Below are positions 1 through 64,000 of a DNA stretch of 64,000 nucleotides, piece by piece. Origin of the DNA: Shinella sp. PSBB067. Lineage in GTDB: Bacteria; Pseudomonadota; Alphaproteobacteria; Rhizobiales; Rhizobiaceae. Position 1 is the stretch's first letter, and every line of letters starts with the position of its first letter. The stretch is from NCBI RefSeq assembly GCF_016839145.1, contig NZ_CP069303.1:1798001-1862000 (forward strand), in the 5' to 3' direction. The notes under the pieces are model-generated. The model searched no databases and was not told the DNA's origin. It saw nothing but the letters and a program-made list of their open reading frames with translations. The position numbers were made by a program, and so were the translations under genes.

Positions 1-445
1 AGATATTGTGCAAGGGAAATAATCCAAAAAAATCCGAGGACCGGAATAGAGATAGCGGCAGCCTCCAAATAATCATCAGGTAAATTCCACCCCCCTTTCC
101 TTCTTACCTCTTTTAAATTCCGAATGCATAGTAACCTGCCAAGCCACGCATGTTCACCAGCGTCGATGTCAGGTCCTGGTCGCGCGCGGCGGCGCTTCAA
201 TATCCTTCCGGCTGCGCGAAATAACAGGCTTGTCCGCAGCAGGCGCGCCTTCCTAAACCGTGCCGTCGGAAACGACGCCTGCATGCGCCGGCCGCCCGAT
301 CGATGGTCTGCCGCAAAATCGTTCCGGGTCGACATTATCGTGCGGATGAGCGATTGGAACGCACGTTGGATGGTGCACGGGTTTCGGGGCGGCGGGAGGG
401 CGACGCGCTCGATACCTGCATCGCATGGATTTTGAAGGATTTATC
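1..445. other. Gene-free left edge
   Basis: I see no gene I can support here. The first 120 bases are clearly AT-richer than the rest of the window and include several A or T runs, which suits a promoter or the tail of an intergenic region. From about 125 on the base composition returns to the high-GC norm. The open frames on both strands in 125-445 have no recognisable protein character and no convincing ribosome binding site. The end of this stretch carries GAAGGA at 434-439, the likely ribosome binding site of the next gene. Confidence 0.5.
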
Positions 446-1165
446 ATGCGTCGCCGGGAATTCATCGCCGCCTGCTGCTATGCCGCCTTCGCCGGGAAAG
501 CGCACGGCGCCGGCCTGATCGAGCCGCACATGCATTTCACCCCGGCGGCCGGGCCGCCGCAGGTGGCGATAACGCTGGACGCCTGCATGGGCGAAACCGA
601 CATGCGCATCCTTGGTCCGCTGATCGAGAACGCAATCCCCGTCACCATCTTCGCGACCAGGCGCTGGCTCGACCGCAATCCGGCGACGATCGGGCTGCTG
701 AAGCAGCATCGCGACCTGTTCGTCATCGAGAACCACGGTGCGAAGCACCTATCCGCGGTCATCGGCCCCGGCCGGCCCTATGGCCTCGTGCCGGCCGGCA
801 CGGCGGCCGCGGTGGCGGAGGAGGTGCGCGGCGGTGCCGAAGCGATCGCCCGCGCGTTCGGCACAAGCCCGAAATGGTATCGCGACGCGACCGCACTCTA
901 CAGCCCCGACGCCATGGCATTGATCGGCACGATGGGCTTCCGCATCGCGGGCTTCTCGCTCAACGGCGATTTCGGTGCGAGCGCATCCGCGAGGATGGCG
1001 CACAAGCGCATTGCCGGCGCAAAGAGCGGCGACATCGTCATCTCGCACATCAACCAGCCGCACCGGCCGGCCGGCGCGGGCGTGATCTCGGGCATCCTCG
1101 CGCTCAAGGCCCGCGGCTTCAGCTTCGTGCATCTCGACGACGTCGCGACCATGGCGGTCGGCTAG
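446..1165 (+). CDS. Exported polysaccharide deacetylase (NodB-fold)
   Basis: This is a 239-residue NodB-like carbohydrate esterase, expected to remove acyl groups from a glycan outside the cytoplasm. The N-terminus begins RRREFI and continues into a short hydrophobic stretch to about residue 22, which looks like a Tat-type signal. Motif 1 is TLDACMGETD (residues 43-52), motif 2 is NHGAKH (96-101, the two metal-binding histidines), and GDIVISH near the C-terminus fits motif 5. The second Asp of the usual TFDDG motif is Ala here, so activity is uncertain. I chose the ATG at 446 because GAAGGA lies six bases upstream; an in-frame ATG at 425 has no such site. It stands alone, with no obvious operon partner. 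Confidence 0.8.
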   Translation: MRRREFIAACCYAAFAGKAHGAGLIEPHMHFTPAAGPPQVAITLDACMGETDMRILGPLIENAIPVTIFATRRWLDRNPATIGLLKQHRDLFVIENHGAKHLSAVIGPGRPYGLVPAGTAAAVAEEVRGGAEAIARAFGTSPKWYRDATALYSPDAMALIGTMGFRIAGFSLNGDFGASASARMAHKRIAGAKSGDIVISHINQPHRPAGAGVISGILALKARGFSFVHLDDVATMAVG

Positions 1166-1315
1166 TTCGCCGCCCGCAGGACCGCGATCAACGAACGGCC
1201 CGGAGCCTCCCGGGAAGCCGGGATGTCGCCGTGGCTGAAGCGCAATCCAGCGTCTATCGCACCTAGGAGCATGGTTTGGAAAATCAGCGTAACCATTGAT
1301 CTCATAAGAGAAAAA
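1166..1315. other. Intergenic spacer, deacetylase to tRNA-Lys
   Basis: No gene is seen in this 150-base spacer. Read on the minus strand it begins directly after the tRNA with a short T run (CCATTTTTCTC), which may help end the tRNA transcript. Confidence 0.3.
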
Positions 1316-1391
<76 letters not shown>

Positions 1392-1419
1392 ACTTGACCG
1401 CTCCAGCGGTCTGACGGGG

Positions 1420-1448
1420 CGTATAAAGACGTTCGCCGGGCTTGTCCA
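1420..1448 (-). promoter_or_regulatory. Promoter of the tRNA-Lys gene
   Basis: On the minus strand TGGACA (1448-1443) and TATACG (1425-1420) are separated by exactly 17 bases, a sigma-70-type arrangement. The predicted start is near 1413, about 20 bases before the mature tRNA 5' end. The short leader contains the perfect inverted repeat ACCGCT-CC-AGCGGT at 1397-1410. Confidence 0.6.
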
Positions 1449-1508
1449 TACCGGCCTTTGAAAAAAATGCGTCGCGGCGCTAATTTCTTCCGCAGCGCAA
1501 AATAACCG

Positions 1509-2441
1509 TCACAAATCCAGCATCCCCGTGGCGATGCGCACGGCTTGGCCGCCGATGCGGGCGCCGGCGATCGCCCCGCCGGAAATGTCGAGATGCAGGT
1601 GGATATGCGACGGCCGGCCCATTTCGACGCCCTGCTCGATGAGCAGCGGATGGTGACCATCGACCAGCTTGTCGAAGTAATGGATGGCGCCGGACAGGGC
1701 GGCGGCGGCCGAGCCCGTCGCCGGATCCTCGGCGATGCCCATGTCGGGCGCGAACATCCGGGCGTGGAACTTCGCATTGTGGTTCACGCCGCCGCGGCAG
1801 TAGAGATAGGCGGAGGCCAGCCGGCCTTCGGCAAAGGGCGCGCAGCGTTCCCACAGCGCCGGATCGAACTCCACCGCCGCCGCCGCGGCAAGATCGTGCA
1901 CGGGGACCATCACGAAGGCGACGCCGGCGCTCCAGAGCGAGGGCGCATGGTTTTCGAAGCCGATCTCGGCGGGCTTCAGGCTGAAGGCATCGGCGAGCGC
2001 CTGCTTGTCGAAGGTGGCGTCGAGGCGCGCGGATTTGCGCGGCAGGTCGAATTCGGCGAAGGCCGCCTCGGCGCCGCCGATCTTGACCGCACAGCGCACC
2101 GGGCCGACATTCTCCTCCAGCACGCATACCTGGTCGCGCGGTTCCAGCCCGCCCTCGCCCGCCTCGGCGATCGCAACCGCCGCCCCCACCGTCGGGTGGC
2201 CGGCAAAGGGCAGCTCGCGGCCGGGCGTGAAGATGCGCAGGCGCGCGGTGTGCGCGGGGTTTTCCGCCGGCATCACGAAGACGGTCTCGGACAGGTTGAA
2301 CTCGCCGGCGATACGCTGCATCGCGCCGTCGTCGAGACCCTCGGCATCGAAGACGACCGCCAGCGGATTGCCCGCAAGCCGCGTATCGGTGAAGACGTCG
2401 TAGATGGCGTAGCGACGGGACAAGGCATTCTCCCTATTCAT
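1509..2441 (-). CDS. PhzF-family isomerase/epimerase-like protein
   Basis: This 310-residue protein belongs to the PhzF family, a diaminopimelate-epimerase-like fold. The first half carries YDVFTDTRLAGNPLAVV, then NLSETVF with the family's catalytic Glu at residue 52, and GHPTVGAAVA near residue 82. The second half carries DPATGSAAAAL, the matching part of the second lobe. Length is normal for the family (about 260-310). Phenazine genes are absent nearby, so a role in phenazine synthesis is not indicated. Most rhizobial members are of unknown substrate. It is monocistronic, with the tRNA-Lys promoter region downstream. Confidence 0.85.
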   Translation of the reverse strand: MNRENALSRRYAIYDVFTDTRLAGNPLAVVFDAEGLDDGAMQRIAGEFNLSETVFVMPAENPAHTARLRIFTPGRELPFAGHPTVGAAVAIAEAGEGGLEPRDQVCVLEENVGPVRCAVKIGGAEAAFAEFDLPRKSARLDATFDKQALADAFSLKPAEIGFENHAPSLWSAGVAFVMVPVHDLAAAAAVEFDPALWERCAPFAEGRLASAYLYCRGGVNHNAKFHARMFAPDMGIAEDPATGSAAAALSGAIHYFDKLVDGHHPLLIEQGVEMGRPSHIHLHLDISGGAIAGARIGGQAVRIATGMLDL

Positions 2442-2515
2442 CTTTTAACCCGGGGCGGCGGCCCCAAACTGCCCGAGGCCCCCGCCTTGGGCAAGCGGAA
2501 AACATGGCGGACCGC

Positions 2516-3622
2516 TCACAGGTCGAGCGTCATGACCACCGGGCAATGGTCGGAGGCCTTCGGCCGGTCCCAGCCGATGCGCGGATAGCGCTCCACCTCC
2601 TGCCCCGGCGGAAACAGCGTGCGGAAGGGCTGGCCGGCACGGATGATTTCCGGGACATGATGGGCGTTGCGCTCGGCCAGCGAGGGCGAGAGCCAGATAT
2701 AGTCGAGCTGGCAGAGGTGGCGCTCGTCCGGCCCGCGGCTGTGGTAGAGCGTCCAGCGATCGTCCACCGGGCGGCGCTGCATCGGGTTCACCACGAAGCC
2801 GTCCACGGTGAGGACGTCGAGCGCGCTCGCCTCTTCCTTCTGCGGGACGAAGCGGTAGCCGTTGCGCCGGTCGCCCTCTATGGCGAGCTTTTCCTGGTAG
2901 TCGTTCATGTCGCCGCAGATGGCGAAGGCCTTGTCCGCCGTGTGGCCGACGCCGAAACGATTCTCGACGATCCGCCGCACCGCGCTGGCCTCGGCGATGC
3001 GCACGGGCATGGTGGACTGCCGGCCGTCCATTCCGTCCCGGCCCGGCCCCATCGACTTGAAATGCACGACATAGAGCGTCAGCGGCCGGCCGCCGATGCG
3101 CAGGTCCATTTCGAGGCAGTCGCGCTTGAAGATCCTGTCGTCCGGGTTGATGCCCGGGCCGAGGCCCGGCGCGTGGAGATCGAGATCGCGATAGGTGACG
3201 GCGGCATGGCTGCGGATGTCCACGCATTCGATGCGCTGTCCGTCACGCGTCTCCTCGCGCATCATCACCGAAACGTCGATGCCGCGGCTGTCATTGCCCT
3301 CGATGAGGTATTTCTGCCGGTAGCCGTTGCCGACCATGCGGAAGAGGTAGCCGTATTCGAACGCCTGCAGGGCCGCCATGTTGTCGACCTCCTGCAGGCA
3401 GAGGATGTCGGCATCGGCATCCGCGATGGCGAGCGCCGAATGCTGGCGGGCGTCGTCCGTATGCGCGATGGTGCGCGCCTCCTCCAGCCGCTGGTATTCC
3501 GCCTCGTTGCGGATGTCGAAAAGCCGCAGCACGCGATCCTGGCGAAGCTGGTTGCGAAACCCCGTGAAGTCGAACCGGGTCATGAGATTTTCGATATTGA
3601 AGGTGGCAAGGCGTAGCGACAT
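2516..3622 (-). CDS. Endonuclease/exonuclease/phosphatase-family hydrolase
   Basis: This 368-residue protein has the fold of metal-dependent phosphodiesterases (DNase I, sphingomyelinase, inositol phosphatases). Visible motifs are LATFNIEN (residues 5-12, metal-binding Asn), LCLQEVDN with Glu78, VVHFKS in the middle, CGDMNDY with the Asp/Asn pair, and ASDHCPV at the C-terminus with the catalytic His. No signal peptide is apparent. Substrate cannot be told from sequence; relatives act on DNA, phospholipids or small phosphoesters. It starts with ATG at 3622 and no close partner gene is seen. Confidence 0.8.
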   Translation of the reverse strand: MSLRLATFNIENLMTRFDFTGFRNQLRQDRVLRLFDIRNEAEYQRLEEARTIAHTDDARQHSALAIADADADILCLQEVDNMAALQAFEYGYLFRMVGNGYRQKYLIEGNDSRGIDVSVMMREETRDGQRIECVDIRSHAAVTYRDLDLHAPGLGPGINPDDRIFKRDCLEMDLRIGGRPLTLYVVHFKSMGPGRDGMDGRQSTMPVRIAEASAVRRIVENRFGVGHTADKAFAICGDMNDYQEKLAIEGDRRNGYRFVPQKEEASALDVLTVDGFVVNPMQRRPVDDRWTLYHSRGPDERHLCQLDYIWLSPSLAERNAHHVPEIIRAGQPFRTLFPPGQEVERYPRIGWDRPKASDHCPVVMTLDL

Positions 3623-3706
3623 GGGGTCCTTCCGGGTGTGCGGGCGGAGTGTAACCGGCTGACCGGCAATGGAAAGCGCCTTTTCGCGCCGTGACGTCCC
3701 GGCGTC

Positions 3707-4123
3707 TCAGAGCGTGGTCAGCAGCAGGCTCGTTTCGGATTTGGAAACGCCGTCCATGGCGCGGATGCCGCGCAAGACCCGCTCGAACTCGACGAGGTTC
3801 TCCGTCTGGATTTCCGCGACGAGGTCCCACGCGCCATTCGTGGTGTGGAGCGCCCGCACCTCCGGAATGCCGCGCAGCGCCTTGATCGCGGCCAGCGTCT
3901 TCTGGCCGGTGATCTCGATCATCATGACCGCGCGCACGGCGTGGGGATCGTCTGCCTCCGTCACCCGCACGGTAAAGCCGGCAATGACGCCGTCCCGCGC
4001 CAGCCTGTCGATGCGGTTCTGCACCGTGCCGCGCGAGACCTTCAGCTCCGCCGCGAGTGCGGAGAGCGAAGCGCGCCCGTCCTTGCGCAGGAGGGCGAGG
4101 AGTTTGCGGTCCGTCGTATCCAT
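3707..4123 (-). CDS. Lrp/AsnC-family regulator of the divergent M20 peptidase
   Basis: This 138-residue protein has the two parts of a feast/famine regulator. The N-terminal helix-turn-helix starts MDTTDRKLLALLRKDGRAS and includes LKVSRGTVQNRIDRL; the C-terminal ligand-binding RAM domain includes VMMIEITGQ and NGAWDLVAEIQT. I took the ATG at 4123 because every homologous helix begins there; the open frame runs upstream to 4174 but that part would overlap the control region. It faces the M20 peptidase gene at 4263 and the intervening 139 bases hold three related half-sites. I infer that it controls itself and that gene, probably in response to an amino acid. Confidence 0.9.
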   Translation of the reverse strand: MDTTDRKLLALLRKDGRASLSALAAELKVSRGTVQNRIDRLARDGVIAGFTVRVTEADDPHAVRAVMMIEITGQKTLAAIKALRGIPEVRALHTTNGAWDLVAEIQTENLVEFERVLRGIRAMDGVSKSETSLLLTTL

Positions 4124-4132
4124 GAATCCTGC

Positions 4133-4200
4133 CGAAATGCCAATTGAAGGTGACGAAACGGCAATTCCGCCCACAAAATTTCCAGAAAATTGCCGTTTCG
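4133..4200. promoter_or_regulatory. Three-half-site operator between AsnC regulator and peptidase
   Basis: CGAAACGGCAATT at 4154-4166 and AATTGCCGTTTCG at 4188-4200 form a perfect 13-bp inverted repeat with a 21-base spacer. A third copy, CGAAATGCCAATT at 4133-4145, matches the first at 11 of 13 positions and lies exactly 21 bp away start to start, two helical turns. Multiple phased half-sites are what Lrp/AsnC octamers usually bind. The array sits between two divergent start codons, so it can control both. Confidence 0.6.
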
Positions 4201-4262
4201 CCTGTCGTCTCTCTTGGCTAGCCTTGCCTATCCTTCAATGCAACCGCTTTCGGCAGGCCACC

Positions 4263-5906
4263 ATGATCGACGAAACCGCCCTCCGCACCGCCGCCGCCCG
4301 CACGCGCGCGCTTTCCCTGCTGATGACCCGCTGGCCGAGCGTGACAGGCTCGCCTGAGGAGGCGGAGTTTTCCGAACGGCTGCGGGCGCTTCTTGCCGGA
4401 ACGCCCTATTTCCGCGACCGTCCCGGCCAGCTCTTCACGGTGGACAGCCACGGCGAGCCGCTGACCCGCAGCGTCGTCGCGCTGGTGCGCGGCTCGGGAC
4501 GCAGGACCGTTGTGCTGGCCGGCCATTTCGACACGGTCTCCATCGCCAACTACGGCACGCTGGCGCCGCTCGCCTGCGATCCCGAACCGCTGACGCAAGC
4601 CCTGATGAGCGAGCTTCGCAGCCGCCCCCTCAACGGCGCCGAGGCGAAGGCGCTCAGGGATTTCGAGAGCGGCGACTTCATCGCCGGGCGGGGCCTCCTC
4701 GACATGAAGAGCGGGCTTGCCGCCGGCATCGCCGTGCTGGAGCGCTTCGCCGGGCTGGAGGCGCCCGACGGCAACCTGCTCTTCGTCGCGACGCCAGACG
4801 AGGAGAACCGCTCGCGCGGCATGCGCAGCCTGCGCAACGCCCTGCCCGAGATCGCCCGCCGCTTCGATCTCGACATCGTCGCGGGCATCAATCTCGATGC
4901 ATCGAGCTGCGAGCGCGGCGGCGAGGAAGGCCGCGCGGTCTATCTCGGCTCCATCGGCAAGTTCGCCCCCTTCGCCTTCGTCATCGGCCGGCCGACCCAT
5001 GCCGGCTATCCGTTCAACGGCACCAGCGCCCACCGCATCAGCGCCGAGATCACCCGCGCCATGGACACCGTGCCGGAGCTCAGCGACGAGGCCTTCGGCG
5101 AACGCTCGCCGCCGCCCGTCTGCCTCGAAGCCCGCGACATCCGCGACGGCTACGACGTGACGACCCCGGACCGTGTCTGGCTGTCCTTCAACTGGCTGAC
5201 GCACCGCCGCAGCGCCAGCGAGATCCTCGAAGAGTTCCACGCCATCGTTTCCGGTGCGTTGCGGACGGCGCTCGACACGCAGGATGCGCACGCCGCGCGC
5301 TACCGGGGCCGCGACGCCCTCGCGACCGACGGGCTCGTGCTGACCTATGCCGGGCTTCTGGAGCGGGTGGAGGCGCGCGGCGGGGCGCCGGCGCTGGCGC
5401 GGCTCGATGCGCTCGACCGCACCCTGTCCGGCGGCACCGATCCCCTGAAGATAAGCCGGGAGATCGTCTCGGCGGCAGTGACGGAGGCCGGCCTCGAAGG
5501 ACCGGCGGTGATCGTCGGATTCGGCAGCCTTCACTATCCGCTGGTCCATCTGGAGCGGTCGGAGGCCGGGCGTATCCTTCGCGAAAGGCTCCAGCCCGTC
5601 ATGCAGGCCGCAGCGGATCGACACGGCACGTCGATCAGGTTCAAGCAGATCTTCGCCGGTATCTCCGACATGAGCTTCTTCGGCCACCGGCCGGATGCGG
5701 GCGAGACCGGGCTGCTCGCCGCCAACACGCCCTCCCCAGCCTTCACCGACGACGCACCGGAAGGACTGCTCTCCTTCCCGACGGTCAATATCGGGCCATG
5801 GGGGCGGGATTATCACCAGAAGTGGGAGCGCGTGCACGCGCCCTACACGTTCGAGGTCCTGTCGGACCTCGTCTTCGAGGCGGCGCTGGCCTGCCTCCCG
5901 GAATAG
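4263..5906 (+). CDS. M20-family metallopeptidase (RocB-like)
   Basis: This 547-residue protein is a two-zinc M20 amidohydrolase resembling the long RocB-type subgroup linked to arginine or amino-acid use. Metal-site motifs are in order: AGHFDTV (His88, Asp90), GRGLLDMKSG (bridging Asp147), and ATPDEENRSRG (Glu180 as general base, Glu181 as ligand). It is longer than the usual 400-residue M20 enzyme. I chose the ATG at 4263; the frame is open far upstream but that part lies in the operator and in the opposite AsnC gene. Its divergent AsnC-type neighbour suggests induction by an amino acid or peptide, which is inference. Confidence 0.85.
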   Translation: MIDETALRTAAARTRALSLLMTRWPSVTGSPEEAEFSERLRALLAGTPYFRDRPGQLFTVDSHGEPLTRSVVALVRGSGRRTVVLAGHFDTVSIANYGTLAPLACDPEPLTQALMSELRSRPLNGAEAKALRDFESGDFIAGRGLLDMKSGLAAGIAVLERFAGLEAPDGNLLFVATPDEENRSRGMRSLRNALPEIARRFDLDIVAGINLDASSCERGGEEGRAVYLGSIGKFAPFAFVIGRPTHAGYPFNGTSAHRISAEITRAMDTVPELSDEAFGERSPPPVCLEARDIRDGYDVTTPDRVWLSFNWLTHRRSASEILEEFHAIVSGALRTALDTQDAHAARYRGRDALATDGLVLTYAGLLERVEARGGAPALARLDALDRTLSGGTDPLKISREIVSAAVTEAGLEGPAVIVGFGSLHYPLVHLERSEAGRILRERLQPVMQAAADRHGTSIRFKQIFAGISDMSFFGHRPDAGETGLLAANTPSPAFTDDAPEGLLSFPTVNIGPWGRDYHQKWERVHAPYTFEVLSDLVFEAALACLPE

Positions 5907-5929
5907 GCCCGCCCCGCATCCGGCCTGCC

Positions 5930-6045
5930 GGCCACCTTCTCCTTGGCTGCGGGGAGAAGGTGATATGCCGGGCCGTTTTCCTCAACAACTCGTGGGGTAA
6001 GTCCCTCTTCCCGCTTGCGAGGAGAGGGTTAGGGTTGAGGGGCAG
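5930..6045. repeat. Rhizobial palindromic intergenic repeat, two hairpins
   Basis: Two hairpins fill the space between convergent genes. The first pairs CACCTTCTCC (5933-5942) with GGAGAAGGTG (5953-5962). The second is CCCTCTTCC...GGAGAGGG (6003-6028), followed by TTAGGGTTGAGGGG. This style of element is scattered between genes in rhizobial genomes. A shorter relative sharing TAAGTCCCTC lies at 48908-48933. It may also serve as a two-way transcription stop. Confidence 0.6.
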
Positions 6046-6050
6046 TCGTC

Positions 6051-7274
6051 TCAGGCCGCCAGACGCTCGCTGGCGAGCAGGCGTCCGAGGCGGGAAATGC
6101 CCTCTTCTATCGTTGCGGCGTCGGCGCAGGAGAAGCTGAGTCGCAGCGTGTTCGCGCCGCTGCCGTCGGCATGGAAGGCCTGGCCGGGCACGAACGCGAC
6201 CTTCTCCGTCTCGATGGAGCGTGCCAAAAGCTTTGCGCCGTCCATGCCCGCCGGCAACGTGACCCAGACGAACATGCCGCCCTCCGGCTTCGTCCAGCTC
6301 ACGCCTTCCGGCATGTATTTCCGCAGGGCCGCCAGCATGGCGTCGCGGCGCTGGCTGTAGGCGGCGCGGATCTTTGCGACCTGCGCGTCGAAACCGCGCT
6401 CGGCGACATGGGCGATGGCCATCTGGTTGATGGTCGAGGAATGCAGGTCCGCCGCCTGCTTCATCAGCACGAGCTTGCGGATGACCGGCGCCGCCGCGAC
6501 GATATAGCCGACGCGCAGGCCCGGCGCGAGCGTCTTGGAGAAGCTGCCGCAATAGATGGTGCGCGTCGCATCGATATCGCCCTTTTCGGCGATCTCCAGC
6601 GCCAGGACCGGCGGGATCGCCTCCCCGTCATAGCGCAGCGACTGGTAGGCGGCGTCCTCGATGATCGGTATGTCGAGTTCCTCGGCAAGCGCCAGCAGCT
6701 TCTCGCGGCCGGCGCGGTCGACCGTCTCGCCGGTCGGATTGGCGAAGTCGGCCGAGAGATAGGCGAACTTGACCCGCCCGCCGGCTTCCGTCGCCGTCGC
6801 GCGATAGGCGTCGGGCGTGCGGTTGCCGGAAAGGTTCAGCCGGTCGTAGGTCGGTTCATAGGCGTTGAAGGCCTGGAGCGCGCCGAGATAGGTCGGCCAG
6901 GTGACGAGCGCGGTGTCCTTCGGCGACAGGAAGAGCTTGCCGAGATAGTCGAGGCCCTGCTGCGATCCCGAAACGACGAAGACATTCTCGGCCGCGCAGG
7001 CAATGCCGATTTTGCCCATCTCGACGGCAAGCCAGTCGCGCAGCGGCTTGTAGCCTTCGCTGACGGAATATTGCAGGCCGGCCGCAGCGCCCTCGCCCGA
7101 AAGCACGTCCGCATAGGCCGCGGCGAAGGCTTCCTTCGGAAACAGCGCCGGATCCGGAATGCCGCCGGCGAAGGAGATGATGTCCGGCCGCTCCAGCAGT
7201 TTCAGCAATTCACGGATTTCGGATGCCTTCATGCGCGACGCGCGGGTCGCGAAGGCCTGTTCCCATTTGAACAT
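6051..7274 (-). CDS. PLP-dependent aminotransferase (LysN/2-aminoadipate type)
   Basis: This 407-residue fold-type I aminotransferase resembles the 2-aminoadipate/alpha-aminoadipate aminotransferase group. Key pieces in order are ISFAGGIPDPALFP near residue 35, SGSQQGLDYLGKLFL (PLP phosphate region), FANPTGET, IIEDAAYQSLRYD with the PLP-pairing Asp and Tyr, and SFSKTLAPGLRVGY with the Schiff-base Lys near residue 240. There is no GntR DNA-binding domain, so it is an enzyme and not a MocR regulator. The amino donor cannot be read from sequence. It is transcribed alone; the upstream 7327-7355 region is AT-rich with GTCA-N7-TGAC. Confidence 0.88.
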   Translation of the reverse strand: MFKWEQAFATRASRMKASEIRELLKLLERPDIISFAGGIPDPALFPKEAFAAAYADVLSGEGAAAGLQYSVSEGYKPLRDWLAVEMGKIGIACAAENVFVVSGSQQGLDYLGKLFLSPKDTALVTWPTYLGALQAFNAYEPTYDRLNLSGNRTPDAYRATATEAGGRVKFAYLSADFANPTGETVDRAGREKLLALAEELDIPIIEDAAYQSLRYDGEAIPPVLALEIAEKGDIDATRTIYCGSFSKTLAPGLRVGYIVAAAPVIRKLVLMKQAADLHSSTINQMAIAHVAERGFDAQVAKIRAAYSQRRDAMLAALRKYMPEGVSWTKPEGGMFVWVTLPAGMDGAKLLARSIETEKVAFVPGQAFHADGSGANTLRLSFSCADAATIEEGISRLGRLLASERLAA

Positions 7275-7454
7275 AGGGGATTTCCTCGGGGCTGTTGTCT
7301 GACCCGCACCTCATCACGGCGCGGTTTTTATGTCAATAATACTGACCTAAATATTTGCGCCCGGCAAGAAAACCGGTGCACGCCCGAAGATTTCGCGCGC
7401 CGCTTCTCTTTCCGGCACACGGCCGGATCGGCTGGACCCGCGCGGCAGGGACGC

Positions 7455-7556
7455 TCAGGTCGCCCGGTCGCTATAAAGGCTCAGCAGCACCAGCGCAGCT
7501 ATACTGCACAGGATGAAAAGATCGAACCAGGCGAAGTATTGGATAATCGTGGTCAT
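7455..7556 (-). CDS. 33-residue single-pass membrane protein
   Basis: This short frame begins ATG at 7556 and ends TGA at 7455. A near-consensus AGGAGGAT lies about six bases before the start, stronger than that of most genes here. The product starts MTTIIQYFAWFDLF, then ILCSIAALVLLSLY makes one membrane helix, and it ends YSDRAT. I do not recognise the family. It sits between ilvC and the aminotransferase on the same strand but about 190 bases from ilvC, so it may be co-transcribed with ilvC only if the 7695-7716 hairpin is read through. The strong ribosome site and clean membrane pattern make it likely real. Confidence 0.55.
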   Translation of the reverse strand: MTTIIQYFAWFDLFILCSIAALVLLSLYSDRAT

Positions 7557-7694
7557 CGCACTATCCTCCTGACAGCGGAACGAAACACTAAGGTATCTTG
7601 TTCCCAATCGGGGCTTCGTGCAAGGGTATTACTTGCTGCGCCGCAACGTGCGAAAGAATGCGCTGCACTATTTCAACAATGCTGAAATAGAGGA

Positions 7695-7716
7695 CCGGGC
7701 GGATGAATCCGCCCGG
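7695..7716 (-). terminator. Hairpin downstream of ilvC
   Basis: CCGGGCGGAT and ATCCGCCCGG pair perfectly over 10 bp with only GA between the arms. It lies 29 bases past the ilvC stop. The following minus-strand bases are only modestly T-rich (CTCTATTTC), so it may end transcription weakly or protect the mRNA 3' end. Confidence 0.5.
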
Positions 7717-7744
7717 CCAGCCGTTCTGCGACAGGCAGAAACGA

Positions 7745-8779
<1,035 letters not shown>

Positions 8780-8821
8780 TTAGCTGGTCTGTTTGATCCG
8801 AACCGGCGGTTTCCTGCCGGC

Positions 8822-9463
8822 TTATCCTTTCGCACCGTGAAGTGTCAGGAAGGCATCGACGGCCCTCTCCGCACGCGGCGAGAATTCCTTTTTGAGCGCT
8901 GCGGCATCTTCACCCAGAAGCATGCGCAGGTGCATGTCCGAAACGATGAGGCCGTAGAGCGTGCCGTATGCCTCGTCTGCACTGTCGAAGGCAAGCAGCT
9001 TTGCCTTGCGGCCGGCCTCCAGCAGCGCTGCGGCGCGCTTGCCGATCTGCCGGCGCCCGCGCTCCTGCAACAGGCGGCCGAGCCCGGCGCCCTCGCGGCT
9101 CGCCTGGCCGATGGCAAGGCGGTTCAGCGCCAGCGAGACGTCGCCGGAAAGCACGTCGATCAGATCGCGCGCGAAGGCGACGAGATTCTGGCGCAGCGTT
9201 TCGGCCGTCAGCTTGCCGGCATCGACCTCGACGGTGCGCACCTTGCCGGCCTGGTAGGTGATCATGGCGGAGATCAGCCCGTCGCGGTCGCCGAACCACT
9301 TGTAGAGGCTCTCCTTGGAGCAATTGGCCGCGCGCGCCACGCCGGCGGTCGTCAGCGCCCGCTCGCCCCCCTTGACGAGCAGGCCCAGCGCACGTTCCAG
9401 CACCGCGCCCTGACGTTCCGTCAGTCCCGCGGCCGAAAGGCCCGCCTTTGCCTGCTCCATCAT
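8822..9463 (-). CDS. TetR/AcrR-family regulator
   Basis: The 213-residue product has an N-terminal helix-turn-helix (TTAGVARAANCSKESLYKWF, then GDRDGL) typical of TetR repressors and an all-helical C-terminal domain that should bind an unknown ligand. Two adjacent ATG codons at 9463 and 9460 are the likely start; the frame is open to 9640 but the upstream part contains the palindromic operator. It lies 57 bases before ilvC on the same strand, so it could be co-transcribed with ilvC. Whether it controls ilvC is not shown. The palindrome at 9491-9508 strongly suggests self-control. Confidence 0.85.
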   Translation of the reverse strand: MMEQAKAGLSAAGLTERQGAVLERALGLLVKGGERALTTAGVARAANCSKESLYKWFGDRDGLISAMITYQAGKVRTVEVDAGKLTAETLRQNLVAFARDLIDVLSGDVSLALNRLAIGQASREGAGLGRLLQERGRRQIGKRAAALLEAGRKAKLLAFDSADEAYGTLYGLIVSDMHLRMLLGEDAAALKKEFSPRAERAVDAFLTLHGAKG

Positions 9464-9490
9464 CTGCACGATCTTAGCCCGCCCATTTTG

Positions 9491-9508
9491 CGTACCGTAC
9501 GGTACGGT
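9491..9508. promoter_or_regulatory. Perfect palindrome, probable TetR operator
   Basis: CGTACCGTACGGTACG (9491-9506) is a perfect 16-bp palindrome. A second, overlapping one, ACCGTAC-G-GTACGGT, spans 9494-9508, so the GTACGGT unit is iterated. It begins 28 bases upstream of the start codon of the TetR gene, where a repressor site would block its promoter. Confidence 0.65.
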
Positions 9509-9873
9509 TCGGCACGTTCTAGCGATCTCCGCCCGTGCGGTCAACAGGCTTCTTGCAGGTGGAGAAAACGGGGTGATTTGCCCGGGCGAATCCGCCTCCG
9601 CCGACGGTGTGCGCCCTCGAATTGCTCCCGCAACGCACAATACCGATCAAAAATTTCTTCCAACTACCCCGCTGTTTCGAAACAGAATTCCGCGGATCGA
9701 TGGCGGGCGGACGGAAGCGCACAAAATTTTTCGCTTCCCAATCCGTTTCCCGTTGTTAAGATTTGTGAGACCTGCGGTGCAGCAGGCCCATGTGCGTCGC
9801 ACGTCGGCAAGCCGGCACCGAGGGACTTCAGTAGGAGTACGAAGCGAAACGCCCTTACGCAAGGAGACAGAAA
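9509..9873. other. Intergenic region before the 126-residue protein
   Basis: I see no gene in these 365 bases. Content changes from GC-rich to AT-richer around 9640-9760, consistent with a promoter for the downstream gene. A small hairpin, CCTGC-GGTGCA-GCAGG, lies near 9773, and AAGGAGAC just before 9874 is a good ribosome binding site. Confidence 0.4.
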
Positions 9874-10254
9874 ATGTTGAATTTCCTGCCCGACCTTTAC
9901 GAAGGACATGCTCCCATCACCCTGCAGCAGCTTTTCGGCGACGCCCTCGAGGCCTTCGATGCCTGGGAGGATGAGCGCGCCGAGCCGATGGTGATCTACG
10001 AGGACAAGATCGTGCCCATCGGCGTCGTGTTCGAAGCCATGCGCGAATGCACCGACCTTCTGCCGCGCACCGTCGCGGACATCGTCGGCGACACGCTTAC
10101 CCGCGACCCGGCCCTGGCCGAGGCGCAGATCGTGACCTTCGGCGATGCCGCCCGGATCGCCACCGCGCTCACCGAAAAACGCCGCCTCTATGGAGAGGCC
10201 GCCATCGCGGCTTTCCTCGACCATCACCGCGTCGACAAGCGGCGTCCCGTCTGA
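9874..10254 (+). CDS. Conserved-looking 126-residue protein of unknown function
   Basis: I do not recognise this protein. It starts ATG at 9874 after AAGGAGACAGAAA, a strong ribosome site, and is followed by a clear terminator, so it is a single-gene transcript. It is acidic in the first half (DALEAFDAWEDERAEP) and more basic at the end (DHHRVDKRRPV), has no signal peptide or membrane helix, and is predicted mostly helical. No catalytic motif stands out. The isolated, well-bounded transcription unit argues that it is real. Confidence 0.7.
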   Translation: MLNFLPDLYEGHAPITLQQLFGDALEAFDAWEDERAEPMVIYEDKIVPIGVVFEAMRECTDLLPRTVADIVGDTLTRDPALAEAQIVTFGDAARIATALTEKRRLYGEAAIAAFLDHHRVDKRRPV

Positions 10255-10264
10255 ACGAACGAAG

Positions 10265-10290
10265 AAAGGCCCCGGAAACGGGGCCTTTTT
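10265..10290 (+). terminator. Rho-independent terminator
   Basis: AAAGGCCCCG and CGGGGCCTTT pair around a GAAA loop, followed by more T. It lies 10 bases past the stop of the 126-residue protein gene. Confidence 0.9.
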
Positions 10291-10567
10291 CGCAGGCGCC
10301 CGCTGCGGCAACCACATCGGAATCGGCCGCCCGCAAAGCCCTTCCGCTGCCTCCGGCCCGCAAACATATTAGCTTGAGCACGGGGCGCGCGCGCGATCTT
10401 GACCGCTTCGGCCGAAACACTTATTTCTCGCCCATCGATTTGAACGTTGACTTCTGTATTTGTCGGCCAACCGCCTGCACCTTTACGAACTTCCCCTTCA
10501 AATTCGACCACCCATGGTCGCCTCCGGCGACCGACGATTGATTTGACGGCTCAGGAAAGGTTTCGTC
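10291..10567 (+). promoter_or_regulatory. Promoter and long leader of the cold-shock gene
   Basis: TTGACC (10399-10404) and TATTTC (10422-10427) are 17 bases apart, which would give a leader of about 130 bases. Long structured leaders are usual for cspA-type mRNAs. No open frame here looks like a protein. AGGAAAGG before 10568 is the ribosome site. Confidence 0.4.
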
Positions 10568-10777
10568 ATGGCAACTGGCACCGTAAAGTGGTTCAACACG
10601 ACCAAGGGCTACGGCTTCATTCAGCAGGACAGCGGTGAACCGGACGTTTTCGTCCACATCTCCGCCGTACAGCGCGCTGGCCTTGCAGGTCTCGACGAAG
10701 GTCAGAAGGTCAGCTTCGAGCTGATCCGTGACCGCAAGTCCGGCAAGATGTCGGCCGACCAGCTCTCCGCAGCATAA
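10568..10777 (+). CDS. CspA-family cold-shock protein
   Basis: The 69-residue product is a single cold-shock domain that binds single-stranded RNA or DNA and acts as an RNA chaperone. RNP1 is KGYGFI (residues 13-18) and RNP2 is VFVHIS (27-32). WFN near the N-terminus and the end SADQLSAA are typical. Rhizobia have several such genes, so I do not assign a number. It has its own long leader and its own terminator. Confidence 0.95.
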
Positions 10778-10800
10778 GACGCCGCGCAGGACAGATCAGG

Positions 10801-10827
10801 AAAAGGCCGGTCTCCACCGGCCTTTTT
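10801..10827 (+). terminator. Rho-independent terminator of the cold-shock gene
   Basis: AAAAGGCCGGT (10801-10811) pairs perfectly with ACCGGCCTTTT (10816-10826) around CTCC, ending in a T run. The A run on the other side lets it also serve the convergent AsnC gene. Confidence 0.9.
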
Positions 10828-10845
10828 CATGTGTGCGCATCTCTG

Positions 10846-11310
10846 CTAGACGGCATGGTCCACCGGCAGGCGCGAGCCGCTCTTCAGTATCTCCATCGAG
10901 ATCGAGGCGGAGACATCGAACAGTTCCACCCGGCGCACGATGCGCTTGTAGACGACGTCATAGTGCTCGACGCGCGGCAGCACGATCTTCAGGATGTAGT
11001 CGTAGTTCCCCGTCAGCCGGTGCGCCTCCACCACCTCCGGAATGTCCGAGATCGCCCGCGAGAACAGCTCGATCCAGTCGTCGCTGTGATGCGCCGTCTT
11101 GATCAGCGCGAAGACCGTCGTCGGCACGCCCATCTTCTCCCGGTCGAGCAGCGCGACCCGGCCCGCGATATGCCCGCTCTCCTCCAGCCGTTGGATGCGG
11201 CGGGCGCAGGCCGAAAGCGAGAGGTTCACCTTCTCCGCCAGCAGCGCCACCGGCGCGCCCGCATCCTCCTGCAGCAATGACAGCAGCTTCCTGTCCCTCT
11301 CGTCCAGCAC
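10846..11310 (-). CDS. Lrp/AsnC-family regulator divergent from a racemase
   Basis: This 154-residue regulator has an N-terminal helix-turn-helix (MLDERDRKLLSLLQEDAGA, then VNLSLSACARRIQRLEESG) and a C-terminal effector domain including TGNYDYILKI. It is a different subfamily from the AsnC protein at 3.7 kb. It stands head to head with an Asp/Glu racemase gene at 11479, and the gap contains the inverted repeat at 11339-11357. I infer control of that gene by an amino acid. Confidence 0.9.
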   Translation of the reverse strand: MLDERDRKLLSLLQEDAGAPVALLAEKVNLSLSACARRIQRLEESGHIAGRVALLDREKMGVPTTVFALIKTAHHSDDWIELFSRAISDIPEVVEAHRLTGNYDYILKIVLPRVEHYDVVYKRIVRRVELFDVSASISMEILKSGSRLPVDHAV

Positions 11311-11338
11311 GCCCGGATTCTCCCCAAAAATTCAGATA

Positions 11339-11357
11339 TGCGCGAACTAAGCGCGCA
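11339..11357. promoter_or_regulatory. Inverted repeat in the AsnC/racemase gap
   Basis: TGCGCG (11339-11344) and CGCGCA (11352-11357) are perfect inverted arms separated by the AT-richer AACTAAG. It lies between divergent starts and is a candidate AsnC-type operator. Confidence 0.4.
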
Positions 11358-11478
11358 CAATGACCAAAGAGCAAGAAAAATCCCTGCCCCAGCACCGAAC
11401 CCGGCAAAACTTTGCGAACAATCGCCGCCGGAGCCGCTGCATTCTGATGGCCATCGAAACACCATGAGGGAAACGACC

Positions 11479-12192
11479 ATGAAGACGATCGGCCTTATCG
11501 GCGGCATGAGCTTCGAGAGCACGGCAGTCTACTACCGCATGATCAACGAGGCGGTGCGCGAGCGGCTGGGCGGCCTGCATTCGGCCGACGTGCTGGTGCA
11601 TTCGGTCGATTTCCAGTCGATCGTCGATCTCCAGAAGGCCGGCCGCTGGGATGCCGCCGGCGAGCGGCTCGGCGCCGTCGCCGCGGGCCTCGAAAAGGCC
11701 GGCGCCGAATGCGTGCTGATCTGCACCAACACGATGCACCTCGTCGCCGATGCCGTGCAGTCGGCCGTCAAGGCGCCGCTGATCAACATCATCGACGAAA
11801 CGGCACGTGCGATTCTTCGCGCCGGCAAGCGCCGCCCGCTGCTTCTTGCCACCCGCTACACGATGGAACACGGCTTTTATGCCGACCGCATGAAGGCGGC
11901 CGGCCTCGACCTCATGGTGCCGGACGATGCGGGCCGCACGCTGATCCACGACGTCATCTTCGGCGAACTGTGCCAGGGCAAGGTGCTGGACACGTCACGC
12001 GAGCGCGTGCTCGCCCTCATCGAAGCGGCCCGCGCCGCGGGCGCCGACTGCGTGATCCTCGGCTGCACGGAAATCTGCCTGCTGCTCGATCCCGACGCCC
12101 TGCCGCTGCCGGGCTTCGATTCGACCGCGATCCATGCGGCCGCCGCCGTCGATTTCGCGCTCGGCCCGGCGGCCGCCAGCAAGGCCGCCTGA
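11479..12192 (+). CDS. Aspartate/glutamate racemase family protein
   Basis: This 237-residue enzyme belongs to the cofactor-independent Asp/Glu racemase superfamily. It starts MKTIGLIGGMSFESTAVYY, and the two catalytic cysteines sit in LICTNTMH and LGCTEICLLL, one per domain. Length is right for an aspartate racemase. I chose ATG 11479 over 11464 because GAGGGA lies seven bases before 11479. The divergent AsnC regulator fits a role in D- or L-amino acid metabolism. Hydantoin racemase is a related possibility, but the GGMSxEST start favours aspartate racemase. Confidence 0.9.
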   Translation: MKTIGLIGGMSFESTAVYYRMINEAVRERLGGLHSADVLVHSVDFQSIVDLQKAGRWDAAGERLGAVAAGLEKAGAECVLICTNTMHLVADAVQSAVKAPLINIIDETARAILRAGKRRPLLLATRYTMEHGFYADRMKAAGLDLMVPDDAGRTLIHDVIFGELCQGKVLDTSRERVLALIEAARAAGADCVILGCTEICLLLDPDALPLPGFDSTAIHAAAAVDFALGPAAASKAA

Positions 12193-12196
12193 CGCG

Positions 12197-13441
12197 TCAC
12201 GCTTCCTGCAGCACGCCTTCCAGCCACCGGCATTCCTCAAGGCCGGCCCGGGTGAACGGGTCGGCGAGCGTGCCGGAAACGATGGCCGCCAGGATCTGCG
12301 GCGCCGGCGGTATCTTCGCAACGGTGGCGACGAGCCGGTCGCGCAGCCAGGCGATCGACCGCGAATCGGACTGGTAGAAGGGCGTGAAGGCGTAGGAGAG
12401 AAGCTGGAACAGCCGCACATGGCGGTGCCGCGCGCCGGCATAGGCCGCAAGCGCCTCCTCCACCGACCCCGCCGCAGATAAGGCGTGCGCCAGCGCCGCC
12501 GCGTCGAGCAGCGCCATGTTCGCCCCCTGCCCGAGCTGCGGGCTGGTGGAATGGGCGCTGTCGCCGATGAAGACGATGCCGTCCGCATGGGGCGGCAGCG
12601 TGGTGCGATGCGCGTAGCGCGCGAGCGTCATTTGTTCCCAATCCGTTATCTGGTCCAGGAACGGCACCGTTTCGGGCCAGTAATCCGCAATGCCCGCCTT
12701 CCACCGGGCAAGCCCTGCCCGCTTCACAGCGTCGGCATCCGCCGTCCTGAGGCTCCAGAAGAAGGCGGCCTTCGCCCCCTCGCCCGGATGCGCCCGGCCG
12801 ACCGGCAGCACACCGATCATCACCTTCGCCGCATCGTAGCGCTGGCTGAGCGCGCGCGGATCGTGCGCAATGCCCTCGCAGTCGAGCGTCGCCCAGAAGG
12901 CCCCCCAGAGCAGCTCCTTCACGCGCGGCGCGACGACGGAATCCGCGGCGAGCTGCGAGCGCGCGCCGGTCGCATCGATCACCAGATCGTAGTCGCCGAC
13001 GATGTCGCCGTCCGGATCGTGCAGCGCCGTGCGGGCCTGCCGGGTCTCCGCCTTGGCCAGCGTGATGCCCGTGCGGATGGGAAGCCCTTGCGCCACGACG
13101 GCGTCATGCAGGGTCGAGAAGAGTGCCGCGCGGTGGACCGCCAGGCCATAGCGCCCGCCGGCCAGCGCATCGTAGCGCACGTCGAGCACGGTGCGGCCGC
13201 TGCGCGCATCGGCACCGTGCAGCCGGTCGATGCGGTTGCCGAGCGCATGGATCGCCGGGGAGAGGCCGAGGGCATCGAGCACGGTAAGGCCGGTCGGCTG
13301 CATCAGCAGGCCGGAGCCGACGGGGGACGGGCGCTCGAAACGCTCGATCAGTTCGACCCGATGGCCGGCGCGCGCAAGAAACAATGCCGCCGCAAGCCCT
13401 GCAGGCCCCGCGCCGGCAATGCCGATATCCAGTGGCTTCAT
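12197..13441 (-). CDS. FAD-dependent aromatic-type monooxygenase
   Basis: This 414-residue protein is a class A flavoprotein hydroxylase of the salicylate/3-hydroxybenzoate group. The N-terminus holds the FAD site GIAGAGPAGLAAALFLARAG, and the C-terminal half holds VFIGDSAHSTSPQLGQGANM, the GD motif that closes over FAD and NAD(P)H. I chose ATG 13441, preceded by GGGGAAGGGC; the frame extends to 13555 without protein character. It converges with the racemase gene with only four bases between stops. The HxlR regulator starts further upstream on the same strand. Its substrate is unknown. Confidence 0.85.
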   Translation of the reverse strand: MKPLDIGIAGAGPAGLAAALFLARAGHRVELIERFERPSPVGSGLLMQPTGLTVLDALGLSPAIHALGNRIDRLHGADARSGRTVLDVRYDALAGGRYGLAVHRAALFSTLHDAVVAQGLPIRTGITLAKAETRQARTALHDPDGDIVGDYDLVIDATGARSQLAADSVVAPRVKELLWGAFWATLDCEGIAHDPRALSQRYDAAKVMIGVLPVGRAHPGEGAKAAFFWSLRTADADAVKRAGLARWKAGIADYWPETVPFLDQITDWEQMTLARYAHRTTLPPHADGIVFIGDSAHSTSPQLGQGANMALLDAAALAHALSAAGSVEEALAAYAGARHRHVRLFQLLSYAFTPFYQSDSRSIAWLRDRLVATVAKIPPAPQILAAIVSGTLADPFTRAGLEECRWLEGVLQEA

Positions 13442-13463
13442 GCCCTTCCCCGGTGGGCTGGCG

Positions 13464-13871
13464 TCAATCCTGATCCGCGTCGTAGGCCGTTCGGGCGGCC
13501 CGGATCGCGGCATGGTTCTGCGTAGACCACTGCACGAGGGAGCGAAGAAGCGCAAGGAAGGATTGGCCGAGCGGCGTCAGCCCGTATTCGACGCTTGGCG
13601 GCTGGGTGGGATAGACGGTGCGCGTGAGATAGCCGTCGCGCTGGAGGTCGCGCAGCGTCTGGGTCAGCATGCGCTGGGAAATGTCCGGAATGAAGCGGCG
13701 CAGTTGCGAAAAGCGGCGCGGCCCCTCGGCAAGGCCGAGGATCATCAGCGAGGTCCACTTGCCGCCGACGCTGTCCAATACGTCCCGGACGGGACAATCG
13801 TCCATGGACATTGCCACCCCGTCGATGAGAATGATGCGTTCGCCCTGGGGGCGCTCGACGATCTTGTTCAT
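13464..13871 (-). CDS. HxlR-family winged-helix regulator
   Basis: The 135-residue protein shows the HxlR pattern: [25 protein letters not shown], then [29 protein letters not shown] and [11 protein letters not shown], a winged helix. Many members sense redox or electrophile stress through the conserved Cys, present here in DDCPVRD. Start is ATG 13871 after GGAGGGA. It is divergent from a quinone-oxidoreductase-like gene, the same arrangement as E. coli ytfH/ytfG (qorB). It lies 22 bases before the monooxygenase gene on the same strand and may be co-transcribed with it. Confidence 0.9.
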
Positions 13872-13939
13872 GGCCGGTTCCCTCCAGGTAACCACCGCAG
13901 AAAAAACTGCCTCCTTTACATCGTCTAGCAGATTACCAG

Positions 13940-13964
13940 ATAAGAGCAAGTCTCAATAAGAGAC
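13940..13964. promoter_or_regulatory. Repeats in the HxlR/QorB-like gap
   Basis: ATAAGAG occurs at 13940-13946 and again at 13956-13962, and GTCTC-AATAA-GAGAC forms a small inverted repeat at 13950-13964. It is the most structured part of the divergent promoter region and a candidate site for the HxlR regulator. Confidence 0.35.
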
Positions 13965-14021
13965 CATATCGCAGCAGGATAGCGGCATCTCCCCTGCCCG
14001 GCCTGCCAGAAAGGGAAAGAC

Positions 14022-14909
14022 ATGACCGACACGCTTCTCGTCACCGGCGCCTCCGGCCAGCTCGGCCGCCTCGTCCTCGATGCGCTCCTCGCCTCCGGCA
14101 AGGTCGCCCCGGCCAGCATCGTCGCCACGACCCGCGACGTCGCCAGGCTCGCCGACTATGCCGAAAAGGGCGTGACCGTCCGCGCCGCCGATTTCGAGGA
14201 TGCCGCCTCGCTCGACGCCGCCTTCGCCGGCGCCACCAGGGCGCTGATCATCTCCACCGACGCGCTCGACCGGCCGGGCAAGCGCCTCGCCCAGCACAAG
14301 GCCGCCGTCGCCGCCGCAGAAAAGGCCGGCGTGCGGCACATCCTCTATACCTCTATGCCGCAGCCGGACGATTCGCGCGTCACCTTCGCACCGGACCATC
14401 TCGGCACCGAGGAAGCCATCAAGGCGACCGGCATCGCCTACACGATCCTGCGCGACGGCTGGTATGCGGAAAACCTCTTCATGTCGCTACCGCATGCGCT
14501 CCAGACCGGATCCTGGTACACCTCGTCCGGCAATGGCAGGATCGCCCACATCACCCGCGCCGACACGGCCGCTGCCCTTGCCGGCGCCTTGCTGGATGCC
14601 GGCAGCGAGAGCCGGACCTACACGCTCACGGGCCCTGAGAGCCATACGGCCGAAGAGATCGCGGCCATCGTCTCCGCCGCGACGGGCAAGCCGCTCAAGG
14701 TGGTGCATGTGACGGATGCCCAGCTCGCCGAAGGCCTGAAGGGCGCCGGCCTGCCGGAAGCCTTCATCCCCACCGTCGTTTCCTTCGACGCCAACACGCG
14801 CGAAGGCAAGATCGCCATGGTCACCGACGACGCGGAAAAGCTGTCCGGCCGAAAGCCGACGTCCCTTGAGGACTTCGCCGCCGCCAACAAGGCGGCCTTC
14901 CTCGGCTGA
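14022..14909 (+). CDS. NmrA/QorB-like NAD(P)H quinone oxidoreductase
   Basis: This 295-residue atypical short-chain dehydrogenase has the N-terminal nucleotide site LLVTGASGQLGRLVLDALL and the later YTSMPQPDD and YTILRDGWYAEN motifs of the E. coli YtfG (QorB) group. That enzyme reduces quinones with NADPH. It is monocistronic and divergent from an HxlR repressor, matching the ytfG/ytfH pair. A hairpin at 14922-14945 closes the unit. Confidence 0.88.
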   Translation: MTDTLLVTGASGQLGRLVLDALLASGKVAPASIVATTRDVARLADYAEKGVTVRAADFEDAASLDAAFAGATRALIISTDALDRPGKRLAQHKAAVAAAEKAGVRHILYTSMPQPDDSRVTFAPDHLGTEEAIKATGIAYTILRDGWYAENLFMSLPHALQTGSWYTSSGNGRIAHITRADTAAALAGALLDAGSESRTYTLTGPESHTAEEIAAIVSAATGKPLKVVHVTDAQLAEGLKGAGLPEAFIPTVVSFDANTREGKIAMVTDDAEKLSGRKPTSLEDFAAANKAAFLG

Positions 14910-14921
14910 TCGCGACACGGC

Positions 14922-14945
14922 GCGGCGCTCTTGCGGGAGCGCCGC
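14922..14945. terminator. Hairpin between convergent genes
   Basis: GCGGCGCTC (14922-14930) and GAGCGCCGC (14937-14945) pair over 9 bp with a six-base loop. There is no T run, so termination, if any, would need help. It lies between the QorB-like gene and pdxJ, which converge. Confidence 0.45.
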
Positions 14946-14951
14946 TGGCCG

Positions 14952-15704
14952 TCAGAGATCCTGGCCGCAGGCGCGGCAGAAGCGCCGTACGGTCTCCGCC
15001 ATGCCGTATTCCAGCGCGTCGGCCGTCAGACCGTGGCCGATCGAGACTTCCGCAAGGCGCGGGATGCGCGCGACGAGCGCCGGCAGGTTGGCGACCGTCA
15101 GGTCATGGCCGGCATTGACGTCGAGGCCGAGGTCGAAGGCGATGTCCGCCGTCTCGCCGAGCAGCGCGACGATGCGCGCCGCCTCCGCCGGATCGTCGTG
15201 GCAGCCGCCATAGGGGCCGGTATAGAGTTCGATCCGGTCGGCGCCCACATCCCTCGCGATCTTCAGCGCCTCGCGGTCGGGCTCGCCGTCGGCGAAGAGG
15301 GAAACGCGCAGGCCCAGTCTCTTCAAGCGGCCGACGATGGTGGCAAGCAGGTCATGGCTCCTGCGGAAGTCCCAACCGTGGTCCGAGGTCGACTGCGCCG
15401 GATCGTCCGGCACCAGCGTCACCTGCTCGGGGCGATGCTCCTCGACGAGCCGCATGAAGCCCTCTTCCGGAAACCCCTCCATGTTGAACTCGGCGCCGGG
15501 AAATTCGGCGTCGATGAGCGCGCGGATCGGCGCAAGGTCGCTGAAGCGGATATGGCGCTGGTCCGGCCGGGGATGCACGGTCAGCCCGCTGGCGCCCGCC
15601 TCAAGCGCGATGCGGCCGAGCCCGGTGACGCTCGGCCAGGGCAGGTCCCGGCGGTTGCGCAGCATGGCGATGGCGTTGAGATTGACCGACAGCTTGGCAG
15701 GCAT
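14952..15704 (-). CDS. pdxJ: Pyridoxine 5'-phosphate synthase
   Basis: This 250-residue enzyme condenses 1-deoxyxylulose 5-phosphate with 3-amino-2-oxopropyl phosphate, the last ring-forming step of DXP-dependent vitamin B6 synthesis. The sequence starts [19 protein letters not shown] and includes the phosphate-binding [24 protein letters not shown], and [19 protein letters not shown]. The C-terminal [11 protein letters not shown] segment is also typical. Length is normal. It stands alone, without pdxA or acpS next to it. Confidence 0.96.
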
Positions 15705-16008
15705 GACGACACGGGCTCCCGTTGAAGAATGAGCGTCCTCTCGTCCTCACGCGATTGCGGACGCAAAACCGCTGCGCACTTTTACTGCACCTGCTCTAGC
15801 CTGTTGTTTCCACAAGGGCAATCGCCGCGGGACCCGGGCGGAGCGGCCTTGCGAAAAATCAGGTGGCACAGCGTGCCTTCTCCCTTGCCCACGGTCGGGA
15901 ATCATCGGTACACTCCGCGCGAATTTGGGGGATGGCGTGCCTCGCACGGCCATGGACGGAGAACGGAAGGACATCGGCAACGACGATGGTCTCCATTGTG
16001 GCAGCACC
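15705..16008. other. Intergenic region between pdxJ and a membrane regulator
   Basis: These 304 bases separate divergent genes and should hold both promoters. I see no convincing -35/-10 pair, terminator or RNA. An in-frame TTG at 15925 and ATG at 15952 could extend the next gene, but the added residues look unlike protein. Confidence 0.3.
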
Positions 16009-17076
16009 ATGAGCAGGACCGACAAGCCGACATGCGAGCGCGTGCGGCGGGCGCTCGACGCGATCATCGTCAGCGAGACCTTTTCCAGGTCCGAGCGCCT
16101 GCGCTCGTTCCTCTCCTACATCGTCGAGAACGAACTCTCCGGCAAGGCGGCGCAGTTGAAGGGCTACAGCGTCGGTATCGACGTCTTCGGCCGCAAGCCG
16201 GGCTTCGATGCCGGCAACGACCCGCTGGTGCGCGTGCAGGCCGGCAAGCTGCGAAAGCTGCTGGAGCAGTATTACGAGACGGAAGGCGCCACGGAGCGGC
16301 TGCGTATCCGCGTGCCGCTCGGCAGCTACGTTCCGGAATACTCCATCCTCGACGACCTGCCGGAGACGGCCGCGCGCACCCTTCCGGCGGCACCGAAGCC
16401 GCGCCGCCCCTGGATTCCCGCCCCGGTGTCCTCGCCGCTTGCGCTCTTCTCCCTGCTGCCGCTGTTCTTCCTCGCTCCGTCGATCTACCCCCAGACGACC
16501 AACGCGGCGATCGATAATGCGCAGTACATGCTGTCCGTGCAGGGCAGGTTCGCCAGCCAGATGCAGGTCCTGCCGCAGCTTCACATCCAGCAATGCTGGC
16601 CGGCTGGCGGCGATTGCAGCGCGTTCGCCCGCGCCATCGCCAACTCGGCCGGGTTCCACAGGACCGTCCACCTCGTCGAATCGCGCCGGAGCGACATCCC
16701 GGGCTTGCTCTCCTACACGATCCGCATAGAGAATCGCCCGGACGGCCATGGCGTCTATGCCCGGCTCATTCACGAGCAGTCGGGCGCGACGATCTTCGCC
16801 CGCCATTTCTCCCGCGAGCAACTGCGCAGCGAGGCCGGGATCGCCTACGAAGCGGTGGCCTTCGCCGCCCGCACCCTCACGGCGAGCGGGCCGCTCTACC
16901 GCCATGCGCTGCGCACCGGCGCGGCCAGCGACATCATGGAGTGCTTCGCACGGGAGGCGCAGGCGGTACCGCACGGCCTCTCCCGCAGCGGTCCGGCAAG
17001 CGCATGCCCCGGCGAGCCGCCGGCGGCGCTCGCCGAAGCGGCGCCCTCCGACATTGCCGCACCGCTCCTGCGCTAG
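16009..17076 (+). CDS. Membrane protein with CadC-like N-terminal domain
   Basis: About 355 residues. The first 120 match the domain often found ahead of adenylate cyclase or TPR parts in rhizobia: RLRSFLSYIVENELSG, LKGYSVGIDVFGR, DPLVRVQAGKLRKLLEQYY and RIRVPLGSYVPEYS. This domain resembles a winged helix of CadC type. A single membrane helix follows (SPLALFSLLPLFFLAPSIY, about 142-160), then a roughly 190-residue outer part with three cysteines in QQCWPAGGDCSAF and MECF. I infer a membrane-bound sensor or regulator. No cyclase domain is present. The start is uncertain: ATG 16009 has a weak ribosome site. Confidence 0.65.
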   Translation: MSRTDKPTCERVRRALDAIIVSETFSRSERLRSFLSYIVENELSGKAAQLKGYSVGIDVFGRKPGFDAGNDPLVRVQAGKLRKLLEQYYETEGATERLRIRVPLGSYVPEYSILDDLPETAARTLPAAPKPRRPWIPAPVSSPLALFSLLPLFFLAPSIYPQTTNAAIDNAQYMLSVQGRFASQMQVLPQLHIQQCWPAGGDCSAFARAIANSAGFHRTVHLVESRRSDIPGLLSYTIRIENRPDGHGVYARLIHEQSGATIFARHFSREQLRSEAGIAYEAVAFAARTLTASGPLYRHALRTGAASDIMECFAREAQAVPHGLSRSGPASACPGEPPAALAEAAPSDIAAPLLR

Positions 17077-17382
17077 CCGCCTGGCGGGATACCTCCCTAG
17101 ATATAGTGATAGGCATGTCCGCGCCGGATGTTTATTCTTGGAAACTGGGCGGACTGGTATCGTTTACCGCCCGGGTTGACGATCCCGCGCTTGCGCCGCG
17201 CAAGAAGGGCCGGAAACCGGGACACGATCGCACGAGCGTCGCCGGATGCGCACAAACCGGCTGGACGCGCGATGAAGGCACTATCCGCCGTATCGACATC
17301 CGGCCTTCGCGGGCAACGGTGGTGTCGTGCCGGCGACCGGGGGTAAATACATGACTGATCTTCTCTCTTGCAGGCCGCTTTC
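17077..17382. other. Intergenic region with a possible 11-codon upstream frame
   Basis: I see no full gene in these 306 bases. Near the end, ATG at 17351 opens an 11-codon frame (MTDLLSCRPLS) whose TGA overlaps the next gene's ATG at 17383 as ATGA. GGGGGT lies a few bases ahead of it. It could couple translation to the MerR-like gene or be chance. Confidence 0.3.
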
Positions 17383-18063
17383 ATGATGACCAACGAGTCG
17401 AAGAAAGCCGAGGCCCGGACGGGCGCCCGCAAGTCCATCCGCTTCCTGCCCGTGGCACCGCTGCCGGAAAACCTTCCGGAAGGCCGGCTTGCCATCGCCG
17501 ACATGGCCAATGCCTTCGGCGTGACCCATCGCACCCTGCACTTCTACGAGGAAAAGGGCCTGCTGACGGCAGCCCGCGTCGGCCCCATGCGCGTCTACGG
17601 ACCCGAGGAGATCCAGCAGATGGCCGTGGTCAACACCTGCCGCGAGACGGGCATGCCCGTCGCCGTGATCCAGGAACTGCTGGAGCGGCTCTCCGCCGCC
17701 ATGAGCCAGGAGGAAGCCGACGGCGTCTTCCGCGCCGCCATGACCGCGCGCAAGCGCGAACTCGCCGCCCAGCAATCGACGATCCGCCGGCAGATGCAGC
17801 AGATCAACGAACTGCTCGACTTCGCCGGCGCACAGGAAGTCGAGACGAACGACAACACCCCGCGGGCCAACCTGACGCCCGTCGAACTGCGCTGCCTCAG
17901 CCTGATGGCGGAAGGCTACCCCACGAGCCGCATCGCCCGCGCGCTCGAAGTGGAGCCCGGCGAGGTGCAGGTCATGGAAAAGAGCATCATCACCAAGTTC
18001 GACAGCAACAATCGTTTCCAGGCCGTCGCCAAGGCGGTCATGCTCGGGATCGTCGGTCACTGA
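17383..18063 (+). CDS. MerR-type regulator with LuxR-type C-terminal domain
   Basis: This 226-residue protein joins two DNA-binding modules. Residues about 36-105 are a MerR winged helix (LAIADMANAFGVTHRTLHFYEEKGLL, then RVYGPEEIQQM). A coiled stretch (RELAAQQSTIRRQMQQINELL) follows as in MerR dimers. The last 65 residues (LTPVELRCLSLMAEGYPTSRIARALEV) look like a LuxR/GerE helix-turn-helix. No cysteine pattern for metal binding is present. Two modules in one short protein is unusual. Target genes are not evident; it stands alone. Confidence 0.82.
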   Translation: MMTNESKKAEARTGARKSIRFLPVAPLPENLPEGRLAIADMANAFGVTHRTLHFYEEKGLLTAARVGPMRVYGPEEIQQMAVVNTCRETGMPVAVIQELLERLSAAMSQEEADGVFRAAMTARKRELAAQQSTIRRQMQQINELLDFAGAQEVETNDNTPRANLTPVELRCLSLMAEGYPTSRIARALEVEPGEVQVMEKSIITKFDSNNRFQAVAKAVMLGIVGH

Positions 18064-18103
18064 GACCGGCACCCGTGCGTTTTCGCGCGCGGGAACGCGC
18101 CGG

Positions 18104-19231
18104 CTATCGCACGATGGTGAGCGTTTCCGCGGCGCGCGTAATGGCGGTGTAGAGCCAGCGTTCGCGCGTGTCGCGGAAGGCGAAGCTCTCGTCGAACAGC
18201 ACGACATTGTTCCACTGCGAGCCCTGCGCCTTGTGCACGGTCAGCGCATAGCCGAAATCGAACTCGTCATAGCGCTTGCGCGTCGACCACGGAATCTCCT
18301 CGTCGAGATTCTCGAAGGCCGCCTTGAGCAGCTTGATCTTGGCCGCGCCGCGATCCATGTCGTCGTCCTCCGGCCGGATCATCAGGTTGATGCCGGGCTT
18401 CACCGTCTCCTTGGACGAGCTCATCACCTGCCAGAGCGAACCGTTGAGCAGGCCCTTGGCGGGGTCGTTGCGCAGGCACACCAGCTTGTCGCCGGACTGC
18501 GGATAGTCGGTCGTGAAGCCCTTGAGCTCGCGCAGGCGCTGGTTGTAGCGCCGGCGGGTGCGGTTCGTGCCGACAAGCACCTGGTCCGCCTCCAGCACCA
18601 GCGTCTGGTCGACGTCGCCACGCCCGATGACGCGCGCCGCGCCGTAGTCGCCATAGGCGATGTCGCTGCCTTCGCGCACCTGCATGGCAAGCTGGATGAT
18701 CGGATTGTCGCGCGCCTGGCGGTGGATGTCCGTCAGGAGATAATCCGGCTCCTGGTTGGTGAAATAGCCGCCGCCGGACACGGGCGGAAGCTGGCCGGGA
18801 TCGCCGAGCACGAGGATCGGCGTGCCGAAGCTCATGAGGTCGCGCCCGAGCGCCTCGTCCACCATGGAGCATTCGTCGACGACGACGAGCGCGGCCTTGG
18901 CGACCGGGCTCTGCCGGTTGATGGAGAACATCGGCGAGATCGAGGTCTTGCCCGTCTCCTCGTCGGAAACCTCCTCCTCGCCGCGCGGGCGATAGATCAG
19001 CGAGTGGATGGTCTTGGCGTTCGTCGCGCCCTTCGAGCGCAGCACCTGCGCCGCCTTGCCGGTGAAGGCGGCGAACAGCACCTCGCCGTCGACATTCTCG
19101 GCAAAGTGCCGGGCAAGCGTGGTCTTGCCGGTGCCGGCATAGCCGAACAGCCGGAACAGCGGCTCGCGCCCTTCCTTCAGCCATCGCGCGACGGCCTTCA
19201 GCGCTTCATCCTGTTGAGGTGCGAATTCCAT
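18104..19231 (-). CDS. RecD-like SF1B DNA helicase
   Basis: This 375-residue ATP-dependent 5'-3' helicase-type protein starts MEFAPQQDEALKAVARWL. Walker A is LFGYAGTGKTTLARHF, Walker B is VVVDECSMVDEAL, PILVLGDPGQLPPVSGGGYF is motif III, and YALTVHKAQGSQWNNVVLFDES with WLYTAITRA provides motifs V and VI. It lacks the long N-terminal region of true RecD2, so it is the short type common in alphaproteobacteria. I chose ATG 19231; the open frame upstream lies opposite the AbrB-family gene. Confidence 0.88.
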   Translation of the reverse strand: MEFAPQQDEALKAVARWLKEGREPLFRLFGYAGTGKTTLARHFAENVDGEVLFAAFTGKAAQVLRSKGATNAKTIHSLIYRPRGEEEVSDEETGKTSISPMFSINRQSPVAKAALVVVDECSMVDEALGRDLMSFGTPILVLGDPGQLPPVSGGGYFTNQEPDYLLTDIHRQARDNPIIQLAMQVREGSDIAYGDYGAARVIGRGDVDQTLVLEADQVLVGTNRTRRRYNQRLRELKGFTTDYPQSGDKLVCLRNDPAKGLLNGSLWQVMSSSKETVKPGINLMIRPEDDDMDRGAAKIKLLKAAFENLDEEIPWSTRKRYDEFDFGYALTVHKAQGSQWNNVVLFDESFAFRDTRERWLYTAITRAAETLTIVR

Positions 19232-19373
19232 GCCCGGACTTGGCAGGATTCGCGGCCGCGAAGCAAGAGGCAACGCCCTGCGGAGCGCCCGGGAGAAAAC
19301 CCACCCCCCGTATTTGGCCCTGTTCGAAAGCCGCATGACGCGATATTGAGGGCGCAACTTCCGGAGCGATGAT

Positions 19374-20465
19374 TTGTCCCCCGCCTCCCGCACGCCGAAC
19401 GACAGCCCCACACCGCCTGCCGGCCTCGCCCGACTGCCTGCGCCCCCGCAGTGGGGCCTCGTCGCCCTCCTGTCGATCGCGACCACCCTGCCGCTCGAAG
19501 CCGCGGGCTTCCCGGCCGCCCTCCTGATGGGACCGATGCTCGCCGGCATCCTCGTCGCCATCGGCGGCGGGTCGATCCGCCTGCCGCGCGTCTTCTTCTT
19601 CCTCGTGCAGGTCGTGCTGGCGCTGATGATCGCGACCATGGTGTCGCAGGATTTCGTCGGCACCTTTACCCGGAACTGGCCGCTGATGCTGCTGGTCGTG
19701 CTCTCCGTCATCGGCGTCAGCACGCTGTCCGGCTGGCTGATCGCCCGCACCGGCATCCTGCCCGGCACGACGGCGATCTGGGGCTCGTCCGCCGGCGCCG
19801 CCTCGACCATGATGGTGATGGCGGAAGCCTACGGGGCGGACATCCGCCTCGTCGCCTTCATGCAGTATCTGCGCGTCGTCTTCGTCGCGAGCCTTGCAAC
19901 GCTCGTCGCCCATTTCGGCGGCCACGACGGCGCGGCGCCGCCACCCCACGCCTGGTTCGAGCCGGTGCCGATGCTGCCGCTCGCCGCGATGCTGGCCATC
20001 GGCGTCCTTTCCGGGCTCGCCGGCCAGAGGCTGCGCATCCCGGCCGGCGCCTTCCTGGTGCCCTTCGCCATCGCCTCGGTGCTGAATTCCGCCGGCACCG
20101 TGACGATCGTCCTGCCGCAATGGCTGCTCGTCGCCGCCTTCACCCTGCTCGGCTGGAACATCGGCCTCGGCTTCACCCGCGCCATCCTCCTGCATGCGCG
20201 CCGCGCGCTGCTGCCGACCGTCGTCTCGATCATCGCGCTGATCTCCTTTTCGGGCCTGCTCGCCGGCCTGCTGATCCTCGTCCTCGGCGTCGATCCGCTG
20301 ACCGCCTATCTCGCGACCAGCCCTGGCGGGCTCGATTCGATCGCCGTCATCGCGGCTTCCAGCAAGGTCGACATCGCCTTCGTCATGACGCTCCAGACGG
20401 CGCGGCTGATCCTCGTGACCCTGATCGGCCCCTGGCTCGCCCGCTTCATGGCCGACAGGTCCTAG
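19374..20465 (+). CDS. AbrB-family membrane transporter-like protein
   Basis: This 363-residue integral membrane protein has about ten hydrophobic segments arranged as two similar halves, the AbrB-duplication family once called ammonia monooxygenase in databases. Each half has a Gly/Pro-rich re-entry motif: LPGTTAIWGSSAGAAS in the first and YLATSPGGLDSIAVIAASS in the second. Substrate is unknown. The start is a TTG at 19374 with GGAG eight bases ahead; a nearby ATG is out of frame. Its stop overlaps the stop of the convergent LysE gene in the shared bases CTAG. Confidence 0.8.
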   Translation: MSPASRTPNDSPTPPAGLARLPAPPQWGLVALLSIATTLPLEAAGFPAALLMGPMLAGILVAIGGGSIRLPRVFFFLVQVVLALMIATMVSQDFVGTFTRNWPLMLLVVLSVIGVSTLSGWLIARTGILPGTTAIWGSSAGAASTMMVMAEAYGADIRLVAFMQYLRVVFVASLATLVAHFGGHDGAAPPPHAWFEPVPMLPLAAMLAIGVLSGLAGQRLRIPAGAFLVPFAIASVLNSAGTVTIVLPQWLLVAAFTLLGWNIGLGFTRAILLHARRALLPTVVSIIALISFSGLLAGLLILVLGVDPLTAYLATSPGGLDSIAVIAASSKVDIAFVMTLQTARLILVTLIGPWLARFMADRS

Positions 20466-21055
20466 CGCAGCATCGGCCAGAGGCTTGCCACGAGCAGGAG
20501 CGCCATCGCGATGTTGAACCATTTCAGCCGCACCGGATCGGACAACCACTGGCGCAGCGCCGAGCCGAAGCCGGCCCAGGTGGATACGCTCGGGAAATTG
20601 ACGATGGCGAAGGCGACGCCGACGATCAGCACGCTTGCCGTATAGTTCGCCGCATTCGTATAGGTCGCCATGGCGGAAACGGCCATGACCCACGCCTTCG
20701 GGTTGACCCACTGGAAGGCGGCGGCTTCGAGGAAGCTCATCGGCCGTGTACCGGCCCTGCCCTCGCCGACGCTGCGCGCGGTGCCGATCTTCCAGGCGAT
20801 CCAGACGAGATAGGCGCCGCCGGCGAATTTCAGCACGGTATAGACGAGCGGCACGGCGTCCAGCAGCGCGCCGAGACCGAAACCGACGGCAAGCAGCAGC
20901 ACGAGGAAGCCGACGCCGATGCCGCACATATGCGGGATCGTCCGGACGAAACCGAAGTTCACGCCCGAGGCGAAGAGCATCATGTTGTTGGGTCCGGGGG
21001 TTATCGAGGTCGTGAGGGCGAAGACGAGCAGCGCAAGAAAGATTTCGATCTGCAT
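20462..21055 (-). CDS. LysE/RhtB-family amino-acid exporter
   Basis: This 197-residue protein has six hydrophobic segments and the family start MQIEIFLALLVFALTTSITPGPNNMMLFASG. LysE/RhtB proteins export amino acids such as homoserine, threonine, lysine or their analogues. The substrate cannot be predicted here. It converges with the AbrB-family gene, and the two stop codons share four bases. Confidence 0.9.
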   Translation of the reverse strand: MQIEIFLALLVFALTTSITPGPNNMMLFASGVNFGFVRTIPHMCGIGVGFLVLLLAVGFGLGALLDAVPLVYTVLKFAGGAYLVWIAWKIGTARSVGEGRAGTRPMSFLEAAAFQWVNPKAWVMAVSAMATYTNAANYTASVLIVGVAFAIVNFPSVSTWAGFGSALRQWLSDPVRLKWFNIAMALLLVASLWPMLR

Positions 21056-21175
21056 GGCAGACTCTTGTGATCCGTATTGTTTTTTCCGATTGATAGTCCA
21101 TCTCTCGGCTACGGCCAGCCAATTCTTGTCATTGAGACAATTCCGGCCGGCGATGCATTGTTCATGGAGCGCGGC

Positions 21176-22021
21176 ATGAAAGCGGAACTACCGGCAGTCA
21201 CCCTTCCCGGCGGACGGCAGGTGCCGGCCCTCGGCCTTGGCACCTGGCACATGGGCGAAAGCCGCGCGTCTGCGGCCGAGGAAGCCGCCAGCCTGCGCAC
21301 GGGGCTGGACCTTGGCATGACACTGATCGACACGGCGGAAATGTACGCCGACGGCGGCGCGGAGGAGGTCGTCGGCGAGGCGATCCGCGGCCGGCGGGAC
21401 GAGGTCTTCCTCGTCAGCAAGGTGCTGCCCGGTAATGCCAGCCGCACCGGCACGGTTGCCGCCTGCGAGGCGAGCCTGAGGCGGCTCGGCACCGATCATA
21501 TCGATCTCTACCTCCTGCACTGGCGCGGCCGCCACACGCTCACGCAGACCGTCGAGGCCTTCGAGACGCTGAAGGCCGAGGGCAAGATCGGCGCCTGGGG
21601 CGTCTCCAACTTCGACGAACCCGACATGAAGGAACTGCTGGGCGCCGTCGAGCCGGCCCGCCCCGCCGCCAACCAGGTGCTCTACAACCTTGCCCGCCGC
21701 GGCATCGAATACGATCTCCTGCGCTGGAGCCAGGTGCAGGGCATTCCGGTCATGGCCTATTCGCCCCTCGACGAGGGCCGCCTTGTCGGCCATCCGGCGC
21801 TGGAGGAGATCGGCCGCATCCACGATGCCAGCGCCGCGCAGGTCGCCCTCGCCTTCCTGCTCACGAGACCCGGCGTCATCGCGATCCCGAAATCGGGCGC
21901 GCCCGAGCGCGTGCGCGAGAATGCCCGCGCCTGCGAGATCCGCCTCACGTCGGAAGACCTCCGCCACCTCGACGAAGCCTTCCCGCCGCCGACGCGCAAG
22001 CGACCGCTGGAAATGATCTGA
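21176..22021 (+). CDS. Aldo/keto reductase
   Basis: This 281-residue TIM-barrel oxidoreductase uses NADPH to reduce a carbonyl. The catalytic tetrad is visible: Asp in LIDTAEMY, the Tyr of the same motif, Lys in LVSKVLPG, and His in [18 protein letters not shown] and [12 protein letters not shown] (cofactor site) follow. I chose ATG 21176 because GGAG lies seven bases before it, although ATG 21164 is also in frame. Substrate is unknown. Confidence 0.9.
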
Positions 22022-22032
22022 AACGAAAAGGG

Positions 22033-22050
22033 CTTCCCGCCGGGAAGGTT
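22033..22050 (+). terminator. Small hairpin after the aldo/keto reductase
   Basis: CTTCCC-GCC-GGGAAG forms a short stem a few bases past the stop, with A-rich sequence before it and no clear T run after. Weak terminator or part of the neighbouring repeat. Confidence 0.35.
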
Positions 22051-22063
22051 CGAAAACCTCTCC

Positions 22064-22154
22064 TTCGTCATGCTCGGGCCTGTCCGGAGCATCTGCAAAG
22101 TCCCGTTTTTTCAATACGTTGGCAGATCCTCGGCACAAGGCCGAGGATGACGGC
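22064..22154. repeat. RIME-like double-palindrome repeat, copy 1
   Basis: The element contains ATGCTCGG...CCGGAGCAT (one mismatched arm) and the perfect ATCCTCGG-cacaagg-CCGAGGAT. A second copy of the same order and sequence is at 53444-53534. Such double-palindrome units are widespread between rhizobial genes. Confidence 0.75.
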
Positions 22155-22206
22155 AGCGGGCGGGGCAAGGCAAGGCTTCAATCCCGCCGACCGCCCGTGC
22201 AGAAGC

Positions 22207-22779
22207 TCACATTCCCTGCGGGCCGCGGTTCATCGCGGCGATGCCGGTGCGGCAGACTTCGACGAGCCCGAGCGGCTTCATGATCGCCACGAACTGGTCG
22301 ATCTTGGAGGACTTGCCGGTGATCTCCAGGATGAAATGCTCCGTCGTCGCATCGACGACCTTGGCGTGGAAGGCGTCGGCAAGGCGCAGCGTTTCCTGCC
22401 GCATCTCGCCGGAACCGACGATCTTCACCAGCGCCACTTCGCGCTCGATCGGCCGCTCCTGGCCGAGGACCTTGGCGCGGACGGTGAGGTCGACCACGCG
22501 ATGGACGGGCACGATGCGCTCGAGCTGCGACTTGATCTGCTCCAGGACGCCCGGCGTGCCGCGCGTCACGATGGTGATGCGCGACAGATGCGCCTCGTGC
22601 TCGGTCTCGGAAACCGTGAGGCTCTCGATATTGTAGCCGCGGCCGGAGAACAGCCCGATGACGCGGGCAAGGACGCCCGGCTCGTTGTCGACGAGCACCG
22701 AGAGCGTATGGCTCTCGGCGACCTGCGTCTCCTTGGCGATGAAGTAGGCGGAGCCCGTGGGCTGAAGGTGTGCGTTCAT
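22207..22779 (-). CDS. ilvH: Acetolactate synthase small subunit
   Basis: This 190-residue regulatory subunit contains an N-terminal ACT domain (HTLSVLVDNEPGVLARVIGLFSGRGYNIESLTV is the region, residues about 23-55) that binds valine for feedback control, and a C-terminal domain that activates the catalytic subunit. It follows ilvI on the same strand with 17 bases between, so the two are one operon under the attenuator at 24632-24747. Length is slightly above the E. coli proteins, normal for alphaproteobacteria. Confidence 0.96.
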   Translation of the reverse strand: MNAHLQPTGSAYFIAKETQVAESHTLSVLVDNEPGVLARVIGLFSGRGYNIESLTVSETEHEAHLSRITIVTRGTPGVLEQIKSQLERIVPVHRVVDLTVRAKVLGQERPIEREVALVKIVGSGEMRQETLRLADAFHAKVVDATTEHFILEITGKSSKIDQFVAIMKPLGLVEVCRTGIAAMNRGPQGM

Positions 22780-22796
22780 GGTTCTCTACCTTTTCA

Positions 22797-24575
22797 TCAA
22801 ACGAGCTGGCGGCCCTTGGCGTCGATCGCATTGGCGACCGCTTCGTCCGTGGCCTCGTCGGGCAGCAGCATTTCGTTATGTGCCTTGCCCGAGGGGATCA
22901 TCGGGAAGCAGTTCGCGAGATTGGCGACGCGGCAGTCGAAGATGACCGGGCGCTTGACGTCGATCATCTCCTGGATGGCCGCATCGAGGTCGGCCGGCTT
23001 GTCGCAGGCGATGCCGACGCCGCCATAGGCTTCCGCCAGCTTCACGAAGTCCGGCATCGCTTCCGTATAGGAATTCGACAGGCGGTTGCCGTGCAGCAGC
23101 TGCTGCCACTGGCGCACCATGCCCATATACTGGTTGTTCAGGATGAAGATCTTGACCGGCAGGTTATACTGCACCGCGCAGCTCATTTCCTGGATGCACA
23201 TCTGGATCGAGGCATCGCCGGCAATGTCGATGACAAGGCTGTCGCGGTGCGCGACCTGGACACCGATCGCCGCCGGGAAGCCGTAGCCCATCGTGCCGAG
23301 GCCGCCGGAGGTCATCCAGCGGTTCGGCTGCTCGAAGCCGTAGAACTGCGCGGCCCACATCTGGTGCTGGCCGACTTCCGTCGTGATGTAGGTGTCGCGG
23401 TCCCTGGTCAGCTCGTAGAGCCGCTGGATGGCATATTGCGGCATGATCACGTCGTCGCTCGCCTTGTAGGCAAACGAGTTGCGCGCCCGCCACTTGGCGA
23501 TGGACGTCCACCAGTCGGCCTGGGCCGCCTTGTCGTAATCCTTCGCGCTCGCCCGCCACTGGCGGACCATGTCTTCCAGGATATTGCCGACATCGCCGAC
23601 GATCGGCACGTCGACGCGGACGTTCTTGTTGATCGAGGACGGGTCGATGTCGATATGGATCTTCTTCGAGTTCGGCGAAAACGCGTTGAGGCGGCCGGTG
23701 ATGCGGTCGTCGAAGCGCGCGCCGATGCAGACCATGACGTCGCAGTCATGCATCGCCATGTTCGCCTCGTAGGAGCCGTGCATGCCCAGCATCCCCAGCC
23801 AGTTCTTGCCGGAAGCCGGATAGGCGCCGAGGCCCATCAGCGTCGAGGTGATCGGGAAACCCGTGATCTCGACCAGCTCGCGCAGGAGGCGCGAGGCTTC
23901 CGGGCCGGAATTCACCACGCCGCCGCCGGAATAGATGATCGGCCGGCGCGCGGAGCGCATCAGGCTGACGGCCGCCGCGATCTGGTTCGCATCGCCCTGG
24001 ACCTTCGGCTGGTAGCTCTTCTGGACGGGCGCGTCGGACGGCGGCGTATAGGTGCCGGTCGCGAACTGGACGTCCTTGGGAATGTCGACGACGACCGGCC
24101 CCGGCCGGCCGGACTGCGCGACGCGGAACGCCTCGTGGATGATGCGGGCGAGCTCGTTGACGTCCTTGACCAGCCAGTTGTGCTTGGTGCAGGGGCGCGT
24201 GATGCCGACCGTGTCGCACTCCTGGAAGGCGTCCGATCCGATGAGCGTGGTCGGAACCTGGCCGGTGAGGCAGACGAGCGGGATGGAATCCATCAGGGCG
24301 TCCTGCAGCGGCGTCACGGCATTGGTCGCGCCGGGGCCGGAGGTGACGAGCATGACGCCGACCTTACCGGTGGAGCGGGCATAGCCTTCGGCCATGTGGC
24401 CGGCGCCCTGCTCGTGGCGCACGAGGATGTGCTCGATGTCGTCCTGCTGGAAGATCTCGTCATAGATCGGCAGGACGGCGCCGCCCGGATAGCCGAAGAT
24501 ATGTTCAACGCCGTTGTCTTTCAGGGCCTGCAAGACAATTTCGGCGCCCGTCATCTGGTTTTCTGTTCCGCTCAT
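22797..24575 (-). CDS. ilvI: Acetolactate synthase large subunit
   Basis: This 592-residue thiamine-diphosphate enzyme joins two pyruvates, or pyruvate and 2-oxobutyrate, as the first common step of branched-chain amino acid synthesis. The N-terminal ThDP region is IFGYPGGAVLPIYDEIF with the catalytic Glu in VRHEQGAGHMAEGYAR. The C-terminal ThDP/magnesium motif is GDASIQMCIQEM, and MVRQWQQLLHGNRLS is typical. I chose ATG 24575 (MSGTENQM); 24554 is an alternative. Transcription should depend on the leader and terminator upstream. Confidence 0.96.
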   Translation of the reverse strand: MSGTENQMTGAEIVLQALKDNGVEHIFGYPGGAVLPIYDEIFQQDDIEHILVRHEQGAGHMAEGYARSTGKVGVMLVTSGPGATNAVTPLQDALMDSIPLVCLTGQVPTTLIGSDAFQECDTVGITRPCTKHNWLVKDVNELARIIHEAFRVAQSGRPGPVVVDIPKDVQFATGTYTPPSDAPVQKSYQPKVQGDANQIAAAVSLMRSARRPIIYSGGGVVNSGPEASRLLRELVEITGFPITSTLMGLGAYPASGKNWLGMLGMHGSYEANMAMHDCDVMVCIGARFDDRITGRLNAFSPNSKKIHIDIDPSSINKNVRVDVPIVGDVGNILEDMVRQWRASAKDYDKAAQADWWTSIAKWRARNSFAYKASDDVIMPQYAIQRLYELTRDRDTYITTEVGQHQMWAAQFYGFEQPNRWMTSGGLGTMGYGFPAAIGVQVAHRDSLVIDIAGDASIQMCIQEMSCAVQYNLPVKIFILNNQYMGMVRQWQQLLHGNRLSNSYTEAMPDFVKLAEAYGGVGIACDKPADLDAAIQEMIDVKRPVIFDCRVANLANCFPMIPSGKAHNEMLLPDEATDEAVANAIDAKGRQLV

Positions 24576-24631
24576 CGGATTTCCGTCCGTCTCTTTTCGC
24601 ATTTCAGGGTGATTATCGAACTTCTGGGCAT

Positions 24632-24656
24632 AAAAAAAGGCCCCTGGAGGAGCCTG
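24632..24656 (-). terminator. Attenuator terminator upstream of ilvI
   Basis: On the minus strand GGCTCC and GGGGCC pair around TCCA (one G-U pair), followed by seven T. It lies 57 bases before the ilvI start and just after the leader peptide. A competing inverted repeat, GCGCATGGG (24709-24701) with CCCATGCGC (24671-24663), joins the leader's last codons to the region before the terminator. Confidence 0.8.
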
Positions 24657-24687
24657 CTTACCGCGCATGGGTGCTTTCGCCGGATGG

Positions 24688-24747
24688 TTACACCACCCTG
24701 CCCATGCGCCTTCCCACCACAAGAATGATAGCCGTCAGATTTTTCAT
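24688..24747 (-). CDS. ilvIH leader peptide (branched-chain attenuator)
   Basis: ATG at 24747 opens a 19-codon frame, MKNLTAIILVVGRRMGRVV, ending TAA at 24688. Seven of nineteen residues are Leu, Ile or Val, including the block IILVV, exactly the amino acids made by the downstream operon. It is followed by an alternative hairpin and a terminator. Low charged Leu/Ile/Val tRNA would stall the ribosome and should prevent terminator formation. A promoter only eight bases upstream implies that the mRNA starts at or next to the AUG, so the peptide is probably leaderless. The regulatory model is inference from classical attenuation. Confidence 0.85.
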   Translation of the reverse strand: MKNLTAIILVVGRRMGRVV

Positions 24748-24755
24748 GGTGCGGA

Positions 24756-24784
24756 TTGTTAACGGCAAAGCAAACGCGCGTCAA
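24756..24784 (-). promoter_or_regulatory. ilvIH promoter
   Basis: On the minus strand TTGACG (24784-24779) and TAACAA (24761-24756) are 17 bases apart. Eight bases then separate the -10 from the ATG of the leader peptide, so transcription should begin at or within a base or two of that ATG. Confidence 0.65.
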
Positions 24785-24918
24785 CGCCTTTCGGTCTGTC
24801 CCGCAATGGCACGCTTTTCGGCAAGGGCCGCAGGACGCGACCCGGAGGCGCTTCAATTCGAAACCTCTTATTAAGTGGCCTTCGGTAAGGTCGGGCCTGA
24901 TGGCAAGGAGTGCCGGAC
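24785..24918. other. Divergent spacer, ilvIH to HerA-like gene
   Basis: This 134-base spacer lies between the ilvIH promoter and the HerA-like gene. AAGGAG at 24905-24910 is the latter's ribosome site. I see no other element. Confidence 0.35.
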
Positions 24919-26982
24919 GTGCTGAACAATGATTTTCAGTCCTCTCTGATGGCCGGCGAACAGGATCGCCGCGACGGAATGGCGGCCGGAAACCGCCTGC
25001 TGGGCCGCGTCGTCGCCTGCAACGGCTCGCATGCCACCATCAGCGCGATGGCCGAAGCCGGCGAGACGGCGCTCACGGAACTGTGGGTCGTCGGCCGGCT
25101 CATCTCCATCTCCGTCGGCCGCAACCGCATCGTCGCACTCGTCTATTCCATGTCCACCGACCAGCAGAACTGGACGGAGCACCACGACACGATCTTCCGC
25201 GTCGAGGTCGAGCTTCTGGGCGAGATTCGCGTCAGCGCGGACGGCCGCGAGGAATTCTCCGCCGGCATCACCGACTATCCCTATCTCGGCGCCATCGCCC
25301 ACCGCATCCGCGCCTCTGACCTCGCGATGGTCTACGACACCGGCAAGAAGGACGTGTGCGTCATCGGCAAGCTGACGCAGGACGAAAGCCTCGACGCGAC
25401 GATCCACGTTCCCTCCATGCTGGAGAAGCATTTCGCCATCGTCGGCACCACCGGCGTCGGCAAGTCCACCTCCGTCACCCTGCTGCTCCACAAGGCGATC
25501 CAGGCCGATCCCAGCCTGCGCGTGCTGATCCTCGACCCGCACAACGAATTCGCCTCCGCCTTCGGCGACCTTGCCGTCGTCATCGATACAGATACGCTGG
25601 AACTGCCCTTCTGGCTGTTCCGGCTGGACGAGTTCGCCGAGGTCGTCTTCCGCGGCCGCCCGCCGGTGGTCGAGGAGATGGACATCCTGCGCGATCTCGT
25701 GCCGGAGGCCAAGCGCGCCTTCCGCGGCTCGCCGGAAAGCGGCCTCGTGCGGCGCACCAGCGAGAAGAGCTCTGTCACGGCGGACACACCGGTGCCCTTC
25801 CGCATCGCCGACCTGCTCGCCCTCATCGACGAGCGCATCGGCCGGCTCGAAGGCCGGGCGGAAAAGCCGCACCTGCGCTCGCTCAAGGTGAGGATCATGG
25901 CGGCGATCAACGACCCGCGCTACCATTTCATGTTCTCCTCGAACACGATCACCGACACGATCCTCGACACCATCGCCCGCATCTTCCGCATTCCCGGCGA
26001 GGGCAAGCCGGTAACGACCTTCCAGCTTGCCGGCATCCCGTCGGAAGTCGTCAATTCGGTCGCCTCGGTGCTCTGCCGCATGGCCTTCGAAATCGGGCTG
26101 TGGAGCAATGGCGGCGTGCATATGCTCGTTGTCTGCGAGGAGGCGCACCGCTACGTGCCGGCCGATCCCAACCTCGGCTTCACGCCGACGCGCCAGGCCA
26201 TCGCCCGCATCGCCAAGGAAGGCCGCAAATACGGCGTCTCGCTCGGCATCATCACCCAGCGTCCCGGCGAGCTCGACCCGACCATCCTTTCCCAGTGCTC
26301 GACGATCTTCGCGATGCGCCTTGCCAACGATCACGACCAGGAGATCATCCGCTCGGCGATCCCCAACTCCTCCTCCTCGACGACGAGCTTCATCTCCTCG
26401 ATCGGCAATGGCGAGGCCATCGCCTTCGGCGAGGCCGTCGCCGTGCCGATGCGCATGCGCTTTTCCCGCGTCGAGACGAACCGCCTGCCGAAAGCGAACG
26501 GCACCGGCCTCAAGGCCGGGGACGATACGCCGCAAAGCGTCGACCTGCGCTCCATCGTCGCCCGCATGCGGGCGGTGTCGGGCCCGGACATTTCGAGCTT
26601 CCAGAATTCCTACCTCTCGGCGCAAGGCCGGAACGACCCGCTGCCGACCGGCTACGAGGACGCCCCCTACGAGGACGAGGAAGATTACATAGAAGCGCTC
26701 CAGAGCGCGGCGCCCGCCGCCCGCGCGCCTTCCGCGCCGCCGGTCCATGAGCCCTACCGGCCGGACATGCTGCCGGGCGCCGCCGGCGCCTATGAACCAT
26801 CGCCCCGGGAACGTTTCGAAGCCGTCCGGCGCGAGCTCGCCTCCGAGCCGCCGCGTCCCGCCGCCGATCCCTACCGCCAGACGCCCCGCCCCGCCTTCGG
26901 CGAGCAGCAGGAGCCGCGGCGGGAAGGCTCCATTCGCGAGCAGCTCCTGAAGAAACCGCTCAGCAGCCTGATCCGGCGATAG
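24919..26982 (+). CDS. HerA-like hexameric ATPase (DUF87)
   Basis: This 687-residue P-loop protein resembles the HerA/FtsK superfamily of DNA translocases. After an N-terminal beta-barrel-like region ([13 protein letters not shown]) comes Walker [17 protein letters not shown] near residue 175, Walker [14 protein letters not shown] near residue 405, and the [24 protein letters not shown] segment in sensor position. The last 130 residues are Pro-, Glu- and Arg-rich and probably unstructured. NurA is not visible nearby. I chose GTG 24919, with AAGGAG eight bases ahead; GTG 24910 would overlap that site. Its 3' end overlaps miaA by 23 bases. Confidence 0.85.
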
Positions 26983-27883
26983 CGGCCTCGGGATCGATCC
27001 GCCGCCAGCTCTCGTCGAGCTGGTTGCGAAACCATGTCATCTGGCGCTTGGCATATTGCCGTGTGGCGGCCGCGCCGCGCTCGGCGGCCTCCGCCTCGCT
27101 CATCTCGCCTGACAGCATGGCCGTGATCTGCGGCACGCCGATCGCCTTCATCACGGGCATGGCAGGGGAAAGACCGAGCGCCAGCAGCGCCTTCACCTCC
27201 TCCACCGCGCCGGATTTCAGCATCGCGCCGAAACGCCGGTCGATGCGGGCGGCAAGCGTTGCCCGGTCGGGCAGCACGACGATCTTCTCCGCCCGCAGCG
27301 GGTCGATCACCGCCTGCCCCGTCGCCGCCTGGAAGGCGGTTATCGACCTGCCCGTCGCCTCCAGCACCTCCAGCGCACGCACGATGCGCTGGCCGTCTCC
27401 CGGCATCAGGCGGGCGGCCGTTTGCGTATCGCGCGCGGCCAGCTCCCGGTGGAGCGCTTCTGCACCTTCGGCAGCCAGCCGGCCGCGCATCCGCTCCCGC
27501 ACGTCGTCGGCAATGACCGGCATGTCCGACAGCCCGCCCGTCAGCGCGCGAAAATAGAGCCCTGTCCCGCCGACGAAGACGGGAAGCCTTTCCCGCGCGC
27601 GCAATTCGCCGACAAGGGCCGCCGCCTCGCGCAGCCAGTCGCCGGTGGAATAGGCGGCGCCTGCCGGCACATGGCCGTAGAGCCGGTGCTCGATGCCGCC
27701 CATCTCCTCCGGCTGGGGACGGGCCGTCAGGATGTTCAGCGTATCGTAGACCTGCATGCTGTCCGCATTGACCACGACGCCGCCGTGCTCGGTGGCCAGC
27801 CGCACGGCGAGCGCGGACTTGCCGCTTGCCGTCGGGCCCGTTATCAGGATCGCGTCCTGCTTTCGATCAAGGTTTCTCATCAT
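26960..27883 (-). CDS. miaA: tRNA dimethylallyltransferase
   Basis: MiaA transfers a dimethylallyl group to A37 of tRNAs reading UNN codons. The 307-residue product has the P-loop [19 protein letters not shown] near residue 14, [30 protein letters not shown], and [18 protein letters not shown] at the C-terminus. Start is one of two adjacent ATG codons, 27883 or 27880. That places its start codon on top of the opposite start of serB (27882). The 3' end overlaps the HerA-like gene tail to tail. Confidence 0.95.
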
Positions 27884-28775
27884 GGCTTTCGTTGCCACGC
27901 TTGTCGCCAATCCGTCAAATCCTGTCCTGGCGCCCGCCATCGCCGAAAAAGCGGCGGACGCCGTCAAGGCGTCCGGCCTCTACTGGCTCGCCGACGGCAT
28001 CGCCTGCGATATCGCGCTGCGCGACGATGGCGACATCCACGCCGCTCGCGACGCGATCCTCGCGGTCATTGCCGGCGCGCCGATCGACCTTGCCGTTCAG
28101 GAGACCGAGACTCGGCGCAAGAAGCTGCTGATCGCCGACATGGATTCGACAATGATCGGCCAGGAATGCATCGACGAGCTTGCCGCCGAAGTCGGCCTCA
28201 AGGACAAGGTCGCCGCCATCACCGCGCGCGCCATGAACGGCGAGATCGCCTTCGAGCCCGCCCTTCGCGAGCGCGTCGCCCTGCTGAAGGGCCTGCCGGT
28301 CTCCGTCATCGGCGACGTGATCGAAAAGCGCATCACGCTGACGCCCGGCGGGCGCCAGCTCATCGCGACCATGAAGGCGAAGGGCTATTACACCGCGCTC
28401 GTTTCCGGCGGCTTCACCGTCTTCACCAGCCGCATCGCCGAAACGCTCGGCTTTGACGAGAACCGGGCCAACATCCTGCTCCACGCCGACGGCAAGCTGA
28501 CCGGCGAGGTCGCCGAACCGATCCTCGGCAAGCAGGCCAAGGTGGACGCGCTCGTCGACATCGCCGAGCGCCTCGGCATTTCGCCCGGCGAAGCCATGGC
28601 CGTCGGCGACGGCGCGAACGACCTCGGCATGCTGCACCTTTCCGGCGCCGGCGTCGCGCTGCACGCCAAGCCCGCCGTCGCGGCCGAGGCGAAGATAAGG
28701 ATCGACCACGGCGACCTTACCGCCCTCCTCTATCTGCAGGGCTACCGCAAGTCCGACTTCGTGACCGGCGTCTGA
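27882..28775 (+). CDS. serB: Phosphoserine phosphatase
   Basis: This 297-residue haloacid-dehalogenase enzyme makes serine from phosphoserine. Catalytic [16 protein letters not shown] near residue 86 holds the nucleophile Asp, VSGGFTVF gives the second motif Ser, and [10 protein letters not shown] the metal-binding aspartates. The N-terminal 80 residues are the ACT-like extension seen in proteobacterial SerB. Start is ATG 27882, preceded by AAGG about nine bases earlier. The promoter must lie inside miaA because the two start codons overlap on opposite strands. Confidence 0.95.
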
Positions 28776-28794
28776 TCGTTTCCGTTCGGCAAAA

Positions 28795-28821
28795 GGCCGC
28801 TGAAGCGTCACCTCAGCGGCC
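28795..28821. terminator. Shared hairpin between serB and degP
   Basis: GGCCGCTGA (28795-28803) and TCAGCGGCC (28813-28821) pair perfectly over 9 bp. AAAA just before it on the plus strand gives the degP side a TTTT tail. It can serve both convergent genes. Confidence 0.65.
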
Positions 28822-28875
28822 CGAATCGAATTCTCCGGAATCAAAGGCAAGCCCCTGGCGGGACTCGCCTTTCCC

Positions 28876-30402
<1,527 letters not shown>

Positions 30403-30527
30403 GTTCGGCATCCTCTTCGTTCTGGCTGTCGCGGCGAGTGTTTGCGCCGGATACGGCAAAAATCAGTCCGCCGCGATGATTTGCCTGAAGTCTTGCCCGT
30501 CTTCGCCGCCGCTCGCAAGGGCGGGCT

Positions 30528-30716
30528 TCAGGCGCCGCGAATGAACCACACCATCACGACGCCGAGCGCGACGGCGGCAAGCCCGCAAACGCGCAGCTGC
30601 TGTTCGGAAATCTGCGGCAGATATTCCGCCATGCGCCGCAAAACCGAAGGGGCCAGTGCGTACACCAGCCCCTCGATGATCAGGAAGAACGCGATCCCCG
30701 TCAGGAAATCGGACAC
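30528..30716 (-). CDS. DUF2065 small membrane protein
   Basis: The 62-residue product has two hydrophobic segments, TGIAFFLIIEGLVYAL and VCGLAAVALGVVMVWFI, around a polar turn (RRMAEYLPQISEQQLR). That is the DUF2065 pattern, a family commonly encoded directly after hflC. The start is a GTG at 30716, ten bases past the hflC stop, and the stop precedes degP by 125 bases. Function is unknown; position suggests a link to the HflKC complex or envelope quality control. Confidence 0.88.
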   Translation of the reverse strand: MSDFLTGIAFFLIIEGLVYALAPSVLRRMAEYLPQISEQQLRVCGLAAVALGVVMVWFIRGA

Positions 30717-30726
30717 GGATACGTTC

Positions 30727-31674
30727 TCAGTTCGCCGGTGCCGGTGCCGGCGGCGTTGCCGTGCCGTTCGCCGCGCCCGGGGTCGCCGCAGGCATCGCGC
30801 CGTCGGCATTCTCGAAGTAGCGGAAGAATTCCGACTGCGGCGACAGGACCAGCGTCGTGTCCGGCGAGCTCATCGCATCCCGGTAGGCGCTCATCGACCG
30901 GTAGAAGTCGAAGAAGGCCGGGTCCTGCGAGAAGGCTTCGCCGAACACGCGGTTGCGTTCGCCTTCGCCTTCGCCTCGCAGGATTTCCGAGTCGCGCTGC
31001 GCGGCCGCGATGAACTCGACGACCTGGCGGTCGGCGATGGCGCGCCGGCGCTGGCCCGCCTCGTTACCGCGGGCGCGGATCAGCTCGGCTTCGGCAAGGC
31101 GCTCGGCCTTCATGCGCTCGAACGTCTGCTGCGAGACCTCCTGCGTCAGGTCGGTGCGGCGGATACGCACGTCGGAGATCGTCAGGCCGAGGTTGGAGGC
31201 GTCGTTCGTCAGTTCGCCGCGCACTTCGCGCATCATCGAGGCACGCTCTTCCGAAAGGGCGGATTCGAAGCCGCGCAGACCGTAGACGCGGCGAAGCGCG
31301 GCGTCGAGACGGGTGCGAAGGCGCGATTCCGCCGATTCGCGGTCGCCCGAGACCGCTTCGCGGAAGCGGCGGGCATCCGTGATCTTGTAGACCACGAAGG
31401 CGTCGACCTCGTAGAACTTGCCGCCCGAGACCTGGACGCGGATGTCGTCGAGGTCGAAGCGCAGCGCCTGGTCCTGGATATACTGGACGCTGTCGGCATC
31501 CATGAAGCCGAAGGGCAGCTTGAAGTAGAGGCCGGGCTCCGTCTTGACGTCCTGGATCTGGCCGAAGCGGATGACGATCGCCTGCTGGCGCTCGTTGACG
31601 ACGAACACCGACGAATAGGCGATGAAGAGGAGAACGCCGACGGCGATCAGAATGGCTGGTATACGGTTGCCCAT
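30727..31674 (-). CDS. hflC: HflC, FtsH-protease modulator
   Basis: This 315-residue SPFH/band-7 membrane protein partners HflK in the large ring around FtsH, limiting membrane protein degradation. One N-terminal membrane helix (IPAILIAVGVLLFIAYSSVFVV) precedes the SPFH domain (RQQAIVIRFGQIQDV) and a long helical region (RRAIADRQVVEFIAAAQRDSE). The tail is Pro/Ala-rich. Its ATG overlaps the last base of the hflK stop codon (TAATG), implying coupled translation. Confidence 0.95.
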   Translation of the reverse strand: MGNRIPAILIAVGVLLFIAYSSVFVVNERQQAIVIRFGQIQDVKTEPGLYFKLPFGFMDADSVQYIQDQALRFDLDDIRVQVSGGKFYEVDAFVVYKITDARRFREAVSGDRESAESRLRTRLDAALRRVYGLRGFESALSEERASMMREVRGELTNDASNLGLTISDVRIRRTDLTQEVSQQTFERMKAERLAEAELIRARGNEAGQRRRAIADRQVVEFIAAAQRDSEILRGEGEGERNRVFGEAFSQDPAFFDFYRSMSAYRDAMSSPDTTLVLSPQSEFFRYFENADGAMPAATPGAANGTATPPAPAPAN

Positions 31675-32798
31675 TACTGCGTGCCTCCGCTCTGCTGCTG
31701 CTGGGTCGTGGCACGGCCGAGCTCGTTCAGCGGAAGGAAGGGAACGACGCCCTGCCCGCCCTGCTTCTCGTCGATGATGACCTTCTTCGAGTTCTTCATC
31801 ACGCCTTCCATCGTTTCGAGGAAGAGGCGCTTGCGCGTGACGTCGGGGGCGATCTTGTACTGCTCGTAGACGGACAGGAAGCGCGCCGCCTCACCTTCCG
31901 CTTCCTTCACGACGCGGTCCTTGTAGGCGGCCGCTTCTTCGCGGACCTGCGCGGCCTGGCCGCGGGCAAGGCCGAGCTTCTGGTTGGCGTACTGGTTGGC
32001 TTCTTCAAGGAAGCGGTCCTCGTCCTGCTCGGCGCGCTGCACCTCGTCGAACGCGTCGGCCACTTCGCGCGGCGGAGCCGCATCCTCGATGGCGACGGTG
32101 TTGATGGAGATGCCGGCGCCATAGGCGTCCATGGTCGCCTGGATCGTCGTCTTCACGCCCTCGGCGATCGCCTGACGGTTGTCGCGGAAGATGTCCTGGG
32201 CCGGACGGCGGCCGACGACTTCGCGCATCGCGCTTTCGGAGACCTGCTGCAGCGTTTCGGCCGGATATTCGAGATTGAAGAGGTAGGCCTGCGGATCGGT
32301 GACGGAATAGAGCACCGAGAACTGCACGTTGACGATGTTCTGGTCGCCCGTCAGCATCAGGCCGGAGCTTTCGGAATTCGACGATGCCGTGCGGCGGCCG
32401 ATATTCTGCTGCTGTTCGGTGATCTTGACGAGTTCGACCGTCTCCAGCGGCCAGAGGTGGAAATGCAGGCCGGGCATGGAGACTTCCTGCTTCGGCTTGC
32501 CGAAGCGCAGCTCGACGCCCCGCTCGTCCGGCTGGACGGTGTAGATGGCGTTCATCAGCCAGAAGACGCCGAGAAGCAGCAGCGCGATGACGACGACGCC
32601 GCCGTTGAAGCCGCCGGGCATGACGTTCTTGAGCTGGTCCTGGCCACGCCGGATGATCTCCTCAAGGTCCGGTGGGCCGCCATTGCCGCCACCGCCGCCG
32701 CGGGGACGGTTCGGACCCTGCCCCCATGGCCCCTGATTGTTTCCGCCGCCGCCGCCGCCCCAAGGGCCGCCGCCGCCGTTCTGATTGCTCCAGGGCAT
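31674..32798 (-). CDS. hflK: HflK, FtsH-protease modulator
   Basis: The 374-residue partner of HflC has a Gly- and Asn-rich cytoplasmic N-terminus (first 40 residues), one membrane helix (GGVVVIALLLLGVFWLMNAIY), then the SPFH domain (VQPDERGVELRFGKP, MPGLHFHLWP) and a coiled coil. I chose ATG 32798 with GGAAAGAGG a few bases ahead; the frame runs open to 33281 opposite folA. It is first in the hflK-hflC-DUF2065 operon, and the 151 bases upstream should hold the promoter. Confidence 0.95.
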   Translation of the reverse strand: MPWSNQNGGGGPWGGGGGGNNQGPWGQGPNRPRGGGGGNGGPPDLEEIIRRGQDQLKNVMPGGFNGGVVVIALLLLGVFWLMNAIYTVQPDERGVELRFGKPKQEVSMPGLHFHLWPLETVELVKITEQQQNIGRRTASSNSESSGLMLTGDQNIVNVQFSVLYSVTDPQAYLFNLEYPAETLQQVSESAMREVVGRRPAQDIFRDNRQAIAEGVKTTIQATMDAYGAGISINTVAIEDAAPPREVADAFDEVQRAEQDEDRFLEEANQYANQKLGLARGQAAQVREEAAAYKDRVVKEAEGEAARFLSVYEQYKIAPDVTRKRLFLETMEGVMKNSKKVIIDEKQGGQGVVPFLPLNELGRATTQQQQSGGTQ

Positions 32799-32949
32799 CA
32801 ATACCTCTTTCCTTAAATCCCCATTACCGCATGTCGCGGATTGTTTCTCCACGATACGCGAGGTGAACCCGTTATAGGTATCCCTCCGGCACCTTTCAAC
32901 AAATCCGCGACCTGTTGCAGTCCCGTGCGGCAAAATAGTTCGTGATCGG

Positions 32950-33483
32950 CTAATTTTTGGTCCCGGAGGCCGCCTTTCGCCGCCAGGTGACGAAGTGCAT
33001 GGCGTGGCTGTCCTTCTCGCCCCGGGGGATGGGCTCTTCGGCGACCTTCTCGAAAACGGCCGGGTCGATCCCTGGAAAACGCGTATCGCCCTCGACGTCC
33101 GCATCGACTTGAGTGACGTGCAGGATGTCGGCGCGATCGAAGACCTGCGCATAGATCTGCCCGCCGCCGATGACGCAGACCTCATCGACGCCGAGCGCTT
33201 CGGCCTCACGCCGTGCGGCGGCGAGCCCCGCATCGAGCGAGGCGACCACCTCGGCACCCGGCGCGGAGAAACCTGCGTCACGGGTGATGACGATGTTCGG
33301 CCGCCCCGGCAGCGGCCGGCCGATCGAATCCCACGTCTTGCGCCCCATCAGCACGGGCTTGCCGAGGGTGAGCTGCTTGAAGCCCTTGAGGTCGGAGGGC
33401 AGCCGCCACGGCAGGTCGCCGTCGCGGCCGATGACGCCGTTTCTCGCGACGGCCACGACGAGAACGATCTTGGCTGGGCTCAT
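32950..33483 (-). CDS. folA: Dihydrofolate reductase
   Basis: The 177-residue enzyme reduces dihydrofolate to tetrahydrofolate with NADPH, replenishing what thymidylate synthase oxidises. VAVARNGVIGRDGDLPWRLP at the N-terminus holds the Trp and the loop over the active site, LMGRKTWDSIGRPLPGRPNIV the cofactor site, and VCVIGGGQIYAQ the second cofactor loop. It follows thyA on the same strand by 22 bases; the two form an operon. Confidence 0.96.
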   Translation of the reverse strand: MSPAKIVLVVAVARNGVIGRDGDLPWRLPSDLKGFKQLTLGKPVLMGRKTWDSIGRPLPGRPNIVITRDAGFSAPGAEVVASLDAGLAAARREAEALGVDEVCVIGGGQIYAQVFDRADILHVTQVDADVEGDTRFPGIDPAVFEKVAEEPIPRGEKDSHAMHFVTWRRKAASGTKN

Positions 33484-33505
33484 GCGGGGTCGCCTTTCGC
33501 GAAAA

Positions 33506-34300
33506 TCAGACGGCGATCGGCGCCTTGATGTTTGAATCGGCTTCGTAGCCGACCAGGGTGAAGTCCTCGAACTTGAAGGAGAAAAGGTCCTTCACCTCGG
33601 GATTGATCTTCATGAAGGGCAAGGGCTTCGGCCGGCGCGTCATCTGCTCGCGCACCTGCTCGAAATGGTTGGAATAGATGTGCGCGTCGCCCAGCGTGTG
33701 CACGAAATCGCCCGGCTGCAGGCCGGCCGCCTGCGCCACCATCATGGTGAGCAGCGCGTAGGAGGCGATGTTGAAGGGCACGCCGAGGAAGATGTCGGCG
33801 GAGCGCTGGTAGAGCTGGCAGGAGAGCCGGCCTTCCGACACGTAGAACTGGAACAGGCAGTGGCATGGCGGCAGCGCCATCTCGTCGACGAGCGCCGGGT
33901 TCCACGCCGAGACGATGTGCCGGCGGGAATTGGGATTGTTGCGGATGCTGTCGAGGACGGCGGCGATCTGGTCGAGGTGGCGGCCGTCATGGGTCGGCCA
34001 GGAACGCCACTGATAGCCGTAGACCGGGCCGAGATCGCCGTTCCCGTCGGCCCATTCGTCCCAGATGGTCACGCCGTTCTTGCGCAGATAGGCGACGTTC
34101 GTGTCGCCGTTCAGGAACCACAGGAGTTCGTGGATGATGGAACGCAGGTGCAGCTTCTTGGTGGTCAGCACCGGGAAGCCTTCGGAAAGATCGAAGCGCA
34201 TCTGGTAGCCGAAGACGCCGCGCGTGCCGGTGCCTGTCCGGTCGCCCCGGTCGGTGCCGTTTTCCATCACATGGGCGAGGAGGTCGAGATACTGCTGCAT
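33506..34300 (-). CDS. thyA: Thymidylate synthase
   Basis: This 264-residue enzyme methylates dUMP to dTMP with methylene-tetrahydrofolate. It starts [20 protein letters not shown], with the phosphate-binding [11 protein letters not shown], the catalytic Cys in [10 protein letters not shown], and [14 protein letters not shown]. The length equals that of E. coli ThyA. It heads the thyA-folA operon. The flavin-dependent ThyX is therefore not the only route in this organism. Confidence 0.97.
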
Positions 34301-34387
34301 GGTCGCCGTCGATTCGTTGTCCAGCCTTCGATACTAGAGCCAGAACGGCGGCGACCATAGGGCGAAATGGGATTTTCCCGGCTTTCC

Positions 34388-34699
34388 TCAGGCGAGCGCA
34401 CCGAGCTTCCCGAGTTCCTTGGCGGCAAGATAGTAGAAGGTGACGCGCGACTTGGAGCGGTCGTCCGCCATCGCCTTGCAGACGGCCTCGACGGCCTTGT
34501 CGGCGGCCTCGCCCGTGATGCCGAGCTTCTTGCCGCACCATTTTTCCTTCACGCGGTTCAGCTCTTCCGGATCGGAGCAGGAGACGAGCGAGGAGTCGCG
34601 GTTGCGCAGGGCGATGCCCAGATGACTCACGATCTTCTTGACGATGGCCTCGTCGGCACCGCTGTCGTACTTGCGGACATCTGCGAGATAGTCTGTCAT
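34388..34699 (-). CDS. DUF2853-family protein
   Basis: This 103-residue soluble protein starts MTDYLADVRKYDSGADEAIV and ends YYLAAKELGKLGALA. The pattern matches DUF2853, a small helical alphaproteobacterial family of unknown function. Two cysteines (SCSD, KWCGKK) are present. It is transcribed toward thyA but 88 bases away, probably on its own promoter. Confidence 0.8.
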   Translation of the reverse strand: MTDYLADVRKYDSGADEAIVKKIVSHLGIALRNRDSSLVSCSDPEELNRVKEKWCGKKLGITGEAADKAVEAVCKAMADDRSKSRVTFYYLAAKELGKLGALA

Positions 34700-34870
34700 G
34701 GTGTCTCCTCTACGGTCACTCGGCCGCCGCCGTCATGACGGTCCCGCCGCATCGCCATGTTTTTCAAGCGGACGCGGCAAGTCAAGCGGGAATAAACGCC
34801 CCGCCCGCGCGCCGGGGCGAAACTTTGCCGGATATTGACATATGCCTCTTTCCTTGGCGCGGGGGAGCGC

Positions 34871-34876
34871 CTATAT
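34871..34876 (+). promoter_or_regulatory. Likely -10 of the tmRNA gene
   Basis: CTATAT, the usual rhizobial -10 form, lies about six bases before the inferred 5' end of the tmRNA acceptor piece. TTGACA at 34835-34840 is too far away (30 bases) to be its partner, so the -35 is unclear. Confidence 0.4.
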
Positions 34877-34881
34877 GTTGG

Positions 34882-35225
34882 ATGCTGCCTCGGCAGCTAT
34901 GGCAATAAACGGGCGGTGTAATAAACCCATTGGACCCGGGGGCGGTACCCGGCGCCTCCACCAAAAACCGGTCGATCTCGACGGACCGGCTTTTGATGGG
35001 GGCGAAATAGGATCGACAAGGGCGTAAAGATCGACTTTTTGCTCGGCATTGTACCACCGTTATCGGGCTAAACTTGTAGTTGCAAACGACAACTATGCGG
35101 AAGCTCGTCTCGCTGCCTAATGGCGGTGTGACACTTCACTCAAAGTCCTGACGGGTCGCACCGGCAGGCGGGGTCCGAAGGCACCTGGCAACAGAAGCCT
35201 TCACCTTCTCCAATCCCTTGAAATG
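34882..35225 (+). ncRNA. ssrA: Circularly permuted tmRNA (two-piece ssrA)
   Basis: The gene is in the permuted order of alphaproteobacteria. The acceptor piece comes first and ends CGCCTCC-A-CCA at 34953-34963; a 34-base linker is removed; then the coding piece opens GGGGGCGAAATAGG at 34998. The two ends pair as a 7-bp acceptor stem with the G-U at position 3 needed for alanine charging. The tag frame at 35082-35120 reads ANDNYAEARLAA then TAA. Downstream sequence to about 35225 should form the pseudoknots. Outer ends are approximate. The adaptor gene sspB follows. Confidence 0.95.
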
Positions 35226-35315
35226 GTCTATAGCTGTGCCAGATGACTCGTGCCGGAAGGCATGAGACGAACGAAGAATGCCTGAAAACAAAGGCTGGAA
35301 GAAAGACAGGAACGG

Positions 35316-35834
35316 ATGGCGCAAGACCACATTCGCTACGACATTCTCGCCCAGGACGCGCTGCGCAGCGTCATTCGCAAGGTCCTGTCCGAAATTGCGG
35401 TCACGGGTCATTTGCCGGGCGAGCATCATTTCTTCATCACCTTCCTGACCAACGCCCCGGGCGTGCGCATCTCGCAGCACCTCAAGGCAAAGTATTCCGA
35501 GCAGATGACCATCGTCATCCAGCATCAGTTCTGGGACCTCAAGGTCACCGAGAGCCTGTTCGAGATCGGCCTGTCCTTCTCCGACACGCCGGAAAAGCTC
35601 GTCATCCCCTTCAACGCCATCCGCGGCTTCTACGACCCGTCCGTCAGCTTCGAGCTGGAATTCGACGTGCCGGCGGTGGAAGAGGAGGAGGATCATTCCG
35701 CCGAGGTCACGGCCTACGCCGCTTCCCCCGAGAAGGTCGAGGACGCCGGCGAGGAGCCCGCCCCGCCGACCGGTGGCGACAACGGCAAGGGCGGCTCGGT
35801 CGTCTCGCTCGATTCCTTCCGCAAGAAGAACTGA
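35316..35834 (+). CDS. sspB: SspB-alpha, ClpXP adaptor
   Basis: The 172-residue product is the alphaproteobacterial form of SspB, which tethers ssrA-tagged proteins to ClpXP. The folded domain covers residues 1-120 (HHFFITFLTN, VRISQHLKAKY, MTIVIQHQFWDL, VIPFNAIRGFYDP). An acidic flexible linker follows, and the end SVVSLDSFRKKN is the ClpX-binding tail. It lies about 90 bases after the tmRNA gene that makes its target tag. The next two small genes follow closely and are likely co-transcribed. Confidence 0.93.
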   Translation: MAQDHIRYDILAQDALRSVIRKVLSEIAVTGHLPGEHHFFITFLTNAPGVRISQHLKAKYSEQMTIVIQHQFWDLKVTESLFEIGLSFSDTPEKLVIPFNAIRGFYDPSVSFELEFDVPAVEEEEDHSAEVTAYAASPEKVEDAGEEPAPPTGGDNGKGGSVVSLDSFRKKN

Positions 35835-35842
35835 GCCGTCCG

Positions 35843-36040
35843 ATGAGCGGCGACGTCGTCAATCTCCGCCAGTTCCGCAAGCAGAAGGCGCGCTCCGACA
35901 AGGAGAAGAAGGCCGAGCAGAACCGCATCGCCTTCGGCCGCACCAAGGCGGAGAAATCCTTGACGCACGCGCTGAACGACAAGGCCGAAAAGGCGCTCGA
36001 CCAGGGCCGCATCGAGCGGCCCGACGACGCGAAGGACTGA
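35843..36040 (+). CDS. DUF4169-family small basic protein
   Basis: This 65-residue, highly charged protein begins MSGDVVNLRQFRKQKARSDK and carries many Lys/Glu/Arg residues, consistent with DUF4169, a helical alphaproteobacterial family of unknown role. It starts eight bases after sspB, so it is in the same operon. Its NLRQFRKQK start resembles the SspB tail SLDSFRKK, which may be chance. Confidence 0.82.
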   Translation: MSGDVVNLRQFRKQKARSDKEKKAEQNRIAFGRTKAEKSLTHALNDKAEKALDQGRIERPDDAKD

Positions 36041-36121
36041 TATTTCCAGGCGGTTTCAGCCGCTTGCCGGAACATCCGGAATCGATCTGCCAACGACCTC
36101 AATCGCCGTGCGAGCATCGGC

Positions 36122-36352
36122 ATGATCCGCAAATATTCCACGACGCTGCACGGCCACCGCACCAGCTTTTCGCTGGAGCCCGCCTTCCATGACGAATTGA
36201 AGCGCATTGCCGGGGAACGCGGCATGCCGCTCGCCGCGCTCCTGCGCGAAATCGACGACGCGCGCGGCGTCGACGGCAACCTCTCCTCGGTCCTGCGCCT
36301 CTTCGTGCTGGAATGGCTGAAGCGAAGGCCCGGCAACGATCCGGTCAGTTGA
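36122..36352 (+). CDS. Ribbon-helix-helix domain protein
   Basis: The 76-residue protein starts MIRKYSTTLHGHRTSFSLEP, with a beta strand followed by two helices (FHDELKRIAGERGMPLAALLREID), the ribbon-helix-helix layout. Such proteins usually bind DNA as dimers. It is 81 bases past the DUF4169 gene, in the sspB run. Its 3' end overlaps the convergent AsmA gene by eight bases. Target unknown. Confidence 0.85.
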   Translation: MIRKYSTTLHGHRTSFSLEPAFHDELKRIAGERGMPLAALLREIDDARGVDGNLSSVLRLFVLEWLKRRPGNDPVS

Positions 36353-39300
36353 CGCCGGGCAGTTCCTCGAAGTTCAGGTTCTGCCCGCTGTTCACCGGCG
36401 GCAGTTCGCCGCCGCGCTCGACGCCTTCCTGCGGGGAGACCGGCAGGCGGCGGCGCCTGGCCTCCTCTTCCGCCTTGCGCGCCTCCTCGGCGGCCCGCTT
36501 CTCGGCCTGCCGGCGCGCCGCTTCCTGCGCTTCGAGGGCACGGCGGGCATCGTCGGCGGCCTGGCGCTTGACGCGCTCGGCCTCCTTGGCCGCCTGCTGC
36601 GCGGTGCGCTCCTGCTCGGCGCGCACGCGTGCCTCCGCACGCCGCCGCTCTTCTTCCTCCGCCTGCAGGCGCGCGGCCTCGGCAAGCGCCGCACGCGCTT
36701 CGGCGCGCGAGCGGTAGAGCGCCGCCTCCCGCCGCAGGCGCTGCTTTTCCAAGACGTTCGCCTGCAGCGTCTCCACGCGGCGGCGCTCCGTCTCGAAGCG
36801 GCGCAGCGACAGGTAGTTGGCAAGCGGCTGCACGTCGATCTCCATGCCCGGCGCCGCGACGGAACCGTGATAGCCGAGCACCACCTCCGGCTCGGCGCCG
36901 GCCAGCGCCTCCTCGCCCGCCTTGTAGGTCATCGAAAGACGACCCGTCATGGTCTCGTCGGCAAGCGCCACATCCGCATCGCCGGAAAGCAGGGCCCTGC
37001 CGTCCTCTGCCGCCACGCTCTGGACGCGCAGCTTGCCCCCCGCCAGCGCAAAGGGAATGCGCACCGCCCCCAGCGCCGCCTCACCGTTCAGCACGGCATC
37101 CGCGGCGAAACCCGCAACGCGTTCCGGCGTGATGTCGCCTTCGATGCGGTCCGCCTCCGCCAGCAGCGCGGGCAGCGCGCCGGTATCAAGCCCCCGCACC
37201 ACCAGGCCGGACACATTGGCCTCGCCCGAGCCGCTGGCGCCCTCGACCATGGCGCGAACGCTCTTGCCAGCCGCATCGACGGCCAGCGTCACGTCCGCCC
37301 TGCCGCCGGCGACCGCTCCGCCGGGACCCGACCACACCATCTTCGAAAGGTCCGCGCCGGAAAGCGCCGCCCGTGCCTCGAACAATCCGTTCTCCTCCGC
37401 CTTGGCGACCTTCAGCCGGCCGGAGAGCTTCCCGCCGAGCCAGTCGCCCGCCATGTCCGTGAGCGTCAGCTCGCCGCCCTTCCAGGCAAGGTTGCCCTTG
37501 AAGCCTTCCACCGCGCCATAGAGTCCAGGCCAGAACGATCCAGCCTCCAATGCCACGGTCATGTCGGCGCCCTCCTGAAGCGGCTGGCCGAGCGGCGCGG
37601 CGTTCAACCCGCCTTCGGCGACATCCGTCACCGAGCCGGCCACCGCCTCGGCAAGGAAGGCGAAATCCACCGTGTCGAAACGCAGCGCGCCCGTGCCCGC
37701 AAGCACCGGCGCCGTGCGGTCGAGCGTCAGCCTGCCGGAAAAGCCGTTTTGGTCCGCCTTGCCGGCAAGGTCGCTGATCGCGATGGCATCGGCGCTCGTC
37801 GCCACCGATGCCTGCAAGGTCAGCGGCAATCCCGCGCCGCCCTGCGGCAAGGCGATGCCGTTCATCATGAGGTAGGGTTCTATGTCGTCGCTCTTGACCG
37901 AAAGCGCGAGCGATCCGGTCGCAAAGTCCTCGGCAGAAAGGGCCGCCGTTCCCTTGGCGGAAATCGACGTGGTGCCGGCGTTGAAGGCGGCCGAAACGCT
38001 GGCCGGCCCCGCGGCGGGCTGCGTCAGACGAAACGTGACGCTGCCGTCAGGATCGGCGTCGAAGGGCAGCGGATCGAGCCCCATCTGCCCGGCAAGCACG
38101 ACGGACTGCGGATTGAAAAGACTGCCCTCCAGCTCGAAATCACTGCCGTCCAGCAGGCCGGCAAGGCTTGCGGCAGACAGTTTCATCTCGACGCGCCCGT
38201 CATTGACCGGCCCGGTCAGCGTGAAGGTCGCAGGCTTCCCCTCTTCCCCGGAAACGACCGCGCGAAGGGAAAGATCGGCGTCGTCATAGTAGCCCGCATT
38301 GGCGAGGAAGCGGGACAGCAGCGGATGGGCCGGCAGGTGGCGCGCCAGCAGTTCCGCGACCGGCCGCATCGCCGCCGCCTTCAGCCTGAGGTCGAGCCCG
38401 GCACTCGGGTCGAGCAGCGTGCCCCCGAGCGTGCCGCTCGCGGAAAGCGCGGCGCCTTCGAGCGCGGCGACATTCAGGCGGTCGAGGGTCAGGAGCCCGT
38501 CCTTCATCGACAGCACGGCATCGACGCCATCGGCGCTTTCGCCAAAGGCCAGCAGGCGATCCGCCTTGATGTCGAGCGCGATCGAATGGGCAAGCACCGT
38601 GGAGAGCGAGGCGTCGCCCGCCACGAGGCCGGCGAGCGCCTGGAGCGATTCCAGTTCCACCTCGCTGCCGCGCAATTGGAGCGAGAGCGCGGGCGCGGCA
38701 TCGGCGCGCGATTCCCGCTCCATCCGGCCCGTCAGCGACGCGCCGCCGACGGCGATCTCGAGGTTCTCGAAGCGCTGCAACTCGTCCGTCAGGTTCACCT
38801 CGGCGGAAAAACCGGCGGTCTTGAGCTTGCGGATTTCCGGATCGACGGAGCCCGCCAGCCACGCCGCAAGGCCCGAGGGCTGGTTGGAGGCGACCAGCAG
38901 GTTGCCGGTGAAGCCGCGGTTCGTGTGCAGCGTCAGGCGTCCCTTCGCCTCCAGCGCCGTGCGGCCGGGCAGGAGCGCTTCGGCACGGTCGATCCGCCAG
39001 CCGTCGCCGTCCGGCTTCACGTCAAGGCGGATTTCGCGCACCGTCGTGTCTCCCACCACCACCGCCGGCAGGAAGAGGTTCGCGCGGCCCGGCACCTGCG
39101 GGATCGGAATATCGGCGGCGATGGCGAGAAGCCCCTGGAGGCGCTGGCGGGCGGAAACCTGCGGGTTGCGCCCGGTCTTGCCGCCCTCCCCGTTCTTGCC
39201 GATGCGGCTGACGTCGATCTGCTGGCCGTCGGCGGTCAGGAGGAATTCCGGCGCGCGGCCCGTGTCGAGCGTCGCCTCGCCCGTTACCGTATAGGGATCC

Positions 39301-40145
39301 TCGCGCGGGCCGGCCTCTAGGCGATATTCGGGCACGCGGATGCGCTCGTTGGAAAGCTCGAACTTGCCGGCGACGCGGATCGGTTCGCCGGCGCCCTCGC
39401 CGTCCGCAGGCTGTTTCTCGGAAAGGGTGAAGCTGCCCTGGTATTGCGGGCGGAAATCCACCACCTTCAGCACCCCGTCGAGATCGGCGGTATAGGAGAG
39501 CTTGTCCGGCACGATGCGGGCGCGCATGGAAAGCTCGCCGTTCTCCACCTGCCCGCTGGAAAGCTGGAACGCGCCGCTCTCGCCGTCGAGCGCCGCGCGC
39601 CCGTCGATGCGCCACGGCCCGCCGAGCGACTTTGCCGAGACCTGCGCGTCGAGACCCGCGACATGGCGCGTGCGGCCGGTCTGCTCGTCGACGAACTCGA
39701 TCTGCCCGTCGGTGATGGAGACGTTTTCCAGGATGACGGTGCGGGCCGGAATGTCCGACCGCCGGCCGCGCGCCCAGTCCAGCGTGCCGTCCTCGAAGAG
39801 CTTGATGCGCGCCTTCGGCTCCTCGATGCGCATGTCGAAGATCAGCGCCTCGCCGGAAAGGAAGGGCGCGAGCTCCGCATCCATGGAAAAGCGCGCGACC
39901 TCGACCAGCGGCTTGCCGTCTTCCGGCGAGCCGACACGCACGTCGTTCAAGGTCACGGAGGGGAACGGGATCAGGCGCGCATCGACGCTGCCATACACCG
40001 TGACGGGACGGCCCATGATGCGGCTCGCCTCGCGCTCGAAATCCTGCCGGAAGCTGGTCCAGTCGACGAAGAGCGGGGCGAGCAGCGCCGCAAAGAGCGC
40101 CACGACCACCAGGCCGCCGACAAAGAGCATGATCCTAGAAAGCAC
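36345..40145 (-). CDS. Giant AsmA-family envelope protein
   Basis: This 1266-residue protein has an N-terminal membrane helix (MLFVGGLVVVALFAALLAPL) and the AsmA start DWTSFRQDFEREASRIMGRPV. A very long beta-rich periplasmic region follows. AsmA-like proteins are thought to span the periplasm and carry phospholipid toward the outer membrane. The last 130 residues are different: an Ala/Arg/Glu-rich coiled coil (RREAALYRSRAEARAALAEA region, about 1120-1240), then a short Pro-rich end. I used GTG 40145 with GAGG upstream; ATG 40130 is possible. Confidence 0.87.
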   Translation of the reverse strand: MLSRIMLFVGGLVVVALFAALLAPLFVDWTSFRQDFEREASRIMGRPVTVYGSVDARLIPFPSVTLNDVRVGSPEDGKPLVEVARFSMDAELAPFLSGEALIFDMRIEEPKARIKLFEDGTLDWARGRRSDIPARTVILENVSITDGQIEFVDEQTGRTRHVAGLDAQVSAKSLGGPWRIDGRAALDGESGAFQLSSGQVENGELSMRARIVPDKLSYTADLDGVLKVVDFRPQYQGSFTLSEKQPADGEGAGEPIRVAGKFELSNERIRVPEYRLEAGPREDPYTVTGEATLDTGRAPEFLLTADGQQIDVSRIGKNGEGGKTGRNPQVSARQRLQGLLAIAADIPIPQVPGRANLFLPAVVVGDTTVREIRLDVKPDGDGWRIDRAEALLPGRTALEAKGRLTLHTNRGFTGNLLVASNQPSGLAAWLAGSVDPEIRKLKTAGFSAEVNLTDELQRFENLEIAVGGASLTGRMERESRADAAPALSLQLRGSEVELESLQALAGLVAGDASLSTVLAHSIALDIKADRLLAFGESADGVDAVLSMKDGLLTLDRLNVAALEGAALSASGTLGGTLLDPSAGLDLRLKAAAMRPVAELLARHLPAHPLLSRFLANAGYYDDADLSLRAVVSGEEGKPATFTLTGPVNDGRVEMKLSAASLAGLLDGSDFELEGSLFNPQSVVLAGQMGLDPLPFDADPDGSVTFRLTQPAAGPASVSAAFNAGTTSISAKGTAALSAEDFATGSLALSVKSDDIEPYLMMNGIALPQGGAGLPLTLQASVATSADAIAISDLAGKADQNGFSGRLTLDRTAPVLAGTGALRFDTVDFAFLAEAVAGSVTDVAEGGLNAAPLGQPLQEGADMTVALEAGSFWPGLYGAVEGFKGNLAWKGGELTLTDMAGDWLGGKLSGRLKVAKAEENGLFEARAALSGADLSKMVWSGPGGAVAGGRADVTLAVDAAGKSVRAMVEGASGSGEANVSGLVVRGLDTGALPALLAEADRIEGDITPERVAGFAADAVLNGEAALGAVRIPFALAGGKLRVQSVAAEDGRALLSGDADVALADETMTGRLSMTYKAGEEALAGAEPEVVLGYHGSVAAPGMEIDVQPLANYLSLRRFETERRRVETLQANVLEKQRLRREAALYRSRAEARAALAEAARLQAEEEERRRAEARVRAEQERTAQQAAKEAERVKRQAADDARRALEAQEAARRQAEKRAAEEARKAEEEARRRRLPVSPQEGVERGGELPPVNSGQNLNFEELPGVN

Positions 40146-40187
40146 GCCGCACGCCTCGAATTCCGTTCCACCGCTTCACGATAGCGC

Positions 40188-41609
40188 CTAATTCTCCGGC
40201 AGGGTCGAAAAAATCTTGCCGGGATTGAGAATGTTGTCCGGATCGAGCGCGCGCTTGATCTGCTTCATCAGCAGCACCGAGCCGCCGAGCTCCTCGGGCA
40301 GGAAGGCCTGCTTGCCCTGGCCGATGCCGTGCTCGCCGGTGCAGGTGCCGTCCATGGCGAGCGCGCGTGCATTGAGCCGCCCGACGAAAGCCTCGACCTT
40401 CGCCACATGCGCCGGGTCCTTGTCGTCGAAGACGAGGCTGACGTGGAAATTGCCGTCGCCGGCATGGCCGACGATGGGCGCGAGAAGGCCGTGCTCCTCG
40501 ATGTCGATTTCCGTCTCCGCCACGCAGTCGGCCAGCCGCGAGATGGGCACGCAGACATCCGTCGCGATCACGGCATGGCCGGGCCGCAACGCCTTCGCCG
40601 CCCAGTAGACGTCGTGCCGCGCCTTCCAGAGCCTGGCGCGCTCGGCGGCGTCGGCGGTCCACCGGAAGGTGCCGCCGCCGCATTCGGCGGCGATGGCGCC
40701 GAATTCCTCCGATTGCAGGCGCACGCTCTCCTCGTTGCCGTGGAACTCGACGAAGAGCGTCGGCTGCTCCGGCAGGGTGAGGCCCGAATAGGCGTTGCAG
40801 GCCTTGATCTGCAGCGTGTTGACGAGCTCGATGCGCGCCACGGGAATGCCGAGCTGTATGGTCATGATAACCGCGTTGCAGGCGTCCTTCAGCGTGGGGA
40901 AACCGCAAACGCCCCCGGCGATGACCGGGGGAATGCCCTGGAGCCGCAGCGTGACCGAGGTCAGCACGCCGAGCGTTCCCTCCGCGCCGACGAAAAGACG
41001 CGTGAGATCGTAGCCGGCCGAGGACTTGCGCGCCCGGCGCGCGGTGCGGATCTCCTCGCCGGTGGCCGTCACCACCGTCACGGCAAGCACATTGTCCTTC
41101 ATCGTGCCGTAGCGCACGGCATTGGTGCCGGAGGCGCGCGTCGAGGCCATGCCGCCGATCGAGGCGTTCGCGCCGGGGTCGATGGGGAAGAACAGGCCGG
41201 TATCGCGCAGGTAGGTGTTCAGCTCCTCGCGGGTGATGCCGGGCTCGACGGTGCAGTCGAGATCCTCGGCATTGACCTCCAGCACGCGCTTCATGTTGCT
41301 GAAATCGATGGAGATCCCGCCGTCGGGCGCATTGACCTGCCCCTCCAGCGACGAGCCCGTTCCGAAGGGGACGACCGGCACCTTGAGCTCCGCGCACAGG
41401 CCGACCACCGCCCGCACCTCCCGCGCATTCTCCACGAACACGACGCCGTCGGGAAGCTGGGCGGGAATGTAGGTCGTGGTGTGCGCGTGCTGGGTGCGGA
41501 CCGCCTCGCCGGTCTGGAAGCGCGGACCGAAGCGCCCGGCGAGGCGGGAAAGCGCCTCGGCGATGCCCTTCTCGTTGCGCGTGCCGTTCCTGATATCCGC
41601 CAGTGCCAT
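40188..41609 (-). CDS. GlcD-like FAD-linked oxidase
   Basis: This 473-residue protein is a PCMH-type FAD enzyme of the glycolate oxidase GlcD / D-lactate dehydrogenase (cytochrome) group. The FAD region is VPVVPFGTGSSLEGQ with the later TRASGTNAVRYGTMKDNVL. The C-terminal cap ends DGTCTGEHGIGQGKQAFL. GlcE and GlcF are not next to it, so a single-subunit D-2-hydroxyacid dehydrogenase is more likely. I chose ATG 41609 with GAGGA seven bases ahead. Confidence 0.88.
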   Translation of the reverse strand: MALADIRNGTRNEKGIAEALSRLAGRFGPRFQTGEAVRTQHAHTTTYIPAQLPDGVVFVENAREVRAVVGLCAELKVPVVPFGTGSSLEGQVNAPDGGISIDFSNMKRVLEVNAEDLDCTVEPGITREELNTYLRDTGLFFPIDPGANASIGGMASTRASGTNAVRYGTMKDNVLAVTVVTATGEEIRTARRARKSSAGYDLTRLFVGAEGTLGVLTSVTLRLQGIPPVIAGGVCGFPTLKDACNAVIMTIQLGIPVARIELVNTLQIKACNAYSGLTLPEQPTLFVEFHGNEESVRLQSEEFGAIAAECGGGTFRWTADAAERARLWKARHDVYWAAKALRPGHAVIATDVCVPISRLADCVAETEIDIEEHGLLAPIVGHAGDGNFHVSLVFDDKDPAHVAKVEAFVGRLNARALAMDGTCTGEHGIGQGKQAFLPEELGGSVLLMKQIKRALDPDNILNPGKIFSTLPEN

Positions 41610-41716
41610 CGTGAGGTCCTCAATTCTGCGAGGATTACTCAGCAAATTGGCGCACGGCTGTCCAGCCGCAATATCGGCTCATCATCAGCAATTGCGGGAG
41701 GCGGGCGGGCCGGCCG

Positions 41717-44700
41717 TCACTCCGCCGCCTGCGGCAGGACCTCGTCCTCGCGCCGGCCGAGCGTGGCGGCATGCTCCAGCTCGGCGGCAAGGCGCTTCTC
41801 CTCGTCCGCATGCGGACTGGTGAAGCGGGCGATCACGAGATAGGCGACGGGCGTCAGGTAGAGCGTCACGACCGTCGCAAGGCCGAGCCCGCCGACGAGC
41901 ACCCAGCCGAGCGAGATGCGCGCTTCCGCCCCCGCCCCGCTTGCCAGCACCAGCGGCAGCGCACCGACGACGGTGGCGATCATCGTCATCAGGACGGGGC
42001 GCAGGCGGATGTTCGAGGCGTTCTCGATGGCGCTGCGGATGTCCTGCCCGCGGTCGCGCAGCTGATTGGCGAACTCGACGATGAGGATGCCGTTCTTGGC
42101 CATGATGCCGACAAGCAGCACGAGGCCGATCTGGCTGTAGATGTTGAGCGTCGTGCCCGTGAGGATCATCGCGAAGACCGCGCAGGCAAGGCCGAGCGGC
42201 ACCGTTACCATGATGATGATCGAGCTGACGAAGCTCTCGAACTGCGCCGACAGAACGAGGAAGATGATGGCGATGGCAAAGCCGAAGGTGACGATGAGGC
42301 CGCTCGAATTCTCCTGCAGCGTCGCGGCTTCCGCCATCGGCATCAGGCGCGATCCCTCGGGCAGCAGCGGCTCGGCCATGTCCTGCACCATTTTCAGCGC
42401 ATCGCCGAGCGCCAACCCGTCCTTGAGGCCGGCGGAAAGCGAGACGGCGCGCAACTGCTGCTCGCGCGAGAGCTGCGGCGCGACGGCCTTCTCCTCCAGC
42501 GAGGCGATGGAGGACATCGGCACGATCTTGCCGTCGCCGGTCTTGAGAAAGATGTTCTCCAGGTCCATCGGGTCGTTGATCGGCGTCGTGGTGGAGGACA
42601 GCTTCACCGGATAGGCCTGCCCCTCGACATAGACGTCGACGACGCTGGTGCCTTCCAGCATCGCCTGCAGCGCGGCCGAAAGGCCGGTGATGTCGATGCC
42701 GAGATCGGCGGCGCGCTCGCGGTCGATCGTCACGGAAAGCTGCGCCTGGTTGGCCTCGTAGTTGAGGCGCACGTTCTGGAAGCGGCCGCTGTCCTCGATC
42801 TTGCGCACGAGTTCGGCCGCCGCATTGCCGAGCTTGGTGTAGTCGTTGCCGACCAGCGCCACCTGCAGGCCGTTGCCCGCCCCGCGAATGCCGAGGCTGT
42901 TCGGCTGCATGGCGAAGGTGCGCACGGACGGCACGGTCGCCACCGCCGCGTTGATGTCCTGCACGATCTGCTGCTGCGTGCGGTCGCGCTCGCTCCACGG
43001 CGCCAGCGTCAGCACCATGAAGCCGCTGTTCGTCGAGCCGCCCTGCCCCGAGATGGAGAAGATGTTGACGATCTCGCCATCGTCGTAGAGCGGCCGCAGC
43101 TTGTTCTCGATCAGCTTCATCTGGTCCTGGGCATATTCCAGCGACACGCCCTGCGGCGCGTTCACGCGCAGCATGACCATCGAGCGGTCCTCGCTCGGCG
43201 TCAGCTCGGACTTGATGGTGAAGAAGGAGACGGTCCCCGCCGCCGTGAAGAGCAGCGCGGCGATGAAGACGATGAGGGGCGCGCCGAGACAGGCGCTCAG
43301 CGTCGAGCGGTAGAAGCGCGAGGCCGCCGCGCCGATGCGGGCGAGAGGGCCGGTATGGTCGTGCTTCACCTCCTTCGTCAGCATGCGCGAGGCCAGCATC
43401 GGGCAGAGCGTCAGCGCCACGAAGGAGGAGAGCAGCACGGCGAAGGCCAGCACGAAGCCGAACTCGCGGAAGAGCCGCCCCGCCTGCCCCGGCAGGAAGG
43501 AGAGCGGCACGAAGACGGCGGCGAGCGTCGCCGTGGTCGCGATGACGGCGAAGAACACTTCGAGCGTGCCGTGGATCGCCGCCGCGCGCGGCTTCAGGCC
43601 CTCGGCGCGCCGGCGCACGATGTTTTCCAGCACCACGATGGCGTCGTCCACCACGAGGCCGGTCGCCAGCACGATGGCGAGCAGCGTCAGGATGTTGACG
43701 GAAAAGCCCGCCATGTAGATGGCCGCGATCGTGCCGATCAGCGCGATCGGCATGCTGATCGTCGGGATGAGCGTCGCCCGCCAGTCGAGCAGGAAGAGAT
43801 AGATGACGAGCGTCACGATCAGCACGGCGACGACGAGCGCGATCTCCACCTCGTGGATCGCCCCGTCGATGAAGACGGCGTCGTCGCTGGTGATCTTGAG
43901 CTGGGTTCCCTCCGGCAGGACGCCGCCGAGGCGCGAGACCATCTGCTTGATGCCCTCGGAAATGTCGAGCGTGTTGGATTGCGCCTGGCGGATAATGCCG
44001 AGGCCGATGCCCTGCCGGCCGTTCGAGCGCAGCGCCGTCGAGCCCTCGTCCGGCCCGAGCGTCACCATGGCGACGTCGCCGAGCCGCACGCGGTTCTTCA
44101 GGATCAGGTTCTCGAAGTCGGCGGGCTTGGCAAGATCCGCCGTCGCGCGCACCGTGATGTCCTGGCTCCGGCTCTTCAGCGAGCCGGCCGGCACGTCGAA
44201 GGACGCGGTCGCCAGCGCATTGCGCAGGTCCGCCACCGTCAGGCCGCGCGCCGCGAGCTTCGACTGGTCGACGTCGACGCGGAAGATCTTCTCCTGGTCG
44301 CCATAGACCACGACGTCGGCCACCCCTTCGACGGAGGCGAGCCGGTCCGTGATCTCGTTTTCGGCGAGCAGCGTCAGGTCTTCGAGGGACTGCGTGTCGG
44401 AGGTGAGCGCAAGGCGCATGATCGGCTGGCTGTCCGCATCGGCCTTGACCACGCGCGGCTCCTCGGCGCCGTCGGGTATCTGGTTCGCCACGCGGCCGAG
44501 TGCGTCGCGCACGTCGTTGGCGGCCTGGTTGACGTCGGTGGTGTCGGAGAATTGCAGGGTGACGCGGCTGCGGCCGAACGAGGAGACCGAGGAAATGTCC
44601 TTGATGCCCTGCACGCGCGAGACTGCGCCCTCGATGACGTCGGTCAGCTCGCGGTCCACCGTCTCCGGCGAGGCGCCGTCGAAGGTGGTGGTCACGCTGA

Positions 44701-44872
44701 TGACCGGCTGGTCGACGGAGGGAAGCTCGCGGATCTCCACGCCGTTGAAGGCCGCAAGACCGGCGACGACGATCAGCGTGTTGAGGACAAGGGCGAAGAT
44801 CGGCCGCCGGATGAAGAGCGCGGTAAAGCCCGCCTTGCCGGAATCGTTGAGCCCGCCCGTCTCGCCCGCCAT
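41717..44872 (-). CDS. RND-family efflux pump, inner membrane
   Basis: The 1051-residue protein is a tripartite pump transporter driven by protons. Hydrophobic segments come in two sets of six, split by two large periplasmic loops. The proton-relay pair is in ATGLVVDDAIVVLEN. It starts FTALFIRRPIFALVLNTLIVVAG, as HAE1 pumps do. One base separates it from the adaptor gene, so they are one operon. No outer membrane channel is encoded nearby; it must use one from elsewhere. Confidence 0.93.
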   Translation of the reverse strand: MAGETGGLNDSGKAGFTALFIRRPIFALVLNTLIVVAGLAAFNGVEIRELPSVDQPVISVTTTFDGASPETVDRELTDVIEGAVSRVQGIKDISSVSSFGRSRVTLQFSDTTDVNQAANDVRDALGRVANQIPDGAEEPRVVKADADSQPIMRLALTSDTQSLEDLTLLAENEITDRLASVEGVADVVVYGDQEKIFRVDVDQSKLAARGLTVADLRNALATASFDVPAGSLKSRSQDITVRATADLAKPADFENLILKNRVRLGDVAMVTLGPDEGSTALRSNGRQGIGLGIIRQAQSNTLDISEGIKQMVSRLGGVLPEGTQLKITSDDAVFIDGAIHEVEIALVVAVLIVTLVIYLFLLDWRATLIPTISMPIALIGTIAAIYMAGFSVNILTLLAIVLATGLVVDDAIVVLENIVRRRAEGLKPRAAAIHGTLEVFFAVIATTATLAAVFVPLSFLPGQAGRLFREFGFVLAFAVLLSSFVALTLCPMLASRMLTKEVKHDHTGPLARIGAAASRFYRSTLSACLGAPLIVFIAALLFTAAGTVSFFTIKSELTPSEDRSMVMLRVNAPQGVSLEYAQDQMKLIENKLRPLYDDGEIVNIFSISGQGGSTNSGFMVLTLAPWSERDRTQQQIVQDINAAVATVPSVRTFAMQPNSLGIRGAGNGLQVALVGNDYTKLGNAAAELVRKIEDSGRFQNVRLNYEANQAQLSVTIDRERAADLGIDITGLSAALQAMLEGTSVVDVYVEGQAYPVKLSSTTTPINDPMDLENIFLKTGDGKIVPMSSIASLEEKAVAPQLSREQQLRAVSLSAGLKDGLALGDALKMVQDMAEPLLPEGSRLMPMAEAATLQENSSGLIVTFGFAIAIIFLVLSAQFESFVSSIIIMVTVPLGLACAVFAMILTGTTLNIYSQIGLVLLVGIMAKNGILIVEFANQLRDRGQDIRSAIENASNIRLRPVLMTMIATVVGALPLVLASGAGAEARISLGWVLVGGLGLATVVTLYLTPVAYLVIARFTSPHADEEKRLAAELEHAATLGRREDEVLPQAAE

Positions 44873-44873
44873 A

Positions 44874-46034
44874 TTACGAGCCCTCCGTCACGGCGGGGGT
44901 CTGCTGCTCGGCGGTGCGCACCGCACCGCCCGGCCGAAGCGTCTGCACGCCCTCCGTGACCACCTGGTCTCCCTTGGCCAGCTCCGCCCGCACGAGCACC
45001 TTGTCGGGATTGCGCTGGACGATATGGACCGGCACGCGCTCGACCTTGTCGCCCTTGACCTTCCAGATATAGGAGCCGTCGGCGCTCCACTGGACGGAAA
45101 GCGGATCGACGCTCGGATAGAGATCGCCTTCGAAGCGCATCGTCACCTGGAAGGACATGCCGGCGCGCAGCAGGTCCTCGGGATTGGCGATGCGGGCGCG
45201 CACGCGCAGCGTCCGGCTTTCCTGGTCGATGCGGTTGTCGATCGCCTGCACCTTGCCCGTGAAGGTCTCGCCGGGCCGCGCGACCGCCATCGCCGTCACG
45301 TCGCCGCCGACGCGAACGCTGGTGGCGAAACGCTCCGGAACCCAGAAGTCGACGAGGATTTCCGACCGGTCGTCGATGCGCGCGATCGCCGTCGACGTCG
45401 TGACATAGTCGCCGGGATTGACCGCGATGATGCCGACAACCCCGCCATAGGGCGCGATGATGTCGCGGCGGCTGAGTGCCAGCTCGGCATTCCGCAGTGC
45501 AAGTTCCGCCGCCGCAAGCGCGGTCTGGGCGTCCTGCAGGTCCGCAAGGCTGGTCGAGGAGCGGAGGTTCTGCAGGCGCTTGAGCTTCTGGTCCGCGCTC
45601 TGCCGCGCCACGCGCGCCTGGTCCGCGGCAATCTTCTGTTCCTCGCTGTCGAGGCGGGCGATCACCTGCCCCTGCTTCACCCGGTCGCCCGATTCCACGA
45701 GGACTTCGGTGAGGTTGCCGGTCGCGTAGGGCGTCACCGTCACGGTGCGGATCGCCTCGCCGTCGCCGATGGCGTTCAGCCGGTCGTTGACGACGGCCAT
45801 GGCGACGGGCTTGGTGGCGACGAGCGTCGCCCCGCCGCCGAACGCGCGGTTGCCGTCCCCCCTGCTGCCGCCGTCCGCCTCGCTTTTATCCGCGGGCGCG
45901 ATGGCGGCGACAAGCGTGCCCGGCAGGCCCGCGGCCTCCAGCATGTCGTTCGCCCCCGGCGCGAAGCGGCCCCATAGCAGTACCCCGGCCAAAATGACGC
46001 CAAGGCTGATGAGGAGCTGTTTCCAAACCCGCAT
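44874..46034 (-). CDS. RND efflux periplasmic adaptor (MFP)
   Basis: This 386-residue membrane-fusion protein links the pump to an outer membrane channel. It has an N-terminal anchor or signal (LLISLGVILAGVLLWG), a lipoyl half (VTPYATGNLTEVLVESGDRVKQGQVIARLD), a helical hairpin (SADQKLKRLQNLRSS), the second lipoyl half (IIAPYGGVVGIIAVNPGDYV), and a beta barrel. I chose ATG 46034 with GGAGAG upstream. It leads the operon with the pump gene. No regulator gene is adjacent. Confidence 0.92.
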   Translation of the reverse strand: MRVWKQLLISLGVILAGVLLWGRFAPGANDMLEAAGLPGTLVAAIAPADKSEADGGSRGDGNRAFGGGATLVATKPVAMAVVNDRLNAIGDGEAIRTVTVTPYATGNLTEVLVESGDRVKQGQVIARLDSEEQKIAADQARVARQSADQKLKRLQNLRSSTSLADLQDAQTALAAAELALRNAELALSRRDIIAPYGGVVGIIAVNPGDYVTTSTAIARIDDRSEILVDFWVPERFATSVRVGGDVTAMAVARPGETFTGKVQAIDNRIDQESRTLRVRARIANPEDLLRAGMSFQVTMRFEGDLYPSVDPLSVQWSADGSYIWKVKGDKVERVPVHIVQRNPDKVLVRAELAKGDQVVTEGVQTLRPGGAVRTAEQQTPAVTEGS

Positions 46035-46390
46035 GCACACTCTCTCCAATGGAAGCGAACCGCCGCCTGTTGCGACGCGACATAGGGCGAGTATCCCGCT
46101 TTGGAAATGAACCGGCAACGAAAGAATACGATCATTACGCAATTGTAAGATTGCAGCGCCGGTCCATTACCGAAGCGTAAGAAAAGACGGGGAAATCCTC
46201 TCCCGCCGCGCCCTGGCGCAGCCGGCCGGCGACAAACCCCGAGGCGCCCGTGGACGGCGTCTTCGACGTCGGCCCCGCCAAGGCCCGAACGGCCGCGGTT
46301 TCCACAATCTTTCGGCCATCGTTCTTCCCCGTGGAATAAAAGCAGAACGGAAAACTGGCCTTTCGGGACCGAATCACTACATTGAGCCGC
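46035..46390. other. Divergent region between efflux operon and uvrD
   Basis: No gene is seen in these 356 bases. TTACGCAATTGTAA at 46135-46148 is an imperfect palindrome around CAATTG, about 100 bases before the adaptor start. A related CGTAAG follows near 46175. It is the most AT-rich part and the likely efflux promoter/operator region. The uvrD side shows no clear motif. Confidence 0.4.
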
Positions 46391-48853
46391 ATGATCAGCG
46401 GTTACGACGACATTCCCTTCTTCGACGAGGACCCGCAGCTCGGTGGCAAGCCCGTGGCGCCGGCCAAGCCCGCCGGCGGCCTCGGCATCGCCGCGCGCGC
46501 CATGGCGGCCCGCGATGCCCACCGGGCGCCGGACTATCTCTCCGGCCTCAATCCCGAGCAGCGCGAGGCGGTCGAGACGCTGGACGGACCCGTGCTGGTG
46601 CTCGCCGGCGCAGGTACCGGCAAGACGCGGGTGCTGACCACCCGCATCGCCCATATCCTCGCCACTCACCGCGCCTTCCCGAGCCAGCTTCTCGCGGTGA
46701 CCTTCACCAACAAGGCGGCGCGCGAGATGAAGGAGCGCATCGGCCTCCTCGTCGGCGGCGCCGTCGAGGGCATGCCGTGGCTCGGCACGTTCCACTCCAT
46801 CGGCGTCAAGCTCCTGCGCCGCCACGCAGAACTCGTCGGCCTCAGGTCGGATTTCTCGATCCTCGACACCGACGACGTCGTGCGCCTGATCAAGCAGATA
46901 CTCCAGGCCGAGGGCATCGACGACAAGCGCTGGCCGGCCAAGCAGTTCGCCGGCATGATCGACACCTGGAAGAACAAGGGCCTAGACCCCGCGCAGATCC
47001 CGGAAGGCGACGCGCGCGCCTTCGCCAACGGCAAGGGCCGCGAACTCTACGTCGCCTACCAGAACCGCCTGAAGACGCTGAACGCCTGCGATTTCGGCGA
47101 CCTGCTGCTGCACCCGATCCGCATGTTCCGCGCCAATCCCGACGTGCTGGCCGAATACCACCAGAAGTTCCGCTACATCCTGGTCGATGAGTACCAGGAC
47201 ACCAACACCGCGCAGTACATGTGGCTGCGCCTCCTCGCCCAGCGCCCCAAGGGCACGCCGCAAAACGTCTGCTGCGTCGGCGACGACGACCAGTCGATCT
47301 ACGGCTGGCGCGGCGCGGAGGTGGACAACATCCTGCGCTTCGAGAAGGATTTTCCGGGCGCCAGGGTCATCAAGCTGGAGCGCAACTACCGCTCCACCGC
47401 CCATATCCTCGGCGCCGCCGGCCACCTGATCGCCCACAACGAGGACCGCCTTGGCAAGACGCTCTTCACCGACCGGCACGATCCCGACGACGACAAGGTC
47501 GTGGTGCACGCCGCCTGGGATTCCGAGGAAGAAGCCCGCGCCGTCGGCGAGGAGATCGAGCAGCTCCAGCGCAGGGAGCACAAGCTGAACGACATGGCGA
47601 TCCTCGTGCGCGCGTCCTTCCAGATGCGCGAATTCGAAGACCGCTTCGTCACGCTCGGCCTCAACTACCGCGTCATCGGCGGCCCTCGCTTCTACGAGCG
47701 GCTGGAGATCCGCGATGCGCTCGCCTATTTCCGCCTTGTCAGCCAGCCGGCCGACGACCTCGCCTTCGAGCGCATCGTCAATACGCCCAAGCGCGGCCTC
47801 GGCGATACGACGATCCGCAACCTGCACGACTATGCGCGAGCCCGCGACATCCCCATGCTCGCCGCCGCGGCCGACATCGTCGAGACGGACGAACTGAAGC
47901 CGAAGGCGCGCAAGGCGCTCTTCGACGTCGTCGCCGATTTCCGCCGCTGGCAGTCGCTGCTGGAGACGATGCCGCACACCGAGCTTGCCGAGCAGATCCT
48001 CGACGAGAGCGGCTATACCGCCATGTGGCAGGCCGACAAGTCGGCCGAGGCGCCGGGACGCCTTGAAAACCTCAAGGAACTGATCCGGTCCATGGAAGCC
48101 TTCGAGTCCCTGCGCGGCTTCCTGGAGCACGTCTCGCTCGTCATGGACGCCGAGCAGAACGAGAACCTCGACGCCGTCTCGATCATGACGCTGCATTCGG
48201 CCAAGGGCCTCGAATTCGAGACCGTCTTCCTGCCCGGCTGGGAGGAAGGCCTCTTCCCGCACCAGCGCGCGCTCGACGAGGGCGGCCGCTCCGGGCTGGA
48301 GGAGGAACGCCGCCTCGCTTATGTCGGCATCACGCGGGCGAAACGCCGCTGCCATATCTGGTTCGTCTCGAACCGGCGCATCCACGGCCTCTGGCAATCC
48401 ACCCTGCCCTCCCGCTTCCTCGAGGAACTGCCGGAAAGCCATGTGGAAGTGGCCGAGGTGGAACAGTCCTATGGCGGTTATGGCCGCGGCGGCTACGGCC
48501 AGTCGCGCTTCGACAAGCAGGAGCCCTTCCAGAACGCCTATTCGACACCCGGCTGGCGGCGCGCGCAGGCGAACCGCACGGATGCGACGCGGGACAACTG
48601 GGGCTCACGCTCCGGCCACGCGGTCGAGCGCATCGGCTATGGCGAAAGCGGCCCGCGCGGCCGCACCATCGAGGGCGAGCTGGTCGCCAAGTCGACCACG
48701 AGCGAGCCGTCGAAATTTTCGATCGGCGACCGCGTCTTCCACCTGAAATTCGGCAACGGCAACGTGGCGGCGGTCGAAGGCAACAAGCTGACGATCGATT
48801 TCGACCGCGCCGGCCAGAAGCGCGTGCTCGACGGCTTCGTCGAGCGGGTGTGA
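46391..48853 (+). CDS. uvrD: UvrD/PcrA-type DNA helicase
   Basis: This 820-residue SF1A 3'-5' helicase acts in nucleotide excision and mismatch repair. Motifs in order: LNPEQREAVETLDGPVLVLA (Q motif), AGAGTGKTRVLTTRIA (Walker A), LAVTFTNKAAREM, YILVDEYQDTNTAQY (Walker B), VGDDDQSIYGWRGAE, IKLERNYRS, and VSIMTLHSAKGLEFETVF near the end. The C-terminal 60 residues (FSIGDRVFHLKFGNG) form the Tudor-like domain seen in PcrA/UvrD. I chose ATG 46391; a TTG lies nine bases upstream. Confidence 0.95.
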   Translation: MISGYDDIPFFDEDPQLGGKPVAPAKPAGGLGIAARAMAARDAHRAPDYLSGLNPEQREAVETLDGPVLVLAGAGTGKTRVLTTRIAHILATHRAFPSQLLAVTFTNKAAREMKERIGLLVGGAVEGMPWLGTFHSIGVKLLRRHAELVGLRSDFSILDTDDVVRLIKQILQAEGIDDKRWPAKQFAGMIDTWKNKGLDPAQIPEGDARAFANGKGRELYVAYQNRLKTLNACDFGDLLLHPIRMFRANPDVLAEYHQKFRYILVDEYQDTNTAQYMWLRLLAQRPKGTPQNVCCVGDDDQSIYGWRGAEVDNILRFEKDFPGARVIKLERNYRSTAHILGAAGHLIAHNEDRLGKTLFTDRHDPDDDKVVVHAAWDSEEEARAVGEEIEQLQRREHKLNDMAILVRASFQMREFEDRFVTLGLNYRVIGGPRFYERLEIRDALAYFRLVSQPADDLAFERIVNTPKRGLGDTTIRNLHDYARARDIPMLAAAADIVETDELKPKARKALFDVVADFRRWQSLLETMPHTELAEQILDESGYTAMWQADKSAEAPGRLENLKELIRSMEAFESLRGFLEHVSLVMDAEQNENLDAVSIMTLHSAKGLEFETVFLPGWEEGLFPHQRALDEGGRSGLEEERRLAYVGITRAKRRCHIWFVSNRRIHGLWQSTLPSRFLEELPESHVEVAEVEQSYGGYGRGGYGQSRFDKQEPFQNAYSTPGWRRAQANRTDATRDNWGSRSGHAVERIGYGESGPRGRTIEGELVAKSTTSEPSKFSIGDRVFHLKFGNGNVAAVEGNKLTIDFDRAGQKRVLDGFVERV

Positions 48854-48910
48854 CGCCGGTTCGACTTTCCTGCCGTGAGAATTAAGATGCCAGGGGCGCG
48901 GCAGAATAAG

Positions 48911-48933
48911 TCCCTCCCTTTCGCGGGGAGGGA
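48911..48933 (+). terminator. Hairpin after uvrD, repeat-like
   Basis: TCCCTCCC (48911-48918) pairs with GGGAGGGA (48926-48933) followed by TTT. It shares TAAGTCCCTC with the repeat at 5930-6045, so it may be a shortened copy of that element that also ends transcription. Confidence 0.55.
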
Positions 48934-48948
48934 TTTGGGAAGCAGCCT

Positions 48949-50148
48949 TTACACCCCGGCCTTGCGGTAGAGCGCGGCGAGCTGCGTGCGGGACGACGGC
49001 ATTTCCGGCACGACGACGAGCATCGTCACATGGCCGCGCTTGAAGGCATTGAGGAAGGGTTCGTAATTCTGGAAGGCGACGCAGCCGTGCGAGCCCTTCT
49101 GGTTGCGCAGGAGATTGGTGTGCGTGAGCAGGCCCGTGCGGTTCTTCGGATCGCGCCCGTCGACGGAGAGCATGCGGATCGCCTCGACACCGTGGAAGCG
49201 GCGCTCGCGCATCTTCAACCGATAGACGCCGGCCGGCGTAGGTCCGTTCATCTTGACGTGCTCGTAGTCCGGATTGTCGCGCATCTTGCCGATGCCGGAA
49301 TGGGCGCGCAGCTTCGTGCCGTCGGGCATGTAGACGGTCGCGTTGGACACGTCGTAGACGGCGACGCGCGTGCCCTTGCCCGGCCAGCCGCTGCCGCTCT
49401 TGCCCGAGAAGAGGCCGCCGAAGAGCGAACGCTCCGGCTTGACGATGGCGACGTCCTCGTCCTTGTCCCTGGTCTTTTCACGGGCGATACGCGGGGCAGG
49501 CTTTTCCTCCGCCGGCTTGCGCTCGATGGTGACGGTTTCCAGCGCCGGCCGGGCCTCCGGCAGCGGGATCTCACCGAGGATCATATCCTCGTCGTCCTCC
49601 TCCGCCTCCGTCTTCTTCATCACGAGGCCGAAGGGCTGGAGATCCTTGCGGGGGGAATTGTCAGGCAGCAGCGCGGTCACCAGCGCGGGCTGGCCGCTTA
49701 CGGCCTTTTCCTGCTCCACCGAGCGCTCTGCGCGGGCGAAGGCGGCCTCGATCATCATTGCCTTGGCCTTCTCGCGCTTGACGGCGGAGGCGAGCTGGAT
49801 GGAAATCTTGCGCTGGTGCGCGGCCTGGATCGCCTCGGCGGTGAGCTGCTTCTGGCGGATTTCGCTTTCGGAGGGCGGGGAGAGGCGCGAGAATTTCGCG
49901 ACCTTGATGACGCGCTCCGGCTGGTTGCTTTCCACGCCGGGCGATACGACGTGAAGGGTGGCGGCGATGTCCTTGCGGCCCTCGGATAGCGAGGTCGCCG
50001 CGTCCCGCATCGCGCCGAGCGTCGAGACGACGGCCCAGGCGGATCCGGCGACGACGCCGCAGGCGACCAATGCGCTGAGAAGGATGCCCCCGGAACGGCC
50101 CCGACGGGATTTCGACGCGGAACGCGTGGAATTGCTGACAGACGCCAT
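48949..50148 (-). CDS. Membrane-anchored L,D-transpeptidase-like protein (DUF2778/Tlde1)
   Basis: The 399-residue protein has a basic N-terminus, one membrane helix (GGILLSALVACGVVAGSAWAV, about 20-40), a long, charged middle (Glu/Lys/Pro-rich, 100-245), and a C-terminal domain. In that domain LLTHTNLLRNQ and GSHGCVAFQNYEPF give the His and the SHGC catalytic signature of L,D-transpeptidases. It fits the DUF2778/Tlde1 group better than classical YkuD. Expected to act on peptidoglycan in the periplasm. T6SS effectors of this family exist, but no T6SS genes are here. Start ATG 50148. Confidence 0.75.
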   Translation of the reverse strand: MASVSNSTRSASKSRRGRSGGILLSALVACGVVAGSAWAVVSTLGAMRDAATSLSEGRKDIAATLHVVSPGVESNQPERVIKVAKFSRLSPPSESEIRQKQLTAEAIQAAHQRKISIQLASAVKREKAKAMMIEAAFARAERSVEQEKAVSGQPALVTALLPDNSPRKDLQPFGLVMKKTEAEEDDEDMILGEIPLPEARPALETVTIERKPAEEKPAPRIAREKTRDKDEDVAIVKPERSLFGGLFSGKSGSGWPGKGTRVAVYDVSNATVYMPDGTKLRAHSGIGKMRDNPDYEHVKMNGPTPAGVYRLKMRERRFHGVEAIRMLSVDGRDPKNRTGLLTHTNLLRNQKGSHGCVAFQNYEPFLNAFKRGHVTMLVVVPEMPSSRTQLAALYRKAGV

Positions 50149-50399
50149 GATACTCGTTACCCGATACTCGTTACTCGACGCGGCCGCGGAACAAAAACTC
50201 CGGAAGCCTTTACGCTGGCGGCAGTCGGGACCGTCCGTCCCGGGCCTCTGCCGAACGAGCAAAGAATGACGAAATATGGTAAGCAATTCCTAAACGGCGC
50301 CTCGTGTTTTTGAAGGGGTGTGCCGGGCGGTCCTCGAAACCCGGCAAGGCGTGCCTTTCACAAAAATGCGGCGCTCGCGTGTCCGGATGCCCGCACTCG
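50149..50399. other. Intergenic region before the LDT-like gene
   Basis: It contains the 12-bp direct repeat GATACTCGTTAC twice (50149-50160 and 50163-50174), just upstream of the LDT-like start. The minus strand near 50290 is AT-richer and may hold the promoter. No gene is seen. Confidence 0.35.
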
Positions 50400-51818
50400 C
50401 TAGAATTGGGGATGCCGGGCGAGCCAGTCGGTCGCCCCTTCATAGGCGGCGGCAGCGGCGAGCACGTCCCGGTCGGAGCGTGCGGGACCGATGATCTGGA
50501 TGCCGGCCGGCAGCCCGTTTTCCCCGAACCCGGCCGGCATGGCCGCGACGGGAAGACCGGCGAGCGTCGGCCCGATCACTACCTCCATCCAGCGATGATA
50601 GGTATCCATCGTCCGCCCGGCGATCGCCTTCGGCCAGTCCAGTTCCGCAGCGAAGGGAAAGACCTGCGCGGAAGGCAGGATCAGGAAATCGTAGGTTTCG
50701 AAGAGGCCGGCGACATGGCGATACCAGTCGCTGCGCCCGAGCGAGGCGGCGTGGACCTCGGCCGCCGAAAGGCCATGGCCGTTCTCGATCTCCCAGATCA
50801 TCTCAGGCTTCATGCGCGCCCGCCGCTGCGGGTCGGCATAGTCGGCCGCCTGCCCGCCGCAGACGAGGAAATGGCGCAGCGTGCGCCAGACCTGCCAGAG
50901 CCGCGCCATGTCGAAGCCCGGCGCCACCGCCTCCACCGTGCAGCCGAGCCGCCGGAAGACGTCGAGCGAGGCGCGGCAGAGCTCCAGCACGCCCGGCTCG
51001 AAGGCGAGATAGCCGTCGAAATCGCCGAGCCAGCCAATGCGGGCGCCCGACAGGTCGCGGCCTTTATCCAGCGCCAGGTCCTCGCCGGGCAGCGACAGCG
51101 GGTCGCGCGGATCGTATCCGGCCTGCGTGGCCAGAAGCGCCGCAACGTCGGCGACGCTTCGCCCCATCGGGCCGTTGACGGCGAGCTGGCCGAGGAAGAG
51201 TTCGTTGCCGAGCGAGGGCACCCGGCCGAAGGACGGGCGGAAACCGACGACATTGTTGAAGCCGGCGGGATTGCGCAGCGATCCCATCATGTCGCTGCCG
51301 TCGGCGACCGGCAGCAACCGCGCCGCCAGCCCGGCCGCCGCCCCGCCGGAGGAACCGCCGGCGCTCTTCGTCGTGTCGTAGGGATTGCGGGTGACGCCGA
51401 AGACCGGGTTGTAGCTGTGCGAGCCGAGGCCCATTTCCGGCGCGTTGGTCTTGCCGATGACGATGGCGCCGGCCGCGCGGATGCGCTCGACATGGATGTC
51501 GTCGTAGTCGGGCACGAAGTCCGCATAGTTCGCCGAGCCGAAGGAGCACAGGATGCCCCTGGCCTCGGAAAGGTCCTTCACCGCGAAGGGCACGCCATGC
51601 AGCCAGCCGCGATAGTCCCCGGCGGAAAGCGCCCGGTCGGCCTCCTCCGCCTCGGCAAGCAGCACCTCGGCCGGGCGCAGGCTGACGATGGCGTTGATGC
51701 GCGGGTTGATCGCCTCGATGCGCGACAGGTAGGCGGCCATGACGGTACGGCAGTCCAGCCGGCGCGCGGCGATGGCGGCGGAAAGGGAAAGGGCGGAAAG
51801 GTCGGTGATGTCCTGCAA
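50400..51818 (-). CDS. Amidase-signature hydrolase
   Basis: This 472-residue enzyme hydrolyses an amide bond through a Ser-cisSer-Lys triad. Lys is in PFAVKDLSEA, the Gly/Ser core is SAGGSSGGAAAGLAARL with the second Ser, and the nucleophile neighbourhood is GSDMMGSLRNPAGF. It begins at TTG 51818 (QDITDLSALSL follows) with GGAG eight bases ahead; I see no good ATG. It neighbours the amine cluster to the right but lacks the shared TGAATG palindrome upstream, so its membership is uncertain. Substrate is unknown. Confidence 0.82.
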   Translation of the reverse strand: MQDITDLSALSLSAAIAARRLDCRTVMAAYLSRIEAINPRINAIVSLRPAEVLLAEAEEADRALSAGDYRGWLHGVPFAVKDLSEARGILCSFGSANYADFVPDYDDIHVERIRAAGAIVIGKTNAPEMGLGSHSYNPVFGVTRNPYDTTKSAGGSSGGAAAGLAARLLPVADGSDMMGSLRNPAGFNNVVGFRPSFGRVPSLGNELFLGQLAVNGPMGRSVADVAALLATQAGYDPRDPLSLPGEDLALDKGRDLSGARIGWLGDFDGYLAFEPGVLELCRASLDVFRRLGCTVEAVAPGFDMARLWQVWRTLRHFLVCGGQAADYADPQRRARMKPEMIWEIENGHGLSAAEVHAASLGRSDWYRHVAGLFETYDFLILPSAQVFPFAAELDWPKAIAGRTMDTYHRWMEVVIGPTLAGLPVAAMPAGFGENGLPAGIQIIGPARSDRDVLAAAAAYEGATDWLARHPQF

Positions 51819-52140
51819 GGTCGGCTCCGGCAATCGTCTGATGCAAGAGCTAGCAGGCGCGGCAGGGCAGCGCCAGCCCGGCGTCATCGCTGCCGCCCGC
51901 GACAAGCCCGGCCGTCGATTTCCGCGGGCGCCTGCGGCGAGCCTTTCGACGCCGGAAGCCATGTACGCCTGCGAGCGGGGCCGCCATCAGCCGCGTGAAG
52001 ACCTGCCGTCAAGCATCGGAACCGGCGCGGTTTCTCGCCGAAAACCTGCCCTGCCCCGCCGCCGACGGTCCGGATTTTGCCCCTGCGCAAGCGGGACGAT
52101 CTCGCAACCTATTCCTTTTGAACGGTAAATGTGCTTATAT
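51819..52140. other. Divergent gap before the Rieske oxygenase
   Basis: No gene is seen in these 322 bases. The last 35 are AT-rich and end TTATAT (52135-52140), a likely -10 for the Rieske gene that directly abuts the operator at 52141. Confidence 0.4.
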
Positions 52141-52154
52141 TGAATGAACGTTCA
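52141..52154. promoter_or_regulatory. Amine-cluster operator A
   Basis: TGAATGAACGTTCA fits TGAATG-NN-C(A/G)TTCA, the motif also at 55139 and 61022. It follows a -10-like TTATAT with no gap, so a bound repressor would block the start of Rieske gene transcription. Confidence 0.65.
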
Positions 52155-52173
52155 GCAAGATATGGGGAACAGG

Positions 52174-53367
52174 ATGAACGAGATGATCCGCGACATCAGC
52201 GTTCCTGATGACTGGGACAGGAGCGGACTTCCGGGCTGGTGTTACCACAGCCCCGCCCTGCTGGAGCTGGAAAGGCAGCATGTCTTCCGCGAACACTGGC
52301 AGATCGCCTGCCATGTCTCCGACATTCCCGAGGCAGGCAACTATCTTGCCATGGACGTCGTCGGCGAACGCGCGCTCATCCTGCGCGGGCAGGACGGCGC
52401 CGTGCGCGCCTTCCACAATATCTGTCGCCATCGCGGCTCCCGCCTCGTCGCGGATGAGAAGGGGTCGTGCCGCAACGCGCTCGTCTGTCCGTTCCACGGC
52501 TGGGTCTACAATCTCGACGGCACGCTGCGCGGCGCCGCCCGCCCCCGCAGCTTCCCGCCGCTCGACAAGGACGAATTCGCGCTTAAGCCGCTGGAATGCG
52601 AGATCTGGCAGGGCTTCGTCTTCATCCGCTTCGCTCCCGGCCCGCAGCCCGCCGTCGCCGAGCTGATGAAGCCCTTCGAGGAGGAACTGTCGCACTACCG
52701 GCCGCAGGAGATGGTGCCGGCGGGCGGCATCTGGACGCAGGAAACGCCGGTCAACTGGAAATCCGTGCGCGACGTCGACAACGAGGGCTACCACGTCGCC
52801 ATGGCCCACCCGGCCCTGCAGGATCTCTACGGCTCCACCTATTACGACGAGCCCTTCGTCGACGGCCTCTGCCGCTCCTTCGCGACCTACAATCCGCATG
52901 CCGGCCGGCGCTGGAGCGTGCGCAACTATGTGAGGATCTCGCCTGACAACACGCGGCTTCCCGAGCGCCTGCGCAGGGCCTGGATCTATTTCGGCCTCTT
53001 CCCAAACTGCGTCATCGCGGTCACGCCGGAAACCGTGCAGTTCTACCAGGAATTCCCGGTCTCCGTCGGCAGGACCCTGCTGCGCGGCGGCGTCTATCGA
53101 TACCGCGACGAGGACCGCGCCCACCGCCTCGCCCGCTACCTCGCCTTCCGCATCGACCGCGACACGCAGGCCGAGGACGTTCAGCTCACCGTCTGGTCGA
53201 ATGAGGCCATGACCTCTGCCGCCTTCGCCGGCTTCTACCTCTCCGACCTCGAATACGGCGTGCGCACCCACCACGACCACCTGCGCCGCGTCCTGCCGGT
53301 CGTGAACGTGAAGGATGCGCCGGAGGAAAAGGACATGGCGGACATCAATGCCGGCCTGAAAGGCTGA
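52174..53367 (+). CDS. Rieske oxygenase, quaternary-amine demethylase type
   Basis: This 397-residue oxygenase alpha subunit has a Rieske [2Fe-2S] site, CRHRG (Cys84, His86) and CPFHGW (Cys105, His108), and a mononuclear iron site in VRDVDNEGYHVAMAHP (His207, His212). The residue bridging the two iron centres, usually Asp in aromatic dioxygenases, is Glu here (EGYH). Glu is known at that place in carnitine oxygenase CntA. This favours N-demethylation of an amine over ring attack. No reductase is encoded nearby. Starts 52144 (inside the operator), 52174 and 52183 are possible; I used 52174. Confidence 0.8.
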   Translation: MNEMIRDISVPDDWDRSGLPGWCYHSPALLELERQHVFREHWQIACHVSDIPEAGNYLAMDVVGERALILRGQDGAVRAFHNICRHRGSRLVADEKGSCRNALVCPFHGWVYNLDGTLRGAARPRSFPPLDKDEFALKPLECEIWQGFVFIRFAPGPQPAVAELMKPFEEELSHYRPQEMVPAGGIWTQETPVNWKSVRDVDNEGYHVAMAHPALQDLYGSTYYDEPFVDGLCRSFATYNPHAGRRWSVRNYVRISPDNTRLPERLRRAWIYFGLFPNCVIAVTPETVQFYQEFPVSVGRTLLRGGVYRYRDEDRAHRLARYLAFRIDRDTQAEDVQLTVWSNEAMTSAAFAGFYLSDLEYGVRTHHDHLRRVLPVVNVKDAPEEKDMADINAGLKG

Positions 53368-53393
53368 TCGAAAAATACACCGACTGCAAAAAA

Positions 53394-53411
53394 GGCCCGC
53401 ATTCGCGGGCC
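53394..53411 (-). terminator. Hairpin with T run on the minus strand
   Basis: GGCCCGC (53394-53400) and GCGGGCC (53405-53411) pair around ATTC. AAAAAA before it on the plus strand makes a T run for minus-strand transcripts, so it mainly stops reading from the aminotransferase side, and perhaps also ends the Rieske mRNA. Confidence 0.7.
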
Positions 53412-53443
53412 TCCAGACTGCTGGCAAAGTGCGACAACGTCTC

Positions 53444-53534
53444 TTTCGCCATGCTCGGGCCTGTCCCGAGCATCTGCAACGTCTCTATTTGTCAATGCTT
53501 TAGCGGATCCTCGGCACAAGGCCGAGGATGGCGG
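53444..53534. repeat. RIME-like double-palindrome repeat, copy 2
   Basis: It contains ATGCTCGGG-cctgt-CCCGAGCAT and ATCCTCGG-cacaagg-CCGAGGAT, both perfect palindromes here. The order and sequence match the copy at 22064-22154; the piece between the hairpins differs more. Confidence 0.78.
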
Positions 53535-53629
53535 TGGTGGGCAGGGAGAGGCTTGTCAACAAGCCGCAGGCCTGCATTCGCGGGCTCGAACGGCTGGACC
53601 GGGCAATGGTTGCTCCAGGCAAGCCATCC

Positions 53630-53652
53630 GTGGAAGGGCTCAGCCCTTCCAC
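53630..53652 (-). terminator. Perfect hairpin across the aminotransferase stop codon
   Basis: GTGGAAGGGCT (53630-53640) and AGCCCTTCCAC (53642-53652) are perfect inverted arms with a single base between. The aminotransferase stop codon (53642-53640) lies at its tip. No T run follows, so the role may be 3' end protection or slowing at the stop. Confidence 0.5.
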
Positions 53653-55064
53653 AGCCCCTCGCGGGCAAGATCGTCCATTGTCAGCTCGATGCCCCGGCGC
53701 AGGATCGCCGCCATGTCGTCGATCTGCGCCGTCGAGATGGTCAGCGGCGGCGACATCACGCACATGTTGATGAGCGGGCGCACGAGAAGGCCGAGGTCCT
53801 GGCAGTGCCGGTCGATGCGCTTGCCGACTTCGAGGTCGAGCGTCAGCGGGTTCTTGCTGTCGCGGTCGGCGACGCATTCGACGCAGGCCATCAGCCCCAG
53901 CCCGCGCACCTCGCCGACCAGCGGCAGGTCCTCAAGCGCCTTGAGGCTCCGCTGGAAATGGTCCGAAACCGCCCGCGTATGCTCCAGCAGCCCGCCTTCC
54001 AGGAGGTCGAGGTTCTTCAGCGCCACCGCGCAGCCGACCGGATGGCTGGAATAGGTGAGCCCGTGCGCGAACATCGCCTCGGAATGGTTCGAGCGGCGCA
54101 GTTCCTCGAACAGCCGCCCGGCGATCATCACCCCGCCGAGCGGGAAATAACCCGACGTCACGCCTTTGGCGAAGGTGATCATGTCGGGCTCGATGCCGAA
54201 GACGTCCTTCGAGGCGAAGACGTGGCCGAGGCGGCCGAAGGCCGTCACCACCTCGTCGGCGATGAAGAGAATGTCGTTTGCGCGGCAGAGCGCGTGCATG
54301 CGCTCGAGATAGCCGGCGGGCGGCACGATGACACCGCCGGAGGCCATGACGGGCTCGGCGATGAAGGCGCCGATCTTGTCCGCCCCCCTCTCCTCGATGA
54401 CCGCCCGGAACTCTTCGACGAGAAAGTCGCAGAAGGCCCCGACCGTCATGCCATCGAGCCGGCGGAACGGGTCCGGGCAGGAGAGCTTGACGACGAGATC
54501 ACCGGCGCTGTCCATCCAGTCATGGTCGCGCGGCCGGCCGTTGAGCGAGGCGGACAGGTAGGTCGAGCCATGGTAGCCGCCCTGCCGGGAAACGATCAGC
54601 TTCTTCTCCGGCCGCCCCTTCACATTGTTGGCGAACTGCATGAAGCGCAGCGCCGTCTCGACCGCCGAGGAACCACCCGTCGTGTAGAACACATGGTCGA
54701 CGCCCTCGGGCGCATGGCCCGCCAGCCGCGCCGAGAGCACGGCGGACGGCGCGTTCGTCGTGTACCACGGCGAATTGTAGGAAAGCTCCATCGCCTGCGT
54801 GGCCATCACGTCAGCCAGCGCCCTGTTGCGATGCCCGGCATTGACGCACCACATGCCGGCGGGACCGTCGATCAGCCGGCGGCCGGCCGCGTCCGTCACG
54901 TAGATGCCGTCGCCGGCCTCGATGCGCCCGCGCGCCTCCGCGCCGATGGAGCCGGACACCGGCCAGGGCTGCACCAGATGGCGCTCGGCAAGCCGGGTCA
55001 GCTCGTCGGCCGCCGCGCCCTCCGCGCGCCTGCCCTCGTCCCCGGCCTTCGCAATTGCCGCCAT
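53640..55064 (-). CDS. Class III (omega-amine type) aminotransferase
   Basis: This 474-residue PLP enzyme belongs to the class III aminotransferases, which act on terminal amines such as putrescine, beta-alanine or GABA. GGSSAVETALRF binds phosphate, FIADEVVTAFGRLG holds the PLP-pairing Asp270, and ITFAKGVTSGYFPLGG the Schiff-base Lys300. I chose ATG 55064 because GGAGG lies six bases before it; ATG 55076 is the alternative. It is divergent from the permease genes across operator B, placing it in the amine cluster. Confidence 0.9.
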   Translation of the reverse strand: MAAIAKAGDEGRRAEGAAADELTRLAERHLVQPWPVSGSIGAEARGRIEAGDGIYVTDAAGRRLIDGPAGMWCVNAGHRNRALADVMATQAMELSYNSPWYTTNAPSAVLSARLAGHAPEGVDHVFYTTGGSSAVETALRFMQFANNVKGRPEKKLIVSRQGGYHGSTYLSASLNGRPRDHDWMDSAGDLVVKLSCPDPFRRLDGMTVGAFCDFLVEEFRAVIEERGADKIGAFIAEPVMASGGVIVPPAGYLERMHALCRANDILFIADEVVTAFGRLGHVFASKDVFGIEPDMITFAKGVTSGYFPLGGVMIAGRLFEELRRSNHSEAMFAHGLTYSSHPVGCAVALKNLDLLEGGLLEHTRAVSDHFQRSLKALEDLPLVGEVRGLGLMACVECVADRDSKNPLTLDLEVGKRIDRHCQDLGLLVRPLINMCVMSPPLTISTAQIDDMAAILRRGIELTMDDLAREGLWKG

Positions 55065-55138
55065 GTTCGCCTCCATCAGGATTCTAAGAAATATTCCCGG
55101 AGCAACAATATGAAAGTTCTAACATTTTTCCATCATAT

Positions 55139-55152
55139 TGAATGTTCGTTCA
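55139..55152. promoter_or_regulatory. Amine-cluster operator B
   Basis: TGAATGTTCGTTCA, the same TGAATG-NN-C(A/G)TTCA motif, extends to an ATTGAA...TTCAAT palindrome (55137-55154). It lies between the aminotransferase (minus) and the ABC permease genes (plus), so one bound dimer could block both. Confidence 0.7.
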
Positions 55153-55321
55153 ATCAATATCGCAGAAGTGGGGCTTGATTTCAACGGGGATTTGGGCGCA
55201 TGTTGGCACCAGGGAACAGAGACGCCGCCCGCAAGGGACGCGCGCAAGCCGAAAAGGCGCCGGACATGGGAATGGAAAACCTCACGCTCCATGAGAGTTG
55301 TCGTCGCGAAGGTTTCGTCCG

Positions 55322-56239
55322 ATGACGGCAACGGCGTTCGATACGATCGCTGGAACGCCCTCTCCCGCCAGGCACCGGGCCTGGATGCGGAGCGAAGAGG
55401 CCCGCGGCCTCGCCATGATTTCGCCGACCTTCCTTTATGCGCTGGCGCTGCTCTTTCTCCCGGTCCTCATCGTCATCGCCTACAGCTTCTGGACCCAGGA
55501 CTATCTCGACATCGACCGCACCTTCACGCTGGAAAACTACCGGCAGGCGCTGACGGAACCGATCTACCGCGACCTCTTCGTCCGATCGCTGTGGATCTCG
55601 CTGGCGGTCAGCATCGTCACCGTCGTCTTCTCCTATCCCGTCGCCTGGTTCATCTCCTTCCACGGCGGGGTGCACCGGAACCTCTGGCTCTTCCTCATCA
55701 CCGTGCCCTGCTGGACGAGCTACCTGCTGCGCGTCATGTCCTGGAAGGTCATCCTCGGCTATGGCGGCGTCCTGAATACCGGCCTCATCTCGGTCGGCCT
55801 CATCGACAAGCCGCTGACCTCGCTGCTCTACAATTCCAACGCCGTCGTCATCACGCTGGTGCACAGCTGGGCGGCCTTCGCCATCCTGCCGATCTACGTC
55901 TCGCTGCAGAAGGTCGACCGCACGCTGATCGAGGCGGCGCGCGACCTCGGCGACAGCCGCATGCGCGCCTTCCTTCGCGTCACCCTGCCGCTGTCGCTGC
56001 CCGGCGTCATCTCCGCCTTCCTCATCGTGATGATCCCGACCGTCGGCGACTACGTGACGCCGCGCCTCGTCGGCGGCAAGGACGGCGTGATGATCGCGAC
56101 GGCGATCCAGGCACAGTTCGGCAAGGGCGCCAACTGGCCCCTCGGCGCCGCCCTGTCGGTGACGACCATGGTGCTCGTCTCGCTGACGGCCGCCGCCGTC
56201 GTGCTCGCCCTCAGGTTCGCCGTGCGGAGGATCAGATGA
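55322..56239 (+). CDS. PotB-like ABC permease
   Basis: The 305-residue inner membrane permease has about six helices, starting MISPTFLYALALLFLPVLIV, and the family's EAA loop EAARDLGDSRMRAFLRVTLP, which docks to the ATPase. The following SFLIVMIPTVGDYVTPRLVGG is typical of PotB/PotH. Start ATG 55322 has GAAGG nine bases upstream. It overlaps the next permease gene by four bases (ATGA). Confidence 0.92.
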   Translation: MTATAFDTIAGTPSPARHRAWMRSEEARGLAMISPTFLYALALLFLPVLIVIAYSFWTQDYLDIDRTFTLENYRQALTEPIYRDLFVRSLWISLAVSIVTVVFSYPVAWFISFHGGVHRNLWLFLITVPCWTSYLLRVMSWKVILGYGGVLNTGLISVGLIDKPLTSLLYNSNAVVITLVHSWAAFAILPIYVSLQKVDRTLIEAARDLGDSRMRAFLRVTLPLSLPGVISAFLIVMIPTVGDYVTPRLVGGKDGVMIATAIQAQFGKGANWPLGAALSVTTMVLVSLTAAAVVLALRFAVRRIR

Positions 56240-57060
56240 GCCTCCTGACGCAGCGCCTGCGCTTGCTTCCCTTCCTGCCGGCCTATGTCGCCGTCTATTT
56301 CCTTTTCCTCTACCTGCCGATCCTGCTGCTGCCGGTCTTCTCCTTCAACGATGCGGTGACGACCACCTTCCCGCTCGCCGGCTTCACCACGAAATGGTAC
56401 GCCTCGCTCGCCGGCAACTCGGCCATGCTGCAGGCAGCGCGGAACAGCCTGGTCGTCGGCATCTGCGTCTCGCTGCTCTCCACCGTCCTCGGCATCTGCG
56501 CCGCCCGCGCCATCACGCGCTACCGCTTCCGCGGCCAGCGGGCGGCATCCGGCCTCATCATGGCGCCGCTCTTCCTGCCGGAGATCATCGTCGCGGTCTC
56601 GCTTTTGATGATCGTGCTGGCGCTCGGCGCGGAACTCTCGCTCGTCACCGTCATCCTCGGCCAGACCGTGTTCTGCGTGCCCTATGCCATGTCGGTGCTC
56701 GTCTCCGGCTTCGAGGGCTTCGACCGGAGCCTGGAGGAAGCCTCCTACGACCTCGGCGAGACCGCTCTCGGCACCTTCCGGCGCGTGACGCTGCCGGTGG
56801 TGGCGCCGGCCATCGTCTCCAGCCTCCTCGTCACCTTCACCATCTCGCTCGACGAGTTCATCCTCGCCTTCTTCCTCTCCGGCACCGAGCCGACGCTGCC
56901 GGTCTATATCTGGGGCCAGCTTCGCTTTGCCGCCAAGCTGCCGGGCGTTCTGGCGCTCGGCACGATCATGCTCGTGGCCTCCATCCTCATGCTAACCCTT
57001 GCCGAAGTCCTGCGCCGCCGTGCCGAACGCCGCACGCAAATGGCCCTCATGCTGCCCTAG
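56236..57060 (+). CDS. PotC-like ABC permease
   Basis: This 274-residue second permease begins MSLLTQRLRLLPFLPAYVAV and has about six helices and the EAA loop EEASYDLGETALGTFRRVTLP. TFTISLDEFILAFFLSG is typical for PotC/PotI. Its start overlaps the PotB-like stop as ATGA, so translation is coupled and the two permeases should be made in equal amounts. Confidence 0.92.
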   Translation: MSLLTQRLRLLPFLPAYVAVYFLFLYLPILLLPVFSFNDAVTTTFPLAGFTTKWYASLAGNSAMLQAARNSLVVGICVSLLSTVLGICAARAITRYRFRGQRAASGLIMAPLFLPEIIVAVSLLMIVLALGAELSLVTVILGQTVFCVPYAMSVLVSGFEGFDRSLEEASYDLGETALGTFRRVTLPVVAPAIVSSLLVTFTISLDEFILAFFLSGTEPTLPVYIWGQLRFAAKLPGVLALGTIMLVASILMLTLAEVLRRRAERRTQMALMLP

Positions 57061-57068
57061 AGAGTTTG

Positions 57069-57088
57069 CGGTGAACTCCGGTTCACCG
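57069..57088. repeat. Inverted repeat between permease and ATPase genes
   Basis: CGGTGAAC (57069-57076) and GTTCACCG (57081-57088) are perfect arms around TCCG, nine bases past the permease stop. Without a T run it may be an mRNA-stabilising stem inside the operon or a regulatory site. It does not match the TGAATG operator. Confidence 0.5.
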
Positions 57089-57171
57089 GAAATCCTCTGG
57101 CTTTTGTCTTAACCGCATTGTCCGACGCCGGATCGAATCCGCTTCGGCCGGAAATGCTCCAGGAGCCGCCA

Positions 57172-58281
57172 ATGCCCGACCGCGCGATGATCGAGATCCA
57201 GGACGTGTCGAAGTTCTACGGCATCTACAAGGCGCTCGACAACGTGTCGCTGTCCATAAGCGAGGGCGAGTTCTTCTCGCTGCTGGGTCCCTCCGGCTGC
57301 GGCAAGACCACGCTCCTGCGCTCCATCGCCGGCTTCGAGAGACCGACGACGGGCGAGATCTACATCGACGGCGTGCCGTGCCTCGCCTTGCCGCCGAACA
57401 GGCGGCCGACCAACATGGTATTCCAGAGCTACGCCATCTTCCCCCATCTCGACGTCGCGGAAAACGTCGCCTACGGCCTGAAGCGGCTGAAGCTGGCGCC
57501 GGAGGAGGAAAGGAAGCGCGTCGGCGACGCGCTCGACCAGGTGCGCCTTTCCGGCCTCGGCCAGCGCAAGGCGCACGAGCTTTCCGGCGGCCAGCGCCAG
57601 CGCGTGGCCCTCGCCCGCGCCCTCGTCATGCGCCCGAAGGTGCTGCTGCTCGACGAGCCGCTGTCGGCGCTCGACAAGAAGCTGCGCGAGGAAATGCAGG
57701 TGGAACTGCGCACGCTGCAGAAGGCCGTCGGCATCACCTTCGTCCTCGTCACGCATGACCAGTACGAGGCGCTCGCCCTTTCCGACCGCATCGCCGTCAT
57801 GTTCGGCGGCCGCATCGCCCAGGTCGCCGCGCCGAAGGAAATCTACCAGCACCCGCGCACGCGCAAGGTCGCCGACTTCCTCGGCGGCATGAATTTCCTG
57901 AGGGCGAAGGTGCTCGGTGAACAGGGCAATGCCGTCTCGGTCGATGCCGCCCGCTTCGGTGCCGTCAGTCTCGACAAGCCGCACGGCTTTGCCGCCACCG
58001 ACGGCCACGTCACCGTCGGCATCCGCCCGGAGCGCCTGCGTCTTCTGTGGGACGACGAGCGCGCGCCGCACGAGCTTGCCGGCCGCATCGAGAACCGCGC
58101 CTATTTCGGCGAGGTCACCCACCTGACGGTCGGCATCGACGGGCTGGAACAGCCGCTCTCCATGGTCGAGACGAACAATTACGGCGCCGACGACCTGCCG
58201 ATCGGCGCCGAGATACGCCTTGCCTACGATCCGGACGCCTTCGTGCTGCTGGCGGAGGACCCGCCGGTATCGCGGGTGTAA
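57172..58281 (+). CDS. PotA-like ABC transporter ATPase
   Basis: The 369-residue ATPase powers the importer. Walker A is LGPSGCGKTTLLRSIAGFE, the signature LSGGQRQRVALARALV, Walker B VLLLDEPLSALDKKLREE, and the His switch VTHDQYEAL. A C-terminal TOBE region (about 280-365) marks it as the spermidine/putrescine type. I chose ATG 57172, with AGGAG six bases upstream; the frame is open to 57118. It follows the permeases by 111 bases and is in the same direction. Confidence 0.92.
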   Translation: MPDRAMIEIQDVSKFYGIYKALDNVSLSISEGEFFSLLGPSGCGKTTLLRSIAGFERPTTGEIYIDGVPCLALPPNRRPTNMVFQSYAIFPHLDVAENVAYGLKRLKLAPEEERKRVGDALDQVRLSGLGQRKAHELSGGQRQRVALARALVMRPKVLLLDEPLSALDKKLREEMQVELRTLQKAVGITFVLVTHDQYEALALSDRIAVMFGGRIAQVAAPKEIYQHPRTRKVADFLGGMNFLRAKVLGEQGNAVSVDAARFGAVSLDKPHGFAATDGHVTVGIRPERLRLLWDDERAPHELAGRIENRAYFGEVTHLTVGIDGLEQPLSMVETNNYGADDLPIGAEIRLAYDPDAFVLLAEDPPVSRV

Positions 58282-58295
58282 AAAAGCGGCGCCCC

Positions 58296-59378
58296 TCAAT
58301 ACCCCGCCTTGATCTTCTCGAATTCGGCGATCATCTTCTGCCTCAGTTCCGTCGGCATCGGCGACTGGAAGAGCGTGTTGGCGACGAAGGCGTCCACATC
58401 GGCATAGCCCTTTTCCTTGAGGATCGCCGGATCGACCGCCGCCATGCCCTTGGCGTTGGAATGGCCGTAGCCCCAGTTCTCCACCATATAGGCGGCCACC
58501 GAAGGATCGGTCACGGCATTGAGGTAGTCGTAGGCGCGATCCGTGCTGCCCTCCCCGCCCTTCAGCCGCACATAGCCGCAGACCCAGGTGGAAAGCCCCT
58601 CCTGCGTATCCTTCTTGATGGCGACCGGCTGGCCCTCGGCCTGAAGGGTCGTCGCCGTCTCGTTCCACGCCCAGGCGAGATCAACCTCGCCGCTCGCCAT
58701 GGCCTGGCTGAGGTCGGTGTTGTCGGTCCAGTAGAGCCGCACGTTCTTGTGCACGTCGCGCAGGAAGGCGGAGGCCTCCTGGAACTGCGCGTCGGTCATC
58801 GCCGTCCAGTCCTTGAGGCCGATGGCGAGGCTCGCCAGCGCATAGGCGTCGTCGACATTGTCGCCGATGGAGACGCGGTCCTTGAATTTCGGGTCGGCAA
58901 AGGCCTTGAGCGAGGCCACCTCTTCGGGCTTCACCGTGTCCGTGCGGTAGGTCAGCACGGTGTTGCCCCATTCGAAGGGAATGAACCAGGCCGTCCCGTC
59001 CTCGGAGGTCATCAGGTTCTTCATCACCTTGAAGTTCGGCAGGATGTCGTTCCACGACGCGAGCTTGGCCGTGTCGAGCGGCTCCAGCAGGCCCGCCTCC
59101 CGCCACTTCACGACGCTCTGCGAACAGGGATGCGCCAGATCCGCCTTGAAGCCGGAGCGCAGCTTCTGGAACGCCTCCTCCTCGTCGCCGAAGAACGAGA
59201 AGTCGGGCTCGCCGCCGTGCTTTTGCGTATAGGCGGGGTGGAAGGCGGGGTCCTCGTAGCCCGACCAGTCGAAGACGGTCAGCGTGTCGGCGGAAAGGGC
59301 GGGAAGCGCGGTGCCGAGGGCAAGGAGGGCGGCAAGGCCCACCGTGGTGCAAGTCCTGGCCTTATCGATCGTCTTCAT
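58296..59378 (-). CDS. PotD/PotF-like amine-binding protein
   Basis: The 360-residue periplasmic binding protein has a signal peptide (TVGLAALLALGTALPALSA) and the PotD-type start DTLTVFDWSGYEDPAF. The two lobes include WFIPFEWGNTVLTYRTD and SGEVDLAWAWNETATTL. Such proteins bind polyamines or related cations. It converges on the ATPase gene with 14 bases between, and is last in the methyltransferase-regulator-binding protein run, so it should answer to operator C. Confidence 0.9.
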   Translation of the reverse strand: MKTIDKARTCTTVGLAALLALGTALPALSADTLTVFDWSGYEDPAFHPAYTQKHGGEPDFSFFGDEEEAFQKLRSGFKADLAHPCSQSVVKWREAGLLEPLDTAKLASWNDILPNFKVMKNLMTSEDGTAWFIPFEWGNTVLTYRTDTVKPEEVASLKAFADPKFKDRVSIGDNVDDAYALASLAIGLKDWTAMTDAQFQEASAFLRDVHKNVRLYWTDNTDLSQAMASGEVDLAWAWNETATTLQAEGQPVAIKKDTQEGLSTWVCGYVRLKGGEGSTDRAYDYLNAVTDPSVAAYMVENWGYGHSNAKGMAAVDPAILKEKGYADVDAFVANTLFQSPMPTELRQKMIAEFEKIKAGY

Positions 59379-59406
59379 GCCGTGCTCCCTTCCCGTTTCG
59401 GGTTCC

Positions 59407-60072
59407 CTATCGTGGTTTTGGTCCCTGGATCGTCAGATGCTGCGGGAAGGCGATGGCGACGAAGGCGACGGCCGCCTCCAGCGCCTTTTCCCGCGTCGTG
59501 CCGTCGCCCATCATCAGGCGCAGCCACAGGCCCTCCAGCATGGCGCAGAGCGAAAGCGCCATGGGCTCCGGCTCATAGCCATAGCCGCCCTCGGCCTTGA
59601 GGTCGGCGCACAGCGAGATCACCGTTTCCTGGTACTTGACGTCGCGCGCGCCGCACAGCGCCTGGTAGGTCGGCCGCGACTTGGCCTCGCCCCAGAAGGC
59701 GCACCAGGCGGCCAGCTTGCGCTTGGTGCAGATCTTGCGGTCGAAATCGGCATGGATCAGCGCCCAGAGGCGGCCGGCAAGGCTCGGCCCCGCCTTGTCC
59801 AGCGCCGCGTTCCAGTGGTCCGCATATTCCTCGGACATGTATTGCAGCGTGGCGACGAGCAGGTTGTCCTTGCTCTCGAAATGGAAGTTGACGATGCCGC
59901 GGGAAAGGCCGGCGCCGTCAGCGACGTCCGCGAGCGTGGTGTCGGAATAGCCGCGCCGGGCGAGCGAATCGATCGTCGCCTCGATGAGCTGCTGCCGCCT
60001 CGTTTCCTTAGAAGCCTTGCGCCCCCGCTTCCCGCCGTCGCCCGAGCCCTGTTCAGCCCCGTCTGCCCGCAT
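59407..60072 (-). CDS. TetR-family regulator of the amine cluster (BetI-like)
   Basis: The 221-residue repressor has a basic N-terminus and the helix-turn-helix RRQQLIEATIDSLARRGYSDTT, DVADGAGLSRGIVNFHFESKDNLL. The C-terminal part (RKLAAWCAFWGEAKSRPTYQ) resembles BetI, which responds to choline in other bacteria. It is the only regulator gene in the cluster and is likely the protein that binds TGAATG-NN-C(A/G)TTCA, which is inference. I chose ATG 60072. It lies 28 bases before the binding-protein gene and 41 after the methyltransferase. Confidence 0.85.
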   Translation of the reverse strand: MRADGAEQGSGDGGKRGRKASKETRRQQLIEATIDSLARRGYSDTTLADVADGAGLSRGIVNFHFESKDNLLVATLQYMSEEYADHWNAALDKAGPSLAGRLWALIHADFDRKICTKRKLAAWCAFWGEAKSRPTYQALCGARDVKYQETVISLCADLKAEGGYGYEPEPMALSLCAMLEGLWLRLMMGDGTTREKALEAAVAFVAIAFPQHLTIQGPKPR

Positions 60073-60113
60073 CTTCACCGTCACCTTGCCCCTGGGATTT
60101 TTCAGCAGAACGG

Positions 60114-60932
60114 TCACGGGCGAACTCCCGAAGCCGGCTTGCTGGCGCGCAGATGAGCGGGACAATGCTCCCCGCTGTCAAGAACCTTCTGCATGGCCGT
60201 CCAGGTGCGGATGTTCTTCTCGACATAGGCCTCGCCGACCGCCGCCACGGCCTGCGCACGGAGCGGGCCTTTCAGGCGCTCCAGTTCACCCCGCGCCACG
60301 TCGCGATACCAGGCGTTGTGGCTCTCGGCGGCACAGTCGACGAAACCGGCCGCCGCCATGGCCGCGAGATAGCGGCGCGCGGAGGCCATGCCGAAGCTCA
60401 GCCCCTCGGCGGCGATATAGGCCTGCATGTCCGCGCTCGGCGCGCCGTCATGGCCGATCAGCCAGTCGGATGCGGCAAGGACGCCGCCAGGCTTCAGCAC
60501 GCGGTAGAGCTCGGCAAACAGCGCCTCCTTGTCCGGGACATGGATCATCGCATCCTTGGAAAAGACCACGTCGAATTCGCCGTCGCCGAACGGCAGGCGT
60601 CTCGTCGGGCTCGAAACGAAGCGCGCGATCAAGGAAAGCCCCGCAGCATCCGCCGCCGCCACGGCGCGGTCGATGACAGGCCGCTCCACGTCGTAGCCGA
60701 CGATCCCGGCCGGCCGATGGGTTCTGGCGACATGCAGCGTGATGCCGCCCGCGCCGCAGCCGAAATCGAGCACGCGCCTGCCCTTGAGATCGATGCCCGA
60801 AAGCACGCGGTCCACCTCTTGCGGCCCGCCCGGCGAAAGATAGCCCTCGCCCCACATCATCCCGAGGAAGCGGATCGCCGCCTCGTCATATTCCGGCTCC
60901 GCCGCCGCACCGTGCTCACCCCTCGCCGTCAT
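60114..60932 (-). CDS. PMT-like SAM-dependent N-methyltransferase
   Basis: This 272-residue class I methyltransferase resembles phosphoethanolamine N-methyltransferases of plants and protists. WGEGYLSPGGPQEVDRVL, VLDFGCGAGGITLHVA (SAM loop), VVFSKDAMIHVPDKEALFAEL and VLKPGGVLAASDWL follow in that order. Such enzymes methylate amine nitrogens. In this cluster it stands opposite in chemistry to a likely N-demethylase. It is first in a minus-strand run with the TetR gene and binding protein, divergent from the flavoproteins across operator C. Substrate is unproven. Confidence 0.78.
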   Translation of the reverse strand: MTARGEHGAAAEPEYDEAAIRFLGMMWGEGYLSPGGPQEVDRVLSGIDLKGRRVLDFGCGAGGITLHVARTHRPAGIVGYDVERPVIDRAVAAADAAGLSLIARFVSSPTRRLPFGDGEFDVVFSKDAMIHVPDKEALFAELYRVLKPGGVLAASDWLIGHDGAPSADMQAYIAAEGLSFGMASARRYLAAMAAAGFVDCAAESHNAWYRDVARGELERLKGPLRAQAVAAVGEAYVEKNIRTWTAMQKVLDSGEHCPAHLRASKPASGVRP

Positions 60933-61021
60933 GGCTTTCCCGCTCTCGTGGCCGCGTGGCCGGCGCGCTTTTCCGTGGGTCGAAATTCTAGCGCATAATC
61001 AGGCGATTGCAAGATACTTGC

Positions 61022-61035
61022 TGAATGATCATTCA
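61022..61035. promoter_or_regulatory. Amine-cluster operator C
   Basis: TGAATGATCATTCA, a perfect palindrome and the third copy of TGAATG-NN-C(A/G)TTCA; with flanks it is CTGAATGATCATTCAG (61021-61036). It separates the methyltransferase (minus) from the flavoprotein genes (plus) and can control both. Confidence 0.7.
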
Positions 61036-61094
61036 GAATATCTGGACAACATTTTGCTTTTGATGCAGCTTTCTGAAACAAGGGAGACGTCAAT

Positions 61095-62714
61095 ATGCGC
61101 AAGTACGATGCCCTGATCGTCGGCGGCGGCCATAACGGGCTGGTCACGGCCTGCTATCTCCAGCGCGCCGGCCTCGACGTACTCGTCGTGGAGAAGAACG
61201 GTTGGGTCGGCGGCGCGGCGACCAGCCGCGAGCTGACGCCCGGCTTCCTCTACTCCAACTGCTCCTATGTCTGCTCCCTCTTCCGGCCGGAGATCATGCG
61301 CGATCTCGAACTGCCCCGGCACGGCCTCCAGGTCATCGCCTACGAGGGCGGCGCGGTGTTCACCCGCGACGGCGACTACCTCGCCTCCTACCGCGACCGC
61401 GACAGCCACCGCCGCGAATTCGCCCGCTACTCCAGGCGCGACGCGGAAGCCTACGAGCGCTATGCCCGCGACGTGACGCGCCAGTGCCGCTTCATCCAGC
61501 CGCTCCTGATGCGCACCGCGCCCGACCCCTTCGGCTTCCGCCCGCGCGACATTTCCGAACTCCTCTATCTCGCGAAAAAATTCGGCGCGTTCAGCCCGCA
61601 CGAAATGGCCGACACGCTGCGCTTCTGGACCATGTCGATCTCCGACTTCCTCGACGAATATTTCGAGACCGACGTCATCAAGGCCTATCTCGCGCTGTCG
61701 GGCATCATCGGCACAGCGCTCGGCCCCATGTCGCCCGGCACGGCCTATGTCCTGCTCCACCATTATATGGGCGAGGTGGACGGCTCCGTCGGCGCCTGGG
61801 GCTATGCGCGCGGCGGCATGGGCGCGGTGACCGAGGCGCTTTCCCGCTCCTTCCGGGCCTCCGGCGGCACGATCCGCACCGATGCCGAGGTCTCGAAGAT
61901 CCTGACGCGCGGCGGCCGCACCACCGGCGTCGTCCTGGCGAACGGCGACGAGATCCGCGCCGACCTCGTCGTCTCCAATGCCGATGTGAAGCGCACCTTC
62001 CTCAAGCTCGTCGACGAGGGCAGCCTGCCCGGCGAATTCGTCCACCGGGTCAGGCACTTCAAGATGCGCGGCTCCTCCGGCAAGGTGAACATCGCGCTCG
62101 ACAGCCTGCCGGAATTCCCGGCCCTGCCCGAAGGCTCCACCTGCATCCGCGGCGACATGCATTTCACCGACTCGATCGAGCGCATGGAGCGCGGATACGA
62201 CGACTGGAAGGCCGGGCGCTGGTCGGCCGATCCCTTCCTCGACATGATGATCCCCACCCTGCTCGATCCGACCATGACGTCGCCCGGCAAGCACTTCATG
62301 AGTTGCTTCGTGCAATATTGCCCGCCGAAGGTCGAGGGCCGGGAGTGGACGGATGCGGACCGCGACGCCTTCGCCGAGACCGTCATCGGCCAGATCGCCG
62401 ACTATTCTCCCGGCTTCCGCGACCGCATCGTGCATATGGAAGTGCGCACGCCGCGCGAGATCGAGAACGAGGTGGGCCTCACCGAAGGCAACATCTTCCA
62501 GGGCGAACTCACCTTCGACCAGTTGCTCTTCAACCGGCCCGTGCCGGGCTACGCCCAGTACCGCAGCCCGATCCACGGGCTCTATATGTGCGGCTCCTCC
62601 ACCCATCCGGGCGGCGGGGTCATGGGCGCGCCCGGCCGCAATGCCGCCGCCGAGATCCTGCGCGACCTGAAGTGTCCCGCCGACCAGATGAGCAAAGCCC
62701 ATGACGTCGTTTGA
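61095..62714 (+). CDS. Phytoene-dehydrogenase-like FAD oxidoreductase
   Basis: This 539-residue flavoprotein starts MRKYDALIVGGGHNGLVTA, the FAD dinucleotide motif, followed by VVEKNGWVGGAATSRE. GYARGGMGAVTEALSRSF is in the middle, and the C-terminal FAD motif is LYMCGSSTHPGGGVMGAPGRNAA. The group includes CrtI and human PYROXD2; most bacterial members have no known substrate. No other carotenoid gene is here, so amine or related oxidation is as likely. GGGAG upstream supports ATG 61095. Its end overlaps the next gene by 14 bases. Confidence 0.85.
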   Translation: MRKYDALIVGGGHNGLVTACYLQRAGLDVLVVEKNGWVGGAATSRELTPGFLYSNCSYVCSLFRPEIMRDLELPRHGLQVIAYEGGAVFTRDGDYLASYRDRDSHRREFARYSRRDAEAYERYARDVTRQCRFIQPLLMRTAPDPFGFRPRDISELLYLAKKFGAFSPHEMADTLRFWTMSISDFLDEYFETDVIKAYLALSGIIGTALGPMSPGTAYVLLHHYMGEVDGSVGAWGYARGGMGAVTEALSRSFRASGGTIRTDAEVSKILTRGGRTTGVVLANGDEIRADLVVSNADVKRTFLKLVDEGSLPGEFVHRVRHFKMRGSSGKVNIALDSLPEFPALPEGSTCIRGDMHFTDSIERMERGYDDWKAGRWSADPFLDMMIPTLLDPTMTSPGKHFMSCFVQYCPPKVEGREWTDADRDAFAETVIGQIADYSPGFRDRIVHMEVRTPREIENEVGLTEGNIFQGELTFDQLLFNRPVPGYAQYRSPIHGLYMCGSSTHPGGGVMGAPGRNAAAEILRDLKCPADQMSKAHDVV

Positions 62715-64000
62715 TGCCATCGTCATCGGCGCCGGCCATAACGGCCTCGCCGCCGCCACCTGCCTCGCCAGAAGCGGCCGCAAGGTCCTGGTGCTGGAAG
62801 CGGCGGACGCGCCGGGCGGCGCGGCGCGCGGCCGGGAATTCGCGCCGGGCTTCCGCTCCGCCGGCCTTGCCCATCTCGTCAACCGGCTCGATGGCGCGGT
62901 CGCCCGCGACATCGGCCTCGACCTTGCGGGCGGTGACGCATTGTTGCCGACCACGGTGCTCGACGGCAGCGGCGGGGGCGTCATCCTCAACGGCGCCTAT
63001 GGCGAAACCATCGACGGCGTCACCGCCGAGGAGGAAGCCGCCTTCGCCGCGCTGCGCGGCAAGCTCGTCTTCCAGGCGGCTATCCTCAAGCGTTTCCTGC
63101 GCCGCCCGCCGCCGCAGATCGGCGCCATCTCGCTTGGCGACCTCTCGACCTTCGCCGCAACCGGCTTCAGCCTGATCCGCAAGGGGCGCGGCGAGGCCCG
63201 CGATTTCCTGCGCATGCTGCTGATGAACGTCGCCGACGTCGCCGACGAATATCTCGCCGACGACAGGCTGAAGGGCCTCCTCGCCTTCGACGCCACGCTC
63301 GGCATCCATCTCGGCCCCCGCTCGCCGACCTCCCTGCTCGGCCTCTACTATCGCCTGACGGGCGACGTCGCCGGCAGGACCGGCGGCCAGTTCGTGCCGG
63401 CCGGCGGCATGGCCTCGCTCGCGCCCGCCTTCGTGCGCGCCGCCGAAAAGGCCGGCGTCACCATTCGCTGCAGCGTGCCCGTCGGCCGCATCCTCGTCGA
63501 CCGCGGCCGGACGAGCGGCATCGTCACCAGCGACGGCACCGAGATCGCCGCCCCCCCTCGTCGTCTCCGCCATCCATCCGCAGACGACCTTCCTCCACCT
63601 CGTCGACCCCGCCGAAAGCGGCACCGGCTTCGTGCGCTCGGTGAGGAACGTGCGCAGCTTCGGCAACGTCGCCAAGCTGGACCTCGCTCTGGACCGCATC
63701 CCCAGCTTCGAAGGCCTTCCGGCCGAGGCCCGCAGCGGCCGCATCGTGCTGGTGCGCGGAATGGAACAGGTCGAGACGGCCTTCAACCCGGCGAAATACG
63801 GCGAATTCTCCCCTGACCCGGTGATGGAGATCACGCTGCCGAGCCTGGCCGATCCCGCGCTCGCGCCGGCCGGCGGCTGCACACTTTCGGCCCTGGTGCA
63901 ATACGCGCCCTACCGGCTCAAGGCGGGCTGGGAAACAGGCAAGCCTGCCTTCCTCAGGATCGTGCTGGAGACGCTGGAACGCCACGCGCCGGGCATCGGC
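62701..64000 (+). pseudogene. Second phytoene-dehydrogenase-like gene, frameshifted, cut by window end
   Basis: It begins ATG 62701, FDAIVIGAGHNGLAAATCLA, and aligns in style with the gene before it. The frame is normal to about residue 283, where seven C at 63551-63557 shift it; the reading frame then turns into basic low-complexity sequence and stops at 63816. If one C is removed, the frame continues LVVSAIHPQTTFLHLVD through SPDPVMEITLPSLADP and SALVQYAPY to the window end without a stop. So it is one base out, by sequencing error or true mutation. The remainder lies outside the window. Confidence 0.72.

Follow-up and report, generated by a model that had tools for sequence, protein, structure and literature searches.

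Stachydrine breakdown, which occurs in rhizobia, pairs the Rieske oxygenase Stc2 with a flavin-dependent N-methylproline demethylase. Rieske oxygenases of this quaternary-amine type (CntA, Stc2) commonly have a dedicated reductase gene next to them. TMAO demethylase and dimethylglycine oxidase are GcvT-domain demethylases in which capture of the methyl carbon depends on tetrahydrofolate, and the choline repressor BetI is a TetR protein with a TetR_C_6 domain and a palindromic operator. We analyzed a gene cluster at the end of a 64,000-nucleotide stretch of DNA from the soil bacterium Shinella sp. PSBB067 (the window) that resembles each of these systems in part. As in stachydrine demethylation, a Rieske enzyme would start on a quaternary amine by taking one methyl, and a flavoprotein would act next; however, the second stage here would fall to a pair of CrtO/PYROXD2-like flavoproteins with a GcvT-like protein, and the cluster adds a PotABCD-type importer and an omega-aminotransferase. 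The GcvT-like protein recalls TMAO demethylase and dimethylglycine oxidase, whereas its presumed oxidizing partner is the CrtO-like pair, on separate chains. The Rieske protein is related to CntA and GbcA, but the similarity is limited to residues ~28 to 230, the score falls well under the GbcA cut-off, and the cluster has no reductase gene. Likewise, the cluster TetR shares the BetI domain type and a candidate palindromic operator, but it scores under the BetI cut-off in a genome with a separate BetI. Judged from its sequence, the cluster is probably a regulon in which a TetR controls the breakdown of a quaternary N-methylated amine. We found no account of it in searches of the open-access PMC literature, which could miss a description in a subscription journal or preprint.

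Gene content and extent of the cluster

The features are listed in Table 1. The three palindromes jointly precede every transcription unit of the cluster: the Rieske gene; the aminotransferase gene, opposite the permease-ATPase genes; and the methyltransferase-TetR-binding protein unit, opposite FAD1-FAD2-GcvT-small81. The preliminary description had bounded the cluster at 50400..64000. The operon extends past the window end, where a gene for a GcvT-like tetrahydrofolate protein follows FAD2, and the amidase at 50400-51962, present in 2 of 86 loci, was dropped as a member. The cluster genes include no Rieske reductase, aldehyde dehydrogenase, or formaldehyde-handling gene; all five matches to the PF00970 reductase domain in the genome lie away from it. 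For the Rieske gene, the ATG at 52174 is kept in the window and eight relatives while the length of the palindrome-to-ATG spacer varies; thus, the ATG within palindrome 1 is probably not the true start, and 52174 is the likely one. Among the ORFs chosen for scanning around distant clusters, we observed a HemL/GntE-like aminotransferase, a DMSP-lyase-family cupin, an amidohydrolase, MttB, and OYE, neighbors that inform the chemistry rather than the substrate.

Table 1. Positions of candidate operators and genes in the window
Feature	Position	Strand	Remarks
Candidate operator palindrome 1, TGAATGAACGTTCA	52141..52154		5' leader/promoter of Rieske gene
Candidate operator palindrome 2, TGAATGTTCGTTCA	55139..55152		Divergent promoter of aminotransferase (ATG 55076) and permease genes
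Candidate operator palindrome 3, TGAATGATCATTCA	61022..61035		Divergent promoter of methyltransferase (60932)-TetR-binding protein and FAD1 (61095)-FAD2-GcvT-small81
Rieske oxygenase	52174..53367	+	Pfam Rieske + Ring_hydroxyl_A; ORF listed from 52144
Class III (omega) aminotransferase, PRK07036 family	53640..55076	-	NF005447 681.7 bits, cut-off 618
PotB-like ABC permease	55322..56239	+	ORF listed from TTG 55298, likely start 55322
PotC-like ABC permease	56239..57060	+	
PotA-like ABC ATPase	57118..58281	+	TOBE_2 domain
PotD-fold solute-binding protein	58296..59378	-	Altered ligand residues
TetR regulator, BetI-type C-terminal domain	59407..60072	-	TetR_N + TetR_C_6; ORF listed from TTG 60165
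PMT-like SAM methyltransferase	60114..60932	-	Accessory; 67/84 loci having TetR + FAD1
FAD1, CrtO/PYROXD2-like flavoprotein	61095..62714	+	
FAD2, second CrtO-like flavoprotein	62701..64000	+	Continues past window end; frameshifted

A palindrome conserved at the promoters of the cluster

A pattern search found exact TGAATGNNCRTTCA sites at 52141, 55139, and 61022 and nowhere else in the window, the last being a perfect palindrome, against 0.02 matches expected per window from dinucleotide shuffles. The three copies reported in the preliminary description, its failure to see a fourth, and its placement of each in a promoter region were all borne out, with two copies in divergent promoters and one just upstream of the Rieske gene. 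In the whole 5.77-Mb genome, the exact pattern occurred three times, always in the cluster and never at an unrelated gene; the reversed-pattern control gave 0 matches, and the looser TGAAYGNNCRTTCA added no sites. Because the shuffle rate scaled to the genome predicts ~2 TGAATGNNCRTTCA sites, their number by itself is unremarkable. What is striking is their grouping: all three fit inside 9 kb, where they mark promoters of a single cluster, and related loci keep them in place. A chance origin of the palindrome was rejected on its genome-wide specificity and its conserved positions in relatives.

The following counts cover the 84 related loci listed; L008 and L009, which have a diverged TetR and no site, were kept apart, as were the sister and distant loci described below. 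With at most one mismatch, the site was present upstream of the Rieske gene at all 24 testable loci (exact in 21), in the aminotransferase/permease divergent promoter at 70 of 70 (exact in 58), and upstream of FAD1 at 83 of 84 (exact in 25); the aminotransferase and PotB windows have one site in common. The 80 loci taken from genomes are those with the best-matching FAD1 among the matches listed (81 to 94% identity) and therefore are not independent samples. Control genes had the site in 0 of 404 windows, which were mostly coding sequence, with 93 PotA windows that include unrelated PotA-like genes. Furthermore, 30 scanned genomes yielded 56 exact matches versus 4 for the reversed-pattern control (in G013, G022, G030, and G400), and the site was absent from four same-genus genomes without the Rieske gene. 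Since the sites are conserved across loci and missing from those four genomes, they mark one regulon, most likely under the cluster's own TetR. The regulon suggested earlier is thus strongly supported by genome-wide specificity and cross-genus conservation.

Some exact sites lay outside the cluster (1 of 3 in G001, 2 of 4 in G004, 1 of 4 in G005, and 1 of 1 in G030), and two Rieske-less genomes nonetheless had sites (one in G034 and two in G027). Another 17 loci, most of them distant, carry a cluster-type Rieske gene (48 to 72% identity) with upstream sequence available; an exact site was present there at 6 and absent at 11. Four clusters are diverged: in G271 and G165 there was no palindrome anywhere in the genome, and in G439 and G370 there was one per genome, outside the cluster; a TetR, 39 to 46% identical, was found in three of the four.

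The cluster TetR is likely the repressor of this regulon, as judged from sequence. Recognition of the palindrome by another regulator would fit the lack of such a site in some clusters with a diverged TetR, but we consider it distinctly unlikely: other palindromes are visible in those clusters instead, TetR is present in 83 of the 86 loci listed, the TetR's own unit has one of the sites in its promoter region, and the site is symmetric, as TetR operators commonly are. The protein had been called BetI-like, and it is not BetI itself: it scores 115.2 bits with the BetI profile TIGR03384 (cut-off, 201.3), and a BetI above that cut-off (241.4 bits) is encoded elsewhere in the genome, at a locus whose nearest palindrome match has at least two mismatches.

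Proposed pathway and candidate substrates

In the proposed TetR-controlled pathway, the cluster TetR would sit on all three palindromes until an inducer appears, presumably the substrate itself or a product formed early on. The PotD-fold importer would take up the quaternary amine, and the Rieske enzyme, with a reductase borrowed from elsewhere in the genome, would take one methyl off the quaternary nitrogen as formaldehyde. FAD1 and FAD2 would then oxidize the remaining N-methyl groups, the GcvT-like protein would pass the one-carbon unit to tetrahydrofolate, and the freed amine would be transaminated to a semialdehyde. The gene content gives good support to the original suggestion that an N-methylated amine is imported and catabolized, and the GcvT-like protein beyond the window adds to it. 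The individual reactions and their sequence are inferred, as is the substrate, for which the likeliest candidates are an omega-amino-acid betaine (beta-alanine betaine, gamma-butyrobetaine, or 5-aminovalerate betaine) and N6-trimethyllysine with its lower homologues.

Quaternary-amine Rieske oxygenases share a C-x-H...C-x2-H signature, mononuclear-iron histidines, and a Glu in E-x-Y-H. The cluster enzyme has this CntA/Stc2-type motif: C94, H96, C115, H118, E214, H217, and H222 were invariant in 40 aligned rows (36 with a letter at each), and the Glu is also found in the CntA and Stc2 alignments. Its closest solved relatives are carnitine monooxygenase and then entries titled "Ring-hydroxylating dioxygenase" and "Monoxygenase; demethylase," which we take to be Stc2. 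This second rank of Stc2, together with OYE-type neighbors in some lineages, would suit a methylated heteroaromatic or cyclic betaine (homarine-, trigonelline-, or stachydrine-like) whose ring the Rieske enzyme demethylates or hydroxylates. Such a substrate is unlikely, as no ring-opening enzyme is found among the cluster genes and as a linear primary amine, reached by repeated N-demethylation, is what the class III omega-aminotransferase and the FAD-FAD-GcvT set suggest. Searches of the open-access PMC literature on homarine listed nothing on the cluster.

Uptake and degradation of a polyamine (putrescine or spermidine), with the Rieske enzyme and flavoproteins attacking the amine backbone rather than N-methyls, is quite unlikely despite the PotABCD-like transporter and the putrescine and polyamine transaminases among the solved relatives of the aminotransferase. 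The binding protein has the PotD fold but scores 87.5 bits with NF007048 (cut-off, 582). At the positions of D168, E171, and D257, presumably the acidic polyamine contacts of PotD, 113 of 113 binding proteins (>50% identity, thus omitting the 19 to 26%-identical ones of sister clusters such as L008 and L221-L224) have N, D, and C; only the E171 position stays acidic, and the analogy drawn earlier with polyamine import by PotABCD calls for revision. N-demethylation is also indicated by the GcvT-like protein and by the relatives of the Rieske enzyme.

Breakdown of choline, glycine betaine, or carnitine by a rearranged bet/gbc/cnt system would agree with the BetI-type C-terminal domain of TetR and with carnitine monooxygenase as the nearest PDB relative of the Rieske protein. 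It is very unlikely because neither the BetI nor the GbcA cut-off is reached and better matches to both lie elsewhere in the genome. The Rieske protein, previously grouped with GbcA, scores 139.4 bits with NF058607 over residues 28 to 227 only (cut-off, 670), against 512 bits, also under the cut-off, for a closer GbcA-like gene elsewhere; the GbcA-like gene at C2:2667588 adjoins a reductase-domain gene (PF00970). In addition, the annotated genes of the L006-L009 clusters include no choline/betaine aldehyde dehydrogenase.

The methyltransferase, first described as PMT-like, is similar to plant PMT, and Y15, D127, and H131, at what we take to be the catalytic Tyr/Asp/His of PMT, were kept in 72 of 72; however, E176 and L178 (72 of 72) occupy the presumed phosphate-binding Arg and Tyr positions of K-Q-R-x-Y. 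If the pathway only demethylates, the presence of a methyltransferase has no ready explanation.

The flavoprotein pair and the GcvT-like protein

FAD2 is frameshifted at or near a C7 tract (63551-63557), and the strain may therefore be unable to carry the pathway through. The best NCBIfam match of FAD1 is CrtO (NF045689), at 305.5 bits against a cut-off of 1000 (193.3 for a Shinella FAD2), and its fold model, with a pLDDT of 49.2, was set aside. That the pair are carotenoid enzymes (CrtO/CrtI) of a partly biosynthetic cluster, as this top match might suggest, is exceedingly improbable given the distance from the cut-off and the presence, among the 86 loci listed, of GcvT in the same neighborhood as the flavoprotein at 80 and of the binding protein at 78.

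The GcvT-like protein scores 157.8 bits with TIGR00528 (cut-off, 235.85), and its nearest PDB relative is TMAO demethylase. In the G-x-x-x-D-D motif, whose acidic pair has a functional role in GcvT, the first Asp was present in 88 of 93 sequences and the second in 90 of 93, with Glu otherwise. At least 6 of 120 listed FAD1 homologues bear a UniRef name beginning "Pyridine nucleotide-disu...," presumably that of PYROXD2, and, judged by these names, FAD1 may be related to human PYROXD2, an orphan enzyme and a metabolite QTL for N6-methyllysines. To our knowledge, no reaction has been established for PYROXD2. One study attributes about half of the variance in plasma N6-methyllysine to a human PYROXD2 variant (PMC8109053).

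Very tentatively, and with the odds against it, FAD1-FAD2-GcvT may be a new N-demethylase in which the PYROXD2-like pair oxidizes N-methyls, carried by a methylated lysine or an omega-amino-acid betaine, and passes the carbon to tetrahydrofolate. If true, this would give the PYROXD2 family a first reaction and account for the control that variants of human PYROXD2 exert over N6-methyl- and dimethyllysine in plasma. The cluster is a sharply bounded regulon, conserved in Shinella, Rhizobium, Mesorhizobium, Phyllobacterium, and relatives; other alphaproteobacteria have diverged forms of it. Its flavoprotein/GcvT unit offers a bacterial system for finding the reaction of CrtO/PYROXD2-like enzymes.

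Putative operator sites and cluster anatomy

Pattern search with TGAATGNNCRTTCA agreed with the preliminary description in finding three copies and no other in the window. The genome-wide search that it had called for returned the same three cluster sites and none elsewhere in 5.77 Mb, and the reversed pattern gave no match in the genome. At the rate in shuffled window sequence, scaled up, ~2 sites per genome are expected by chance; thus, the placement and conservation of the sites, not their number, bear the argument. As listed in the table, every transcription unit of the cluster has a site in front.

Positions of cluster features (window coordinates, or those of fetched loci L004 and L006)
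Feature	Position	Remark
Site 1	52141	Upstream of Rieske gene
Rieske gene	52174	Likely start
Site 2	55139	Between aminotransferase (-) and PotB-PotC-PotA (+)
Site 3	61022	Between methyltransferase-TetR-binding protein (-) and FAD1-FAD2 (+)
C7 tract	63551-63557	FAD2 frame shifts at or near here
GcvT-like protein gene	L004:1755-2987	Past window end, same operon as FAD1-FAD2
81-aa protein gene	L006:28873-29118	After GcvT in relatives

FAD1 shares 91 to 96% identity with FAD1 of eight named Shinella records, which clearly places the genome in Shinella or very close to it. FAD2 is intact in the Shinella relative compared; one of the two frames here is 85% identical to it over 285 aa and the other 90% over 235 aa, so the frameshift is either a strain mutation or a sequencing error. 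The 81-aa protein, which matched no Pfam or NCBIfam family, keeps an SGRxRY...LExYR pattern.

Conservation of genes and sites

Gene content was scored at ≥45% identity (amidase, ≥40%) in 86 loci, including the 80 best FAD1 relatives among the matches listed (81 to 94% identity), which are not independent samples; many loci are cut by contig ends or the 10-kb flank. FAD1, being the search query, was present in 86/86, accompanied by FAD2 (83), TetR (83), GcvT (80), the 81-aa protein (78), the binding protein (78), PotA (72), aminotransferase (71), PotB (69), PotC (69), methyltransferase (68), and Rieske (35), with an amidase in only 2. Across 84 of the 86 loci, the 460-base start region contained a site with ≤1 mismatch for 24/24 Rieske, 70/70 aminotransferase, 68/68 PotB, and 83/84 FAD1 genes, the exception (L098) showing FAD1 only, while control start regions (PotC, PotA, FAD2, GcvT, and the 81-aa protein) had such a site in 0/404. 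One mismatch occurred in 58 of the 83 FAD1 sites, most commonly as TGAACATTCATTCA (47). Exact sites numbered 109, of which 104 fell inside the four target start regions, three lay next to Rieske where the locus ends (L023, L080, and L093), and two were elsewhere (L084 and L091).

Across 30 genomes, TGAAYGNNCRTTCA matched at 56 sites and its reversed form at 4. Each of nine same-genus genomes carrying the cluster Rieske had 3 or 4 sites, 2 or 3 of them in the cluster; four same-genus genomes where the Rieske search gave no match had none. Same-family genomes with the cluster Rieske had 3 (G022), 2 (G023 and G031), or 1 (G035, and G030 on another contig), and those without it 2 (G027), 1 (G034), or 0 (G024 and G029). 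One more distant genus had 4 (G097), 1 (G225), 2 (G323), and 6 (G400), with an exact site directly upstream of FAD1 in G225 and G400. G439 and G370 had 1 each and G271 and G165 none, with no site inside the cluster. Altogether, the cluster is a real, conserved regulon; the earlier reading of it was correct in outline and incomplete in content.

Distant loci and other palindromes

Among 17 distant loci with upstream sequence and a Rieske at 48 to 72% identity, the exact site precedes the Rieske gene in six (L219, L226, L228, L230, L231, and L236) and is absent there in 11 (L220-L225, L227, L229, and L232-L234). Several site-less clusters carry a different palindrome: a TGATTGAC-nn-GTCAATCA-like type lies between or near TetR and its neighbor in L008, L220-L222, L224, and L227, and a third, TTTTTGAGCGCTCAAAAA-like type lies between TetR and FAD1 at L133:8320 and L009:31000. 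TetR clades and their operators may have diverged together.

A sister arrangement (L008:14844-22058 and L221-L224) comprises TetR, two Rieske genes, a DMSP-lyase-family cupin, and a different PotABCD importer. The TGATTGAC-type palindrome occurs in L008, L221, L222, and L224, and FAD1-FAD2-GcvT is nearby in L008 and L221 and not in the other sister loci. At L228:15394-17500, an exact operator precedes an OYE-type flavoprotein gene adjoining a 51%-identical TetR; OYE may stand in for FAD1-FAD2-GcvT there. By gene scan, two FAD1-like genes and GcvT adjoin a glnE-like gene in L142; L145 and L147 are similar, with an ORF of glnE-like size at the same place, and no Rieske or importer match was found in the stretches fetched for these three loci.

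Predicted enzymes and candidate substrates

The cluster TetR and Rieske genes were rejected as BetI and GbcA: both score below the respective cut-offs, and better-matching genes lie elsewhere in the genome, on contig C2. The BetI over cut-off is at C2:569783, and its fetched locus has no site with fewer than two mismatches; the best GbcA-like gene (C2:2667982; 512 bits, itself under cut-off) adjoins a reductase-domain gene.

The closest solved relatives of the Rieske protein are carnitine monooxygenase and Stc2. An alignment of 40 rows (36 with a letter) shows no variation at the Rieske ligands, at H217/H222, or at E214 of the cluster protein. FAD1 is CrtO-like, scoring below the CrtO cut-off, and among 120 homologues listed, at least 6 have UniRef names starting 'Pyridine nucleotide-disu...', presumably the name of PYROXD2. 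TMAO demethylase is the best PDB match of the GcvT-like protein. The aminotransferase scores over the cut-off for PRK07036, and the Fuscovulum cluster (L008) has a HemL/GntE-like class III enzyme in its stead. The binding protein is confidently modeled with a PotD fold, which GABA receptors share at lower Z; compared to PotD, acidic positions are changed and aromatic positions are kept. The PMT-like methyltransferase has Glu in 72/72 sequences at the position of the phosphate-binding Arg of PMT, and this replacement suggests an acceptor bearing a cationic rather than a phosphate group.

In the proposed route, a trimethylated amine that bears another functional group would be stripped to the primary amine and then transaminated, which would leave no cluster gene unexplained other than those of the methyltransferase and the 81-aa protein. 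Omega-amino-acid betaines are candidate substrates because of the omega-aminotransferase and GABA-binding relatives. Methylated lysine is likewise a candidate, since human PYROXD2 variants are associated with plasma N6-methyllysine and N6,N6-dimethyllysine (PMC8109053, PMC9730628) and, in PMC8109053 only, with N6,N6,N6-trimethyllysine.
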